Below, in pieces: positions 1 through 64,000 of a stretch of DNA of 64,000 nt; positions within the stretch are counted from its first letter, which is position 1, and each line of letters starts with the position of its first letter. Under the pieces are notes generated by a model. That model was not told the DNA's origin and did no database searches. It saw only the letters and a list, made by a program, of their open reading frames with translations. Origin of the DNA: Pseudomonadota bacterium (GTDB lineage Bacteria > Pseudomonadota > Alphaproteobacteria > Acetobacterales > Acetobacteraceae). The position numbers and the translations under genes are program-made. The stretch is from NCBI GenBank assembly GCA_021801255.1, contig JAJYYH010000009.1, forward strand, positions 62,001 through 126,000, given 5' to 3'.

Positions 1-258
1 GGCCACGGCATCGAACGGATGCGTTTCGACGAGGCTGGAACGCTCGTCGATTTTGGCGTGCCAGCCGAGGAACTCAACCGGCTTGTTGCCGCCGGCACCG
101 CGTTTCGTACTTCAGGCTGTCCCGGCAAAGAGGCGCATGATGTGTCGGCCTGCGACCGACCCTATGGCGATTCGCCGCCGCGCGACATCGCCTCTTACCC
201 CTTCGCCCCGCAACGGAGGGATATCGCGCGCATCCGCCGGCAATTGGGCCCGCTCTAG
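1..258 (+). CDS. C-terminal fragment of a radical SAM protein, probable LipS1/LipS2-type lipoate synthase subunit
   Basis: The frame is open from the first base and ends at 256-258, so only the last 85 residues are visible and the radical SAM core lies outside the window. The tail contains FRTSGCP, then a Cys-Asp-Arg-Pro-Tyr motif, then SYPF. I recognise this as the C-terminal pattern of biotin-synthase-like radical SAM proteins annotated next to lipoate ligases. The tail does not look like canonical LipA. The lipoate ligase starts only 12 nt downstream, so the two genes are probably cotranscribed. LipS1 and LipS2 are known to insert sulfur together into ligase-bound octanoyl-protein. Assignment to this family is inference from a short tail plus context; another radical SAM family is possible. 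Confidence 0.5.
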   Translation, partial: GHGIERMRFDEAGTLVDFGVPAEELNRLVAAGTAFRTSGCPGKEAHDVSACDRPYGDSPPRDIASYPFAPQRRDIARIRRQLGPL

Positions 259-270
259 AAATCCCGCGCG

Positions 271-1347
271 ATGGTTGGCAAGTTTCGCGTGATCGATACC
301 GGCATTCGTACCGGGCGCGCCAATATTGCGTTCGATCAGGCGCTGATCGAGGCGCGCGCCGCCGATCTCGTGCCCGATACCATCCGCTTTCTCCGCTTCC
401 GCCCCGCAGTTCTGGTCGGACGGCACCAGATCCTTTCACACGAGATTGATCTTGCGCATTGCCGTGCCGAGGGAATTGAGGTCGGCCGGCGTATCACCGG
501 CGGTGGCGCGCTCTATCTCGACGAAGGCCAGGTGGGCTGGGAACTGGTGTTCCGGCGCGCGAGCCTCGGCTTGTTTGACCTCGAGGCGGCGGCGCGGCGC
601 ATTTGCCAGGCGGCGGCAGCGGGGCTGTCGCGGCTCGGCATCGATTGCGCCTACCGACCGCGCAATGATATTGAGGTCGATGGGCGCAAACTTGGCGGCA
701 CCGGCGGGTTCTTCGATGGCGATCTGCTATTTTATCAAGGCACGGTGCTGATCGAGCTTGATCCCGCGCGGATGCTTGCGGCCCTTCGCTTGCCGGCGGC
801 GAAGCTTGCCAAGCGCGCCATCGCCTCGGTTGCAGAGCGCATCGTCAGCTTGCGCGAACTCCTCGGCAGCGCGCCCGAGATCGCCGCGGTCCAGGCGGCG
901 CTGCTCGCGGGTTTTGCCGATCATCTCGGCCTCGCCCCGGCGTGGGGCGCGATCGATGCGGCCGAGGAAGCACGCGCCCGTCGCCTTTATGAGGAAGAGA
1001 TCGGCGCCGAGGCGTTCGTGACAAGCCTCGACGCGCCGACGATCCGGGGCTCGGACGCAAGCGCGGTGCTGACGCGCCCTGGTGGCAGCGTGCGTGTCGA
1101 TCTCCGCGGCGACGCCGCGGGTTTCATTACGGACGTGCTGATCACCGGTGATTTCCTGGTTACGCCGCCGCGCGTCATTCGTGATCTTGAAGCAGCGTTA
1201 CGCGGCAGCGAGGCAGCGGCGGCCGGCGCCACGATCGATCGCTTCTTTGCTGCCCACACGGCACATTTTCTTGGTCTCGCACCAGCCGATCTGCGTGCCG
1301 CCGTAGTTGCGGCGCTCAGCCAGAGCCTGAAAATCAATCGAACTTAA
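271..1347 (+). CDS. Lipoate-protein ligase A family protein, probable sLpl(AB) type
   Basis: 358 residues. The N-terminal two thirds form a LplA/biotin-ligase fold: RRITGGGALY at 73-82 matches the family RRxSGGG signature, and GRKLGGTGGF at 138-147 carries the expected catalytic Lys140. Residues from about 250 to 350 resemble the small LplB accessory domain, which in the family is needed for lipoate adenylation. It would attach octanoate or lipoate to acceptor domains such as the 2-oxoglutarate dehydrogenase E2 encoded at 29154. It follows the radical SAM fragment by 12 nt with no clear ribosome binding site, which suggests translational coupling. The last eight residues and the stop codon lie inside a dispersed repeat (1321-1411), so the native C-terminus may have been replaced. 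Assignment to the sLpl(AB) subgroup is inferred from the neighbour. Confidence 0.8.
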   Translation: MVGKFRVIDTGIRTGRANIAFDQALIEARAADLVPDTIRFLRFRPAVLVGRHQILSHEIDLAHCRAEGIEVGRRITGGGALYLDEGQVGWELVFRRASLGLFDLEAAARRICQAAAAGLSRLGIDCAYRPRNDIEVDGRKLGGTGGFFDGDLLFYQGTVLIELDPARMLAALRLPAAKLAKRAIASVAERIVSLRELLGSAPEIAAVQAALLAGFADHLGLAPAWGAIDAAEEARARRLYEEEIGAEAFVTSLDAPTIRGSDASAVLTRPGGSVRVDLRGDAAGFITDVLITGDFLVTPPRVIRDLEAALRGSEAAAAGATIDRFFAAHTAHFLGLAPADLRAAVVAALSQSLKINRT

Positions 1348-1411
1348 AAAATACCTTTTGAAAACTCGTTTTTTCCGGTCAGTGCCAAGGCAGCAGGGCT
1401 TTCTTTTTCTC
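1321..1411 (+). repeat. Dispersed terminator-like repeat, degenerate copy A
   Basis: The first 25 bases, starting CAGAGCCTGAAAATC, match the starts of the copies at 3227 and 35722 (reverse orientation). The rest is degenerate but keeps the A-rich left arm and the CTTTCTTTTTCTCA right end. It lies between the convergent ends of the lipoate ligase and the chemoreceptor, and it overlaps both stop codons. Confidence 0.7.
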
Positions 1412-3113
1412 ACGCGGCGCGCAGTGTGGCGAGGAAATGCTCGATTTCCTCGCCCAGTTTGACCGATTGCGCCGAGAGTTCCCCGGCCGAGCCGAGAACG
1501 ATGTCGGCCGCGGCGCCGGCTTCGGACGAGGTGCGAGCGACCGTGGCGATGGTTGCCGAGACCAGCTCGGTGCCGTGCGCCGCCTGGCTGACATTGCCGG
1601 CGATTTCCCGCGTCGCCGCACCCTGCTGTTCGATCGCCGCGGCGATCGAGGTGGTCGCCTCGTTCATCTGCCCGATCATCCGCCCGATCGCATTGATGGC
1701 GCCGACCGCCTCATCGGTCGCGCTCTGGATGGTGGCGATCTGGCCGGCGATATCCTCGGTTGCGCGCGCCGTCTGATTGGCGAGATTCTTGACCTCCGAG
1801 GCGACCACGGCAAAGCCCCGGCCGGCTTCGCCGGCGCGCGCCGCCTCGATCGTGGCATTCAGCGCCAGGAGATTGGTCTGGGCCGCGATGGTCTGGATCA
1901 GCATGATCACGTCGCCGATCTTCTGGGCGTTCTCGGCCAGGCTTTTCACCGTCTGATCGGTGCGTTCGGCCTCGGCGACCCCGCGCGCGGCGGTTTCGGC
2001 GGAGCGGCCGACCAGGTGATTGATCTCGGCGATCGAGGCGCTCAGCTCCTCGGTGGCACCGGCGACGGTCTGGACATTGCGGCTCGCCGCCGTCGCGGCA
2101 TCGGCGACTTTCGCTGTTTGTTGCGAGGCGTCCCCGGCGATTCCGGTCATGCTCCGCGCGGTCGCCTGGAGCGTTGCCGCGGCGCTGGTAACGGCGGCGA
2201 CGATGCCGCCGGCGCTCCGCTCGAAGCGCTCGGCAAGCTCGAGCCGCGCGCCGCGCCGTTCCTCGGCTGCCTGCCGCGCCTGCTGTTCCTGGAGGGCGCG
2301 CAGCTCGGCGCGCTCGATGGCGTTGTGGCGGAACACCGCGACCGCGCGGGCCATGGCGCCGATCTCGTCGGCCCGCGCCTCACCGGGGATGGCGCGCGCG
2401 AGATCACCCTCGGCGAGCCCGATCATGCGGCTCCGCAACTGGCCGAGCGGGCGAGTGATGCTTCGCGCGACCAGCCAGGCGATCGCGGTCGAGGCCAGGA
2501 AGAGGGCGGCGACGATGGTGCCGAGGCGCAGCACGCCCGACCACAGCAGGGCGTCGAGATCATCGATGTAGAGCCCGGCGCCGGCATAGAGGTGCCACGG
2601 CGCGAAGGGCGCGACATAGGCGATCTTGGGCAGCGCAACCGTGCCGCCGGGCTTGGGATAGAGATAGGTGACGGTTCCCCCGCCGGCCGCGGCGGCACGG
2701 ATTTGCGCCTGCACGAAGGGGAAGCCCCGTGCGTCACGCACATCAAGGCGATTGCTTCCCTCGACCGCTGGCGTCGGGCCGAGAACGAGGGTGAGGCCAT
2801 TCATGTCGTAGGAAAAAATATAGCCGTTGCCGTTGTCGAAGCGGAGCGGGCGAACGGTGTCGCGGAAGCGCCTGAGCGCTTCTTCCCGCGTTATTTCGCC
2901 GGCTTCCACTTGCCGCTCCAGCGTGGCCGCGACCGAGAGCGCTTCCTCGGTGACGGCGCGGAGCTTGGTGATCTTGCCGGCGAGCATCTGCTGATATTGA
3001 TCGAAGAGCGCTATCCCGGCGATGGCGGCGAGCGAGACCAGCGCGGCCGCGACGATGACGAAAAGGCGGAGGGAGAGGCTCGGGTGGCGAAGGCGGGCGA
3101 AGAGGGACGGCAT
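1410..3113 (-). CDS. Methyl-accepting chemotaxis protein with a single-Cache sensor domain
   Basis: 567 residues, complete. TM1 spans about 15-37. A periplasmic sensor follows at about 45-185, with the [11 protein letters not shown] and [15 protein letters not shown] patterns of single Cache (sCache_2) domains. TM2 spans about 196-218, then a HAMP domain to about 270, then the cytoplasmic signalling region. The conserved hairpin tip is clear ([20 protein letters not shown], followed by [13 protein letters not shown]). It would sense a small ligand and control CheA. It is monocistronic, as both flanks carry copies of the dispersed repeat. There is no C-terminal receptor-methylation pentapeptide. 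The ligand cannot be deduced. A long open frame on the opposite strand is a shadow. Confidence 0.93.
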
Positions 3114-3226
3114 CGTAATCCTCGGTGGGCGTTCCTGCGGGCCTCCTTGCTAACGGCGCCGGGTAAAGCAATCGTAACCAGCGCCGGGGCGGCCTCGCGT
3201 CCCGCCAAACCCCACCAGGATTATCG

Positions 3227-3331
3227 TCAGAGCCTGAAAATCAATCGAACTTGAAAAAGAACGCCCTTTGAAAACATTGATTCTTTCCGATCGATTTCCG
3301 GGCGCGAGGGCATTCTTTTTCAAACTCTCAG
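3227..3331 (-). repeat. Dispersed ~105-bp repeat with terminator hairpin, copy B
   Basis: Full-length copy. Inverted arms TTGAAAAAGAACGCCCT (3251-3267) and AGGGCATTCTTTTTCAA (3307-3323) pair over 17 bp with one mismatch around a loop of about 39 nt. The element ends 6 bp from the stop codon of the ThDP enzyme, so on the minus strand it is placed to end that transcript. Read in the opposite orientation, it aligns base for base over most of its length with 35618-35722. Confidence 0.85.
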
Positions 3332-3336
3332 TCGGA

Positions 3337-4875
3337 TCAATCGACGTTGAGCGCGATGAGGAACGGCCCGCGGTGCCGGAACGATTGCGCGAGAAGGGTT
3401 GCCAGGGTTTCGCAATCCGTGGCCCCCGCCGCCGCGACGCCGTGGCCCTCGGCAAGCTTGATCCAATCGAGATCGGGATCGGCGAGGCTCATCATGGCGT
3501 GCGCGCGCGGGCCGGGATTGGCCCCGACCCCGGCCAGTTCGTGTTGCAGGATGGCGTAGCGGCGATTGGCGAAGACGATGGTGGTGATATCGAGTTTTTC
3601 ACGCGCCTGGGTCCAGAGGGCTTGCAGCGTGTACATCGCCGAGCCGTCCGCCTGCAACGAGACCACGCGGCGTCCCGGCGCGCCGATCGCGGCCCCGGTC
3701 GCCATCGGCAGGCCGTCGCCGATCGCGCCCCCGGTCAATTGCAGCCAGTCATGCTGGGCGGCGCGGTGCGATTGCGCGAAAATGCCGCGCCCGAAACTGC
3801 CGGCCTCATCGATCACCACCGCCTCATCGGGGAGCAGCGCAAGAATGGTTTCCGCCACCGTCTCCGGCGTGAGGGCGCCCCGCGCGGGCGTGGGCCGGGG
3901 GCTTTCGGGGATTGGCGCCGGCGGTGCGCCGATCGCGGCGGCCAGCGCCGCGAGGGCGGCCGGCCCGTCCTGGTCGGGGCGGGTGAGGATGTGGATGTCG
4001 CACGCCGGCGGGGCCAGCCGATTGGGCCGGCCGGGATAGGCGAAGAAGGAAACCGGCAGGCTCGCGCCCACCAGGATGAGATGGCGGAGGCCGGCGAATG
4101 CCGCGAGCGCCTGATCGAGCGGGTAGGGCACGCGGGCGATCGGCACCCGCCCGCGCCCGCGCGCGATGCGCGCGTTCTGTTGCTGCGCCGAAAGCCGCGC
4201 CCCGCTGGCGGCGGCGATGCGCCAGGCGTTCTCCAGCGGCGCGGCATTGAGGGTGGCCCCGCCCAGCAGCAGCATCACGGCCTCGCCGCTTCGCAAAATC
4301 CGGCCCGCCTGCTCGATCGCCCAAGGGTCGGGCGCCGGGGGTGGGGCGATGGGCAGGGCCGCGGCGACCACGCCGCCCTCGTCCCAGGCGGTGTCGGCAG
4401 GCAGGATCAGGCTGGCGATCTGGCCCGGCCAACCCCGCGCCGCCCGCACCGCCATCGCCGCGTCCTGGCCAACCTGCGCCGCACTGGTCGCGGTGCGCAC
4501 AAAGGCCGAGACCGGGCGCGCCCAGCCCTCGGTGTCGGCGGTGAGCGGCGCATCGAGCGGGCGGTGATAGGTCGCCTGATCGCCGATGATGGCGAGCACT
4601 GGGCTCCGCGCCCGCCGCGCGTTGTGCAGATTGGCCAGCCCATTGGCCAGCCCCGGCCCGCAATGGAGCAGGCAGGCGGCGGGCCGCCCGCTCATGCGCG
4701 CATAGCCATCCGCCGCCCCCGTCACCACCCCCTCGAACAGGCCGAGCACGGCGCGCATGCCGGGGATGCGGTCGAGTGCGGCGACAAAATGCATCTCGCT
4801 GGTTCCCGGATTGGCGAAACAGGTATCGATGCCGCAGGCGAGCAGCGTATGCACCAGACTTTCCGCGCCGTTCAT
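3337..4875 (-). CDS. Thiamine-diphosphate-dependent enzyme, acetolactate synthase large-subunit-like
   Basis: About 512 residues from the ATG at 4875, which has GGGAG 9 nt upstream. The longer frame to 4926 adds a non-homologous leader. Domain order is PYR, central, PP as in the IlvB/benzoylformate decarboxylase superfamily. The PYR domain has NPGTSEMHF and the catalytic glutamate in LFEG (Glu49). The PP domain has ADGSAMYTLQALWTQ followed by FANRRYAIL, matching the Mg/ThDP motif, in which GDG is changed to ADG. Similar proteins are usually annotated as acetolactate synthase large subunit-like. No regulatory subunit is adjacent, so a role in branched-chain synthesis is doubtful; a 2-oxoacid decarboxylase or lyase is equally possible. 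The substrate is unknown. The dispersed repeat follows immediately downstream. Confidence 0.82.
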   Translation of the reverse strand: MNGAESLVHTLLACGIDTCFANPGTSEMHFVAALDRIPGMRAVLGLFEGVVTGAADGYARMSGRPAACLLHCGPGLANGLANLHNARRARSPVLAIIGDQATYHRPLDAPLTADTEGWARPVSAFVRTATSAAQVGQDAAMAVRAARGWPGQIASLILPADTAWDEGGVVAAALPIAPPPAPDPWAIEQAGRILRSGEAVMLLLGGATLNAAPLENAWRIAAASGARLSAQQQNARIARGRGRVPIARVPYPLDQALAAFAGLRHLILVGASLPVSFFAYPGRPNRLAPPACDIHILTRPDQDGPAALAALAAAIGAPPAPIPESPRPTPARGALTPETVAETILALLPDEAVVIDEAGSFGRGIFAQSHRAAQHDWLQLTGGAIGDGLPMATGAAIGAPGRRVVSLQADGSAMYTLQALWTQAREKLDITTIVFANRRYAILQHELAGVGANPGPRAHAMMSLADPDLDWIKLAEGHGVAAAGATDCETLATLLAQSFRHRGPFLIALNVD

Positions 4876-5041
4876 CTTTTTTGTCTCCCGAATCTCGGCG
4901 CCATGATGCCCAAGGACGGGAGGCAATGAAAGTTCGCGCGCGAGGGATCACCCAATGCGCCGCGTCTCCCCTGGCCGCCGGCCCCGATGCGGCTTATTTT
5001 GTCCCGCATTTGCCGATGATGGAGGCTGTTTAGGGGGCGCC

Positions 5042-6565
5042 GTGCCGCGATCGATCACACAATACCGCGTCTTCATCGGCTCTCCCGGCGGGTTGGAGGC
5101 GGAGCGGACGTGTTTTCGCGAGAAGCTCAGGAAATTCTCGGAGATGCACGACGACGATGTCGTGTTTCATCCGGTCGGCTGGGAAGACACGCTTCCCGGC
5201 GCGGGGCGGCCGCAGGCGTTGATCAATAGCGATCTCGAAGGCTGCGATTACGCGGTGTTCGTGCTGCACGATCGCTGGGGTTCGGCCACCGGAAGCGGCC
5301 ATACGTCAGGGACGGAGGAAGAATTCCGGCTTGCCGAAGCGCTGCATGGAAAGAAAATTCGCAACATCGCGTTATTTTTCAAGAAGGTCGATCCGGGCAG
5401 GTTACGCGATCCCGGAGAGCAGCTAAAGCCGGTTCTGGCGTTCAAAAAGCGGATCGAGGACCGGAAGAAATACCTTTTCAGACATTACGTGGATATTGAG
5501 CAATTCGCCGAGGTTCTTGAAAAACTACTGATCGACTGGAAAAAAGCGCACGCGAACGCCGGAAGCGGTCTTTCAATCGGGGAACTCACGACCGGCCAGC
5601 CGAGGACCGCTCCTTCGCCGGATAGTCCGCGCGCCCCACAATTCGACTATTGGATCGCCGAGGCGTTCAAGTTGTCAGACGCCGGGAATCATGGCGGCGC
5701 CCTGTTCTGCGCCGAGAAGGCGCTCGAGACCGCGAAAACCGAGGAGGGATGGGCGCGTACACGGAACATCTGGGGCATATCCCAATTCCATCTCGGCCGG
5801 CGAGACGAGGCGCTCGGCGCATTCAGTGAAATCGCCGACCGACTCCGGAATTCCGCCGATCCAGACCGTCGCGTCGTGTTGGCCAATGCGCTTTTCAACA
5901 AAGGGGTCGCGCTCAGCATGCTCGGGCGGAGGGAGGAGGAGGTTGCCGCTTACGACGACTTGCTGGCCCGCTTTGGCGCGGCAGCCGAGCCGGCGCTTCG
6001 CGAACAGGTTGCCAAGGCGCTCTTCAACAAAGGGGTCGCGCTCGGCGCGCTCGGGCGGAGCGGGGAGGCGATTGCCGCCTTTGACGATGTGCTGGCCCGC
6101 TTTGGCGCGGCGAGCGAGCCGGCGCTTCGCGAACAGGTTGCCAAGGCGCTCTTCAACAAAGGGGTCGCGCTCGGCGCGCTCGGGCGGAGGCAGGAGGAGG
6201 TTGCCGCTTATGACGACCTGCTGGCCCGCTTTGGCGCGGCGAGCGAGCCGGCGCTTCGCGAACAGGTTGCCATGGCGCTCTTCAACAAAGGGGGCGCGCT
6301 CGGGCGGAACGCGGAGGCGATTGCCGTCTATGACGACGTTCTAGCCCGCTTCGGCGCGGCGAGCGAGCCGGCGCTTCGCGAGGTGGTCGCCAAGGCGCTC
6401 GTTAACAAAGGGTTCGCGCTCGACACGCTCGGGCGGAACGCGGAGGCGATTGCCGTCTATGACGACGTTCTAGCCCGCTTCGGCGCGGCGAGCGAGCCGG
6501 CGCTTCGCGAGGCGGTCGCCAAGGCAAAAGAGTTGAGAAATCGTTTGCAGAAACCTCCCGCCTAG
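5042..6565 (+). CDS. DUF4062-like/TIR-fold N-terminal domain fused to tandem TPR repeats
   Basis: 507 residues from a GTG start preceded by AGGGGG at 5 nt; longer starts lack a ribosome site. The N-terminal ~150 residues (YRVFIGSPGGLEAER, CDYAVFVLHDRWG, GTEEEFRLAEA) match the pattern of DUF4062 domains, a Rossmann/TIR-like fold common in signalling and defence proteins. From about residue 205 to the end is a helical repeat array of TPR character with units ending in YDDLLARFG. Units from 5963 onward are almost identical. No NTPase or membrane segment is present. The gene stands alone, with the ThDP enzyme divergent on one side and an MFS operon convergent on the other. A defence or stress role is inference from the domain family only. 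Confidence 0.72.
   Translation: MPRSITQYRVFIGSPGGLEAERTCFREKLRKFSEMHDDDVVFHPVGWEDTLPGAGRPQALINSDLEGCDYAVFVLHDRWGSATGSGHTSGTEEEFRLAEALHGKKIRNIALFFKKVDPGRLRDPGEQLKPVLAFKKRIEDRKKYLFRHYVDIEQFAEVLEKLLIDWKKAHANAGSGLSIGELTTGQPRTAPSPDSPRAPQFDYWIAEAFKLSDAGNHGGALFCAEKALETAKTEEGWARTRNIWGISQFHLGRRDEALGAFSEIADRLRNSADPDRRVVLANALFNKGVALSMLGRREEEVAAYDDLLARFGAAAEPALREQVAKALFNKGVALGALGRSGEAIAAFDDVLARFGAASEPALREQVAKALFNKGVALGALGRRQEEVAAYDDLLARFGAASEPALREQVAMALFNKGGALGRNAEAIAVYDDVLARFGAASEPALREVVAKALVNKGFALDTLGRNAEAIAVYDDVLARFGAASEPALREAVAKAKELRNRLQKPPA
5963..6525 (+). repeat. Near-identical 129-bp tandem repeat inside the TPR gene
   Basis: Units starting LARFGAA begin at 5963, 6092, 6221, 6341 and 6470. The spacing is 129, 129, 120 and 129 bp (43, 43, 40 and 43 codons); the third unit carries an in-frame 9-bp deletion, and the last is partial. 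Synonymous positions are also conserved, which points to recent expansion or gene conversion rather than old TPR divergence. Confidence 0.95.
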
Positions 6566-6593
6566 GCGGAGCTTTTGCACGTGTTCCCATGAC

Positions 6594-6667
6594 GCGGGTC
6601 TGGGGGCGCTGCCCCCAGCGGGTCCAGGGCAGCGCCCTGGCCTTATTTTGAGCCCTGGCCTTATTTT
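6594..6667. repeat. GC-rich palindromic intergenic repeat
   Basis: Two adjacent palindromes, TGGGGGCGCTGCCCCCA (6601-6617) and CCAGGGCAGCGCCCTGG (6624-6640). The 47-base core 6594-6640 recurs exactly at 48375-48421. The 3' side has a direct duplication of the unit CCCTGGCCTTATTTTG. It lies between the convergent ends of the TPR gene and the MFS gene and may fold as a terminator. Confidence 0.85.
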
Positions 6668-6692
6668 GATAAGATCCATTCTCCACCCTCCC

Positions 6693-7943
6693 TTACTCCC
6701 GGAGCCGCTGGCCCGCCGTTTCCGGGGCGAGCGTGATGAAGGGCAGGCCGATGAGGTAGATTAGCGAGACCAGGCTGATCGCGAGGGGGTAGGAGCCGGT
6801 TGTGGCGACGAGGCGGCCGATCAGGCTCGGCCCCGTCGCGCCGAGCACGCGCCCGAGGCTGAAGGCGAAGCCGGCGCCGGCGGCTCGCCCGGCGCGTGGG
6901 AACATTTCGGGCAGCCAGATGGTGTAGAGCGCGAAGACGGCGTTGGTGAAGAAGCCGAGCAGCGGCAATAGCGCGAGAAAGGGCGCGAGGCGGCCGAGCA
7001 GGCCCACGAACAGGCCGTAGCCGAGCAGATTGACACCGAGGGCGCCCAGGAAGAACAGCGCCGCCGTCCGGCGTCTTCTGCCGATGCGCCCGGCGATCCA
7101 GGGCATGGCGAGGCAGCCGGCGATGGTGCCGAGATTGATCAGCACGCCGGCCGCCGAGGCGAGGCGCTGGGCCGTTGCCATCGCGCCGCCGGCCTCGGTG
7201 AGGCGGCTCACGATCAGGGTCGGGATCCAGTAGGTCGAGGACCAGAGGCCGAAGATGATGCAGGACATCATCGCCGCGGCACTCCAGGTGGTGCGCGCCT
7301 CAGCGCCGAAGAGCAGCGCCCGGATACCGAGCGCGGCCGTGCGGGGCGCGCGATCGCGGGCGCTTTCGGGCACCGAGGCGCGGAGATAAAGCGAAAACAG
7401 CGCCGGCAGGAGGCCGAGCATGAACATCGCCCGCCAGCCGATCAGCGGCACCAGGAACGAGAGCAGCGCGCCGAGCAAAAGCCCGACGGGCGTCGCCGTA
7501 TGCAGCCAGCCGGCGAGGCGCACGCGCATCGCCTCGGGCACGTTCTCGTGCAGGAAGGGCGTTCCCGCGATCCATTCGCCGCCCACGCCGAAGCCCGCGA
7601 GAAAGCGAAAGACGCCGAACCAGAGCAGGTTGGGCGCGAGGCCCGCGAGGGCGGTGAACAGCGAATAGGTGAGAATGGTGAGCACCATGACCCGCACCCG
7701 CCCGATACGATCGGCAAGCCACCCCCAGACCATCGCCGCGGCCCAGCCGAGCATGAAGATCGAGAACATTGCGCCTCCGGCGAGCGCGATCGCGCCCTTG
7801 GTCGGGCTCTGTCCGCCGGCCTTGAGCAGGTCGGAGAGCGCCGGAACCAAGACATAGATATAGAGGCTGCTGTCGAGCCCATCGAGCATCCAGCCGCTCC
7901 AGGCAAGCCAGAAGACCCTCTGGGGGGCGAGGACTCGGTTCAC
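6693..7943 (-). CDS. MFS transporter, probable organic-acid carrier
   Basis: 416 residues, about 12 hydrophobic segments. The start is the GTG at 7943, which overlaps the upstream stop as GTGA; the open frame continues further but without MFS sequence. The loop 2-3 signature (GWLADRIGRVRVMV) and a matching segment in the second half (GRIGRRRRTAAL) are present, with RFLAGFGVGGEW in TM4-5 as in the sialate/4-hydroxybenzoate-like organic acid carriers. It is translationally coupled to the hydroxyacid dehydrogenase gene, so a tartrate- or malate-like substrate is a reasonable inference. Direct substrate evidence is absent. Confidence 0.88.
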   Translation of the reverse strand: MNRVLAPQRVFWLAWSGWMLDGLDSSLYIYVLVPALSDLLKAGGQSPTKGAIALAGGAMFSIFMLGWAAAMVWGWLADRIGRVRVMVLTILTYSLFTALAGLAPNLLWFGVFRFLAGFGVGGEWIAGTPFLHENVPEAMRVRLAGWLHTATPVGLLLGALLSFLVPLIGWRAMFMLGLLPALFSLYLRASVPESARDRAPRTAALGIRALLFGAEARTTWSAAAMMSCIIFGLWSSTYWIPTLIVSRLTEAGGAMATAQRLASAAGVLINLGTIAGCLAMPWIAGRIGRRRRTAALFFLGALGVNLLGYGLFVGLLGRLAPFLALLPLLGFFTNAVFALYTIWLPEMFPRAGRAAGAGFAFSLGRVLGATGPSLIGRLVATTGSYPLAISLVSLIYLIGLPFITLAPETAGQRLRE

Positions 7944-9013
7944 ACGGCGCTTTCCACCCGCGCCGCGAGTGCCGCGCCGACCTCGGTTGTGCTGGCGCTG
8001 CCGCCGAGATCGCGGGTGCGCGGGCCGCCATCCTGGAGCAGGGCGGCGATCGCCGCCTCGATCGCCGCCGCCGCCGCCGTCTCGCCGAGATGGCTGAGCA
8101 TCATCGCGCCCGACCAGATCTGGCCGATCGGGTTGCAGATGCCCTGGCCCGCGATATCCGGCGCCGAGCCATGGACGGGCTCGAACATCGAGGGGTAGCG
8201 GCGTTCGGGGTTGATATTGGCGCTCGGCGCGATGCCGATCGAGCCGGCGACGGCGGGGCCGAGATCGCTCAGGATGTCGCCGAACAAATTCGACCCCACC
8301 ACCACGTCGAACCAGTCGGGGTGCTGGACGAAATGGGCGCAGAGAATGTCGATATGGAACTGGTTGGTTTCGACATCGGGATAGGTTTTCGCCATCAACG
8401 CAAAACGCTCGTCCCAGTAGGGCATGGTGAAGGTGATGCCGTTCGATTTGGTCGCCGAGGTGAGGCGCTTGCGCTGGCGCTTTTGTGCCAGTTCGAAGGC
8501 GTAGCGGAGCACGCGATCGACGCCGTGGCGGGTGAAGAGGGTTTCCTGCATGACGCATTCGCGTTCGGTGCCCGCGAAGGCGCGCCCGCCGATATCGGAA
8601 TATTCGCCCTCGGTGTTTTCGCGGACGACGATGAAGTCGATCTCCTCCGGGCGGCGCCCGGCGAGCGGCGAGGGGACGCCGGGCATCAGGCGGCAGGGGC
8701 GGAGATTGACGTATTGGTCGAAGCCCCGGCGGAGCGGGATGAGCAGGCCCCAGAGCGAGACATGGTCGGGCACGCCGGGCCAGCCGACGGCACCGAGAAA
8801 AATCGCATCCGTGCTCCCGAGCCGCGCCAGGCCATCGGGCGGCATCATCGCCCCCGTGCGGAGATAGGTCTCGCAGGACCAGTCATGGGGCTCGAAGGCG
8901 AGGCTAAAACCGAAGCGCCGCGCCGCCGTCTCCAGCACGCGAATCCCCTCGGGCACCGTCTCCTTGCCGATGCCATCGCCGGGAATAACCGCGATACGAT
9001 AGTGCCGCGCCAT
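7940..9013 (-). CDS. ttuC: Tartrate/D-malate dehydrogenase family (isopropylmalate dehydrogenase-like)
   Basis: 357 residues, ATG at 9013 with a strong GGGGGAG site. The beta-decarboxylating dehydrogenase fold is clear: IAVIPGDGIGKETV at the N-terminus, VVRENTEGEYSDIGG, KSNGITF, FDVVVGSNLFGDILSDLG, and EPVHGSAPDIAGQGICNP near the C-terminus. The LWGLLIPLRRGFDQYVNLRP segment and the overall length fit the TtuC/DmlA group that oxidises tartrate or D-malate with NAD+ and Mn2+, rather than LeuB or Icd. It forms a two-gene operon with the MFS carrier and is divergent from pyrE, 126 bp away. Choice between tartrate and D-malate cannot be made from sequence. Confidence 0.85.
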   Translation of the reverse strand: MARHYRIAVIPGDGIGKETVPEGIRVLETAARRFGFSLAFEPHDWSCETYLRTGAMMPPDGLARLGSTDAIFLGAVGWPGVPDHVSLWGLLIPLRRGFDQYVNLRPCRLMPGVPSPLAGRRPEEIDFIVVRENTEGEYSDIGGRAFAGTERECVMQETLFTRHGVDRVLRYAFELAQKRQRKRLTSATKSNGITFTMPYWDERFALMAKTYPDVETNQFHIDILCAHFVQHPDWFDVVVGSNLFGDILSDLGPAVAGSIGIAPSANINPERRYPSMFEPVHGSAPDIAGQGICNPIGQIWSGAMMLSHLGETAAAAAIEAAIAALLQDGGPRTRDLGGSASTTEVGAALAARVESAV

Positions 9014-9139
9014 GGTTTTTCTCCCCCATCCCCACACCGCGCCAGGGTGGGGGCAGGGCGCGCCCTCGTCAATCGCCGGCGATGGACGAGGCCGGACGAT
9101 GCCGCTAAGCAGCGGGGCGTGATGGAGGGGGCGAAGGCC

Positions 9140-9853
9140 ATGATCGAGACGACGGCATGGGACCGCGATGCGGCGCTGACCACGGCGCGCATTCTGCTGG
9201 AGATCGGGGCGGTCAATTTTCGCCCCGAGGAGCCCTATACCCTGACCTCGGGCTGGAAATCGCCGGTCTATATCGATTGCCGGAAAATCATTTTTTTCCC
9301 CCGCGCGCGAGCGAAAATCTGCGCCCTCGCGGTGGAGAAAATCAACCGCCATGTCGGCTACGAGAGCATCGAGGCGGTGGTGGGCGGCGAGACGGCGGGC
9401 ATTCCCTTCGCCGCCTGGATCGCCGATCGCATGCTCGCGCCGATGGCCTATGTCCGGAAAAAACCCAAGGGTTTCGGGCGCAACGCGCTGATCGAGGGCT
9501 CGGTGCCGACGGGCATGCGGACGCTTCTGGTCGAGGATCTGACCACCGATGGGCAATCAAAAATCCGCTTCGCCCACGCCCTGCGCGAAGCCGGCGCGCT
9601 CGTCGAGCACGCTTTCGTGGTGTTTTTCTATGGCGTTTTTCCCGGCAGTTTGCAGACGCTTGCGGCAATGGGCGTCACGCTGCACCATCTCTGCACGTGG
9701 TGGGACGTGCTGGAGGCGTGTCGTGATGGTTCCGCTTTCCCCGAGGAGCAGCTCGCCGCGGTGCGGCGCTTTCTCGACGACCCCGTCGCCTGGTCGGAAG
9801 CCCATGGGGGCGTCGCCAGCGCCGAGGAAGCGGCGCGGGAGAAAAAGGGGTGA
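9140..9853 (+). CDS. pyrE: Orotate phosphoribosyltransferase
   Basis: 237 residues. ATG at 9140 is chosen because GGAGGGG lies 9 nt upstream; the in-frame ATG at 9122 has no such site. It transfers orotate onto PRPP to give OMP in pyrimidine synthesis. Diagnostic segments are YTLTSGWKSPVYIDCR, VVGGETAGIPFAAW, YVRKKPKGFG, and the PRPP loop LLVEDLTTDGQSK. The C-terminal ~30 residues are a charged extension. Monocistronic. Confidence 0.93.
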   Translation: MIETTAWDRDAALTTARILLEIGAVNFRPEEPYTLTSGWKSPVYIDCRKIIFFPRARAKICALAVEKINRHVGYESIEAVVGGETAGIPFAAWIADRMLAPMAYVRKKPKGFGRNALIEGSVPTGMRTLLVEDLTTDGQSKIRFAHALREAGALVEHAFVVFFYGVFPGSLQTLAAMGVTLHHLCTWWDVLEACRDGSAFPEEQLAAVRRFLDDPVAWSEAHGGVASAEEAAREKKG

Positions 9854-10089
9854 GCGGCTTTTAGGGGCTTGGCGAAACGCCGGGCAGAGTTACTGACCAC
9901 GCTGCCCTCGTCCCATGGGGGCCCGCTCGGGCCAGTGGCCCCAGACCCGTATCATGGGAAGGCGCGTCAAGCCCAAATCCGCGATCGTGCCGAGACCGCC
10001 CGGCCGATCAATTCTCCTGACATCCGCGCCCCGCTCACCCCCGATACCCCAATCTTGCGGCAGTCCCGGATCGGCCAGTGGATGGCGTT
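9854..10089. other. Non-coding gap with a GC-rich palindrome
   Basis: No credible gene. Around 9903-9965 there is a GC-rich imperfect palindrome (GGGCCCGCTCGGGCC, then GTGGCCCCAGACCC) resembling the repeat at 20988-21045. It sits between the convergent ends of pyrE and the beta-helix gene. Confidence 0.5.
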
Positions 10090-11115
10090 CTAGCGCACGG
10101 TGCCGGGGCCTTCGAGGGGGGTGATGTCGCCCTTGAGGGTGTTGTTTTGCAGCAGCGCGGGAGTGGATGAGAGGTTGCGCACGAACACGGTGCGGGTGGG
10201 GACGTCGTTCGTGAAGTGATTGCCGGTGATCGTGATATTGCCGCCGGGGTGGGTGATGCCTTCCTCGCCGATGCTGATCGCGATGCCTGGGTTATCGGAG
10301 TGGGGCCCTTTTTCGAGCTGGTTGTTCTTGAGGATCAGCGTGCCGCCGTTTGGCACATCGACAAGATAGCTTGCCGTGCCGGTTGGTCCGTCGGCGATGT
10401 CATTGTCGATCAGTTCGGTGACAGCGGCGCGGGATTTCACGTGATGCCCGATATGGGTATCAATGAAATGCGAGCGAAGAATGGTGAGTTTCGCGAGATC
10501 GTTGACATAGACGCCATGCGCGCAGACCGGGGCGCAGATGCCATTGCCGCGGAACAAGCTGTCTTCGATGCGGATCGTGCCTTGCGGTGCGGGGGCAGCG
10601 AGAATGCCGTTTTCATTGTCGATGAAGCGCATGGCGCGAAGCGTGAGATTGCCGCCCTCGGCGCGGATGCCGGCGCCATTATGCTCGGGCGAACGCGCGT
10701 GTTCGAGGGTGAGCCGGGCAATCGTGATATCGCGCCCGGTGGTGACGAAAATCGCCTTGCCCTGACAGATCCGATCGCTGATCACCACCCCCGGCCCGGT
10801 GCCGGTAATCGTTAACCGATCGGCGTGCCAGACGGCGCAATCGTGATAGGTGGCGGGTGCGATCTCGATGCGGTCGCCGGGAGCCGCGATCGCCGCCGCC
10901 GCGCTGGGCGCGCGCAAGGCTTGTCCCGGCCCGACGCTGAGCGTGCGCGCCGCCAGCGGCGCGGTCACCAAGCACGTCAGAAACAGCACGAGGAGGAGCG
11001 GGGGTGCCGGGGAGCCTTGCTTTTTCGTATCAAGTTTAGGAAATAATTCTCTAGTGTCGTTTTTAACCTTGCTCTGGCATACCGCAGCGCGGCGGATTTT
11101 TGAGAGGAATGCCAT
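10090..11115 (-). CDS. Exported right-handed parallel beta-helix protein
   Basis: About 341 residues if the ATG at 11115 is used. A hydrophobic export segment (LLLVLFLTCLVTAPLAA) lies at about residues 41-57, giving an unusually long leader, so the true start is uncertain; no other in-frame ATG precedes the signal. The mature part is a beta-helix ladder rich in Asn, Gly, Ile and Leu (RDITIARLTLEHA, GTLILKNNQLE, GNITITGNHF), the fold of pectate lyase-like and NosD/CASH proteins. Several cysteines may form disulfides. It lies divergently 18 bp from the sugar-nucleotide cluster, suggesting a role in surface polysaccharide processing. No catalytic residues could be assigned. The A+T-rich stretch at 11025-11105 may hold promoters. 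Confidence 0.75.
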   Translation of the reverse strand: MAFLSKIRRAAVCQSKVKNDTRELFPKLDTKKQGSPAPPLLLVLFLTCLVTAPLAARTLSVGPGQALRAPSAAAAIAAPGDRIEIAPATYHDCAVWHADRLTITGTGPGVVISDRICQGKAIFVTTGRDITIARLTLEHARSPEHNGAGIRAEGGNLTLRAMRFIDNENGILAAPAPQGTIRIEDSLFRGNGICAPVCAHGVYVNDLAKLTILRSHFIDTHIGHHVKSRAAVTELIDNDIADGPTGTASYLVDVPNGGTLILKNNQLEKGPHSDNPGIAISIGEEGITHPGGNITITGNHFTNDVPTRTVFVRNLSSTPALLQNNTLKGDITPLEGPGTVR

Positions 11116-11133
11116 GGCCGAGGGGATGACAGG

Positions 11134-13236
11134 GTGAGGCGGGTTTGTCTGGTCGGCGCCGGCTTCATCGCGCGTGCCCATGGAGCGGCGCTGCGCCGCA
11201 TCAAGGGCGTGACGCTTGCCGCCATTGTCGATCCCAACGAGGACGCGGCCCGGCGCCTGGCAGGCGAGTGGGGCGGGGGCAGGGTGTTCGGCTCCATCGC
11301 GGCGGCGCTCGAAGCGGACGGTTTCGACTGCGCCCATGTCCTGGTGCCGCCACCGCTGCATCACCGCGTGGCTTTGCCCCTGATCGCGGCGGGGAAGGCG
11401 GTGCTTCTGGAAAAACCCATGGCGGCGGATGCCGCCCAGTGCGCCGAGCTGATCGCCGCGGCCGAGGCCCGCGGCGTCATCATCGGGGTCAATCAGAATT
11501 TCGTTCATCATCCGGCTTTCGTGCGGTTGCGTGAAGCGTTGGCGAGAGGCGTTATCGGACGTGGGCGGTTCGTCTCCTGCATCTATAACGTGCCGCTGCG
11601 CCAGCTCGCGGCCGGGCAGCTCGGCCATTGGATGTTCAATTCTCCGGGCAATCTGCTGCTGGAACAAGCGGTCCATCCGCTCTCGCAGATCAGGGCGCTG
11701 GCCGGGCCGATTACCAGCGTCGCCCCCCTCGCCGATGCCGCGCTTGAGATTGCCCCTGGCCTGGATTTCTATCCCTCGCTCACTCTCTCGCTCCGTGCCG
11801 AGCGCATGCCGGCGCAGTTGCGCTTTGCCGTCGGCCAGTCCTTTCCTTTCTGGCAGATCAGCGTGATCGGCGATGACGGGGTTTTGACCGCCGACATCCT
11901 CGCCAACCGTTTTTTTATCCATGGCCGAACGAAATGGCTCGAAGCGCTCGACGGCGCGCTCTCCGCCTGGCGCACGGGAGGGGCGATTCTGCGCGATGGC
12001 ACGCGCAATCTCATCGACTATGCGCTTTCGACGCTCCGCCTCAAGCCGCCGAGCGATGCTTTTTCGCGCAGCATGGCAAGCACGATCGCGGCGTTTTATC
12101 AGGCGCTCGACAAAGGAAATGCCCCCGAGCTGGACGGCGAGTTCGGCGCCGAACTCGTCTCGCTTTCGGAAAAGATCGCCGCTCTCGCCTTTCCGCCCGC
12201 TTCATCCCCGCCCGCGCCTTCCGTGATACGCGGGGTTGCGGCGCCCGAGATCGCCGTGCTCGGCGGCACCGGCTTCATCGGCCGGCATCTGGTGCGGAAG
12301 CTGGTCGAGGCGGGCAAGCATGTCGTGGTGATGGCGCGGGGCCTGCGCAACCTGCCCGCCATTTTCCACGATCCCCATGTTGCGCTTCATCCCGGCGATA
12401 TCCGCGATCGGGCGGCCGTCGCGGCGGCGATCGGCGAGGCGCGGGTGGTGGTCAATCTCGCCCATGGCGGGGCGTCGGGTTCGTGGGAAGAGATCCGCCG
12501 CGCCATGGTCGGCGGCGCCGAGACGGTGGCGCGGGTGTGTCTGGAAAAAAGCGTCCACCGGCTGGTCCATGTCGGCTCGATCGCCTCGCTCTATCTCGGC
12601 CCGCAAGCCTCTCCCGTCACCGGCGCGACGCCACCCGACCCCAAGCCCGAGGAGCGCGCCGATTACGCCCGCGCCAAGGCGCTCTGCGATCGGATGCTGC
12701 TTGATCTCCACGCGCGCGAGGGTCTTCCGGTTTGCATTCTCCGCCCCGGGCTGGTGGTCGGAGCGGGCAGCTCGCCCTTTCATAGCGGGCTTGGTTTTTA
12801 TAACAACGAGCAGCACTGCATCGGCTGGAATGAGGGACGCAATCCGCTGCCTTTCGTGCTGGTCGAGGATGTCGCGCAAGCCATCATGCTCGCCTGCGCG
12901 GCGGAGGGCATCAACGGGCACTGCTATAATCTGGTTGGCGATGTGCAACTCTCCGCGCGCGATTATATCGCGCTTCTCGCTGAGGCGCTCGGGCGGCCGC
13001 CGCGCTTTCATCCGCAATCGGCGCGGCGTTTGTGGCCGCGGGAATATGGCAAATGGCTGATCAAGCGGCTCGGTGGCCGCCACGCCGCGCCGCCCTCGTT
13101 CCGCGATCTTCTCTCGCGCGGCCTCCTCGCCCGATTCGATTGCAGCGACGCCAAGCGCGACCTCGGCTGGCACCCGGTCGGGGATCGCGCGGGGTTTTTC
13201 GCCGATGCCCTCGCCGTGCACGCGCCGCCCGCATGA
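11134..13236 (+). CDS. Fusion of Gfo/Idh/MocA oxidoreductase and NAD-dependent epimerase/dehydratase
   Basis: 700 residues from a GTG start with an AGGGGA site. Residues 1-350 form a Gfo/Idh/MocA dehydrogenase: RRVCLVGAGFIARAHGAAL nucleotide-binding loop and LLEKPMAAD around the catalytic lysine. Residues ~370-700 form an extended short-chain dehydrogenase/epimerase: VLGGTGFIGRHLV loop, VGSIASLYLG, and the YxxxK motif in DYARAKA. Both halves look intact, so this should be a bifunctional sugar-nucleotide enzyme. It overlaps the glycosyltransferase gene by ATGA and heads a three-gene glycan operon. The substrate is unknown. Confidence 0.88.
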   Translation: MRRVCLVGAGFIARAHGAALRRIKGVTLAAIVDPNEDAARRLAGEWGGGRVFGSIAAALEADGFDCAHVLVPPPLHHRVALPLIAAGKAVLLEKPMAADAAQCAELIAAAEARGVIIGVNQNFVHHPAFVRLREALARGVIGRGRFVSCIYNVPLRQLAAGQLGHWMFNSPGNLLLEQAVHPLSQIRALAGPITSVAPLADAALEIAPGLDFYPSLTLSLRAERMPAQLRFAVGQSFPFWQISVIGDDGVLTADILANRFFIHGRTKWLEALDGALSAWRTGGAILRDGTRNLIDYALSTLRLKPPSDAFSRSMASTIAAFYQALDKGNAPELDGEFGAELVSLSEKIAALAFPPASSPPAPSVIRGVAAPEIAVLGGTGFIGRHLVRKLVEAGKHVVVMARGLRNLPAIFHDPHVALHPGDIRDRAAVAAAIGEARVVVNLAHGGASGSWEEIRRAMVGGAETVARVCLEKSVHRLVHVGSIASLYLGPQASPVTGATPPDPKPEERADYARAKALCDRMLLDLHAREGLPVCILRPGLVVGAGSSPFHSGLGFYNNEQHCIGWNEGRNPLPFVLVEDVAQAIMLACAAEGINGHCYNLVGDVQLSARDYIALLAEALGRPPRFHPQSARRLWPREYGKWLIKRLGGRHAAPPSFRDLLSRGLLARFDCSDAKRDLGWHPVGDRAGFFADALAVHAPPA

Positions 13237-14366
13237 GCGGAAAGGCGCCGCCCTTGCTGCTGCATGTTTTTTCGACCTTCGCGACCGGCGGGGCGCAGAT
13301 GCGCTTTTGCGCGATCGCCCATCATTTCGGCCCGGCCTATCGCCACGCCATCATCGCCATGGACGGCAACACCACATGCCGCGCCCGGCTCGCGCCCACG
13401 CTCGATGTCCTATTCCCCGAAACCCCGCTCCGCAAAGGCGAAACGCTCGGCAATCTCCGCCGCATCCGCGCCGTGCTTAAACAACTTCGCCCCGATCTGC
13501 TGATCACCAGCAATTGGGGCAGCATCGAATGGGCGATGGCCAATGCGGTTTTTCCCCTGGTTCCGCATTTGCACATGGAAGACGGCTTCGGCCCCGAGGA
13601 GCGCACTCGCCAGATCCCGCGTCGGGTCTGGCTGCGGCGATGGAGCCTGCGCCATAGCACGGTGATGCTGCCGTCGCGCACGCTGTGGCGGATCGCCACC
13701 GAGATCTGGCGGCTCGACCCGCGTCGGCTCCGCTATATCCCGAACGGCGTCGCTCTTGCGCGTTTCGCCACGCCCCCCGGCACACAGCCGCCCTGGGCGG
13801 GGAAGGGGCTGGTGGTTGGCACGGTCGCCGCCTTGCGCGCGGAAAAAAATATCGCCCGCCTGCTCGAGGCTTTCCGCCGTCTCGAGGAAAATGCCTGTCT
13901 GGTGATCGTCGGCGATGGACCGGAACGCGCGGCGCTTGAAGCGCGCGCGCAAACGCTCGGCCTTGCGGCGCGGGTGTATTTCACGGGCCATATCGCCGAT
14001 CCGGCGCCGCTTTATCGCTTCTTCGACGTTTTTGCCCTCTCCTCCGATACCGAACAGATGCCGCTTTCGGTGCTTGAGGCGATGGCCGCGGGATGCGCCG
14101 TCGCGGCGTGCGATGTCGGCGATGTGCGGATCATGCTGGCCCCTGCTAACCAGGAATTCATCGCCCTTTGCGATGATGAATCGCTGGGTCGGGCGCTCGC
14201 GCGGCTGCTCGCCGATCGGGCGCGACGGATGGTGATCGGTGCGGCGAATCGCGCCAAGGCCGAGGCCGAATATGACGAAGACGTGATGTTTCGCGCCTAT
14301 GCTGATTTGTTTGCCGAACTCGGCGCGGCGAGGCATGAAGGGACGGGAAGGAGCAGGTTGTTTTGA
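13233..14366 (+). CDS. Glycosyltransferase family 4
   Basis: 377 residues, starting inside the stop of the fusion gene (ATGA). GT-B fold: N-terminal HVFSTFATGGAQMRF, then RYIPNGVALARF, the C-terminal domain start GLVVGTVAALRAEKNIARLLEAF, VIVGDGPERAALE, and the nucleotide-sugar E-x7-E region EQMPLSVLEAMAAGCAVA. It would transfer a sugar from a nucleotide donor during surface polysaccharide assembly. The acceptor and donor are unknown. Confidence 0.9.
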   Translation: MSGKAPPLLLHVFSTFATGGAQMRFCAIAHHFGPAYRHAIIAMDGNTTCRARLAPTLDVLFPETPLRKGETLGNLRRIRAVLKQLRPDLLITSNWGSIEWAMANAVFPLVPHLHMEDGFGPEERTRQIPRRVWLRRWSLRHSTVMLPSRTLWRIATEIWRLDPRRLRYIPNGVALARFATPPGTQPPWAGKGLVVGTVAALRAEKNIARLLEAFRRLEENACLVIVGDGPERAALEARAQTLGLAARVYFTGHIADPAPLYRFFDVFALSSDTEQMPLSVLEAMAAGCAVAACDVGDVRIMLAPANQEFIALCDDESLGRALARLLADRARRMVIGAANRAKAEAEYDEDVMFRAYADLFAELGAARHEGTGRSRLF

Positions 14367-15325
14367 AGAAAAAATTCCTTATCACCGGCGGCGCCGGCTT
14401 CATCGGCTCACATCTCGTCGAGGCGCTGCTTGATGCTGGGCATGTGGCCGTGGTGCTCGATGATCTCTCCACCGGCAAGCGCGCCAATCTGCCCCACGAG
14501 GTCGCGTTCCACCATGCCTCGATCACCGATCCGCAGGCCGTGCGCGCCGCACTCGCCGGGGCGGATGGCTGCTTCCACCTCGCCGCCATTGCCTCGGTCG
14601 CGCGCGCGAGCAAGGAGTGGTTCACCACGCACCAGACCAATCTCGGCGGCTTGATCGTGCTGTTTGAGGCGATCCGCGCCATGCCCGTCCCGATCCCGGT
14701 GGTTTATGCTTCTTCGGCCGCGGTTTATGGCGATCGCGCGGCGCAGCCGATTACCGAGGGCGCCGCCAAATACCCGCTTTCCGCCTATGGCGCGGACAAA
14801 CTCGGCTGCGAATCGCATGCCCGCGTCGCGAGCCATGTGCATGGGATCCCAACCATGGGGTTGCGCTTTTTCAATGTCTATGGGCCGCGCCAGGATCCCG
14901 GATCGCCCTATTCCGGGGTGATTTCCATCTTTTGCGAGCGCATCCTCGGCGGTACGCCGGTGGCAATTTTCGGCGACGGCGGCCAAACCCGCGATTTCGT
15001 ATTCGTGGCCGATGTGGTGGCGGCACTTACCGCCGCGATGACCCATCTCATGGCGGGAACCATGAAAGATGCCCCGGTGTTCAATGTCTGTACCGGCAAA
15101 GCGACTTCGGTGCGCGATCTTGCCGCGATCATCGCCGAGTTGTGCGGCAGAGCGCCCGATTTGCGCTTTGCTCCAGCCCGCAAAGGCGAAATCCGCCATT
15201 CCTGCGGTGCCCCGGAAGCGGGGCGCGCGGCGCTCGGCCTTACCGCACCGGTGCCCTTGAAACAGGGGCTGGCGCGCGTGCTCGCCTGGCTCGATCAGGC
15301 CTCGGTCGGCGCCAGCAGCACCTGA
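14363..15325 (+). CDS. UDP-sugar 4-epimerase/dehydratase-like SDR protein
   Basis: 320 residues from a TTG start overlapping the previous stop (TTGA), with AAGGAG 9 nt upstream. Extended SDR: FLITGGAGFIGSHLVEALL loop, FHLAAIASV, YASSAAVYG, and the active-site YGADK. It resembles GalE and WbpP UDP-GlcNAc epimerases, and the RDFVFVADV segment fits. Last gene of the glycan operon. Its 3' end overlaps the convergent HisA-like gene by 31 bp. Confidence 0.88.
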   Translation: MKKKFLITGGAGFIGSHLVEALLDAGHVAVVLDDLSTGKRANLPHEVAFHHASITDPQAVRAALAGADGCFHLAAIASVARASKEWFTTHQTNLGGLIVLFEAIRAMPVPIPVVYASSAAVYGDRAAQPITEGAAKYPLSAYGADKLGCESHARVASHVHGIPTMGLRFFNVYGPRQDPGSPYSGVISIFCERILGGTPVAIFGDGGQTRDFVFVADVVAALTAAMTHLMAGTMKDAPVFNVCTGKATSVRDLAAIIAELCGRAPDLRFAPARKGEIRHSCGAPEAGRAALGLTAPVPLKQGLARVLAWLDQASVGASST

Positions 15326-16005
15326 AGCGCCTGGCGATCGAGCGCCCCGGAATGGAGCGCGCTCGCCACCAGTGCGCCCGCTATGCCCGCCGCCGCCAGT
15401 GCCGCAAGATCGTCGGCACCACGCACCCCACCCGCGGCGAAAACCTCCCGCGCACCGGCCCGCGCGCGGAGCGCCGCGAGGCGCTCGAAATCGGGGCCCG
15501 CACCCGCCCCGACGCGCGCCAGCGTCATCGCAATAACCCGCCCCGGCCACAGCGCCGGCGTTTCCAGAATGCCCGGCGGCCCAAGAAAGGTAGCGCCGCG
15601 AAAATCGAGCGACAGCACCACGCGCGGATGCGCCGAGAGGGCTTCGAGCACGGCCGTATCGCGCTGTGATTCGCTCCCGAGCACCAAGCTTCCCCGCGCG
15701 CGCGCCAGCCACATCTCGGCCCGCGCCGTCTCGGCCATGCCGTTATCGATCCAGAACTCGACCGAAGAAAAGGCATTGGCGAGCGCCTCAAGCAGCGCTA
15801 CATGCCCTTCGCCACCGGCGATCCCGTCAAGATCGGCAATATAGACACGGCGAAACGGGTAGAGCCGCAACAACCCGGCCAGCACGTCTTGCGGCGCGCT
15901 TCCCCGACAAAGCGGGGTTTCGATGGGGCGATATTGCGCGCGCTCGCCGCGCCTTGCATGCACGACCACGCCGCCCTTGAGATCGATCACCGGGATGAGA
16001 TCCAT
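15295..16005 (-). CDS. HisA-related (beta-alpha)8 barrel protein
   Basis: 236 residues. The HisA/HisF barrel is evident: IPVIDLKGGVVVHA with Asp8, VYIADLDGIAGGEGH, LSLDFRGATF with the second acidic residue, and the phosphate loops AAGGVRGADDL and VASALHSG. The sequence is too divergent to call the histidine enzyme, and no other his genes adjoin except the distant hisC. The neighbour across a 50-bp divergent gap is an MfnF-like gene. HisA-related proteins and MfnF-like proteins both occur in H4MPT/methanofuran gene islands of methylotrophs, so a cofactor role is my inference. The classical ProFAR isomerase remains possible. Confidence 0.75.
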   Translation of the reverse strand: MDLIPVIDLKGGVVVHARRGERAQYRPIETPLCRGSAPQDVLAGLLRLYPFRRVYIADLDGIAGGEGHVALLEALANAFSSVEFWIDNGMAETARAEMWLARARGSLVLGSESQRDTAVLEALSAHPRVVLSLDFRGATFLGPPGILETPALWPGRVIAMTLARVGAGAGPDFERLAALRARAGAREVFAAGGVRGADDLAALAAAGIAGALVASALHSGALDRQALQVLLAPTEA

Positions 16006-16055
16006 GCCCTATCCTCGCCGGCGGAAAGAAGGCGTCAAGTGTGGAGGGAAACGCG

Positions 16056-17051
16056 ATGGGGGCGATTATCGGCTGGGATGTGGGCGGCGCGCATCTCAAG
16101 GCGGCGCGGGTCGAGAACGGAAAAGTGACTGCCGTGCTCCAGCTTCCGGCCCCGCTCTGGCAAGGGTTGGAGCCTCTCGAGGCCGCGCTCGCTGCGGCGC
16201 TCGCGCGGCTCGGCCCGGCGTCCCGCCATGCCGCGACCATGACCGGGGAGCTGGCCGATATTTTTCCCGATCGCGCAACCGGGGTCCGGCGCCTCAGCGC
16301 GCTGCTTGCCGCCCATCTCGCCCCGGCGCCACTCATGCTCTATGCCGGCGCGGCGGGCTTCGTTCCCGTGAACGCGGCAGATGCGCATGCCGAGACCATC
16401 GCTTCGAGCAACTGGCACGCGACCGCCCGGCTCGCCGCGCGCGCGGCACCAGAGGCGCTGTTGGCCGATTGCGGCTCGACGACGACGGATCTCATTCCGC
16501 TCCACCGCGGCGCGGTTGCGGCCACCGGCTCCAGCGATGCCACGCGACTCGCCGCCGGCGAGCTTGTCTATACCGGCTTCACCCGGAGTTTCGTCATGGC
16601 GCTCGCCCCGCGCGTGCCGTTTGCCGGGGGGTGGACGCCTTTGGCGTGCGAGCATTTTGCGACCAGTGCCGATCTCTATCGCATTCTTGGTGATCTCAAC
16701 GAAGACGCCGATCAGATGCCGGCCGCCGATGGGCGGGCGAAGACCGTTCCCGCCTCGATCGCACGTCTTGCCCGCATGATCGGGCGGGATGTCGCGATGG
16801 CAGATGCTTCGGCCTGGCGTGGCTTGGCAGCCTATCTCGCGGAGGCGCAGTTGCGCCTGATCCACGACGCCGCGTTGCAGGTGCTTTCGCGCCTGTCGCT
16901 GCCCCCAGACGCGCCGGTAATCGGCGCTGGGGTCGGCCGTGGCCTGGTCCTCCGGCTCGCTGAGCGCCTCCATCGTCCCTATCGTGACCTTTTCACGATA
17001 TCCAGCCATGCCGATCACGCCAGCGCCGTCGCCGTCGGTCTGCTTTTGTAG
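16056..17051 (+). CDS. Hydantoinase/oxoprolinase-like protein of the H4MPT-linked C1 family (MfnF-like)
   Basis: 331 residues; ATG at 16056 with GGAGGG 7 nt upstream. ASKHA-like features: GWDVGGAHLKAARVENG at the N-terminus, LLADCGSTTTDLIPLHRG in the middle, and VIGAGVGRGLVLRLAERL near the C-terminus. This matches the family annotated as H4MPT-linked C1 transfer pathway protein. Its archaeal member MfnF joins the furan and tyramine-glutamate parts of methanofuran. If functional, the organism would make a methanofuran-type cofactor for formaldehyde or formate metabolism. No mch, fae or fhc genes are in the window, so the pathway is inferred. Confidence 0.75.
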   Translation: MGAIIGWDVGGAHLKAARVENGKVTAVLQLPAPLWQGLEPLEAALAAALARLGPASRHAATMTGELADIFPDRATGVRRLSALLAAHLAPAPLMLYAGAAGFVPVNAADAHAETIASSNWHATARLAARAAPEALLADCGSTTTDLIPLHRGAVAATGSSDATRLAAGELVYTGFTRSFVMALAPRVPFAGGWTPLACEHFATSADLYRILGDLNEDADQMPAADGRAKTVPASIARLARMIGRDVAMADASAWRGLAAYLAEAQLRLIHDAALQVLSRLSLPPDAPVIGAGVGRGLVLRLAERLHRPYRDLFTISSHADHASAVAVGLLL

Positions 17052-17163
17052 CGGCGCAACTGCCCGGCCGCGTGACATCGCGACAACCTGTCGGCAACGT
17101 TTGACTTTCCCCTGATCCAGGGGGTGCCCCTGACCCAGAGGGTAAGCCTGCCCCGGCCGAGGT

Positions 17164-19674
17164 TCAGCGGCGCCACCAGCCGCGTCGGGGCGCCGAGGGG
17201 GGAGGTTCGGCCTCGATCGCCACGGGCGGGGGCAGTGCCGCAACGCTCTCTGGTGCCGCGAGGTCGGCGGCGAGCGGGGCCGGTGGGGGCGGAGGCGTCG
17301 CTGCAGGCGTAAAAATATCAGGCTGTGGCGCACCTTCGCGGGCGAGTTCCGGCAGCAGCGGGGTTTCCTCGGTGGCGGCCTTGCGCCGGCGGGGGGTAGT
17401 GGCGCGGCGGGGGCGCTTCGGCGGCGCTGCGGTGGGTTCTTCCGTCGCCGCGGCGGTCTCGGCGGTGAGGTTGGGCGCCGCCGTCTCGGCGTCGATAGCC
17501 GCTATGATATCGTGCGTGAGGGCTGCGACCGGCGCCTCCATGACTTGGCTGGCCTCGGCTTCTTGTCCGGGCGCCGGCGTGGCTTCGGCGCCCGTCTCTG
17601 GGGTGTTTTCCGGTGCTGATTGGAGCTCGGGTTCGGCCTCGATGATGGCCCCGGCGACGGCCTCGTCGCGCCGGCGGCCACCCCGGCGGCGGCGGCGGCG
17701 GCGGCGCTTGCGTTCGGCCTCCTCGGCCTCGCTACTGGGGCGCGGCGCGGCTTCGACTGGCTGATCGCCGCCGCGGACCTCGTCGCTTTCCTCATGCGCC
17801 ACCGGCTCGGCCCGCGCGCGCGCTGGCGGAATGCGCTCCGCCACAGGAGGTTCGGGCACGGACGGCAGCGGTGTAGCCGCGGCCTCCCCGGTTGCCGGGG
17901 CGCGCAGCCGCTCGATGCGGACTTGCTGGCCAGACAGGCTGGGGTCGATCTGGAACGACACCCGCATGGCGAAACGCTGCTCGATCTCGCGCAGCCGCTC
18001 GCGCTTGTGGTTGAGGATATAGAGCGCGACCGGGCTGTCGGCGTGTACCGCGATCTCGGCGGCGCGGCGCTTGGCGCCCTCCTCCTCGATGGCGCGGAGC
18101 GCGTGAATCGCCGCCGTTTCGGTGCTGCGGACATGGCCCAGCCCGCCGCAATGGGGACAGGTGATGAGGCTGGTTTCGGCGAGCGAGGGGCGGAGCCGCT
18201 GGCGGCTCATCTCCAACAGGCCAAAATGGCTGATGCTGCCCACCTGGATGCGGGCGCGGTCCTGTTTCAGTGCCTCCTTGAGCCGGCGCTCGACCTGGGC
18301 GTTGTGCCGACGCTGCTCCATGTCGATGAAATCGATGACGATGAGGCCGGCAAGATCGCGCAGACGCAATTGCCGTCCCACCTCCTCGGCGGCTTCGAGA
18401 TTGGTGCGGAGCGCGGTGTCTTCGATGTCGCGCTCCCGCGTCGAGCGGCCGGAATTGACATCGATCGCAACCAGCGCCTCGGTCTGGTTGATCACCAGAT
18501 AGCCGCCCGAGCGGAGCTGCACCGTCGGGCTGAACACCGCCTCCAACTGCGCCTCGATCTGGTGCTTGGCAAAGAGCGGCATGCCGCCGTCCTGCCAGGG
18601 CACCACCTTGCGGGCGTGGCTCGGCATCAGCATGCGCATGAACTCGTGCGCTTCGCGCCAAGCCGGCTCGCCATCGACGATCACCTCCTCGATGTCGCGC
18701 GAATAGACGTCGCGGATGGCGCGCTTGATCAGCGAGGCGTCCTCGTAGATCAGCGCCGGGGCGACGGAGGCGAGCGTGGTTTCGCGGATTTCGTCCCAGA
18801 GACGCAGGAGATATTCGCAATCGCGCTTGATCTCGGGTTTGGGGCGGTTGGCGCCGGCGGTGCGTACGATCATGCCCATACCGTCCGGGATCTCGAGTTC
18901 GGCGATGACTTCTTTGAGGCGCCTGCGGTCGGCGAGCGAGGTGATCTTGCGCGAGACGCCGCCGCCGCGCGGCGAGTTCGGCATCAGCACGCAATAGCGT
19001 CCGGCGAGCGAGATATAGGTGGTAAGTGCGGCGCCCTTCGTGCCACGCTCCTCCTTGATCACCTGAACCAGCAGGATCTGGCGGCGGTGAATGACCTCCT
19101 GGATGCGATACTGGCGGAGAAAGCGTGGCAGCAGCCGCGGCTCGCGCACCTCCTCGCCGCCATCGGCCTCGCCGCCGAGCATTTCCGGTGGCGGCTCGGC
19201 GGGCGCCTGGTCGGGTTGCTCGGCGTCGGGCTGCGCCATTTCGAGCTGCCCCATTTCGGGCTGGTCCGCCAAGGCGGGCTCGGAGGCCGCCGCGTTGTCG
19301 CCCTCCCCGGAAGCGGGCGGCGGCTCGATGAGCGAAACCGCGCCAGGCCGCGCCGGTTCGTCTTCGTCCTCGTCCTCGGCGCGCGCCGCCTCGGCTTGCA
19401 GGGCGAGCAGCTTTTGCCGGTCGGCCACCGGGATTTGATAATAGTCGGGATGGATCTCGCTGAACGCCAGGAAGCCATGCCGGTTGCCGCCGTATTCGAC
19501 GAAGGCGGCCTGGAGGCTGGGTTCAACCCGCACCACCTTGGCGAGATAGATATTACCCTTGATTTGCTTGCGGGCGCTAGTCTCGACGTCGAAATCTTCG
19601 AGGCGATTACCGTCCAGAACCACCACGCGGGTTTCTTCCGCGTGGGTGGCATCGATCAGCAGACGTTTGGTCAT
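17164..19674 (-). CDS. rne: Ribonuclease E/G
   Basis: 836 residues from the ATG at 19674. An S1 RNA-binding domain (residues ~36-225) is split by a long acidic Glu/Asp/Pro insertion at about 95-180. The DNase-I-like catalytic region holds the metal ligands Asp405 (AIDVNSGR) and Asp448 (VIDFIDM). The Zn-link CPHCGG is at 506-511. The C-terminal third is low-complexity Ala/Pro/Glu with an Arg tract near 655-670. The protein ends in RRGWWRR; a C-terminal GWW motif is known in Caulobacter RNase E as the polynucleotide phosphorylase docking site. It cleaves AU-rich single-stranded RNA and scaffolds the degradosome. No strong ribosome site (GGAG at 11 nt). Confidence 0.95.
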   Translation of the reverse strand: MTKRLLIDATHAEETRVVVLDGNRLEDFDVETSARKQIKGNIYLAKVVRVEPSLQAAFVEYGGNRHGFLAFSEIHPDYYQIPVADRQKLLALQAEAARAEDEDEDEPARPGAVSLIEPPPASGEGDNAAASEPALADQPEMGQLEMAQPDAEQPDQAPAEPPPEMLGGEADGGEEVREPRLLPRFLRQYRIQEVIHRRQILLVQVIKEERGTKGAALTTYISLAGRYCVLMPNSPRGGGVSRKITSLADRRRLKEVIAELEIPDGMGMIVRTAGANRPKPEIKRDCEYLLRLWDEIRETTLASVAPALIYEDASLIKRAIRDVYSRDIEEVIVDGEPAWREAHEFMRMLMPSHARKVVPWQDGGMPLFAKHQIEAQLEAVFSPTVQLRSGGYLVINQTEALVAIDVNSGRSTRERDIEDTALRTNLEAAEEVGRQLRLRDLAGLIVIDFIDMEQRRHNAQVERRLKEALKQDRARIQVGSISHFGLLEMSRQRLRPSLAETSLITCPHCGGLGHVRSTETAAIHALRAIEEEGAKRRAAEIAVHADSPVALYILNHKRERLREIEQRFAMRVSFQIDPSLSGQQVRIERLRAPATGEAAATPLPSVPEPPVAERIPPARARAEPVAHEESDEVRGGDQPVEAAPRPSSEAEEAERKRRRRRRRRGGRRRDEAVAGAIIEAEPELQSAPENTPETGAEATPAPGQEAEASQVMEAPVAALTHDIIAAIDAETAAPNLTAETAAATEEPTAAPPKRPRRATTPRRRKAATEETPLLPELAREGAPQPDIFTPAATPPPPPAPLAADLAAPESVAALPPPVAIEAEPPPSAPRRGWWRR

Positions 19675-20300
19675 GAGGAAGAAAACTCCGGTGCGGCGCC
19701 GGGAGCCGTGCTGCGCACCTGCTCGACCGACGGAAAGAGGGAAAGGCTGCGATGGGAAACCCGGCGCGCGCAGCACTTCGCCCTGCCCCGGAGCCCGTGC
19801 CAAAATCCCCGCAGAAAACGTTCCGCAAGGTGCTGGGCGCGAGGCCAGGAGAGGTTTTATGGGGACGGAGTGGAAACACGGCGCGAATGGGCAATCCCGA
19901 ATTTACCGGGCGCGCCGTCGGCACAAATCGCGACGCGGCCCGAAAGAGTGTGATTTCGCCACGACCCCCAAGGCGGCCCGCTTTGGCGAACCTCCCCAAG
20001 GAGCGAGGCAGCAGCCGGCGCAACATGCGTGCGGCACCCCGGCCTGCCAACCGTGCCGGATTGGGGCGAATAACCCCTCGGCGCCAGCAACCAGCCAGGA
20101 CGCGCCACCATGAAGCAAACCTCACCCGATAGCAAGACCGGCGCGGCTGCGGCGTAAATGTGCCGGCGGGCGAGCAGAAGCGGCGGATGAGTAGAATCCG
20201 AGCCTGCAATCGGCGATCACGGCGCACCACTCATAGATAGCGACGCTGTGCTAAGGCGCCCCGCTAAAGCGCCCCGTCGATCAGTATTGGAAAGCATGAC
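19675..20300. other. 626-bp gap: probable long rne leader and promoter region
   Basis: Several overlapping open frames here have compositions unlike real proteins and no recognised motif, so I call no gene. Minus-strand DNA next to rne could be a long 5' leader; long rne leaders with autoregulatory structure are known in other bacteria. A GC hairpin surrounds 20060-20085 (GGGGCGAATAACCCC). The promoter of the exported protein at 20301 must also lie here. Nothing else is visible. Confidence 0.4.
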
Positions 20301-20645
20301 ATGAACAAATTCTTGGCGGCTGGCGCGGTGGCGCTGGTGATGACGGCGGGCGTCGCCATGGCGCAGACATCGACATCGCAAACCACCACCACCGTGACGC
20401 CGGCGCCCCCCCTGCTGGCCCCCGCGATGCCGTCCGTGGTCGCGCCGCCGGACGGCACATTGAGCGTCACACGCACCCAGAAAAGCCTGAGTTCTGACGG
20501 CACGCGGGTCGACTCGAACGAGACGACCTACCGCAACACGGCGGGCGTGGCCGATGACAGCATGACCAAGACCACCACCTATCCCGCGCCCACGGCGACA
20601 ACGACGACGACAAACAAGACAACGTCGAACTCGGTTACCCAGTAA
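20301..20645 (+). CDS. Small Thr-rich exported protein
   Basis: 114 residues. Residues 1-21 form a Sec signal peptide (KFLAAGAVALVMTAGVAMAQ, cleavage after AMA). The mature chain is low complexity, with Thr runs at both ends (QTTTTVTPAPP; TATTTTTNKTT) around a short polar core. It is likely periplasmic. No family recognised. It is followed by a second Thr-rich small protein of similar style, and the two may be cotranscribed. Confidence 0.7.
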   Translation: MNKFLAAGAVALVMTAGVAMAQTSTSQTTTTVTPAPPLLAPAMPSVVAPPDGTLSVTRTQKSLSSDGTRVDSNETTYRNTAGVADDSMTKTTTYPAPTATTTTTNKTTSNSVTQ

Positions 20646-20722
20646 CGAACGGCCGCGGCCGTCAAGCAGACCGGATGCGCGCCGCGCATCCGTGGCAGCG
20701 AGCAAGAACAGGATCAGATATC

Positions 20723-20950
20723 ATGTACCAAGCAAGAACGATACTGGCGGGCCAGGCGGGGCGGCGGCTGTTGCCGGCGGCCATGCTGCTCGGGGCGGCG
20801 GCCTTGGCCGGCGCCTGCTCAACCCCGCAAACTGTGCGCTCGTCGAGCACCGAGCAGACCACCACCACCCGGCAGAACGTGCCCGTCGTGCCGCCGCCGG
20901 GAACGACGGTGACCACCACCACCAACACCCAGCAATTCCCGGCGCAATAA
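20723..20950 (+). CDS. Small Thr-rich lipoprotein
   Basis: 75 residues. The ATG at 20723 has a weak AGGA about 10 nt upstream. A signal with lipobox LAGAC at about residues 28-32 predicts lipidation of the cysteine. The mature part is only about 44 residues and consists of Ser/Thr-rich and Pro-rich segments (EQTTTTRQNVPVVPPPG). Probably an outer-membrane lipoprotein with a disordered tail. Function unknown. Confidence 0.65.
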   Translation: MYQARTILAGQAGRRLLPAAMLLGAAALAGACSTPQTVRSSSTEQTTTTRQNVPVVPPPGTTVTTTTNTQQFPAQ

Positions 20951-20987
20951 CCGGCTCGGAGGGCGGCGCTTAGCCAAGGCGAGGGCT

Positions 20988-21045
20988 GCTGCTTGGCCCT
21001 CGACCCTGCCGGGGCCAGTGGCTCCAGGCCCCGATGCCGGAAAGA
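20988..21045. repeat. GC-rich imperfect palindrome
   Basis: CCGGGGCCAGTGGCTCCAGG and flanks form a GC-rich imperfect hairpin, related to the one at 9903-9965 by the shared GGCCAGTGGC core. It lies between the convergent ends of the lipoprotein and the oxygenase genes, so it may serve as a terminator. Confidence 0.45.
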
Positions 21046-21053
21046 GCCACGCG

Positions 21054-21683
21054 CTAAGCCGCCGCGGTGAGGCGCTTGACGAAGGCGGAGAGGCGATGGC
21101 GGCGAAGTTCCGAGCGCGCCGCGGCGTCGTTGGTCATGTAGTTGAGCTGCACCACATAGCGCGGCCCGATAAAGGTTTTATGGCCGTGCCAGGCATTGGC
21201 ACTGTTGGGGAAGACCAGCAGCGTGCCGTTGACGGGCGGCACCTCGACGGCGAAATCCTCCAGATCACGGCTCCGCAGCAGCCGCAGACAGCCTTCGTGC
21301 TGGCTCCAGGCCGCGGTTTCTGGGTTGAGGTAAAGCAGCACTGTCACCCGCTTGGCGGTTGAATCACAATGGATTTGACCGTCACGATCGGTTGACTGGC
21401 CGCGCAACGTCACCATCGTCGGGGCTTCCCGGAGATCGAGGCCGAGGCGCTCGGCGATGGCTTCGCGAAAGCGCGGGCCCTCGAGTTCCGCCATTAAGGC
21501 CCGCGCCTGAACCCCGAGCGCGAGCGAGGCGATGGGAAACGAACCGCGCCGAGCCATTACCGGCAGATCGGCGGACACCGCCGCCAGCGCGGCCGCCGGC
21601 ACGAATCGCTCGACGACGAGATGGGGAAACGGGTCGGTGGCCACGGGTGTTGTGCGCAGGCGCTCATAGTCGAGGGGGAACAT
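21054..21683 (-). CDS. 2-oxoglutarate/Fe(II)-dependent oxygenase
   Basis: 209 residues. Double-stranded beta-helix oxygenase: His105-x-Asp107 in QIHCDS, the distal His166/168 in AWHGHKTF, and Arg175 in GPRYVVQ for binding 2-oxoglutarate. It resembles small prolyl-hydroxylase-like proteins. It is monocistronic and divergent from zapE. The substrate is unknown. Confidence 0.82.
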   Translation of the reverse strand: MFPLDYERLRTTPVATDPFPHLVVERFVPAAALAAVSADLPVMARRGSFPIASLALGVQARALMAELEGPRFREAIAERLGLDLREAPTMVTLRGQSTDRDGQIHCDSTAKRVTVLLYLNPETAAWSQHEGCLRLLRSRDLEDFAVEVPPVNGTLLVFPNSANAWHGHKTFIGPRYVVQLNYMTNDAAARSELRRHRLSAFVKRLTAAA

Positions 21684-21797
21684 GCGGGGCGCTTCATCTG
21701 TTGTTGATAAAACGACTATATAGCACGGCGCGCGCCGGCTTCCATCACCGCCCGCGGATTGCCGCGTCCGCCATCCCGCGCTAGGACGCCCGCCACG

Positions 21798-22967
21798 ATG
21801 GATGATCTTAGCGCCACACGGCTTGCCTCCCCGGAATTGGCATCCGGCCCACTCGCCGCCTATCGCGCGCAGCGTAGCGCGGGCCGCCTCGCGACCGACC
21901 CGGCGCAGACACTGGCCGCTGAACGCCTGCAGGATTTATGGGAAAAGCTCCGCGCCTATGATCCCACGGCGCCCGCGCCGAGCGGGCGGCTTGCGCGCTT
22001 CCTCCGCCGCAAGCCGACCGAGGGGGCGCCCGAGGAGCGGCCGCATGGGCTCTATCTCGTGGGCGAGGTCGGGCGTGGCAAATCCATGCTGATGGATATG
22101 TTTTTCGAAGCCGCCCAGGTGCCGCGCAAGCGGCGCATCCATTTTCACCAGTTCATGCAGGAAGCGCACCGACGCACCCACGAATGGAAGCGCGCCCATC
22201 CCGAGGGCGACGACCCCATCCCGCCGCTCGCCGATGCCATCGCCGCCGAGGCAGTGCTGCTTTGTTTCGATGAGTTCCAGGTTAATGACATCGCCGATGC
22301 GATGATCCTCGGCCGGTTGTTCGAGGCGCTGTTTGCCCGCGGCGTCGTGGTGGTCGCGACCTCGAACACGCTCCCCGACGATCTTTTCCGGGACCAGCCC
22401 GGCCGCGATGCCTTTCTGCCCTTTATCGCGCTGATCAAGAGCCATCTCGATATTCTGGTCATGGAGGGTGGGCGGGATTGGCGCCGGCGACGGCTGGAGC
22501 GGCTCGCCACCTGGCACGTGCCCGCCGACGCGCGAGCCGAGGCCGCGCTCGATGCCGCTTTCAGCGAACTCGCCGAGAACATTTCCGCCCGCCCGGCGCG
22601 CCTGCGGGTGATGGGGCGGGTACTCGCCATCCCGCTGGCTGCCGGCCGCGTTGCCCGCTTCGACTTCGCGGCGCTTTGCGAGACCGCGCTCGGACCCGGC
22701 GACTATCTAGCGCTGGCGACGCACTTCCAGGCCCTGGTGCTCGATGCCATCCCCCGCCTTTCGCCCGAGAATTTCGACGCCGCCCGGCGCTTCATCACCC
22801 TGGTCGATGAACTCTACGAGCATCGGGTGAAGCTCTTTGCCTCGGCCGCCGCCGCCCCCGATGACCTTTATCGTGACGGCGAAGGCGCCAAGGCCTTCGA
22901 GCGCACCGCCTCGCGGCTGGTCGAAATGCAGAGCCAAGCCTATCTCGCGCTGCCCCATCTCACATAA
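21798..22967 (+). CDS. zapE: Cell division protein ZapE (AFG1-like ATPase)
   Basis: 389 residues. Walker A is in LVGEVGRGKSMLMDMFF, followed by HFHQFMQEAHRR; Walker B is LLCFDEFQVNDIADAMIL; sensor 1 is VVATSNTLPDDLF. The C-terminal ITLVDELYEHRVKLFASA is characteristic of the AFG1/ZapE family. The known role is an inner-membrane-associated ATPase affecting FtsZ ring stability. It lies 156 bp upstream of mdh, a frequent alphaproteobacterial arrangement. Confidence 0.92.
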   Translation: MDDLSATRLASPELASGPLAAYRAQRSAGRLATDPAQTLAAERLQDLWEKLRAYDPTAPAPSGRLARFLRRKPTEGAPEERPHGLYLVGEVGRGKSMLMDMFFEAAQVPRKRRIHFHQFMQEAHRRTHEWKRAHPEGDDPIPPLADAIAAEAVLLCFDEFQVNDIADAMILGRLFEALFARGVVVVATSNTLPDDLFRDQPGRDAFLPFIALIKSHLDILVMEGGRDWRRRRLERLATWHVPADARAEAALDAAFSELAENISARPARLRVMGRVLAIPLAAGRVARFDFAALCETALGPGDYLALATHFQALVLDAIPRLSPENFDAARRFITLVDELYEHRVKLFASAAAAPDDLYRDGEGAKAFERTASRLVEMQSQAYLALPHLT

Positions 22968-23120
22968 GCGCTCCTCTCACATAAACGCGCGTCGATCGCC
23001 GGCACCTTGCCGCTCGGCCCTTGATGGGCTAGCAACAGGCGCCTTCCGGGCAGCGCCGTCGGGGCGGGTTTCGGCCTCCGCGGCGTCGCCCGATATCGTT
23101 CACCCCTCGTCCGGAAGTGA

Positions 23121-24077
<957 letters not shown>

Positions 24078-24082
24078 GCGCG

Positions 24083-25279
24083 ATGAACATCCACGAATAT
24101 CAGGCCAAGGAAGTACTGCGCGATTACGGCGTCGCGGTGCTCGACGGCCATGTCGCCTGGACCGCCGAGGAAGCGGAAGTGGCGGCGAAAAAACTTGCTG
24201 GTCCGGTCTATGTGGTGAAGGCGCAGATCCACGCTGGCGGGCGCGGTGCGGGGCATTTCGCTGACGATCCCGCGGGCAAGGGCGGCGTGCGGATCGCCCG
24301 CTCCCCGGCGGAGGCGCGCACACATGCGGCGGCCATGCTCGGCCACGTGCTGGTGACCAAGCAGACCGGGGCCACGGGGCGCAAGGTGCATCGCGTCTAT
24401 GTCGAGCAGGGCTGCGAGATCGCGCGCGAGCTGTATCTTTCCCTGCTCGTCGATCGCGAGAGCGGGCGCGTGACATTGATGGCCTCCAGCGAGGGCGGGG
24501 TCGAAATCGAGGAGGTCGCGGCCCACCATCCGGAAAAGATTCTCAAGGTGGCGATCGACCCGGCATCTGGGTTTTCGCCGTTTCATGCCCGCAAGCTTGC
24601 TTTCGGTCTTGGGTTGACGGGTAAGGCGATCGGCGCGTTTACGCGCTTCGCCGCGGCGCTCTATCGCGCCTTTCTCGAGCTCGATGGCGGCATCGTCGAA
24701 ATCAACCCGCTGGTGGTCACGAATCTGGGCGATGTGGTGGCGCTTGATGCCAAGATCGGTTTTGACGACAATGCCCTTTTCCGCCATCCCGACATCGAAA
24801 AATTGCGTGACGAAGCCGAGGAAGATCCGAAGGAGCTGGAGGCGGCGAAACACAGCCTCAATTACGTCGCGCTCGAGGGCACCATCGGCTGCATGGTCAA
24901 TGGCGCCGGTCTTGCGATGGCGACGATGGACATCATCAAGCTTTATGGCGCGGCGCCGGCGAATTTCCTCGATGTCGGCGGTGGTGCCACCAAGGAGCGG
25001 GTGAGTGCGGCGTTCAAGATCATTCTCTCCGATCCGCATGTCGAGGGGATTCTGGTGAATATTTTTGGCGGCATCATGCGCTGCGACGTGATCGCCGAGG
25101 GTGTGGTCGCGGCGGCGCGCGAGGTTGCGCTCAGCGTGCCGCTGGTGGTGCGGCTGGAAGGAACCAACGTGCAGCTCGGCAAGGAAATTCTCGCGAAATC
25201 GGGGCTGCCGATCATCGCCGCCGACAATCTCGCCGATGCCGCGGAAAAAATTGTCGCCGCCGTGCGGGAGGCGGCGTGA
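24083..25279 (+). CDS. sucC: Succinyl-CoA ligase (ADP-forming) beta subunit
   Basis: 398 residues. ATP-grasp start [33 protein letters not shown], and the C-terminal CoA-ligase region with [15 protein letters not shown]. It pairs with SucD to make ATP or GTP from succinyl-CoA. Its stop shares one base with the sucD start (TGATG). Confidence 0.97.
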
Positions 25280-26154
25280 TGGCCATTCTCGTCGATGCCG
25301 AGACCCGCGTCATCACGCAAGGTTTCACTGGCGCGCAGGGCTCGTTTCATTCCGAACAGGCGATCGCCTATGGCACCAAGGTGATGGGGGGCGTGACGCC
25401 GGGCAAGGGTGGCACGAGCCATCTCGGCCTGCCGGTGTTCGACACGGTCGCGGACGCCGTCGCGGCGACCGGGGCCTCGGCCTCGGCGATCTACGTGCCG
25501 CCGCCTTTTGCCGCGGATGCCATCCTGGAGGCGATCGATGCCGGTGTGGCGCTCATCGTCTGCATTACCGAGGGCATTCCGGTGCTCGACATGGTGCGTG
25601 TCAAACGCGCCCTCGATGGCAGCCGCTCGCGCCTGATCGGGCCCAATTGCCCGGGCGTGATCACCCCCGACGCCTGCAAGATCGGCATCATGCCCGGCCA
25701 TATCCATCGCCGCGGCAAGATCGGCATCGTTTCGCGCTCGGGTACCCTCACCTATGAAGCGGTCGCCCAGACTACCAGCGCAGGGCTCGGCCAATCGAGT
25801 TGTGTCGGGATCGGGGGCGACCCGGTGAAGGGTACCGATTTCATCGAAATTCTGGAAATGTTCCTGGCCGATCCCGAAACCCAAGCGATCATTATGATCG
25901 GTGAGATTGGCGGGCAGAGCGAGATCGCGGCGGCCGAATTTTTGGCTCGCGAAAAAGTAAAAAAGCCGGTGGTTGGCTTCATCGCCGGCGTGACGGCGCC
26001 GGCGGGACGACGCATGGGCCATGCCGGGGCGGTGATCAGCGGCGGGCGCGACACCGCGCAAGCGAAGATAGAGGCGCTGCGGGAAGCTGGCATCCATGTC
26101 GCGGAAAGCCCTGCCGCGCTGGGTAGCACGATGATCCGGGCGCTTCAAGGCTGA
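25279..26154 (+). CDS. sucD: Succinyl-CoA ligase alpha subunit
   Basis: 291 residues from the ATG at 25279, with GGGAGG 8 nt upstream; an in-frame GTG one codon earlier is less likely. CoA-binding Rossmann domain ([17 protein letters not shown]), [10 protein letters not shown], and the phosphohistidine segment [15 protein letters not shown]. The heterotetramer with SucC performs substrate-level phosphorylation in the TCA cycle. Confidence 0.97.
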
Positions 26155-26275
26155 CCCTGGCGATTGAGATAAACGCATGCCTGTGCGGGCACAATTGCGC
26201 GACACGCGGGTTATGCTTCATTCACATATAGCGTCTATGAGCCGATAGCGAGCAATCTGGAACCGGGACATACTC

Positions 26276-29131
26276 ATGGCAGGCGTCGATCTTCTCGCCA
26301 CCGCCTTTAGCGGCGCAAACGCGGCTTTCATCGCCGATCTCTACGCGAAATGGATCGACGACCCAAATGCCGTCGATCCGAGCTTCGCCGAACTCTTCGC
26401 CGGGCTGAACGATGAGGCGCGCGCCGTGCTTGGCGATGCGCTGGGCGCCTCGTGGGCGCCGCATCATGCCAGCTTCAGCGAACCGGAGATCGCGGCCCCG
26501 GCCCAGGTGACCGAGCCGAGTGCCGAGGATTTGCGCAAGCTGGCGCGCGACAGCCTGCGCGCCTTGATGCTGATCCGCACCTATCGGGTGCGCGGGCATC
26601 TCGAGGCCCAGCTCGACCCGCTCGGCCTGCAGGTCCCGAAACCCCATCCCGAGCTTGATCCCAAGAGCTATGGTTTTACCGAATCGGATTGGGACCGGCC
26701 GATTTTTATCGATTTCGTGCTTGGGCGTGAGAGCGCGACTTTACGCGAAATTGTCAGCATTCTCCGCGAAACCTATTGCGGGCCGATTGGCGTCGAGTTC
26801 ATGCACATCCAGGATCCTGACCAGAAATCCTGGATCCAGCGCCATATCGAAGGCGCGCCATGGCGTGCCGCGTTCACCAACGATCGGCGCGTGCGGATTC
26901 TGCGCGAACTCACCGAGGCGGAAGGTTTCGAGACTTTCTGCCAAAAGAAATATGTCGGTACCAAACGCTTCGGCCTCGAAGGCGGCGAGGCGATGATCCC
27001 GGCGCTACACACCATTATCGCAACCTCCGCGGCGCACGGGGTCAACGAGATGGTGATCGGGATGCCGCATCGTGGCCGGCTCAATACCCTCGTCAACGTG
27101 GTAAAAAAACCCTTCACCGCGGTGTTCAGTGAGTTCAGCGGCGCGAGTTCGAACCCCGAGGATGTGCAGGGCGCGGGTGATGTGAAATATCATCTCGGCA
27201 CCTCGGCTGATCTCGATATTGACGGGCGAGCGGTGCATCTCTCTCTACAGCCCAATCCCTCGCATCTCGAAGCGGTTGATCCGGTGGTGGTCGGAAAAGT
27301 GCGGGCGCGCCAGGATATGGCCGGCGATACCCGCAAGCGGCGCTCGGTGATGTGCATCATGATCCATGGTGACGCGGCCTTCGCCGGCCAGGGTCTGGTC
27401 TATGAAACGCTCGCCATGAGCCAGCTCATCGGCTATCGCACTGGTGGCACGGTGCATGTCGTGGTCAACAACCAGATCGGCTTCACAACGCTGCCGGCGC
27501 ATGCCTATTCCGGGCTCTATTGCACCGATATTGCGAAATCGGTGCAGGCGCCGATCCTCCATGTCAATGGCGACGACGCGGAGGCGGTGGTGTTCTGCGC
27601 CGATCTCGCCGCACAATTCCGTCACGAATTCGGCGTCGATATCGTGCTCGACATCGTCTGCTATCGCCGCCACGGCCATAACGAGGCGGACGAGCCGGCG
27701 TTTACCCAGCCGCTGATGTACAAGGCTATCCGCGCGCAGAAAACCACCCGCACACTCTATGCCGAGCGCCTGGTGCGCCAAGGCGTGATCGCGGCGGAGG
27801 CGGCACAAGCAATGGCCGACCAATTCACCGCGACCCTTGATGCGGCGCAGGCGGCGGCACAATCCTTCAAGCCCAACAAGGCGGATTGGCTGGAGGGCCA
27901 CTGGTCGGGCCTCAAGCAAGGCGACGAACAGGAGGAGTGGATTGACGAAGCGACCGCGGTCTCCGCGGCAACATTGCGCGAGGTCGGCCTTGCACTGGCG
28001 CATGTGCCGGAAAATTTTGATCTCAATCCGAAAATCGCCCGCCAGTTGGACGCCAAGCGCGAGATGACCGAAAGCGGCCAGGGTTTCGACTGGTCAACCA
28101 GCGAGGCCTTGGCGTTTGGCACGCTCCTGTTGGAGGGCCATCGGGTGCGGCTCTCCGGCGAGGATTGTCAGCGCGGTACCTTCAGCCAGCGCCACGCCGT
28201 ACTGATCGACCAGACCAGCCAGAATGAATATGTCCCGCTCAACAATATCAGACAAGATCAAGTAAAAATCGAAATCTACAACTCTCTTCTGTCGGAAGCC
28301 GGGGTGCTCGGCTTTGAATATGGCTATTCGGTCGCAGATCCATACACCCTGGTTTTGTGGGAAGCGCAGTTCGGTGATTTCGCCAATGGCGCACAGGTTA
28401 TCATCGACCAGTTCCTGGCATCGGGCGAAACTAAATGGCTGCGCATGTCCGGCCTCGTGCTGCTGCTGCCGCATGGCTATGAGGGGCAGGGACCGGAGCA
28501 CTCCTCGGCGCGGCTGGAGCGCTATCTGCAACTTTGTGCCGAGCGCAACATGCAGGTTTGCAACCTTACCACGCCAGCGAATTATTTTCACGCGCTGCGG
28601 CGCCAGCTCAAGCGCAATTTCCGTAAGCCCCTCGTGTTGATGACGCCGAAATCGCTGCTGCGTCACAAGCTCGCGGTCTCGTTCGCTTCCGAGATGACCA
28701 ATGGCAGCGCCTTCCGCACCGTCATCCCGGAGATCGATACGCTCGTACCAGCCGAGAAAATTCGCCGTGTCGTGCTGTGCAGCGGCAAGGTCTATTATGA
28801 TCTTTTGGCTGAACGGCGCGAACAGAAGAGAGAGGATGTCGCGATCCTCCGTCTCGAGCAGCTCTACCCTTTCCCCAAGCTTAGTTTGCCGAAACTGCTC
28901 GCACCCTATCGCAATGCCGAGATCGTCTGGTGCCAAGAGGAGCCCGCCAACATGGGTGCTTGGTGCTATGTTGATCGCCGGATCGAGTGTGTGCTCGGCG
29001 AAATTAAGGTAAAAGCCAAACGACCGCGCTATGTCGGGCGCGAGGAGGCGGCGAGCCCGGCAACCGGATCAGCGAAAATGCATGCCGCGCAGCAGGCCGC
29101 CTTGGTGCGTGCGGCGTTGGCGATAGATTAA
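26276..29131 (+). CDS. sucA: 2-oxoglutarate dehydrogenase E1 component
   Basis: 951 residues, full length. The N-terminal [13 protein letters not shown] is the E2-docking helix region of E1o. ThDP/Mg motifs follow: [48 protein letters not shown], and [17 protein letters not shown]. The C-terminal transketolase-like half has [19 protein letters not shown]. It decarboxylates 2-oxoglutarate and passes the succinyl group to lipoyl-SucB. A 121-bp gap after sucD may hold an internal promoter; part of the mdh-lpdA operon. Confidence 0.97.
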
Positions 29132-29153
29132 CCTTTTCATTCAGGAAGCGGTG

Positions 29154-30395
29154 ATGCCGACCGAAATCAAGGTGCCCCAGCTTGGCGAAAGCGTCACGAC
29201 GGCGACGGTCGCGCGCTGGCTGAAAAAACCAGGCGAGACCGTGGTGGCGGATACGCCGCTGGTGGAACTGGAGACCGATAAGGTGACCGTCGAGGTCAAT
29301 GCGCCAGACGCCGGCGTGCTCACCGAAATCATCGCGGCGGAGGGCGCTGAGGTGGAAGTGGGCGCGGTGCTAGCCGTGCTCGACGCGGATGCCGCGCGCG
29401 GCGACGCGCCGGCGGCGATGCCACGCGGCGGGGTTAATCCACCGCCGCGGCCCTCCGGCCCGGTTTCCCGCCCGGCAACCCCCCCTTCGGATATCGTGGC
29501 TCACGCACCACTGCCGGCCGCCGCCAAGCTGATGACGGAGAACCAGATAACGGCGAAGGAAGTCGGCAAAGGCGAAGGCAAGGACGGCAGAATTACCAAG
29601 GGCGACGTGCAGGCCTTCCTCGATCGCGTAAGCTCAGCTGCCTCCGGCAAGCCGGGCGCGCCCGTCGAATCGAAGGCGCCGCGCGAGGATGACCCGCGCG
29701 TTGAGCGCGTGCGCATGACGCGTCTCCGTCGCACCATCGCCGCCCGCCTCAAGGAAGCGCAGAACACAGCCGCCATGCTTACCACCTTCAACGAGGTGGA
29801 TCTCACCGCGGTGATCGCGCTCCGCAACGAATACCGTGACGTTTTCGAAAAGAAGCATAACGGCGCGCGGCTCGGCTTCATGTCGTTTTTTGTCAAGGCG
29901 TGCGTCACCGCACTCAGGGAATTCCCCGCGGTCAACGCCGAGATCGACGGCGAGGATATTCTTTATAAAAATTTCGTCCATATGGGGATCGCGGTCGGCG
30001 GGCCAAACGGCCTCGTCGTGCCGGTGATCCGTGATGCTGATCAGATGGGTTTCGCCGCGATCGAGCTGGCGATTGCTGATTTCGGCAAGCGCGCGCGCGA
30101 AGGCACGCTCAAGCTCAATGAGCTTGCCGGCGGTACATTCAGTATTACCAATGGCGGCATCTATGGGTCGCTGTTGTCCACGCCGATCCTCAACCCCCCT
30201 CAATCCGCGATCCTCGGCATGCACAAGATCCAGGAGCGGCCCATTGCTGTCGCCGGCAAAGTGGAAATCCGGCCGATGATGTATTTAGCCGTGTCCTATG
30301 ATCACCGCATCGTCGATGGCAGAGAGGCGGTTTCGTTCCTTGTTCGTGTCAAGGAAGGCATCGAGGATCCGCGCCGCCTTTTGCTGGATCTTTAA
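29154..30395 (+). CDS. sucB: Dihydrolipoamide succinyltransferase (E2 of 2-oxoglutarate dehydrogenase)
   Basis: 413 residues from the ATG at 29154, with AGGAAG upstream; a GTG one codon earlier is in frame. One lipoyl domain at 2-76 with the lipoylated Lys43 in ETDKVTVEV, a peripheral-subunit-binding domain near 120-155 ([15 protein letters not shown]), and the catalytic domain with [13 protein letters not shown] near the end. It is the one lipoyl acceptor encoded in the window, so it is a plausible client of the ligase at 271. Confidence 0.97.
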
Positions 30396-30399
30396 GCCG

Positions 30400-31791
30400 A
30401 TGGCTGAGAATTTTGACGTTATCATTATCGGAGCTGGGCCCGGGGGCTATGTTTGCGCGCTGCGCGCGGCACAACTCGGGATGAAAGTCGCCTGCGTCGA
30501 AAGACGCGCGACCCTGGGTGGCACCTGCCTCAACGTCGGTTGTATTCCTTCCAAGGCGCTGCTGCACTCTTCGGAGAATTTTTATGCCGCCTCGCGCACA
30601 CTCGCCGATCATGGCGTTGTGGTGGGCGGCGTAAAACTCGATCTCGCGCGGATGATGGCGCGCAAGGACGAGGTGGTCGGCGCCAATGTCAAGGGTGTCG
30701 AATTTCTTTTCAAAAAAAACAAAATCACCTGGCTCAAGGGTTCGGCGCGCATTCTGCGCGCCGGCGTGGTAAGCGTCGACGGCGCGGAATACGCGGCGAA
30801 GCACATCGTCATCGCCACCGGCAGCGAGAGCATGCCGCTGCCGGGTGTCGAGGTCGATGAAAAGCACATTGTGAGTTCGACCGGCGGGCTGGAATTGAGC
30901 GCCGTTCCCCAACATCTCGTGGTCATCGGCGGTGGTTATATTGGGCTCGAACTCGGCAGCGTTTGGCTGCGGCTCGGCGCCGCGGTCACGGTCGTCGAGT
31001 TCTGCGACCGCCTGGTGCCAACGATGGATCAGGAAATCGCCAAAACCTTCGAGCGTATCCTCACGAAGCAGGGCATGAAGTTCCGCCTCAACACCAAAGT
31101 AACCGGTGCGCGCGTGGACAAAACTGGCGTGACGCTGGCGCTCGCGCCAGTCACGGGCGGCGATGGCGCGGAACTCAAGACGGATGTCGTGCTGCTCGCC
31201 ATCGGCCGGCGTGCCTACACCGAGGGGCTTGGCCTTGACGAAATTGGCGTCGATCGCGATGAGCGCGGGCGCATCAAAACCGATGCGCATTACGCCACTT
31301 CGGTTGCCGGCATCCATGCCATCGGCGATGTCATTACGGGACCGATGCTCGCGCACAAGGCAGAGGAAGAAGGCGTGGCACTCGCCGAAAACCTCGTCGG
31401 CCAGGCCGGACATGTGAATTACGGCGCCATCCCCGGCGTCGTTTACACCTGGCCCGAAGTCGCCGCCGTCGGCAAAACCGAGGAGGAATTGAAAAGCGCC
31501 GGGACAAAATATCGCGTTGGCAAATTCCCCTTCACCGCCAACGGGCGGGCGCGCGCCATGGGCGAAACCGAGGGGTTCGTCAAACTTTTGGCCGAGGAAA
31601 AAAGCGACCGCCTGCTCGGCGCGCATATCATCGGCCCCGACGCCGGGGCCCTCATCGCCGAACTCGTCACCGCGATCGAGTTCGGTGCGAGTGCCGAGGA
31701 TGTCGCGCGCACCTCGCACGCGCACCCCAGCCTTTCGGAAGCGGTGATGGAGGCGGCGCTGGCGCTGGCCGGCCGGGCGCTCCATATCTGA
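30400..31791 (+). CDS. lpdA: Dihydrolipoamide dehydrogenase (E3)
   Basis: 463 residues; ATG at 30400, 4 nt after the sucB stop. FAD loop VIIIGAGPGGYVCALRAAQ, redox pair Cys43/Cys48 in GGTCLNVGCIPSK, NAD loop VVIGGGYIGLELGS, and the dimer-interface His-Glu segment in RTSHAHPSLSEAV. It reoxidises dihydrolipoamide. The open frame extends upstream into sucB, but the start after the stop gives the normal N-terminus. Last gene of the TCA operon. Confidence 0.97.
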   Translation: MAENFDVIIIGAGPGGYVCALRAAQLGMKVACVERRATLGGTCLNVGCIPSKALLHSSENFYAASRTLADHGVVVGGVKLDLARMMARKDEVVGANVKGVEFLFKKNKITWLKGSARILRAGVVSVDGAEYAAKHIVIATGSESMPLPGVEVDEKHIVSSTGGLELSAVPQHLVVIGGGYIGLELGSVWLRLGAAVTVVEFCDRLVPTMDQEIAKTFERILTKQGMKFRLNTKVTGARVDKTGVTLALAPVTGGDGAELKTDVVLLAIGRRAYTEGLGLDEIGVDRDERGRIKTDAHYATSVAGIHAIGDVITGPMLAHKAEEEGVALAENLVGQAGHVNYGAIPGVVYTWPEVAAVGKTEEELKSAGTKYRVGKFPFTANGRARAMGETEGFVKLLAEEKSDRLLGAHIIGPDAGALIAELVTAIEFGASAEDVARTSHAHPSLSEAVMEAALALAGRALHI

Positions 31792-31802
31792 CGCGGGTTT
31801 AA

Positions 31803-31860
31803 GGCAAGGAAGGCTGGGCTCTGCCCAGACCCGCCCGGGGCCGAGCCCCTGGACCTCATT
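31803..31860. repeat. GC-rich palindromic intergenic repeat
   Basis: CTGGGCTCTGCCCAG and CGGGGCCGAGCCCCTGG form two adjacent hairpins similar in design to 6594-6640. They sit between the lpdA stop and pdxA and could terminate the TCA operon. They leave almost no room for a pdxA promoter. Confidence 0.7.
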
Positions 31861-31863
31861 CCG

Positions 31864-32838
31864 ATGACGCCGCTCGCCCTCACCATGGGTGATCCGGCGG
31901 GAATCGGCGGCGAAATCGCGGTCAGCGCGTGGCACAGTTTACGTCAGTCCGGGCCAGTTTTTTTTCTGCTTGACGATCCCGCGCGGCTCGCCGGCACCGT
32001 CCCTCTGCGAATAATCGCTGAACCCGAGGAGGCAAAGGCCGATTTCGCCTCCGCCCTCCCGATTCTCCCCATTTCGCTCAGAGCCCCCGCGCGGCCGGGA
32101 AGGCCCGATCCCGCCCATGCGCCCGCCGTCATCAAGGCGATCGAGCGCGCGGTGGCGTTGGCCCTCGCTGGACGGGTCGCGGGCGTCGTGACGAACCCGA
32201 TCAGCAAGGTGACGCTCCATCGCGCGGGGTTCGCCCATCCCGGCCATACCGAATTTCTCGCCGCCCTCACCGGCGTGGCACACCCGGTGATGATGCTCGC
32301 CGCGCCCGCGCTCCGGGTGGTGCCGGTCACGGTGCATGTCGCGCTTCGTGCTGCAATCGAGGCGCTGAGCCTGGAGGCGATCGTCGCCGCCGGACGTATC
32401 ACCGCCGTCGCCTTGCTGCGGGATTTCGCTATTGCCGCGCCGCGTCTCGCCATCGCCGGGCTCAACCCCCACGCCGGCGAGGAGGGGACGATGGGGACCG
32501 AGGAAGAAACCATCATCGCCCCGGCGATTGCCGCGCTCCGCGCCGAGGGCATCGCGGTTTTCGGCCCCCTCTCGCCCGATACCATGTTCACGGAGACCGC
32601 GCGCGCGCGCTATGATGCGGCGCTCTGCATGTATCACGATCAGGCGTTGATCCCGTTGAAGACACTCGACATGACACATGGGGTGAATGTGACGCTCGGC
32701 CTGCCGATCGTGCGCACCTCGCCCGACCATGGCACGGCGTTCGACATCGCGGGGCAGGGTGTGGCCGACCCGCGGAGCCTGATCGCGGCGCTGCGGCTCG
32801 CGGCCAGCATCGCCGCCAACCGCGCGAGGACGCCATGA
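31864..32838 (+). CDS. pdxA: 4-hydroxythreonine-4-phosphate dehydrogenase
   Basis: 324 residues. [15 protein letters not shown] at the N-terminus, the metal-binding [13 protein letters not shown] and [15 protein letters not shown], and [22 protein letters not shown] at the C-terminus. It oxidises 4-phosphohydroxy-L-threonine in pyridoxal phosphate synthesis. Overlaps pdxJ by ATGA. No clear ribosome site before the ATG; an in-frame alternative start was not found. Confidence 0.96.
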
Positions 32839-33551
32839 GGCCGATCCGGCTCGGCGTCAACATCGATCACGTGGCAACCCTCCGCAACGCCCGCGGCGGC
32901 GCGCATCCCGACCCGCTGGCCGCCGCCCGCCTCGCGCTCGCCGCCGGGGCAGACGGCATCACCGCGCATCTGCGCGAGGATCGCCGCCACATCAGGGACG
33001 AGGACATGCGCCGCCTCAAGACCGAGATCGCCGCGCCGCTGAACATGGAAATGGCGGCGACCGAGGAGATGGTGGCGATTGCCTGCATGCTCCGCCCGCA
33101 CGCCGCCTGCCTGGTGCCGGAGCGGCGCGAGGAGGTGACGACCGAGGGCGGGCTTGATGTCGCGGGCCAGGTCGAGGTGCTCGCCCCCAGGGTCGCGGCG
33201 CTCAAGGCCGCCGGCATCCGGGTTTCGCTGTTCATCGATCCCGACCCCCGGCAATTGCAGGCGGCCAGGGTGGTCGGCGCGCCGGTGGTGGAATTGCACA
33301 CGGGGGCCTATGCCGAAGGGCGGCCGGGGGAATTGGCGCGGCTTCAGGCAGCGGCGGCGATGACCGCGGCGCTCGGGTTGGAGTGCCATGCCGGGCACGG
33401 GCTGACCTTTGAGAATGTCGGCCCGGTGGCGACGCTGCCGCAGGTGATGGAGCTGAATATCGGCCATTTCCTGGTGGCCGAAGCGATTTTCTCTGGCCTG
33501 AGCCACGTGGTGCGCGAGATGCGGGTGCGCATGGCCGCCGCCCGAACCTGA
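32835..33551 (+). CDS. pdxJ: Pyridoxine 5'-phosphate synthase
   Basis: 238 residues. [17 protein letters not shown] at the N-terminus, [35 protein letters not shown], and [13 protein letters not shown] are PdxJ signatures of the TIM-barrel enzyme. It condenses the PdxA product with deoxyxylulose 5-phosphate. Translationally coupled to pdxA. Downstream at 33575-33640 there are three short direct repeats of ACCGAAGCGAC, of no known role. Confidence 0.97.
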
Positions 33552-33686
33552 TCCATCCGCGCGGGCTTGCGCGTCGCGACAGCCCTTACCGAAGAGAGGG
33601 CCTCACCGAAGCGACGACCCCACCGAAGCGACGGCGAATTTCCTGGTGAACCGCTGCCGGCTTTTCCAATGGGGCGAAGAACACGA

Positions 33687-34079
33687 TCAGGCGCTCCGGC
33701 CGCTGCGCGAGGGCGGCAGACCGTTCGTGGCCAAATGGTCGGCATCCGCCTGATCGGTCTCCACGCGGCTTGCCCAGGCGCGCAGCCAGAGGGCGCGGGC
33801 GTGCAGGTGGGCGACGCCGGTGGTGAGTTTGCCGAGTTCACCGCGGTAGATGGCGACGCTCGTATCAAGTCCATGCATGGCGCCGCGCAGATCGGCCAGC
33901 GCGCTGCGCCAGGTGGCGAGCACGCTGCGCTGGTCGGCGAGGGCGCGGTCGAGGTTGGCGAGGGCGGTTTGCAGGCGGCTCCGCGGCGGCGCGGCGCGGC
34001 GGGCGGGGAAGGAAATGAGTTCGGCCGAGCAAGGGAGAGGGAGGGGCGGGGTTTGCGGCTGATCGCTGATACGGGACAT
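33687..34079 (-). CDS. Hypothetical coiled-coil protein
   Basis: 130 residues from the ATG at 34079. Residues ~35-105 are Leu/Ala/Arg-rich with heptad spacing (LQTALANLDRALADQ, LADLRGAMHGL), predicting a coiled coil. No family recognised. A GTG start at 34169 would add a hydrophobic segment, but that stretch is A+T-rich and lacks a ribosome site, so I treat it as a promoter region (TATAAG near 34152). It is convergent with pdxJ. A longer open frame on the plus strand here lacks protein-like features. Confidence 0.5.
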   Translation of the reverse strand: MSRISDQPQTPPLPLPCSAELISFPARRAAPPRSRLQTALANLDRALADQRSVLATWRSALADLRGAMHGLDTSVAIYRGELGKLTTGVAHLHARALWLRAWASRVETDQADADHLATNGLPPSRSGRSA

Positions 34080-34325
34080 TTCTTTTTCCACGACATTTGT
34101 GCTGATGATTTGGTTAATAAAACATAAAATGAGACCGATTGCCAGAGAAATCTTATAAAAAAATACCACTTGGTAGGAATATCAGCCGCGCGCCCGGACC
34201 CCGGACAATCCGATGAAGGATGTTTTGAAAGAGCCAGGGCACTGTCCTTTCCCGCGATTGCCTTGCCGCCACCTCGGTCGCCGAGATTTGACGGCGGCAG
34301 GCGGATCGCGCATTTCGTGAGGGGC

Positions 34326-35621
34326 ATGCGCGCGCTGTTCGAGATCTCGGTGATCCTGCTGCTGATCGCGCTCAACGGCGTCTTCGCCTTGAGCGAACTC
34401 GCGCTCGTTTCGGTGCGCCGGGCACGGCTCGCGGTGCTGGAGCGCAAGGGCGAGGGGCGCGCGCTGCTCGCCCGCCAACTGGCCGAGGATCCGCAGCGTT
34501 TCCTGCCGACCATTCAGGTCGGCATGACCTTGACCGGCATTCTCGCCGGGGTGTTCGGCGGCGCGCGATTGGCGAGCCGCTTTACCGCCTGGCTCGCCCC
34601 GCTGATCGGGGCGGGCCCGCTCGCCGGCGGTCTTTCCTATGTTCTGGTGGTGCTGCTGATCACCTATCTGACACTCGTGCTCGGTGAGTTGGTGCCCAAG
34701 CAGATCGCGCTCCGCTGGCCGGAGCGGACGGCGGTGCAGGTCGCCGGGCCGGTTGCCCTGCTGGCGCGGATCGGTGCGCCGGTGGTCTGGCTGCTCGGGC
34801 GCTCCTCGGCGCTGGTGCTGCGTGCCTTCGGCTTTTCCCGCCTGCCGAGCCCGGCGGTGACCGAGGAGGAACTCAAGGCGCTCCTCGTCGAGGGCACCGA
34901 GGCCGGCGTGCTGGAGACCGAGGAACGCGACATGATCGAGCGGCTGCTGCGGCTCGCCGACAAGCCGGTGCGCGCGATCATGACGCCGCGCACCGAAATC
35001 GCCTGGATCGACCGCACCGATCCGAGGCGCGACATCATCGCCACGCTCAAGGCCTCGCCGCATTCGCGCTTCGTGGTCTGCGACGGCGCGGTCGATAACG
35101 TGGTGGGCATCGTCCAGACCAAGGATATCCTCGACCGCCTGCTCGATGGCGGGGAATTCTCGCTCGCCGCGGCGCTGCGCCAGCCGATGGTCATTCCCGA
35201 TACCGTCTCGGCGCTTGATGCGCTGGCGCGGCTCAAATCCGACCCTCTCGGCATCGCCGTGGTGATGGACGAATACGGCAGTTTCGAGGGCATGGTGACG
35301 GCGACCGATCTGCTGGAGGCGATCGTCGGCGATCCCGCCGAGGCCGTCCCTGTCGCCACCGCGCATGACCAGGGCGAGGTCGAGCGCGAACTCGACGGGC
35401 TGATGCCGGTGGACGAACTCAAGGTGCAGCTCGATCTGCCCCCTCTGCCGGCCGCCGGCAGCTATCACACCCTCGCCGGCCTGGTGCTGGCGCTGCTGCG
35501 CCGGGTGCCGCAAATCGGCGATCGCATCGTCTTCGGCGGCTGGCGATTCGAGGTGCTGACGATGGATGGCCGCCGGGTCGAGCGCGTGCGGGTGAGCCGC
35601 GACCCAGTGGGCGGCACCTGA
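34326..35621 (+). CDS. CNNM/CorC-family membrane protein (hemolysin-like, CBS domains)
   Basis: 431 residues from the ATG at 34326; the GTG at 34317 is also possible. Residues 1-185 form a DUF21/CNNM transmembrane domain (ISVILLLIALNGVFALSELALVS; LVLGELVPKQIAL). A CBS pair follows at about 205-330 (RAIMTPRTEIAWIDR, VVMDEYGSFEGMVTATDLLEAI), then a CorC/HlyC transporter-associated domain. Family members act in Mg2+/Co2+ efflux; the name hemolysin is historical. The stop overlaps the dispersed repeat copy C. Confidence 0.9.
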   Translation: MRALFEISVILLLIALNGVFALSELALVSVRRARLAVLERKGEGRALLARQLAEDPQRFLPTIQVGMTLTGILAGVFGGARLASRFTAWLAPLIGAGPLAGGLSYVLVVLLITYLTLVLGELVPKQIALRWPERTAVQVAGPVALLARIGAPVVWLLGRSSALVLRAFGFSRLPSPAVTEEELKALLVEGTEAGVLETEERDMIERLLRLADKPVRAIMTPRTEIAWIDRTDPRRDIIATLKASPHSRFVVCDGAVDNVVGIVQTKDILDRLLDGGEFSLAAALRQPMVIPDTVSALDALARLKSDPLGIAVVMDEYGSFEGMVTATDLLEAIVGDPAEAVPVATAHDQGEVERELDGLMPVDELKVQLDLPPLPAAGSYHTLAGLVLALLRRVPQIGDRIVFGGWRFEVLTMDGRRVERVRVSRDPVGGT

Positions 35622-35722
35622 GAGTTTGAAAAAGAATGCCCTCTTGCCCGGAAATCGACAGAAAAACCCCAATGTTTCCAGAGGGCATTCTTGTTCAAGT
35701 TCGATTGATTTTCTGGCTCTGA
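35618..35722 (+). repeat. Dispersed ~105-bp repeat with terminator hairpin, copy C
   Basis: Reverse-oriented relative to copy B and similar over its whole length. Arms TTTGAAAAAGAATGCCCTC and GAGGGCATTCTTGTTCAA are nearly perfect inverted repeats. On the plus strand it follows the CNNM/CorC stop directly, where it would end that transcript. It also leaves only 6 bp before the phosphatase start, whose expression signals must therefore lie in the repeat or upstream. Confidence 0.85.
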
Positions 35723-35728
35723 GGGAAG

Positions 35729-36397
35729 ATGGATACGATTTTTCACGGCGATCTCGGCGCGCCGGGCGGGCGAAGGCGGGCCTGGCTCGACAGCCTGCTG
35801 ATCGATCACGCAGTCTTTCGCCTGTTTTGGAGCAATGCCGGGGTGGTGGTGCCGGGAAGACTCTATCGCTCCAACCACCCGACCCCGGCGCGGCTTGCCG
35901 CCCTGGTGCAGCGATATGGCTTGCGCACGGTGATCAATCTGCGTGGTCGCTGCGCCAATGGCTCGGATGCGCTGACGCGGGAAGCCGCGGCCTCGCTCGG
36001 CATCACCTTTATCGACGCGCCGGTGGCAAGCCGGCTGCCCCGGCGCGCCGATGTCGCGGCGCTGGTCGCGGTGTTGCGCGGCATGGCGGAGCCGGCGCTG
36101 GTGCACTGCAAATCGGGCGCCGACCGTGCCGGCTTCGCCGCCGCCATCTTTCTCATCCTGAACGGGCATCCCGTGGCCGAGGCGTTGCGCCAGCTCTCCT
36201 GGCGTTTCGGGCATTTTCGCGGCGCGCGGAGCGGCATTCTCGATGCCTTCCTGCTGCGCTACGCCGCCGAGGGCGAGGGGCGGATGGCATTTCTCGACTG
36301 GCTCGGGGCGGTCTATGATGAAGACGCGCTGGCGCATGATTTCGCCGCCCATGGCCTGGCGCATTTTGTCATGGATCGTGTGTTGCGGCGCGAGTAG
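35729..36397 (+). CDS. Dual-specificity/tyrosine phosphatase-like protein
   Basis: 222 residues. P-loop HCKSGADRAG at 126-135 with Cys127 and Arg133 gives the HCx5R motif of cysteine phosphatases. LYRSNHPTPARLAALVQRYGLRTVINLRG before it matches bacterial atypical dual-specificity phosphatases. The start lies 6 bp past repeat copy C, without a good ribosome site. It sits 34 bp before the Kdo hydroxylase gene, so a substrate in the cell envelope (a phosphorylated sugar or lipid) is conceivable but unproven. Confidence 0.82.
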   Translation: MDTIFHGDLGAPGGRRRAWLDSLLIDHAVFRLFWSNAGVVVPGRLYRSNHPTPARLAALVQRYGLRTVINLRGRCANGSDALTREAAASLGITFIDAPVASRLPRRADVAALVAVLRGMAEPALVHCKSGADRAGFAAAIFLILNGHPVAEALRQLSWRFGHFRGARSGILDAFLLRYAAEGEGRMAFLDWLGAVYDEDALAHDFAAHGLAHFVMDRVLRRE

Positions 36398-36431
36398 CGC
36401 GGGGGTTCCCGTGGAGCAAGGACGGAGGACG

Positions 36432-37319
36432 ATGCGCGAAACCGAGGTCGTGGAGGAATTTCGTGGTCTCGACTGGGCGGGGCCGTTTGACGCGGCGATC
36501 CGCGCGCGTGCCGGTGACGCGCTCGAATCGGGGAAGGTTCTGCTGTTCCCTGATTTGCCGTTTCGCCTCCTGCCCGGCGAGGAGGGGTTTTTGAGCCCCG
36601 CGCTTGCGGATCAGAGCCGCAAGAATATCAGCTTCGATCCGATCACCGGCAAGGTTAACGCCTGCACCCTTTCCGGCCCGGAGGAGCAGCGGCTCGGCGC
36701 CATGCTCGACCGCTTCGGCCGCCAGGCACGATCATTGCTGGTCGGCCTGATGCCCGGCTACGCGCGCGGGCTGGAGCGGGCGCGCACCAGCTATCGCCCG
36801 ATTGAGATCGATCACCGCCCGACCTCGCCACGCCACGACGATCGCCGGCTGCATGTCGATGCTTTCCCCACGCGACCGATGCGCGGGCGGCGGATTCTGC
36901 GCGTTTTTTCCAACATCGCGCCCGACGGCACGGTTCGGCAATGGGAGGTGGGAGAGAATTTCCCCGATTTTGCCGAGAAATTTTTCCCTCGCCTCCAGCG
37001 CCCCTGGCCCGGCGCCGCCTGGGCGCTGGAGCGGCTCGGCCTCACCAAGGGACGCCGCAGCCCCTACGATTTCCTGATGCTCGGGCTGCATGACCGGGGC
37101 AAGCTCGACGAGAGCTATCAGCGCGCCGCGCCGCGCGTCAAACTTGGCTTTCCCCCCGGCGCCACCTGGATCGTCTATACCGATCAGGTGCTGCACGCGG
37201 CCCTGGCCGGGCGATTTGCCCTGGAGCAGACTTTCCACCTCCCCAATGAAAGCATGCTCCACCCCGAACGCACCCCGCTTCGGGTGCTGGAACGGTTGAG
37301 CGGCAGGGCGTTGGTGTAG
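36432..37319 (+). CDS. kdoO: Kdo hydroxylase family protein (2OG-Fe(II) oxygenase)
   Basis: 295 residues, ATG with GGAGG upstream. His141-Val-Asp143 in LHVDAFPTRP and His255 in DQVLHAALAG are the likely iron ligands. RKNISFDPITGKVNA and RVFSNIAPDGTVRQW match the Kdo hydroxylase family. Known members oxidise C3 of the outer Kdo sugar of lipopolysaccharide to Ko. It implies an LPS-bearing Gram-negative and fits the short operon with the phosphatase. Confidence 0.85.
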   Translation: MRETEVVEEFRGLDWAGPFDAAIRARAGDALESGKVLLFPDLPFRLLPGEEGFLSPALADQSRKNISFDPITGKVNACTLSGPEEQRLGAMLDRFGRQARSLLVGLMPGYARGLERARTSYRPIEIDHRPTSPRHDDRRLHVDAFPTRPMRGRRILRVFSNIAPDGTVRQWEVGENFPDFAEKFFPRLQRPWPGAAWALERLGLTKGRRSPYDFLMLGLHDRGKLDESYQRAAPRVKLGFPPGATWIVYTDQVLHAALAGRFALEQTFHLPNESMLHPERTPLRVLERLSGRALV

Positions 37320-37406
37320 CGCGACCGCCGATCGGCGGAAAAAATTCAATCGCTGGAAGTGGCGCGCGGAGCCCACCTCTCGCGCATTTTACGGTGGCCG
37401 GCGCGC

Positions 37407-38642
37407 TCAGCCGGTACCGTTCAGCGCATAGTCGAAAATATCGAAATTGCGGAGCGGCGATTTCGCGCTTTCTTTGCGATAAGCGGCGTTGAGCGGGCGC
37501 GAGAGGGCGAAGGGCACTTTTTGCTCGGCAAGCCCGCCATGCGAGCGCAGCCGGTGGCCGGCGAGGCCGCGGAGATCGTGATCGGCCGGCGTCGCACCGA
37601 TCACCGTGCCGGCATCGCCGAGGGCGACGAAATCGGCTTCGAGGTCAGCCGGCAGCGCAAACCGCGCCGCCGCCTCCGCCCCCGCGAGCACCAGCGCGAT
37701 GCCCGGCAGGCCGCGCGCGGCCGCCATCATCGCCGCCACCTCGCCGCGCCGGACGTAAACCCGCACGAACGACCCGAGCGCGCCATGATGGCGCACGAAG
37801 GGGTCGGTGATCGGGCAGATGACCGTCGCCGCGCCGGCGCCGAAGGCGGCGTTTAGGTGCTGTTCGAGATAAACGACGCGGGGCGTGCCATCCAGGTTCG
37901 CCTTGTCGTTCATGCCGTGATCGGCGACGATGCCGACGAGCGCGCCGGCGGCGATCATCGCGCCGATGCGCCGGTCCACCGCATGGTTGAAGGCGTTGGC
38001 CTCGGGCTCGCCGGGGCCGGCGCGGTGCTGGACGTAATCAGAAAGCGAGAGATACAGAACCTCGGCCGCATTCGCTTCGAGCAGTTTCAGGCCCGCGTCC
38101 AAAACGAAAAGCGAGAGATCGGCGGAATACTGATCCGGCGTCGCCCGCCCGACCAGCGCCTCGACCGCTTCGATGCCGTTTTCCGCAAGCGTTGCCCGAT
38201 CGGCGTATTCCGAGGAAAACGCGATCCCCGTGAGCCCATGCGCGAGCAGGCGCAGAAGCTTGTCCTTCGCCGTCACCACTGCCACCCGCATCCCCGCCTC
38301 AGCCAGCCCGGCGAGGATGGTGCGAGAGCGCATCAGGCGGGCATCGGTGATCATCCGGCGCTCGCCGCTCGCGCGATCGAGCACGAAATTGCCGGCGATC
38401 CCGTGTTGCGCTGGCGGCACGCCGGTGACGATCGAGACGTTGTTGGGGTTGGTGAAGGTCGGCACGACCGCCTCGGCCTCGTAGGTGAGAAACCCGGTTT
38501 CCGCGAGGCGCGCGAAATGCGGCATCACGCCATCGGCGATGCCACGGCGGAGATAGGCCGGGTCGCAGCCATCATAGCAAATGATCACCGTCGGCCGCAC
38601 GGGCAGACGATAGTGCCGCCCATTCACCTCCACCGCTGCCAT
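37407..38642 (-). CDS. phnA: Phosphonoacetate hydrolase, alkaline-phosphatase superfamily
   Basis: 411 residues. VNGRHYRLPVRPTVIICYDGCDPAYL at the start includes the metal ligand Asp24; Thr64 in PTFTNPNNVS aligns with the nucleophile of the characterised PhnA. SIVTGVPPAQHGIAGNF, SDYVQHRAGP and VADHGMNDKAN give the other metal ligands, and the C-terminal SHGGLAEQKVPF is typical. The enzyme splits phosphonoacetate to acetate and phosphate. No phosphonate transporter or regulator is adjacent, which is unusual. A related nucleotide pyrophosphatase remains possible. Confidence 0.82.
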   Translation of the reverse strand: MAAVEVNGRHYRLPVRPTVIICYDGCDPAYLRRGIADGVMPHFARLAETGFLTYEAEAVVPTFTNPNNVSIVTGVPPAQHGIAGNFVLDRASGERRMITDARLMRSRTILAGLAEAGMRVAVVTAKDKLLRLLAHGLTGIAFSSEYADRATLAENGIEAVEALVGRATPDQYSADLSLFVLDAGLKLLEANAAEVLYLSLSDYVQHRAGPGEPEANAFNHAVDRRIGAMIAAGALVGIVADHGMNDKANLDGTPRVVYLEQHLNAAFGAGAATVICPITDPFVRHHGALGSFVRVYVRRGEVAAMMAAARGLPGIALVLAGAEAAARFALPADLEADFVALGDAGTVIGATPADHDLRGLAGHRLRSHGGLAEQKVPFALSRPLNAAYRKESAKSPLRNFDIFDYALNGTG

Positions 38643-38756
38643 CTCGCCCTCGCGCCAGCTTCGGCGCGGAGGATAGCGCCGAGGGCAGAGCCACGCCTAG
38701 CCGCAAGAGGCTCACGCTTTCGTGCCAGATGCTGCGCCGGGGGAGAGGGGGAAGCT

Positions 38757-38810
38757 TTGGTTCTTTTTTTCAAAAAAGAACAATAGAAAAAGCGCTTCTT
38801 TTTATAAAAA
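38757..38810. terminator. A+T-rich double hairpin, likely terminator of the thi operon
   Basis: GTTCTTTTTT and AAAAAAGAAC pair as a perfect 10-bp stem with a TC loop (38760-38781). A second palindrome, AAAAAGCGCTTCTTTTT, lies at 38788-38804. The island is strikingly A+T-rich for this genome. On the minus strand it follows thiG and the relic gene, and phnA starts 115 bp further on. Confidence 0.6.
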
Positions 38811-38840
38811 ATAAGCAAAAAATTTTCCCACCGAAAGGGA

Positions 38841-38984
38841 TTATCTTCTCTTGAAGGCCGGTTTGCGTTTGGCGACGAAGGCTTCGCAGGGGTCTTCGGT
38901 CATGCCGGCGCGTTTGGTCATGTGATGGGAGCCGCGGAAATCGCCGGAAAGCCCGACGCCCGCGAATGCCGTGCCAAACCGCGC
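38841..38984 (-). pseudogene. Internally deleted relic of an enoyl-CoA hydratase
   Basis: The reading frame ends RFGTAFAGVGLSGDFRGS, then HHMTKRAG, then MTEDPCEAFVAKRKPAFKRR. The first block matches the enoyl-CoA hydratase pattern FGTAFA-VGLSGDFGGS; the last block matches the family C-terminus (EAFxEKRKPxFKGR). The middle ~100 residues and the N-terminus are missing, so this is a remnant, not a functional gene. It sits 20 bp past thiG. A short gene starting at MTKRAG with 26 codons is less likely. Confidence 0.6.
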
Positions 38985-39004
38985 CGAGCCCGCGGTATGC
39001 GTGC

Positions 39005-39778
<774 letters not shown>

Positions 39779-39781
39779 GGC

Positions 39782-39993
39782 TCAGCCTCCACCGAAGGGG
39801 CGCACGATCTCGATCCGGTCGCCTGGGCGGAGCACGGTTTTTTCCCAGACGCTGGCCGGCACCACCGCGTCATTGAGGGCAACCGCCACGCCCTTCCGCC
39901 CGACCACCCCCTTGCGCGCGAGCAGGTCGAGCAGTCGCGGCAAATAAGGTTCGGCCGCGCCGTTGACGCGGAGGATTTCCTCGATCCCCGCGC

Positions 39994-39997
<4 letters not shown>
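39782..39997 (-). CDS. thiS: Sulfur carrier protein ThiS
   Basis: 71 residues with a beta-grasp, ubiquitin-like pattern: RVNGAAEPY, GVAVALNDAVVPASVWEKTVL, GDRIEIVRPFGGG. The C-terminal Gly-Gly becomes the thiocarboxylate. It overlaps thiO by ATGA. The terminal GGG is found in other ThiS proteins. Confidence 0.93.
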
Positions 39998-44893
<4,896 letters not shown>

Positions 44894-44898
44894 GGGGA

Positions 44899-47800
44899 TT
44901 ATGATCCGATTTCGTTGTTTTTGGGGCTGTCAGTTGAGCGCTGTTTTACGGCATGAGCCTCAGCACAGGCGCGGAAGCTGGCGTCGAGACCGGGGCCGAG
45001 CAGCAGGATGGCGGCGAGGCGGCGGGCGGTTTCCATTACGTGGCGGATTTCCTCGGGTTTCAGATCACGGCCGATGATGGTTTTTTCCCGGTACGAAAGC
45101 CATTTTTTCAGCACCTGATAGCCGCCGATATGGGTTTCCCAGACCGCTTCGGGGATGTTTTTCCAAAAGCTGGTTTCGTTGAGATAGATATCCCGCGTTT
45201 TTTTCCCCAGGATGGCGGCGTGGCTTGCGGTCGCGGCCTCGGTTTCGGCGTAGGCGCGGGAGGTCGATCGGCCCTTGCCGGGCATGGTGACGCCGTTTTC
45301 GGTGCGGTTGCCCCAGCCGGCGGAGAGCGCGAAATTTTGCCCCGTCGGCACCGCGATGGCGGCGAGTTCGGGGCGGATTTTTCCCGCTGTGACGCAATCG
45401 ACCGATGTGTCGGGGTCGAGCAGGGCGGCGAGTTGTTCCCCGAGTGCTGCGGATTGGCGCAACAGATCGGCGTTTTGGGGCAGCGGCACGCGGGGCCAGC
45501 CTTGCCGGATGCCGGCGGCGTTTTCGGCGAGATAGGCGGGCGAGTAGGTGATGGCGAGGGCGTGGCGCCAGACCAGCCGCGCCGACGCGCCGTCTGGCGC
45601 CAGGCCGATCTTCGCGAGCCATTCGATGGTCCGGGCCGACAGATTGGGCCGAGCGGCGCCTGAAAGGTTTTCGCTGATGGGGAAAACAAAAGCGTCGGTT
45701 CGCATCCCATGATCGTCGGCGAGCAGGGATGTCCAGCAGACCGGAAAGCCTTCGGGTTCCGCGACGCCGCGTAGCCGGCTGATCAGAAATCCGCCGGCGT
45801 CGGGGAGGATTTTTTGCAGTGTCGGCCGTGGTTCGTTCCAGATTGGCCGGACCTGGGTGACATAGGCCCAGCAATGCTCGAACGGGCGTAGCCAATAGCG
45901 TTTGATCTCGCCCGGCGTAAATGAGGCGCCCCTTGCCATGGATTGCTCCAGCAAAGCATTGCGAGTCCTCGCGGCATCGAACCGCGCCCGATCCTCCGCC
46001 AGCCCCGGCGCCACCCGCCGGACGGCATCCATCAATTGTTTCGGGTCGAGATAGATGTTCATCCGTGCTTCGAGCACGGCGCGGTCGTCGTCCATCAGCG
46101 CGCCGCCGCGCTTTTCCATCAGCCCGTTGAGCGGCGCGACGGCAGCGAGGTCGGGGAGCACCGGCCACGCGGCGTAATCGGCGTTGGCCGCGCCGGGGCG
46201 GAGGGAAAAACGGTTTTCCGGCTTGGGGTCAAGTGTTTCATAGCCGGCATCGGGATTTTCCTCCTTCAGCGTGGCCAGCAAGGCGGCGCGCCGATCGGCG
46301 GCCCTGGACGGATTGATATCGTCGCGGAATCGATAGACCGGCCGCTGTTCTTTTCCGGTTCGCACCAGCATCGCGGTCGCGACGCCCTGGCGGATTCCCG
46401 GTGAAAATCCGGCAATGGCAAAAACGGTTTCGCTGCTCCGCCCGTCCGGCCCGTATTCGGTGATGTTGCGGTCGCCGTGCATGTTCTCGATCCATATCCG
46501 ATCGAACCGCTCGGTCAGCCGTTGGCGCATCACCACATAGGAGGCGCCGGAGAGCCAGGAATAATTGGAGATGAAACAGACGATCCCCTTGCCGGCGGCC
46601 TCCGCGATGCGGCGCTCGGCAATGCGGAAAAACCGCACGTAAAGATCATCGAGGTTGAATTTCTTGACCCCCCATTTTTCCCGCAAACCCTCCTTGTAGG
46701 GCTGCACGAGATCGCCCTCGGCGGCGGGCGAGGTGCCGGCGAAGGCGTTGTAGGGCGGGTTGCCGAGGATCACCAGGATCGGCGCCTCGCGCTTGACATG
46801 GCGCGCCCGGCTCCGCTCCTCGGTCAACGGCTCGAAGCCGGGGATCGGCGGCTTCTCGCCGGTCTCGCTCCAGCCGGTGAGGGCGTTGGTGAGAAACACC
46901 GAGGCGCGCTCCTCCAGCGCGAGCGCCGCGCCGGCCTCGGCCAGCGCTTCGCCGATCTGCCAGTGCGCGATCACCAGCGGCGCGGTCATGATCTCGAACC
47001 CGTGGATTCGCGTCATCGCGGCGCGTTTCAGTTCGGCGCCGATCAGCGAGCCCAGCCCTTTTCCCTGCAAGGTGCGGCGGATGCGGGCGAGCACGGCGAC
47101 GAGAAAGCTGCCGGTGCCGCAACAGGGATCGAGCACCACCACCCGCGCATCCGCGAGGCCATCATTGATGCCGAGTTCAGAGCGCAGCACGCGATCGATC
47201 CGCTCGACCATGTATTCAACGATTTCGGGCGGGGTGTACCAGACGCCGAGGTCGCGCCGCAAAACCGGGTCGAAATACTCCAGGAACGGCTCGTAAAAAT
47301 ACTGCACCGCCTGGGCTTCGTGGAAAGCGGTGAAAAACGCCGCCTGATCGACGCGGGCCAGCGCCCGCGAGGCGGCATCGAGCAGGGGGACGATGCCGAG
47401 CGGGGCCAGCGCCTCCGGCGTTGCCACCTGCTGGAACAGGAATCGGGCGATCGGCACGCTGAGCGACCATTGCGCCGCCCGCCAATCGAATTTCGCCGCC
47501 CGCCCGGCCCGCGCCTCGACGATCCAGGCGGAAAACAGGCCATAGAACAGGGTCTGCACCAGGGTCGAGCGGAACAGATGCGCGCCGTCGCGGGCGTCGA
47601 AGCTGAGTTCGAGGGTCTCTTCCATGCTGCGGCGCAAGCTCGCGAGCGCCGGCAGATCGGCGCGTTCGTCGAGGAGGGCCAGCGCGTCGCGGGCGTAGGA
47701 GGCGAGAAAGAAGGCGAGCGCGGCCGGCGAGGCCAGCGGCGCCGCGGTCAACAGACAGCGTTCCAGGAAATCGGCGAAGCGGGTGGCGAGGTGGCGCGGC

Positions 47801-48270
47801 CTCGTGCCGTGGATCAGGGCGAGAAACCCGGCCTCGTTCTCCGCGAGGTCGAAGGAATCGATCACGCCCTCGGCGCTGACCAGGCGGAATTGCCAGAGAT
47901 TGGTCGCCAGCACGAGGCCGAAGGCGGGCAGATATTGCCGTTTCACTTGATCGCTCGCGACCAGCAAGGCGATGTCCTGGCCAATGCCCTTGACCTCGAC
48001 GACGCCGCGATCGGGCGCGATGCCCTCGCGCCATTCCGGCGTTTCGCCGCGCCGCGTCCTGGCGCGCTCGAACAAGCCGAAATCCGGGATGCCGGCGCGC
48101 TTGCCCGAGACGTGGTTGAGGGAGACAACCCGCGGGTCGAGACCATTGCCGATGGCGTCAAACAAGTTCGAAAGCGCCGGGTAGAAGGAGGTTTCCCTGG
48201 TGCCGGCGTGCAGGTTGCGGATCTGGGCGATGGCGTCGGCATAGAGGTCGAGTAGTGCGGTTTTTGTCAT
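44899..48270 (-). CDS. Single-chain restriction-modification enzyme (Type ISP/IIG-like N6-adenine methyltransferase with nuclease domain)
   Basis: 1123 residues. The N-terminal ~130 residues carry a PD-(D/E)xK nuclease pattern: Pro62-Asp63 and Glu92-Val-Lys94 (GVVEVKG). The methyltransferase core has motif X-like GVWYTPPEIVEYMV (342-355), motif I LDPCCGTGSFLV (380-391) and motif IV NPPY (504-507) for adenine methylation. The C-terminal half resembles the target-recognition domain of Type ISP enzymes. No helicase segment is visible between nuclease and methylase, unlike LlaGI. It should therefore cut and methylate with one polypeptide. No separate specificity subunit is near. The start has no clear ribosome site. 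Confidence 0.85.
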   Translation of the reverse strand: MTKTALLDLYADAIAQIRNLHAGTRETSFYPALSNLFDAIGNGLDPRVVSLNHVSGKRAGIPDFGLFERARTRRGETPEWREGIAPDRGVVEVKGIGQDIALLVASDQVKRQYLPAFGLVLATNLWQFRLVSAEGVIDSFDLAENEAGFLALIHGTRPRHLATRFADFLERCLLTAAPLASPAALAFFLASYARDALALLDERADLPALASLRRSMEETLELSFDARDGAHLFRSTLVQTLFYGLFSAWIVEARAGRAAKFDWRAAQWSLSVPIARFLFQQVATPEALAPLGIVPLLDAASRALARVDQAAFFTAFHEAQAVQYFYEPFLEYFDPVLRRDLGVWYTPPEIVEYMVERIDRVLRSELGINDGLADARVVVLDPCCGTGSFLVAVLARIRRTLQGKGLGSLIGAELKRAAMTRIHGFEIMTAPLVIAHWQIGEALAEAGAALALEERASVFLTNALTGWSETGEKPPIPGFEPLTEERSRARHVKREAPILVILGNPPYNAFAGTSPAAEGDLVQPYKEGLREKWGVKKFNLDDLYVRFFRIAERRIAEAAGKGIVCFISNYSWLSGASYVVMRQRLTERFDRIWIENMHGDRNITEYGPDGRSSETVFAIAGFSPGIRQGVATAMLVRTGKEQRPVYRFRDDINPSRAADRRAALLATLKEENPDAGYETLDPKPENRFSLRPGAANADYAAWPVLPDLAAVAPLNGLMEKRGGALMDDDRAVLEARMNIYLDPKQLMDAVRRVAPGLAEDRARFDAARTRNALLEQSMARGASFTPGEIKRYWLRPFEHCWAYVTQVRPIWNEPRPTLQKILPDAGGFLISRLRGVAEPEGFPVCWTSLLADDHGMRTDAFVFPISENLSGAARPNLSARTIEWLAKIGLAPDGASARLVWRHALAITYSPAYLAENAAGIRQGWPRVPLPQNADLLRQSAALGEQLAALLDPDTSVDCVTAGKIRPELAAIAVPTGQNFALSAGWGNRTENGVTMPGKGRSTSRAYAETEAATASHAAILGKKTRDIYLNETSFWKNIPEAVWETHIGGYQVLKKWLSYREKTIIGRDLKPEEIRHVMETARRLAAILLLGPGLDASFRACAEAHAVKQRSTDSPKNNEIGS

Positions 48271-48315
48271 GCCCGCAGACTTGCCGGATCGTGACGCGCC
48301 GGCAAGCTCGTCCGC

Positions 48316-48421
48316 CCAGGGGTTTCACCCCTGGACCCCAGCAAAGGCGAAGCCTTTGCAATCCTTTCCAAGATGCGGGTCTGGGGGCGCTGCCCCCAGC
48401 GGGTCCAGGGCAGCGCCCTGG
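48316..48421. repeat. Three GC-rich palindromes between two genes
   Basis: CCAGGGGTTTCACCCCTGG (48316-48334), GCAAAGGCGAAGCCTTTGC (48341-48359), then the 47-base core 48375-48421 that repeats 6594-6640 exactly. It lies in the gap between the divergently transcribed restriction gene and the transglycosylase gene, so the repeats are not limited to gene ends here. Confidence 0.85.
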
Positions 48422-48494
48422 CGCTTCCCAGCACCCTTTCCTGACCGCTCCCGCGCGATGGCGGAGCGGGCGGAGTTGTGGCAGATGCTCGGCC

Positions 48495-49457
48495 ATGATT
48501 TCGAGGCGATTCGTCTTGGGTGGCGGGCTGGCCGCCGCGAGTGTTCTCCGCGCCCCGCCGGTGTGCGCGGCGGCGGGCGATTTTGCGAGCTTCCTTGCAA
48601 GCTTTCGCGCGAGCGCGCGCGCGGCCGGGATCAGCGGGGCGACGCTCGATCGCGCGCTGGCCGGGCTCGCGCCCGATCCGCGCGTCGTGGCGCTCGATCG
48701 CCACCAGCCGGAATTCACCCTGAGCTGGGCGCAGTATCGCGCGAGCCGCGTCTCGCCCGCGCGCATCAGCCAGGGCCGCGACGCGCGCGCCCGATCGGCC
48801 GCGCTGCTCCGCGATGTCGCGACCGCTTATGGCGTCGATCCGGCGGTGGTGGTGGGCATTTGGGGGTTGGAGTCGAATTACGGCACCTATCAGGGGGATT
48901 TCTCGACCGTTTCGGCGCTCGCGACCTTGGCCTGGGAGGGGCGGCGGGCGGCGCTGTTCAAAAGCGAGCTGATCGCGGCGCTCCGCATTCTCGATGCCGG
49001 CAGGCTGCCCACCGCGCGGCTCACCGGGAGTTATGCCGGCGCGATGGGCCAGCCGCAATTCATGCCGAGCGCCTATCTCCGCTATGGCGTCGATTTCAAT
49101 GGCGATGGCAGTTGCGATATCTGGACCGATACCGCCGACGTGCTGGCCTCGATCGGCAATTATCTCGCCCGCCATGGCTGGCAGCGGGGCCTCGGCTGGG
49201 GTGCGGCGGTGGTGCTGCCGCCCGATTTCGATGCCGCCCATGCCGGGGCGCGGAGCCTCGCCGAGTGGCGGGCGCTCGGCCTCTCGCCCCGCCGCCCGCT
49301 CGGCCCGCCCGAGGCCGAGGCCAGGCTCGTGCTGCCGGGGGGGGCTTCGGGCGAGGTGTTTCTGGTGAGCGAGAATTTCGCGGTGATCCGGCGCTATAAT
49401 GCGTCCGATTTCTATGCGCTCGCGGTCGGGTTGCTGGGTGATGAGGTGGTGGCATGA
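48495..49457 (+). CDS. mltB: Lytic murein transglycosylase (MltB/GH103 type)
   Basis: 320 residues. N-terminal SRRFVLGGGLAAASVL has a twin-arginine-like signal. Catalytic Glu lies in VGIWGLESNYGTYQG; AGAMGQPQFMPSAYLRYGVDFNGDG is a family signature. It cleaves the MurNAc-GlcNAc bond. Its stop overlaps the rlpA start (ATGA). Confidence 0.93.
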   Translation: MISRRFVLGGGLAAASVLRAPPVCAAAGDFASFLASFRASARAAGISGATLDRALAGLAPDPRVVALDRHQPEFTLSWAQYRASRVSPARISQGRDARARSAALLRDVATAYGVDPAVVVGIWGLESNYGTYQGDFSTVSALATLAWEGRRAALFKSELIAALRILDAGRLPTARLTGSYAGAMGQPQFMPSAYLRYGVDFNGDGSCDIWTDTADVLASIGNYLARHGWQRGLGWGAAVVLPPDFDAAHAGARSLAEWRALGLSPRRPLGPPEAEARLVLPGGASGEVFLVSENFAVIRRYNASDFYALAVGLLGDEVVA

Positions 49458-50416
49458 AGCGCGCGACCCTGGTGATGTTGGCGCTGCTCGCCGGCTGCGG
49501 GCCGGCCGGGGCGGACGAGCAAGGCGGGTCGGGGCTGTCGGCGCTGCGCCATTTCTTCGCGCGGTTGTTTGGCGGCGGCCCGCCGCCGGTCGTGGCCTCG
49601 CCCCATTACGTGCTGGGCGCGCCCTATCAGGCGGGCGGCGTGTGGTATTATCCCGCCGAGCATTTCAACTATCAGGCGAGTGGCCTCGTCATGGTCGATC
49701 CCCCCGGCCATGCGCCGCTCACCGCCGATGGCGAGTTCTATGATCCGAACGCCATGGCCGCCGCCCATCCGACCTTGCAGCTTCCGGCCATCGCCCGCGT
49801 CACCGATCTTGAGACCGGGCGGCAGGTGGTGCTGCGCATCAACGATCGCGGCCCGGCGAACCCTGGGCGCATCCTTTCGGTCACGCCGCGGGTCGCGCAA
49901 CTGCTCGGCATCACCAACGGGGTCGCGCAAATCCGGGTGACGCTGGAGACCGCCGAGAGCGAGGCCGTGGCGGCGGCGATGCCCGGCCACGCGGTTGCCG
50001 CCCAGGTCACGACGGCGCCGCGCGACAGCGTCGCGGTCGCCGATCTGCCTCCGCCCAATGGCACGCCCACCGCGCCGCCCGCCGCGGCCGCGCCCGTCGC
50101 CCAGGCCACCGATCCGCTGGCCGCGGCCCCGCTCACCGTGCCGCTCCGGCTGCCCGAGCGCGTGATGGAGGGGCCGCCCGATCCCGGCGCGCTTTATGTC
50201 GAATGCGGCACCTTCAGCACCGCCGCGTATGCCTATCGCCAGCAGGCGATGCTGCCTGGCCTGCCCGTGCGTGTCGAGCGCCGCCTCGTCGAGGGCCAGG
50301 AGAGCGATACCGTCAGGGTCGGCCCGCTCGCCGGGCCGGCGGAGGCCGATAGCGTGCTCGCCCGCGTGCTCGCCGCCGGCATCACCGGGGCCGCGATCAT
50401 CGTCGAGAGACCCTAA
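49454..50416 (+). CDS. rlpA: RlpA-like septal ring lipoprotein with SPOR domain
   Basis: 320 residues. Signal with lipobox LLAGC (Cys15). A double-psi beta-barrel domain follows: PYQAGGVWYYPAEHFNYQASG, TADGEFYDPNAMAAAHPTLQLP, and INDRGPANPGRILSVTPRVA with the catalytic Asp. C-terminal ~75 residues are a SPOR peptidoglycan-binding domain. The usual WYG-x-x-FHG segment after NY-x-SG is replaced by VMVDPPGHA, so lytic activity is doubtful. Confidence 0.85.
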   Translation: MKRATLVMLALLAGCGPAGADEQGGSGLSALRHFFARLFGGGPPPVVASPHYVLGAPYQAGGVWYYPAEHFNYQASGLVMVDPPGHAPLTADGEFYDPNAMAAAHPTLQLPAIARVTDLETGRQVVLRINDRGPANPGRILSVTPRVAQLLGITNGVAQIRVTLETAESEAVAAAMPGHAVAAQVTTAPRDSVAVADLPPPNGTPTAPPAAAAPVAQATDPLAAAPLTVPLRLPERVMEGPPDPGALYVECGTFSTAAYAYRQQAMLPGLPVRVERRLVEGQESDTVRVGPLAGPAEADSVLARVLAAGITGAAIIVERP

Positions 50417-50433
50417 TGGGAGGAGCGCCCGCC

Positions 50434-51648
50434 ATGCCGAGGCGTCGTTTACTGCTGCTGGCCGGGATCGCGCTGGGGGCGGGGCTCGGTGTCGCCCGCG
50501 CGGCGAGCCAGAAAACCACGCACCCGCCACGCGCCGCGCCGCCGCCCGCGCCGGCGACGCCGCCGAGCCCGGCCACGACCCCGCTCGGCCCCGTCGATAC
50601 CGCCGCGCGCTGGGCCTTCATCAGCGATTTCAACACCGGGGCGGATCTTCTCAACAAGAACGCCGATGAGGCGATGGTGCCGTCCTCGATGACCAAGCTG
50701 ATGACGATCTATCTCGTCTATGGCATGCTCAAGGCGGGGCGCTTGCAGCTCGATCAGGTGCTGCCGGTGAGCGAGCGCGCCTGGCGGACGGGGGGGTCGA
50801 AAATGTTCGTGCCCTATCCTGGTGGCGTCAAGGTCGAGGACCTGATCCGTGGCATCGTCGTCGATTCCGGCAATGATGCCTGCATCGTTTTCGCCGAGGC
50901 GATCGCCGGCTCGGAGGAGCAGTTTGTTGACCTGATGAACCAGAAGGCCAAGGAGCTCGGCCTTACCCATTCGGTGTTCAAGAACTGCACCGGCCTGCCC
51001 GATCCCGGCCATGTCATGTCGTGCCGCGACATCGCGACACTGGCCGCCGATCTGATCCGCACATATCCCGAGTATTATCACTACGACTCGGAAAAAACCT
51101 TCAAATACAACAATATCGAGCAATATAATCGAAACCCGCTGGTGCAGAAGGGGATCGCCGACGGGCTCAAGACCGGGCATACCGAGGCCGGCGGCTATGG
51201 CCTCGTGGTCAGCGCCGAGCGCGCCGGGCGGCGGGTGATCGTGGTGCTGAACGGCATGGAAAGCATGCGCCAGCGCGCCGAGGAGGCCGAGCGGCTGCTT
51301 GAATGGGCCTATCGCGAGTTCGAGAACGTCACCCTGATCGCCGCCGCGCAGCCGCTCGATCGGGTGCCGGTCTGGCTCGGTCAGACCCCCTCGGTGGCGC
51401 TGGTGACCGGGCGCGATATCGTGGTGACGATGCCCCGGCAATGGCAGAACAAGGCCAAGGTGACGCTGCACTACACCGCCCCGGTCGCGGCCCCCGTGGC
51501 CAAGGGCGCGGTGCTCGGCAGTCTCACGCTCGCCGGACAGGGCGTTCCCGCGCTCGAGGCGCCGCTGCTGGCGGCCGAGAATGTCCCGCGCCTGCCGCTG
51601 CCGGGCCGGGCGCTGGCGGTGCTGACGCATTATCTCACCGGCAATTGA
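50434..51648 (+). CDS. dacC: D-alanyl-D-alanine carboxypeptidase (PBP5/6 family)
   Basis: 404 residues; ATG at 50434 is chosen because GGGAGGAG lies 8 nt upstream, between it and the ATG at 50416. Signal peptide, Pro/Ala-rich linker, then penicillin-binding motifs S85-M-T-K88, S-G-N in DSGNDAC, and K-T-G in LKTGHTE. The C-terminal domain is the beta-rich PBP5 type. It removes the terminal D-Ala of the peptidoglycan stem. Confidence 0.93.
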   Translation: MPRRRLLLLAGIALGAGLGVARAASQKTTHPPRAAPPPAPATPPSPATTPLGPVDTAARWAFISDFNTGADLLNKNADEAMVPSSMTKLMTIYLVYGMLKAGRLQLDQVLPVSERAWRTGGSKMFVPYPGGVKVEDLIRGIVVDSGNDACIVFAEAIAGSEEQFVDLMNQKAKELGLTHSVFKNCTGLPDPGHVMSCRDIATLAADLIRTYPEYYHYDSEKTFKYNNIEQYNRNPLVQKGIADGLKTGHTEAGGYGLVVSAERAGRRVIVVLNGMESMRQRAEEAERLLEWAYREFENVTLIAAAQPLDRVPVWLGQTPSVALVTGRDIVVTMPRQWQNKAKVTLHYTAPVAAPVAKGAVLGSLTLAGQGVPALEAPLLAAENVPRLPLPGRALAVLTHYLTGN

Positions 51649-51668
51649 AGGTCGGGGCAACCGAGCCG

Positions 51669-52295
51669 GTGGCGCGCGGCCGCTTCATTACGTTCGAGGG
51701 CGGCGAGGGGGCGGGAAAATCGACCCAGGCGCGGCGCCTCGCGGCCCATCTCGAGGCTGCCGGACAAAAGATCGTGCTGACGCGCGAGCCCGGCGGCACG
51801 GCGGGGGCGGAGCGCATCCGCGCCCTGCTGCTCGACGCGGCGGCGGCGTGGACCGGGCTCGCCGAGATCCTGCTGCATTTCGCCGCCCGCGCCGATCATG
51901 TCGCGCGCGTCATCCGTCCGGCGCTGGCAGCCGGCAGCATTGTGATTTGCGACCGTTTCACCGATTCGACGCTCGCCTATCAAGGCTATGGCCAGGGCGG
52001 CGATCGCGCCGCGATCGCCCAGCTCGCGCGCCTGATCGCGCTCGAGCCAGACCTTACCATCGTCCTCGATATATCGGTTTCAGATAGTCTTTCGCGGCTT
52101 GCGGCGCGCGGCGAAAAGGCCGATCGCTATGAGCGTCTGGGAGCGGATTTCTTCGCCCGCGTGGCGGCGGGTTTCCGCGCCATCGCCGCCGCCGCGCCGG
52201 AGCGCTGCGTGCTGATCGGGGCGGCGGACGATGAGGCGCGGATTGCCGCGCGGATCGCGGACCTGGTCCGCGACCGTCTCGGTCTTGACGCATGA
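51669..52295 (+). CDS. tmk: Thymidylate kinase
   Basis: 208 residues from the GTG at 51669, giving the normal start MARGRFITFEGGEGAGKST; a TTG at 51645 overlapping the previous stop is an alternative. P-loop GGEGAGKST, LTREPGGTAGAERIR, ICDRFTDSTLAYQG, and the lid region AARGEKADRYE. It phosphorylates dTMP. Overlaps holB (ATGA). Confidence 0.95.
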   Translation: MARGRFITFEGGEGAGKSTQARRLAAHLEAAGQKIVLTREPGGTAGAERIRALLLDAAAAWTGLAEILLHFAARADHVARVIRPALAAGSIVICDRFTDSTLAYQGYGQGGDRAAIAQLARLIALEPDLTIVLDISVSDSLSRLAARGEKADRYERLGADFFARVAAGFRAIAAAAPERCVLIGAADDEARIAARIADLVRDRLGLDA

Positions 52296-53305
52296 ACGGG
52301 CTGGCGGCGCCGCGCGCCAATCCCTTTTTGCTCGGCCACGCGGCGGCCGAGGCGGCCCTGGCCGAGGCGGCCTGGGCCGGGCGGCTCCATCACGCCTGGC
52401 TGATCACGGGGCCGCCCGGTATCGGCAAGGCAACCCTCGCCTTTCGCTTCGCCCGCTGGCTGCTCGCGGGGGCGCCGCGCGATGCGGGGGAGGGTTTGTT
52501 TCTCGACCCCGCCGATCCGGTGTTCCGCCGGGTCGCCGCCGGCAGCCATGCCGATCTCCTGACGCTGGAGCGCGGCTTCGATGAGCGGCGCAAGCGCCAG
52601 CGGCGGGATATTCTGGTCGAGGATGTGCGGGCCGTGGGCGGGTTTCTCCGCCTCACCCCGGCCGAGGGCGGCTGGCGGGTGGTGGTGATCGACGGCGCCG
52701 AGGCGCTCAACCGCAATGCCGCCAACGCGCTGCTGAAACTGCTCGAGGAGCCGCCGCCGCGCGCCGTGCTGCTGCTGACCTGCGCCGCGCCAGGCCGGTT
52801 GCTGCCGACCATCCGCAGCCGCTGTCGCACGCTTCGCCTGGCGCCCCTGCCGGCGGCCGAAATGGCCGACCTGCTCGCCCGCCTGCTGCCCGAGATCGAC
52901 CCGCCCGAGCGCGCCCGCCTCGGTGAGTTGGCGGAGGGCATGCCCGGCCGCGCCGTGACGCTCGCCGCCGAGGGCGGTCTTGCCCTGGCCGGGCTGGTGG
53001 AGGAAACCCTGGCCGCCCTGCCCGCGATCGCGCCGACCCGCGCCTATGATCTCGCCGATCGCGTGCTCGCCAGCGAGGAAGGCGGGTTCGAGGTGTTTCT
53101 CGATCTGCTGCGCGACCGGCTGGCCCGCGCGGTCCGGGTTGCGGGGCGGGGCGGCGGGACGGCGCCCTGGCTTGCCGCGCGCCCCCTTGAAGATTGGGCC
53201 GCGCTATGGCACGCGCTGGGACGGCTGCAGGACGAGACCGGGCGGTTCTATCTCGACAAGCGGCAAGCCATCCTGATGAGCCTGAGCCGGCTGGGAACCC
53301 CATGA
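52292..53305 (+). CDS. holB: DNA polymerase III subunit delta'
   Basis: 337 residues. ITGPPGIGKATLAFRFA P-loop-like segment, VVVIDGAEALNRNAANALLKLLEEPP, and the SRC motif in TIRSRCRTLRLAPL. Clamp-loader subunit. Overlaps tmk upstream and metG downstream by ATGA each. Confidence 0.95.
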   Translation: MNGLAAPRANPFLLGHAAAEAALAEAAWAGRLHHAWLITGPPGIGKATLAFRFARWLLAGAPRDAGEGLFLDPADPVFRRVAAGSHADLLTLERGFDERRKRQRRDILVEDVRAVGGFLRLTPAEGGWRVVVIDGAEALNRNAANALLKLLEEPPPRAVLLLTCAAPGRLLPTIRSRCRTLRLAPLPAAEMADLLARLLPEIDPPERARLGELAEGMPGRAVTLAAEGGLALAGLVEETLAALPAIAPTRAYDLADRVLASEEGGFEVFLDLLRDRLARAVRVAGRGGGTAPWLAARPLEDWAALWHALGRLQDETGRFYLDKRQAILMSLSRLGTP

Positions 53306-54837
53306 ACAAGCATTTCTACCTCACCACGCCGATCTATTACGTCAACGGCGCGCCGCATATCGGGCATGCCTATACCTCGATCGCGGCCGATGTGCTGGCG
53401 CGCTGGAAGCGGCTTGACGGCTATGAGGTCTTCTTCCTCACCGGCACCGACGAGCACGGCCAGAAGGTCGAAAAAGCCGCCGCCGAGGCCGGGCTCGACC
53501 CGCAGGGGTTCACCGATCAGGTGGCCGCCGATTTCCGCGACATGGCGGCGCGGATGAATATTTCCAACGATGATTTCATCCGCACCACCGAGCCCCGCCA
53601 CAAGCGCGCCTGCGCCGAACTCTGGCGCCGCCTCGAGGCCCATGGCGCGATCTATCTCGGCCATTACGAGGGCTGGTACGCGGTGCGCGACGAGGCGTTC
53701 TATAACCAGGGCGAACTCACGCTCGGCGCCGATGGCATCCGCCGGGCGCCCTCGGGGGCGCCGGTCGAGTGGGTGCGCGAGCCCTCGTATTTTTTCCGGC
53801 TTTCCTCCTGGCAGGACAAACTCCTCGAATTCCACGAGAAAAACCCTGATTTCATCGCCCCCGTCGCGCGCCGCAACGAGGTATTGAGCTTTATCCGGAG
53901 CGGGCTCGAGGATCTCTCGATCAGCCGCACCAGCTTCACCTGGGGCATTCCGGTGCCCGGCGATCCGGCGCATGTCATGTATGTCTGGCTCGATGCCTTG
54001 ACCAATTACATCACCGCCGCCGGCTTTCCCGACGAGGCCGATCCGCGCTGGGGTTTCTGGCCGGCCGATCTGCACATCGTCGGCAAGGAGATCGTGCGGT
54101 TTCACGCGGTCTATTGGCCGGCCTTCCTGATGGCCGCCGGCCTCGCGCCGCCCCAGCGCATCTATTCCCATGGCTGGTGGACGGTCGAGGGCGAGAAGAT
54201 GAGCAAGTCGCTCGGCAATGTCATCGACCCGCGTGAGCTGGTGGCGACGTTCGGGCGGGATGCGCTGCGCTATTTTCTCCTGCGCGAGGTGCCTTTCGGC
54301 AATGACGGTGATTTCAGCCGCAAGGCGCTGATTACGCGGCTCAACGGCGAGCTGGCCAACGATCTCGGCAATCTGGCGCAGCGCACGCTCTCGCTCGTCG
54401 CGCGGCAATGCGCCGGGGTGCGGCCGGCGCGCGGCGCATCGATCGCGCCCGATCAGGCGCTCCGCGATGCCGCCGCTGCCCTCCCCGCCCTGGTGCGCGG
54501 GGCATTGGAAAAATTTGCCTTTCATGAGGCGCTGGAGGACGTGTGGCGCGTGGTGCGCGCCGCCAATGCCTATATCGACCACCAGGCGCCCTGGGCGCTG
54601 GCCAGGACCGATCGCGCCCGCATGGCGAGCGTGCTCCGGGTTCTTCTCGATGCCGTCAGGGGGGTGGCGACGGTCTTGCAGCCGTTCATGCCCGAGAGCA
54701 TGGCGCGGATGCTCGATCAGCTTGGCGTGCCCGCCGACGCCCGCGGCCTCGCGGCACTTGACCAGGATTTGCCCGCTGGCGCAGCCTTGCCGCCGCCCGA
54801 GGGCATTTTTCCGCGCTTTGACGCGCTTTCCCGATAG
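53302..54837 (+). CDS. metG: Methionine--tRNA ligase
   Basis: 511 residues; class I synthetase with HIGH at 19-22 (APHIGHAYTS) and KMSKS in GEKMSKSLGN. LTGTDEHGQKV and YVWLDALTNYI are typical. It lacks the C-terminal tRNA-binding dimer domain of longer MetG forms. The start overlaps the holB stop. Confidence 0.97.
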   Translation: MNKHFYLTTPIYYVNGAPHIGHAYTSIAADVLARWKRLDGYEVFFLTGTDEHGQKVEKAAAEAGLDPQGFTDQVAADFRDMAARMNISNDDFIRTTEPRHKRACAELWRRLEAHGAIYLGHYEGWYAVRDEAFYNQGELTLGADGIRRAPSGAPVEWVREPSYFFRLSSWQDKLLEFHEKNPDFIAPVARRNEVLSFIRSGLEDLSISRTSFTWGIPVPGDPAHVMYVWLDALTNYITAAGFPDEADPRWGFWPADLHIVGKEIVRFHAVYWPAFLMAAGLAPPQRIYSHGWWTVEGEKMSKSLGNVIDPRELVATFGRDALRYFLLREVPFGNDGDFSRKALITRLNGELANDLGNLAQRTLSLVARQCAGVRPARGASIAPDQALRDAAAALPALVRGALEKFAFHEALEDVWRVVRAANAYIDHQAPWALARTDRARMASVLRVLLDAVRGVATVLQPFMPESMARMLDQLGVPADARGLAALDQDLPAGAALPPPEGIFPRFDALSR

Positions 54838-54844
54838 AGGCCGG

Positions 54845-55618
54845 ATGCTGATCGATTCGCATTGCCATCTCGACTATTTTTCGCCCCCCGAACGCGAGGC
54901 GGTTCTGGCGCGCGCCGGCGCGGCCGGGGTGGGGGGGATGGTGACGGTCGCGACCAGGTTCTCCCAGACCGCCGAACTGATCGCGATCACCGCCGCCCTG
55001 CCGACGCTCTGGTGCACGGTCGGGGTGCATCCGCATCACGTCGGGGAAGAAGAAGTGCCGACGCCGGCGGCGATCGCGGCGGCGGCTGCGCATCCCAAAG
55101 TGGTCGGCATCGGTGAGTCGGGGCTCGATTATTTCTACGATCGCGCCCCGCGTCCGGTGCAGCAGGCGAGCTTCCGCGCCCATATCCGCGCCGCGCGCCA
55201 GGCCCTCCTGCCGCTCGTCATCCACGCCCGCGACGCCGATGCGGATATCGCCGCGATTCTCGCGGAGGAGTGGGAGCGGGGTGGCCCGTTTGCCTTCCTG
55301 TTGCATTGCTTCAGCTCGGGCCGGGGGCTTGCCGAGGCGGCGCTCGCGCGGGGTGGCTATATCAGTTTCTCCGGCATCCTGACCTTTCCGAAATCCGACG
55401 ACCTCCGCGCCCTCGCCCGCGATATTCCCCCCGAGCGCCTGCTGGTCGAGACCGACGCGCCCTATCTCGCGCCGGTGCCCCATCGCGGCAAGCGCAACGA
55501 GCCAAGTTTCATCGTCCATACCGCTTCCCGGTTGGCGGACCTGCGGGGCATGACGCCCGCGGCGCTCGCCGACCTCACCACGGAAAATTTCCGCCGCCTG
55601 TTTCAGAAGGCGCGCTGA
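54845..55618 (+). CDS. tatD: TatD-family deoxyribonuclease
   Basis: 257 residues. IDSHCHLDYF with metal ligands His6 and His8, TVGVHPHHVGEE, GESGLDYFYD, VIHARDADADI and ETDAPYLAPVPHRGKRNEP are TatD signatures. Metal-dependent hydrolase, likely a 3'-5' exonuclease. Ends TGATG with the next gene. Confidence 0.94.
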   Translation: MLIDSHCHLDYFSPPEREAVLARAGAAGVGGMVTVATRFSQTAELIAITAALPTLWCTVGVHPHHVGEEEVPTPAAIAAAAAHPKVVGIGESGLDYFYDRAPRPVQQASFRAHIRAARQALLPLVIHARDADADIAAILAEEWERGGPFAFLLHCFSSGRGLAEAALARGGYISFSGILTFPKSDDLRALARDIPPERLLVETDAPYLAPVPHRGKRNEPSFIVHTASRLADLRGMTPAALADLTTENFRRLFQKAR

Positions 55619-56403
55619 TGCGGGTGGTGGTGCTCGGCTGCGGCGGCTCGGCCGGCGTGCCGCTGATCGGCGGCGCGGACGGGCATGGCGATTGGGGGGC
55701 GTGCGATCCCGCCGAGCCGCGCAATCGGCGAAGCCGCGCCAGCATCGCCCTCAGCGCCGGCGGCCAGACCCTGCTGGTCGATACCGGCCCCGATCTCCGC
55801 ACCCAGCTTCTCGCCTGCGGCATCGGCCGGGTGGACGCGATTTTATACACCCACGCCCACGCCGATCACATCACCGGGCTCGACGACGTGCGCATCCTCA
55901 ACCGCATCGCCGGTCGTCCGCTCGCGGCTTTCGGCATGGTGAAAACGCTGGATGAGCTGCGCCGGCGGTTCGACTACGCCTTCCAGCCCTGGGACCGGCC
56001 GGGGATATTCTATCGGCCGGTGCTGGAGCCGGTTCCGCTCACGCCGGGCGAGACGCGGCGCATGGCCGGGTTGGAGGCGCGGGTTTTTCTCCAGGACCAC
56101 GGCTTCGTCGAAACGCTCGGCCTGCGGATCGGCGGTTTCGCCTATTCCACCGATGTCGTTTCCCTCGACGAGGCGGCGTTGGCGACGCTGGCGGGCGTCG
56201 ATACCTGGGTGGTCGGCTGCTTCCAGCGCGCACCGCACAAGACCCACGCGCATCTCGCGCTCGTGTTGGAGTGGGCACGGGCGCTCCACGTGCGCCGCAC
56301 CGTGCTCACCCACATGGGCACCGATCTCGATTGGGGCTGGCTGCGATCCCATCTTCCGCCAGGGGTCGAACCCGCCCATGACGGGTTGATCCTGGAGATT
56401 TGA
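55618..56403 (+). CDS. MBL-fold metallo-hydrolase (PhnP-like)
   Basis: 261 residues. The metal-binding HAHADHITGLDD, LVDTGPDLRTQLL, HGFVETLGLRIGG and LTHMGTDLDW mark a PhnP/RNase Z-like phosphodiesterase. It is regularly found after tatD in alphaproteobacteria. The substrate may be a cyclic phosphodiester. Its stop abuts the stop of the 77-codon gene. Confidence 0.9.
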   Translation: MRVVVLGCGGSAGVPLIGGADGHGDWGACDPAEPRNRRSRASIALSAGGQTLLVDTGPDLRTQLLACGIGRVDAILYTHAHADHITGLDDVRILNRIAGRPLAAFGMVKTLDELRRRFDYAFQPWDRPGIFYRPVLEPVPLTPGETRRMAGLEARVFLQDHGFVETLGLRIGGFAYSTDVVSLDEAALATLAGVDTWVVGCFQRAPHKTHAHLALVLEWARALHVRRTVLTHMGTDLDWGWLRSHLPPGVEPAHDGLILEI

Positions 56404-56637
56404 TCAGCCGAGCGGGCAGAGGGCGGGCTGATTGTCGGTATGCGTGACCAGCATGATGCGGCCGGCGTGTGGAGAGGAAATCATCATCAGATCGCCGGGG
56501 CTGAGGAGGTCGGCGGCGTCGCAGAAGAAGCCCGGGGCCACGATGTCCTCGATCGGGTCGGCGCCGGCCTTGTAGTGCCAGAGGGTAAAACCCTGGGCGT
56601 AGGACAGCACCGAGAGATTGCGGGTGGCGAGGGCCAT
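56404..56637 (-). CDS. Small hypothetical protein (77 aa), possibly phage-derived
   Basis: ATG with AAGGAAG about 8 nt upstream. The sequence LSVLSYAQGFTLWHYKAG with AADLLSPGDLMMIS resembles small proteins that I recall from phage-like loci of alphaproteobacteria. No signal or membrane segment. There is no room for a separate promoter between it and the terminator at 56672, so it may be expressed by read-through of the small RNA transcript. Function unknown. Confidence 0.6.
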   Translation of the reverse strand: MALATRNLSVLSYAQGFTLWHYKAGADPIEDIVAPGFFCDAADLLSPGDLMMISSPHAGRIMLVTHTDNQPALCPLG

Positions 56638-56671
56638 GGCGGGCTTCCTTTTTCACGCATGGGAAAAGCAC

Positions 56672-56707
56672 AAAAAAAGGGCCGCACCGGGGGGTGGTGC
56701 GGCCCTT
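56672..56707 (-). terminator. Intrinsic terminator
   Basis: A 12-bp GC-rich stem, AAGGGCCGCACC pairing with GGTGCGGCCCTT (56707-56696 with 56688-56677), loop ACCCCCC, followed on the minus strand by seven T. One of the strongest terminators in the window. Confidence 0.9.
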
Positions 56708-56755
56708 CAGGGTTGGGAAGAAGGAGGAATCAACGGGCGTATTTCACCCGTTGAT
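56672..56755 (-). ncRNA. Candidate small RNA, or attenuated leader of the 77-aa gene
   Basis: Predicted start at 56755, 7 nt after the -10, and predicted end in the T run at 56672, about 84 nt. Its 5' hairpin is a perfect 9-bp stem (AUCAACGGG with CCCGUUGAU, loop of 9 nt, 56755-56729). A single-stranded pyrimidine linker (UCCUCCUUCUUCCC) could pair with Shine-Dalgarno sequences, as known for several alphaproteobacterial small RNAs. The terminator hairpin closes the molecule. Not matched to a named family; inferred from signals only. Confidence 0.6.
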
Positions 56756-56756
56756 A

Positions 56757-56790
56757 GAACTCATATAGAACAGAGGATGCTCAGCGTCAA
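56757..56790 (-). promoter_or_regulatory. Sigma70-like promoter overlapping an alphaproteobacterial LexA-type box
   Basis: Minus strand -35 TTGACG (56790-56785), 17-bp spacer, and -10 TATATG (56767-56762). The box GTTC-TATATGA-GTTC (56771-56757) has the alphaproteobacterial SOS-box spacing of exactly seven and covers the -10. A repressor bound here would block initiation. Confidence 0.7.
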
Positions 56791-56835
56791 GACTATTTTC
56801 CTAAACTTTCTGCCATCTCCCCTCCATGTCCGCGC

Positions 56836-57228
56836 TCAGCCGACGATTCCCTTGACGCGGAGCGGCCACTCCAACCGATCCAACGCTTCCCGCCACAACC
56901 GCCAGTCGCAGCGCTCGAGAGCAAAGCCGGGGTTGGGCGCGCATTGCCGCTCGCCCCAGAGCCGCAGAATGCGGGCATGAACGAGGTCGATGCGGCGGCG
57001 GCGATAGAGGGTATCGAGGCATTTCACCACGTCGTCGGGCTCGCACGGCCGGGCCACGCGGCCGAGGCCGGCGCGCAGGCGGGCGCCGTCGCGCCGCGCG
57101 ATCAGCGCCGCCATGGTCCAAAACCAAGCTTCCTCGGCGCTGACGAAGGGGAGGGTGGGGCGGGTCATCATGCTTGTGTCGGGGCGGGCGGAGGGGGTCG
57201 GACAGCGGCGGGCGGCGGGGCTGGACAT
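56836..57228 (-). CDS. Hypothetical protein (130 aa)
   Basis: ATG at 57228 with AAGGAG 7 nt upstream; internal ATGs at 57171 and 57168 lack such a site, although the recognisable sequence begins there (TRPTLPFVSAEEAWFWTM). Charged, helical, Trp- and Arg-rich; segments include CEPDDVVKCLDTLYRRRRID and ARILRLWGERQ. No domain recognised. I suspect a taxon-restricted protein. The upstream LexA-type box at 57275-57289 suggests damage-linked control. It is divergent from the S24 repressor gene. Confidence 0.65.
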   Translation of the reverse strand: MSSPAARRCPTPSARPDTSMMTRPTLPFVSAEEAWFWTMAALIARRDGARLRAGLGRVARPCEPDDVVKCLDTLYRRRRIDLVHARILRLWGERQCAPNPGFALERCDWRLWREALDRLEWPLRVKGIVG

Positions 57229-57274
57229 GGCGGGGCTCCTTTGGGCTGGAGACGTTAAGCGGGAGAGGCGTTAA

Positions 57275-57289
57275 GAACAAAGCAAGAAC
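57275..57289 (-). promoter_or_regulatory. Second alphaproteobacterial LexA-type box
   Basis: GAAC-AAAGCAA-GAAC on the plus strand, i.e. GTTC-N7-GTTC on the minus strand, 46 bp upstream of the 130-aa gene. No convincing -35/-10 pair could be placed around it. Confidence 0.55.
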
Positions 57290-57430
57290 TATCTGGGATA
57301 GAAAAACCATGAATCGGCACACGTGGCAAGCAGATTCAGGCACTTTTTCCTATTCCCCTCGGACTCAATTCCTTGCACACTGGCCTTCACCTCGTCTCGC
57401 AGCTCAGCCCCTTTCCCGAGAGCCATGGCC

Positions 57431-58069
57431 ATGAAACATGAAGACATCTGGCGGGCGCTTGACACGCTCGCCGCCGAACAAGGTCTTTCGGCCTCCGGCT
57501 TGGCCCGCCGCGCCGGGCTCGACCCGACCACGTTCAACCACTCCAAGCGCCGCATGCCCGACGGTCGCGCCCGCTGGCCGAGCACCGAGAGCCTCGCCAA
57601 GGTGCTGATCTCGACCGGCGCCAGCCTCGATGACTTCACCGCCCTGGTCACCGGCGCGCGCGCCCTGCCTTCCCGCCCCCCCTCCCGGCGCATCCCCCTT
57701 ATCGGCCTCGCCCAGGCCGGCAGCGATGGCTTCTTCGATGACGGCGGCTATCCGGTGGGCGGCGGCTGGGACGAGGTGAGCCTCCCCGAGGTCGCCGATC
57801 CGCACGCCTATGCGCTGGAAATCAGTGGCGATTCCATGGAACCGGTGTTTCGCGATGGCGATATGGTCATCATCTCACCCAACGCCCCGGTGCGCCGCGG
57901 CGATCGGGTGGTGGCGCGCACCGGGCGCGGCGAGGTGATGGCAAAACAACTCGTCCGCCGCTCCGCCCGCCGCGTCGAACTGAAAAGTCTGAACCCGGCC
58001 CACCCTGACTACATCTTCGAACTCAGCGAAATCGCCTGGATCCACCGCATCATCTGGGCGAGCCAGTAG
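57431..58069 (+). CDS. XRE-type HTH transcriptional regulator with S24 (LexA/CI-like) peptidase domain
   Basis: 212 residues from the ATG at 57431; the ATG at 57425 is an alternative. Residues 5-70 form an XRE/Cro-like helix-turn-helix (AEQGLSASGLARRAGLDPTTFN). Peptidase S24: cleavage site Ala96-Gly97 (GLAQAGSDGF), nucleophile Ser135 in SGDSMEP, and Lys172 in MAKQLV. Architecture of phage CI repressors and of RecA-stimulated self-cleaving regulators, not of LexA, whose N-terminus is winged-helix. It may sense DNA damage and control its neighbours, but that is inference. Confidence 0.87.
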   Translation: MKHEDIWRALDTLAAEQGLSASGLARRAGLDPTTFNHSKRRMPDGRARWPSTESLAKVLISTGASLDDFTALVTGARALPSRPPSRRIPLIGLAQAGSDGFFDDGGYPVGGGWDEVSLPEVADPHAYALEISGDSMEPVFRDGDMVIISPNAPVRRGDRVVARTGRGEVMAKQLVRRSARRVELKSLNPAHPDYIFELSEIAWIHRIIWASQ

Positions 58070-58093
58070 GGCCAGGGCAGCGTTCCGGCCTTC

Positions 58094-58744
58094 CTATCGC
58101 TTTGCGCGGAGGAGAAAAACCGCCTGTTCGCCGAACAGATTGGCAAGCCAGGGGGCGCGGCGCCAGGGGGCGCGGTGGCCGGCCTCGTCGGCGGCGAGCC
58201 AGCGTTCGACGGCGTAGCCCTCGGCGTGGCAGAGATCGAAGAAGTCGCGGATGGTGCAGGGGTGGATGTTCGGGGTTTCGTACCACATTCGGTCCCAGGT
58301 CGGGGTCATCGGCATCCGCCCGCGCACAAGCAACTGCCAGCGCACCAGCCAGTGGCCGAAATTGGGGAAACTCACCACCGCGCGGGTGCCGATCCGGAGC
58401 ATCTGGCGCAGCACCGCGCGCGGCCGCCCGACCGCCTGGAGGGTGCGCGAGAGCACGACATAGTCGAAGGCTCCATCGGGATAATGCGCGAGGTCGATAT
58501 CGGCGTCGCCCTGCATGACCGGCAGGCCGCGCGCCACTGCCCGCGTCACCTCCTTCATGTCGATCTCGATGCCGCGCGCGTCGCACCCCTTAGTGCGGAA
58601 AAGATGCGCGATCAGCGTGCCGTCGCCGCAGCCGATATCGAGCACCCGCGTTCCCGGCGCGATCATGCCGGCGATCAGGTCGAGATCGACGCGCATGTTC
58701 TTCGCCACATGCCGCAGCGGCGCGATCCGCGCGGCGAGGCTCAT
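58094..58744 (-). CDS. metW: Methionine biosynthesis protein MetW
   Basis: 216 residues. SAM-binding fold: [45 protein letters not shown], and [17 protein letters not shown]. MetW usually pairs with MetX in homoserine acetylation. Overlaps metX (ATGA). Confidence 0.94.
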
Positions 58745-59892
58745 GCCAGTCTCGCGTGCTCGGCGCAGCCGGCGAGAAAACCCGAGAGCGCGCGGGCGAG
58801 ATCGGGCTCGTCGAGCAGGAACGCGTCGTGGCCCTTGTCGGTTTCGATTTCGACGAAACTGACATTGGCCGCGGCGCGGTTGAGCGCGCGCACCAGGGCG
58901 CGGCTTTCCGAGGTCGGGAACAGCCAGTCCGAGCTGAAGGAGACGAGGCAAAAACGGGTTTTCGTCCCCGCGAAGGCGCTCGCGAGATCATCGTTATGTT
59001 CGGCGGCGAGATCGAAATAATCCATCGCGCGGGTGATCGCGAGATAGGAATTGGCGTCGAACCGGTGCACGAAGCTCGATCCCTGATGCTGAAGATAGCT
59101 CTCGACCTCGAAAATATCGGAATAGGGGCCGAGCACCGAAGAGCCCGCGCGCACCCGGCGGCCGAATTTGCGGGTCAGCGCCTGCTCGCTGAGATAGGTG
59201 ATGTGCGCCACCATGCGCGCGACGGCGAGGCCGCGCGCCGGCGTCCGCCCGCTTTGCCAGTAGCGTCCCCCCTGCCAGTCGGGATCAGCGAAAATCGCCT
59301 GACGGCCGACTTCATGGAAGGCGATGTTTTGGGCCGAATGATGCGCGGCGGTGGCGATCGGGATGGCGGCGAAAACCGCGTCGGGATAGGTCGCGGCCCA
59401 TTCCAGCACCTGCATCCCCCCCATCGAGCCACCGATCACGGCGAACAGCCGCTCGATGCCGAGATGCGCGATGAGGCGCCTTTGCGCCCGCACCATGTCG
59501 CGGATGGTGATGGGCGGGAAATCGGTGCCCCAGAGCGCCTGGCCGTCGCCCTCTTCGCCGCGCGGGCTGCGCGGTCCGCTTGAGCCCATGCAGCCGCCGA
59601 GCACGTTGGCGGAGATCACGAAATAGCGCTCGGTGTCGATCGCCCGGCCGGGGCCGACCAGAACCTCCCACCAGCCCGGCTTGCCGGTGAGGGGATGGGT
59701 CTCGGCAACATATTGATCGCCCGTGAGCGCGTGGCAGACCAGCACGGCGTTGGCGCGCGCGGCGTCGAGCCGGCCGTAGGTGCGATAGGCGACGGTGAGG
59801 CGCGGCAGATGGACGCCGCAATCGAGGGCGAGGCCCTCCTCGAAAACGACGTGCTGATGCGCGATCGCCAGCGGGCTCAGAACCTGCTCCAT
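58741..59892 (-). CDS. metX: Homoserine O-acetyltransferase
   Basis: 383 residues. Alpha/beta hydrolase: [13 protein letters not shown], nucleophile Ser in [15 protein letters not shown], Asp in [13 protein letters not shown] and His in [10 protein letters not shown]. It acetylates homoserine with acetyl-CoA. No obvious ribosome site at the ATG. Divergent by 124 bp from the chorismate mutase gene. Confidence 0.95.
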
Positions 59893-60016
59893 CGCGTTCG
59901 TGCATAAGGCGCCGTGGCCCCGCGCGCAACCGCGCTCCGGGCGCCCGCGGGCGCGTTGGTGGGAGTTTGCAGCGGCGGAGGGTTCGGCTATCAGGGGTCG
60001 AGAAGAGACGCGGAAC

Positions 60017-60922
60017 ATGTCCAGCACCGAGACCACCAGCCCTCCGCCGAGTGGCGAAACCGAGACCCTGGCCGGCCTGCGCGCCGAGCTGGATGCGATC
60101 GATGACATGATTTTCGGCGCGCTTTCCCGCCGCGCCGCGGTGGTCGAGCGGGTGGCGGCGCTCAAGGGCGGGGCGCTGGCCTTTCGTCCGGGGCGCGAGG
60201 CGATGATCCTGCGCCGTCTGCTCGCCCGCGCGAGCGGCGCCCTGCCGCGCCAGACGGTGGCGCGCGTGTGGCGCGAGATTCTCGCCGGATCGCTTGCCCA
60301 GCAAGGGCCTTTTTCCATAGCGGTCTGTGAACCCGGACCTGGCGAGGCGCTCGGCCTGCTCGCGCGTGGCCATTTCGGTATAGCAACGCCGCTCCGCAGC
60401 CACCGCCGCGCGGCCCAGGCGATCGCCGATCTCGCCAACGGCGCGGCGCAGATCGCCGTCTTGCCGATGCCGGCCGAGGACGATCCGCCGGCGGCGCTGT
60501 GGTGGACCGCGCTCGCCCATCAGGAAACGGTCGTGCCACCCTTGATGCGGGTCCACATCCTCGCCCGACTGCCGTTCTGGGGCTTGCCCTTGCGCTGCCC
60601 TGAAGGCGCGCCGCGGGCCGCGGCGCTGGTCGTTGCCGCCGGCCTGCCCGACCCGAGCGGCGACGACCGCACGCTGTTCGGCTTCGAATTCTCGGTCGAA
60701 CTGAGCCGCACCCGGCTCGCCCAGCAGATCGCCGCGGCCGGATTTGTCGCCCATAGCTTTATCCTGCGCCGCGACTCGGGCGCGCCGGTGGCGCAGGCGC
60801 TGGTCGATCTCGACGGCTTCATCGCCGAGAACGACCCGCGGCTCGCCGCGATCGAAAGCCTCAAGCGTCCGCCGGTGCGGCTTGGCGCCTACGCCGTGCC
60901 AATGGAGGAGACCGCGCCATGA
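60017..60922 (+). CDS. Chorismate mutase with a long C-terminal extension
   Basis: 301 residues. An AroQ-type mutase helix bundle covers ~15-95 ([23 protein letters not shown] and [12 protein letters not shown]). Residues 100-300 look like a divergent prephenate dehydratase/ACT-type extension ([14 protein letters not shown] and [24 protein letters not shown]), but the catalytic TRF motif of prephenate dehydratase is not seen. The mutase should feed hisC and tyrA downstream; the role of the extension is unknown. Confidence 0.83.
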
Positions 60923-62016
60923 GCAGCCCGCTTGGCCCGCGTCCGCGCCCGGAAATTCTCACCATCGCACCCTATATCGGCGGCGAATCGCACCTTGCCG
61001 GCGTCAACCGCGTTCTCAAGCTGTCCTCGAACGAGGGCGCCTTCGGCGCTCCGCCCGGCGCGCAAGCGGCCTATGCGCGGCTCGCCCGGGAGATCTTCCG
61101 CTATCCTGACGGCGCGGCGGAGGCGCTGCGCCGGGCCATCGGGGCACGTTTCGGGCTCGATCCGGCGCGCATCGTCTGCGGCAACGGCTCGGACGATCTG
61201 ATCTACCAACTGGCGCTTTCCTACGGCGGGCCGGGCACCGAACTCATCATGACGAGGCATGGGTTTTCCATGTACGCGATCGCCGGGGCCTATGCCGGCT
61301 CGCGGGTCGTCAAGGTTGCCGAACACCATCTCACCGCCGATGTCGATGCCATCCTGGCGGCGGTGTCGCCGGCAACCCGCCTGGTCTGTCTCGCCAATCC
61401 CAACAACCCGACGGGCAGCCTACTCGGCGCGGCCGAGATCGCGCGGCTGCGCCGCGGCTTGCCCGCGGATGTCTTGCTCGTGCTCGATGCGGCGTATGCC
61501 GAATATGTTACGCGCGCCGATTACGAACCCGGCGTGACATTCGTCGATGCCGGCGATAATGTTGTGATGACCCGGACATTTTCGAAAATCTTTGGCCTGG
61601 GCGGCCTGCGTCTCGGCTGGGCTTATGCGCCGCCTGGGGTGATCGATGTGATGAACCGTGTGCGCAACCCGTTCAATACCAACGCCGCGGCGCAGGAAGC
61701 GGCGATCGCGGCGCTCAACGAGCCCGGCTGGGTGGAAAAAAGCCGTGCCCATAACAGCGCATGGCGCGACAGGCTGGGCGCGATGCTCACGGAGGCGGGA
61801 ATAAAAATCTGGCCGAGCGAGGGCAATTTCATCCTCGCTGATTTTACCACCCGGGAGCGCGCCGATGGCGCCAACGCGCATCTTCGAGCGAGCGGCATCC
61901 TGGTTCGCCCGATGGGCGGCTACGATCTGCCGCATTGCCTGCGCATCACCATCGGCACCGCGGCGGAATGCGAGGCGGTGGCGGCTTCTCTGACCGATTT
62001 CATGCGTCATGGCTGA
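60919..62016 (+). CDS. hisC: Histidinol-phosphate aminotransferase
   Basis: 365 residues. Fold type I PLP enzyme: [48 protein letters not shown], and PLP lysine in [17 protein letters not shown]. Such HisC proteins often also transaminate aromatic keto acids, which fits the neighbours. Overlaps chorismate mutase by ATGA and tyrA by 8 bp. Confidence 0.92.
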
Positions 62017-62896
62017 GCCGCTTTTTCGCCGCCTCGCGCTGATCGGGGTTGGGCTGATCGGCAGTTCGATCGCGCGCCGGGCGCGGGCACGTGGCGATCT
62101 CGCCGGCGAAATCATCGCCTGCGCGCGTACCGAAGCCACGCGGGCGAGGGTGCGTGAACTCGATCTCGCTGATCGGGTCTTGGAAGATCCGGCGCAAGCG
62201 GTACGCGGCGCCGATGGCGTGATCCTCTGCACCCCGGTCGGTACCTATGGCGCGATCGCCGAAATCATCGCGCCGCATCTGGCGGCCGGCGCGATCGTCA
62301 GCGATGTCGGCTCGACCAAGCAATCGGTAATCCGCGATGTTGGCCCGCATATCCGCCCGGGCGTGCATTTCGTGCCCGCCCATCCGCTGGCGGGAACAGA
62401 GCATTCCGGCCCGGATGCCGGGTTCGCCGAATTGTTCGAGGGGCGCTGGACCCTGCTCACCCCGCCGGACGGGGCCGATCCCGGCGCGGTCGAAAAAATC
62501 ACCGAATTCTGGCGCCGCTGCGGCGCGATGGTCGAGACGATGGAAGCCGGTCATCATGACCGCGTGCTCGCCATCGTGAGCCACCTGCCGCATCTCATCG
62601 CGTTCACGATCTGCGGCACGGCGGATGATCTCGCCGATGAAAGCCGGGGCCAGGTGTTGCAATTCGCCGCCTCCGGGTTTCGCGATTTCACCCGCATCGC
62701 GGCGTCCGATCCGGTGATGTGGCGCGATATCTTTCTTAACAATCGCGAGGCGCTGCTGGAAATGCTGGCGCGCTTCATGGAGGACGCGCAGGCCATGGCG
62801 CGCGCGGTGCGCTGGGGTGACGGCGGCTATATCGAGGACAAGGTCGAGCGCGGCCGCAAGATCCGCCATAGCCTGATCGAACTCAACCAGGCCTAA
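62009..62896 (+). CDS. tyrA: Prephenate/arogenate dehydrogenase
   Basis: 295 residues. [20 protein letters not shown] loop, [45 protein letters not shown], and [17 protein letters not shown]. It oxidatively decarboxylates prephenate or arogenate for tyrosine. Starts within the last codons of hisC. Confidence 0.94.
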
Positions 62897-62918
62897 AGCG
62901 AGACCGAAGCGGGTTCCG

Positions 62919-64000
62919 ATGTTCAGCGCGCCGCGTCTGCCCCATCTGCCGCCGCCGCCCGAACTGCTCGACAACGCCGCGATGGCGCGCGCCGACGCCC
63001 GCGCGGCCGAACTCGGCGTCGCCGGCGAGACGCTGATGGAAGCCGCCGGGCGGGCGGTCGCGCGGGCTGTGCGGCGGCGTTTTCCGCCTTGCCGCGTGGT
63101 GGTGCTGTGCGGGCCGGGCAATAACGGCGGCGATGGCTATGTCGCCGCGCGGCTCTTGAGCGAGGCCGGCTGGCCGGTGCGGCTGGCCGCCTTCGCGGCC
63201 TCCCGCCCCGGCAGCGATGCCGCGCGTGCTGAGCGTCTTTGGCGCGGGCCGATGGCGCCGTTCAGCGTGGCGACCGTGGCGCGGGCCGACCTCGTGATCG
63301 ACGCGGTGTTTGGCGCCGGACTTGCCCGCCCGCTTGCCCCCGAGATCGGCGCCGTGTTGGCCGCGGCAGGGCGGCTCGTCGCGGTCGATGTGCCAAGCGG
63401 GCTCGATGGCACGCTGGGCAGCGCGCGGGGCGCGGTCACGCCGGCGGTGCTGACCGTGACGTTTTTCCGCCTCAAGCCCGGCCATTTGCTGCTGCCCGGG
63501 CGTTCCCTCGTGGGCGAGATCGTGCTCGCCGATATCGGCCTGCCCGCGCGCGTGCTGGCGGACATCGCGCCCTCTGCGCATCTCAACCAGCCCGCCCTCT
63601 GGCGCCTGCCGCGCCCGCGCCCGGAGGATCACAAATATCGCCGTGGCGTGGTTGATGTGCTGGGCGGGGCGATGCCGGGGGCGGCGCTCCTGGCGGCGAC
63701 GGCGGCGCGCCATGTCGGGGCCGGGCTGGTGACGCTGCACGCCGAGACCTTGCCGGCGGCGGCCCCTTTCGGGCTGATCCTGCGCCGCGCGGTGCGCGGG
63801 ACCGCGCTTCCGACGCCGCTCGCCGATCCGCGCCGGCGTGTCATCGTCGGCGGGCCGGGGCTCGGTCTTGCCGAGGCGCGCGCCTGGGTTCCCGTGATCC
63901 TTGCGTCCGGCTCGCCGGTGGTGCTCGACGCCGATGCGCTGAGCGCCTTTGCCGGCGCGCCCGAGGCTCTGCGCGGGGCTGCCGTGCTCACCCCGCATGG
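62919..64000 (+). CDS. nnrD: Bifunctional NAD(P)H-hydrate epimerase/dehydratase, 5' part
   Basis: Open to the window edge; 360 codons visible. N-terminal YjeF epimerase domain with VVLCGPGNNGGDGYVAARLL and AVDVPSGLDG; the C-terminal ribokinase-like dehydratase domain starts near 240 (HKYRRGVVDVLGG, AATAARHVGAGLVTLH). It repairs hydrated NAD(P)H. The ATG at 62919 has no strong ribosome site. Confidence 0.93.
   Translation, partial: MFSAPRLPHLPPPPELLDNAAMARADARAAELGVAGETLMEAAGRAVARAVRRRFPPCRVVVLCGPGNNGGDGYVAARLLSEAGWPVRLAAFAASRPGSDAARAERLWRGPMAPFSVATVARADLVIDAVFGAGLARPLAPEIGAVLAAAGRLVAVDVPSGLDGTLGSARGAVTPAVLTVTFFRLKPGHLLLPGRSLVGEIVLADIGLPARVLADIAPSAHLNQPALWRLPRPRPEDHKYRRGVVDVLGGAMPGAALLAATAARHVGAGLVTLHAETLPAAAPFGLILRRAVRGTALPTPLADPRRRVIVGGPGLGLAEARAWVPVILASGSPVVLDADALSAFAGAPEALRGAAVLTPH

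Follow-up and report, generated by a model that had tools for sequence, protein, structure and literature searches.

A segment of an Acetobacteraceae genome encodes a short, structured RNA of about 84 nt, a member of an RNA family that is real and lacks an entry in Rfam. The reading that we favor, with roughly even confidence, is that this RNA would combine two roles, acting both as the promoter-proximal leader of a cassette that is phage-derived and under repressor control and as a released anti-Shine-Dalgarno (anti-SD) small RNA (sRNA). It would probably be made under a repressor of the DNA-damage type, block read-through into the output genes and be able to mask ribosome binding sites. The DNA that was analyzed, referred to as the window, is a stretch of 64,000 nucleotides (positions 62,001 to 126,000 of contig JAJYYH010000009.1, assembly GCA_021801255.1) of a 3.2-Mb Acetobacteraceae genome, named G000 here. 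The element itself is composed of the following parts, with coordinates given in the window:

56785..56790, minus strand: promoter -35 element, TTGACG (read directly; TTGAC is kept across genera).
56762..56767, minus strand: promoter -10 element, TATATG (read directly; the position is kept as TAAATA/TATATG/TAGAAC-like hexamers).
56672..56755, minus strand: small RNA or leader, about 84 nt (covariance models R1 and R2; whole-genome match 1.1e-17).
56729..56755, minus strand: 5' hairpin, 11 bp with a 5-nt loop (column conservation and covariation).
56709..56728, minus strand: unpaired, pyrimidine-rich linker with the anti-SD sequence UCCUCCUU at 56728-56721 (conservation of UCCUCC).
56672..56708, minus strand: intrinsic terminator, 13-bp stem and T7 (terminator scan, folding and covariation).

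On direct reading, the two promoter hexamers are separated by a 17-bp spacer, the predicted RNA start (56755) is the first base of the 5' hairpin, the terminator stem spans 56708-56676 with T7 at 56678-56672, and the ATG of a 77-codon gene is found at 56637, i.e., 34 nt beyond the terminator T-run. An initial annotation of this DNA had described a promoter, a 5' hairpin, a UCCUCC linker and a terminator, all of which are present; the hairpin, given there as 9 bp, is slightly longer (11 bp, including one G-U pair), and the terminator does end in T7 but has a stem of 13 bp instead of 12 bp. The RNA folds with -43.8 kcal/mol, compared to -20.7 ± 2.9 kcal/mol for shuffled sequences (z = -7.9), and its terminator ranks best among the 8 identified within 6 kb. 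An E. coli-type promoter was not called at the RNA promoter in the same 6-kb scan because the -10 element ends in G; the promoter fits CTTGAC-N17-CTATAT.

The hairpin, linker and terminator are almost identical in five other species of the window genus, and an alignment of these congeners shows that they also keep the promoter and the upstream stretch TTTAGGAAAATAGTCTTGACG. Other genera display the same layout upstream of the 77-aa gene, with stems that are altered yet complementary. A covariance model built from ten sequences matches 91 of 297 Acetobacteraceae genomes, representing 41 of 91 genera. At most of the 80 named genome loci the RNA is found on the same strand and at a fixed distance after a gene encoding a 130-aa protein, as it is in the 65 of 80 IMG/VR proviruses, selected by this 130-aa gene, in which the RNA is present. 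Named relatives of the 130-aa gene also place the window genome in the Acetobacteraceae. A match in genome G087 is a lone terminator and not the RNA. Spread beyond the Acetobacteraceae was considered and rejected: matches in a class-wide search are weak, the five that were read are bare terminators at unrelated places, and a search of the GTDB order revealed no further family with the RNA.

A covariance search with compensatory changes in both stems had been proposed earlier as a check, and covariation is strong. Alignment A8 contains 152 double-change cells compared to 47 in shuffles and alignment A11 contains 364 compared to 115 in shuffles and 42-90 in slid controls, where both alignments are fitted to the covariance model, which favors the structure. 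The structure is argued to be real because the slid controls are low and every terminator pair changes freely, with both partners altered in each of the 15 pairs of the model. While the terminator sequence thus varies freely, the 5' hairpin retains its sequence (CAaCGGGCGAnnUGCGYCCGnnG from column conservation) and is the most conserved part of the RNA, beyond the anti-SD linker alone. The linker, for which an anti-SD function had been proposed, is also conserved; UCCUCC is found in 71 of 104 distinct linkers, compared to 8.7 expected from composition, an excess that is inflated by relatedness. The initial annotation considered the register of promoter, hairpin, linker and terminator to be beyond chance, which is borne out by their retention in the five congeneric species, in agreement with the family-wide model and the covariation. 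Judged by sequence conservation, the element appears to be a genuine, independent small RNA that has a promoter and a terminator to itself. The same data bear on the view that the element is merely an insulator, i.e., a promoter remnant and a terminator that halts upstream transcription, with no regulatory RNA. The strong terminator with its freely varying sequence would suit such a device, but the promoter, operator, 5' hairpin and UCCUCC are kept across about 40 genera, which makes it barely credible.

The RNA resides in a cassette with the following genes in the window:

57431..58069, plus strand: S24 (LexA/CI-type) repressor gene with a Peptidase_S24 domain (PF00717, E=2.6e-23; phrog_4 transcriptional repressor, 6.8e-32).
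56836..57228, minus strand: 130-aa gene, the constant neighbor of the RNA and a putative antiterminator or activator (beside 30 of the 30 strongest RNA matches).
56404..56637, minus strand: 77-aa gene, the output gene in the window genus, phage-related (phrog_18004, E=8.7e-8).

The constant neighbors of the RNA are the divergent S24 repressor gene and the 130-aa gene, and the order of the cassette is S24 repressor, 130-aa gene, RNA, followed by either the 77-aa gene or a T7-like virion gene cluster. The S24 gene was considered as the host LexA and rejected (34 bits compared to a cut-off of 111; the host lexA is located on contig C55). The 77-aa gene follows the RNA in the window genus and in many others, and is found in 123 of 200 family genomes; a homologue shares the fecal phage contig MT838907.1 with a related portal (49% identical). 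In Roseomonas-type genera a gene of roughly 145 aa is inserted before the RNA, which is followed by the virion cluster, composed of a small MGGLF protein, a head-tail connector (PF12236), a scaffold-like protein, the major head protein, tail proteins, an internal virion protein and a fibre. The connector of this cluster is present in 40 of 150 genomes, none of them in the window genus. Because the same flanking host genes (lysS-like and mprF-like) are found at about 25 Roseomonas-type loci and because the genes are under purifying selection (dN/dS of about 0.1 for both S24 and the 130-aa gene, with values of 0.1-0.6 in the case of the 77-aa gene), the cassette is considered an old, maintained element rather than a decaying prophage. 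No description of a cassette of this kind from Roseomonas or the Acetobacteraceae was found in the open-access literature.

The virion cluster is a candidate for a domesticated particle or a gene-transfer-agent-like element. It is compact and T7-like at L098 and L100 (1-10000) and at the IMG/VR loci L130-L209, the latter being proviruses of 12-13 kb, and at these loci the S24 repressor is present and no replication genes were seen. A PF03237 terminase was not found in three whole family genomes searched, two of which are known to carry the cluster. At G115:C44:11397-12089 the head-tail connector gene is cut to its two ends, with residues 3-125 and 370-476 adjacent, and therefore the cluster is decaying there. 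A second, weaker model match is seen near 3550 in L141, L142 and L143, about 2.5 kb downstream and within the virion cluster, and is probably just a terminator between structural genes.

The link to the cassette also bears on an alternative in which the RNA is purely a trans-acting anti-SD sRNA, similar to ar14/NfeR1, that is merely lodged in the cassette and has a terminator without any role for the next gene. Such a function would be consistent with the conserved UCCUCC, the strong promoter, a full-length Rfam similarity to ar14 that falls below threshold (33.1 bits, E 3.6e-5), further similarities to mmgR and CcsR1, and the fact that anti-SD sRNAs are typical of Alphaproteobacteria (PMC10746234, PMC7143759). 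However, all 30 of the 30 strongest whole-genome matches adjoin the 130-aa gene inside the cassette and none is free-standing, the next gene relies on read-through, and conservation is highest in the 5' hairpin and not just in the anti-SD linker; this alternative therefore appears unlikely.

The distance from the terminator to the next start codon is 29-72 nt before virion genes (55 measured loci) and 12-34 nt before the 77-aa gene. There is no room for a promoter in this interval, and the next gene must therefore depend on read-through. The initial annotation had offered as an alternative that the RNA is a leader for the 77-codon gene, which turns out to be half the answer, as the RNA is found directly before the next gene family-wide. 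The remaining half concerns the linker, which was considered as a cis-acting sequester of the ribosome site of the next gene. In a swap test, pairing of the linker with its own downstream ribosome site is not stronger than with the ribosome sites of other loci, nor stronger than that of shuffled linkers; because the linker does not prefer its own site, a cis effect on translation is unsupported, and this lack of preference points to action in trans.

The order repressor, Q-type gene, promoter, short leader, terminator and late genes is that of the lambda Q/pR'/tR' region. Here, the position of Q is occupied by the 130-aa gene, whose product is basic (pI 10.6) and is modeled by AF2 as four helices (pLDDT 81). 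Nothing significant was identified for this protein in sequence searches of Pfam, PHROG and PDB, where Pfam and PHROG gave no antiterminator match, and the gene was not found in annotated phages. In a Foldseek search of the PDB, Q21 is found at ranks 1, 3 and 6, with E-values of 2.3-5.5 and TM scores of 0.31-0.35, which are not significant, and the viral library yielded no named Q. For these two reasons an antiterminator role of the 130-aa protein is a suggestion only, one that derives from the gene order and from the pattern of loss. Loci L031, L033, L036 and L037 (L031, L033 and L037 belong to genus g108) are devoid of the 130-aa gene and also of the RNA before the 77-aa gene, which favors the combined leader and sRNA; in genomes of g54 and g21 (L014, L015, L018 and L025) the 130-aa and 77-aa genes are kept and the RNA is absent, which counts against it.

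With this layout, the RNA could also be purely a cis-acting antitermination or attenuation leader in the style of lambda Q or N, with the 130-aa protein as the factor and with no activity in trans. The sequence repressor, 130-aa gene, promoter, short leader, terminator and late genes is what such a leader would require, a second promoter does not fit before the next gene, the conserved hairpin with its 5-nt loop at the transcript start is boxB-like, and the factor would be a basic protein with weak fold matches to Q21. We regard this explanation as rather improbable, because it leaves the conservation of UCCUCC unexplained and because the likeness to Q21 is not significant, is not seen with any entry of the viral library and is not accompanied by an antiterminator match in Pfam or PHROG.

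Two types of control site are found in and around the cassette promoters:

56787..56803, minus strand: operator copy 2, 17 bp, TAGGAAAATAGTCTTGA, upstream of and overlapping the -35 element (motif in 40 of 40 RNA promoters; genome-wide pattern match).
57336..57352, minus strand: operator copy 1, TAGGAAAAAGTGCCTGA, between the S24 and 130-aa genes (promoter-derived matrix; genome-wide pattern match).
57275..57289, minus strand: LexA-type box GTTC-N7-GTTC upstream of the 130-aa gene (exact box conserved in intergenic regions).
56757..56771, minus strand: GTTC-TATATGA-GTTC over the -10 element, a possible species-specific LexA site (not in congeners or other genera).

On the basis of its sequence, the RNA promoter is of the sigma-70 type, with a -35 element that is overlapped by a cassette-specific operator. 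The motif TAGGAAAA-nn-TC(C)TTGAC is found ahead of the RNA in all 40 promoters examined, with one invariant G, whereas the spacer between the -35 and -10 elements is not conserved. A matrix derived from these sites detects the same dyad in the DNA that separates the S24 gene from the 130-aa gene at 29 of 40 loci, with scores higher than the best of 30 shuffles. In the window genome, the pattern TAGGAAAANNNNCNTGA has exactly two matches, operator copies 1 and 2 of the cassette; as these two sites served to define the pattern, the information resides in the absence of others, and the congener genomes are much alike in this count. The S24 repressor of the cassette would be the natural binder of the predicted operator. 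At L014 and L015, the RNA is absent, yet operator-like dyads (TAGGTATAATTTCCT / GAGGAATTTAGTCCT) persist before the 77-aa gene.

The motif GTTC-N7-GTTC is the LexA box of Alphaproteobacteria (PMC3323433). The box at 57275-57289, which is located 0.5 kb upstream of the RNA, is conserved: an exact copy precedes the 130-aa gene (or the 77-aa gene at loci that have lost the former) in 37 of 44 intergenic regions and at 42 of 77 named genome loci, compared to 0.34 expected. An exact box (GTTCTTGTTATGTTC and similar) is also seen between the S24 and 77-aa genes at L031, L033 and L037 (genus g108) and at L036. The initial annotation had instead assigned this role to the box over the -10 element, through which the host LexA would repress the RNA directly. 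This sequence is indeed present, as an exact box in the right place, and the host lexA carries GAACCAATATAGAAC over its own -10. However, an alignment of the five congeners reads GGTTTAAATAGCACTC or similar in this region, without GTTC-N7-GTTC, and the box is found in only 1 of 37 RNA promoters, i.e., that of the window species alone, and in none of 65 IMG/VR promoters. Furthermore, the exact pattern is no more common in the window genome than its reversed control (50 compared to 49). A LexA box at this position as the conserved switch is thereby rejected, and direct repression of the RNA by LexA is very unlikely. The initial annotation had named a lack of conservation of stems, promoter and box in relatives as evidence against the element; stems and promoter are conserved, while the box is not. 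A link of the RNA to DNA damage is plausible through the S24 repressor and the upstream box. Elsewhere in G000, two intergenic GTTC-N7-GTTC boxes are located before a 387-aa gene at L062/L063 (contig C48, near 6690), which by eye resembles a radical SAM protein, and one near a small helix-turn-helix gene at L114 (contig C56, near 600); these may possibly be SOS genes of the host.

In the mechanism that we propose for the combined leader and sRNA, the S24 repressor would bind the operator and hold the RNA promoter down, and damage-triggered self-cleavage of S24 together with release of the 130-aa gene from LexA would turn the locus on. Most transcripts would then end at the terminator to yield the RNA of about 84 nt, the UCCUCC of which could pair with Shine-Dalgarno sequences of other mRNAs. 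The output gene would be produced only upon read-through by the polymerase, perhaps with help from the 130-aa protein, which would serve as an antiterminator at the conserved hairpin or at the promoter. A more specific version, which is tentative and of low probability, is that the phage-derived cassette is kept vertically and is under a double DNA-damage lock (S24 operator and LexA box), where the leader RNA would be the antitermination target of a new family of small antiterminators, i.e., the 130-aa proteins, and also a broad anti-SD sRNA that lowers host translation as particle genes are turned on.

If the double-lock reading is true, host translation would be turned down at the time when particle genes are turned on. 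More generally, the data define a new RNA family without an Rfam entry that is found in about 40 genera, all within a single bacterial family, and is firmly tied to a phage-derived cassette. The RNA would join two ideas known separately, i.e., the sRNA from the leader of a lambdoid late promoter and the anti-SD sRNAs of Alphaproteobacteria. The analysis also provides exact, testable sites (two operators, one LexA-type box and one hairpin) for the silencing and release of domesticated phage genes.

Among known systems, StxS is a trans-acting sRNA that is produced when transcription from a phage late promoter stops at its terminator, and that acts on ribosome sites (PMC7873438). StxS and lambda 6S RNA resemble the RNA described here as short RNAs that start at a phage-type promoter and stop at a terminator immediately ahead of late genes; the family has its own promoter and terminator directly before the virion cluster, and in the window the 77-aa phage-related gene takes the place of that cluster. 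No sequence relation to these RNAs is seen, and the host family, the repressor and the virion genes differ, as does the RNA promoter, which here carries a repressor-type operator. As to an upstream antitermination factor, the 130-aa gene is in place but is no proven Q, its fold matches to Q21 not being significant; lambda Q and Q21 share with the cassette the gene order and the required read-through, but the 130-aa protein is without significant sequence or fold match to them. The alphaproteobacterial LexA regulon is matched by the conserved exact box before the 130-aa gene, but not at the RNA promoter, where the box is not conserved and the conserved operator is a different one.

For ar14/NfeR1 (RF02344), regulation in trans by anti-SD pairing was shown (PMC10746234, PMC7143759). 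This RNA is similar in having a sigma-70 promoter with a conserved upstream stretch, hairpins, an exposed CCUCC-type anti-SD and a terminator (PMC10746234), but ar14 has three hairpins, each with an unpaired CCUCCUCCC and with hypervariable stems, while the RNA here has two hairpins, a first stem that is conserved in sequence and the anti-SD in the linker. In addition, ar14 is free-standing, while the present RNA is tied to the phage cassette. MmgR/suhB (RF00519) and CcsR1 (RF02791) share a pyrimidine-rich anti-SD stretch before the terminator, but their context differs. The scores with these models (33.1 bits compared to a gathering score of 58.8 for ar14 over the full length, 27.7 compared to 41 for MmgR and 20.9 compared to 65.3 for CcsR1) are below the gathering thresholds. 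An Rfam scan, also proposed in the initial annotation, left the RNA unmatched at gathering score both in the window and in five relatives, which argues against membership in a known Rfam family. The sole Rfam match in the window is a TPP riboswitch (43014-43136, minus strand, 58.9 bits), located far from the RNA.
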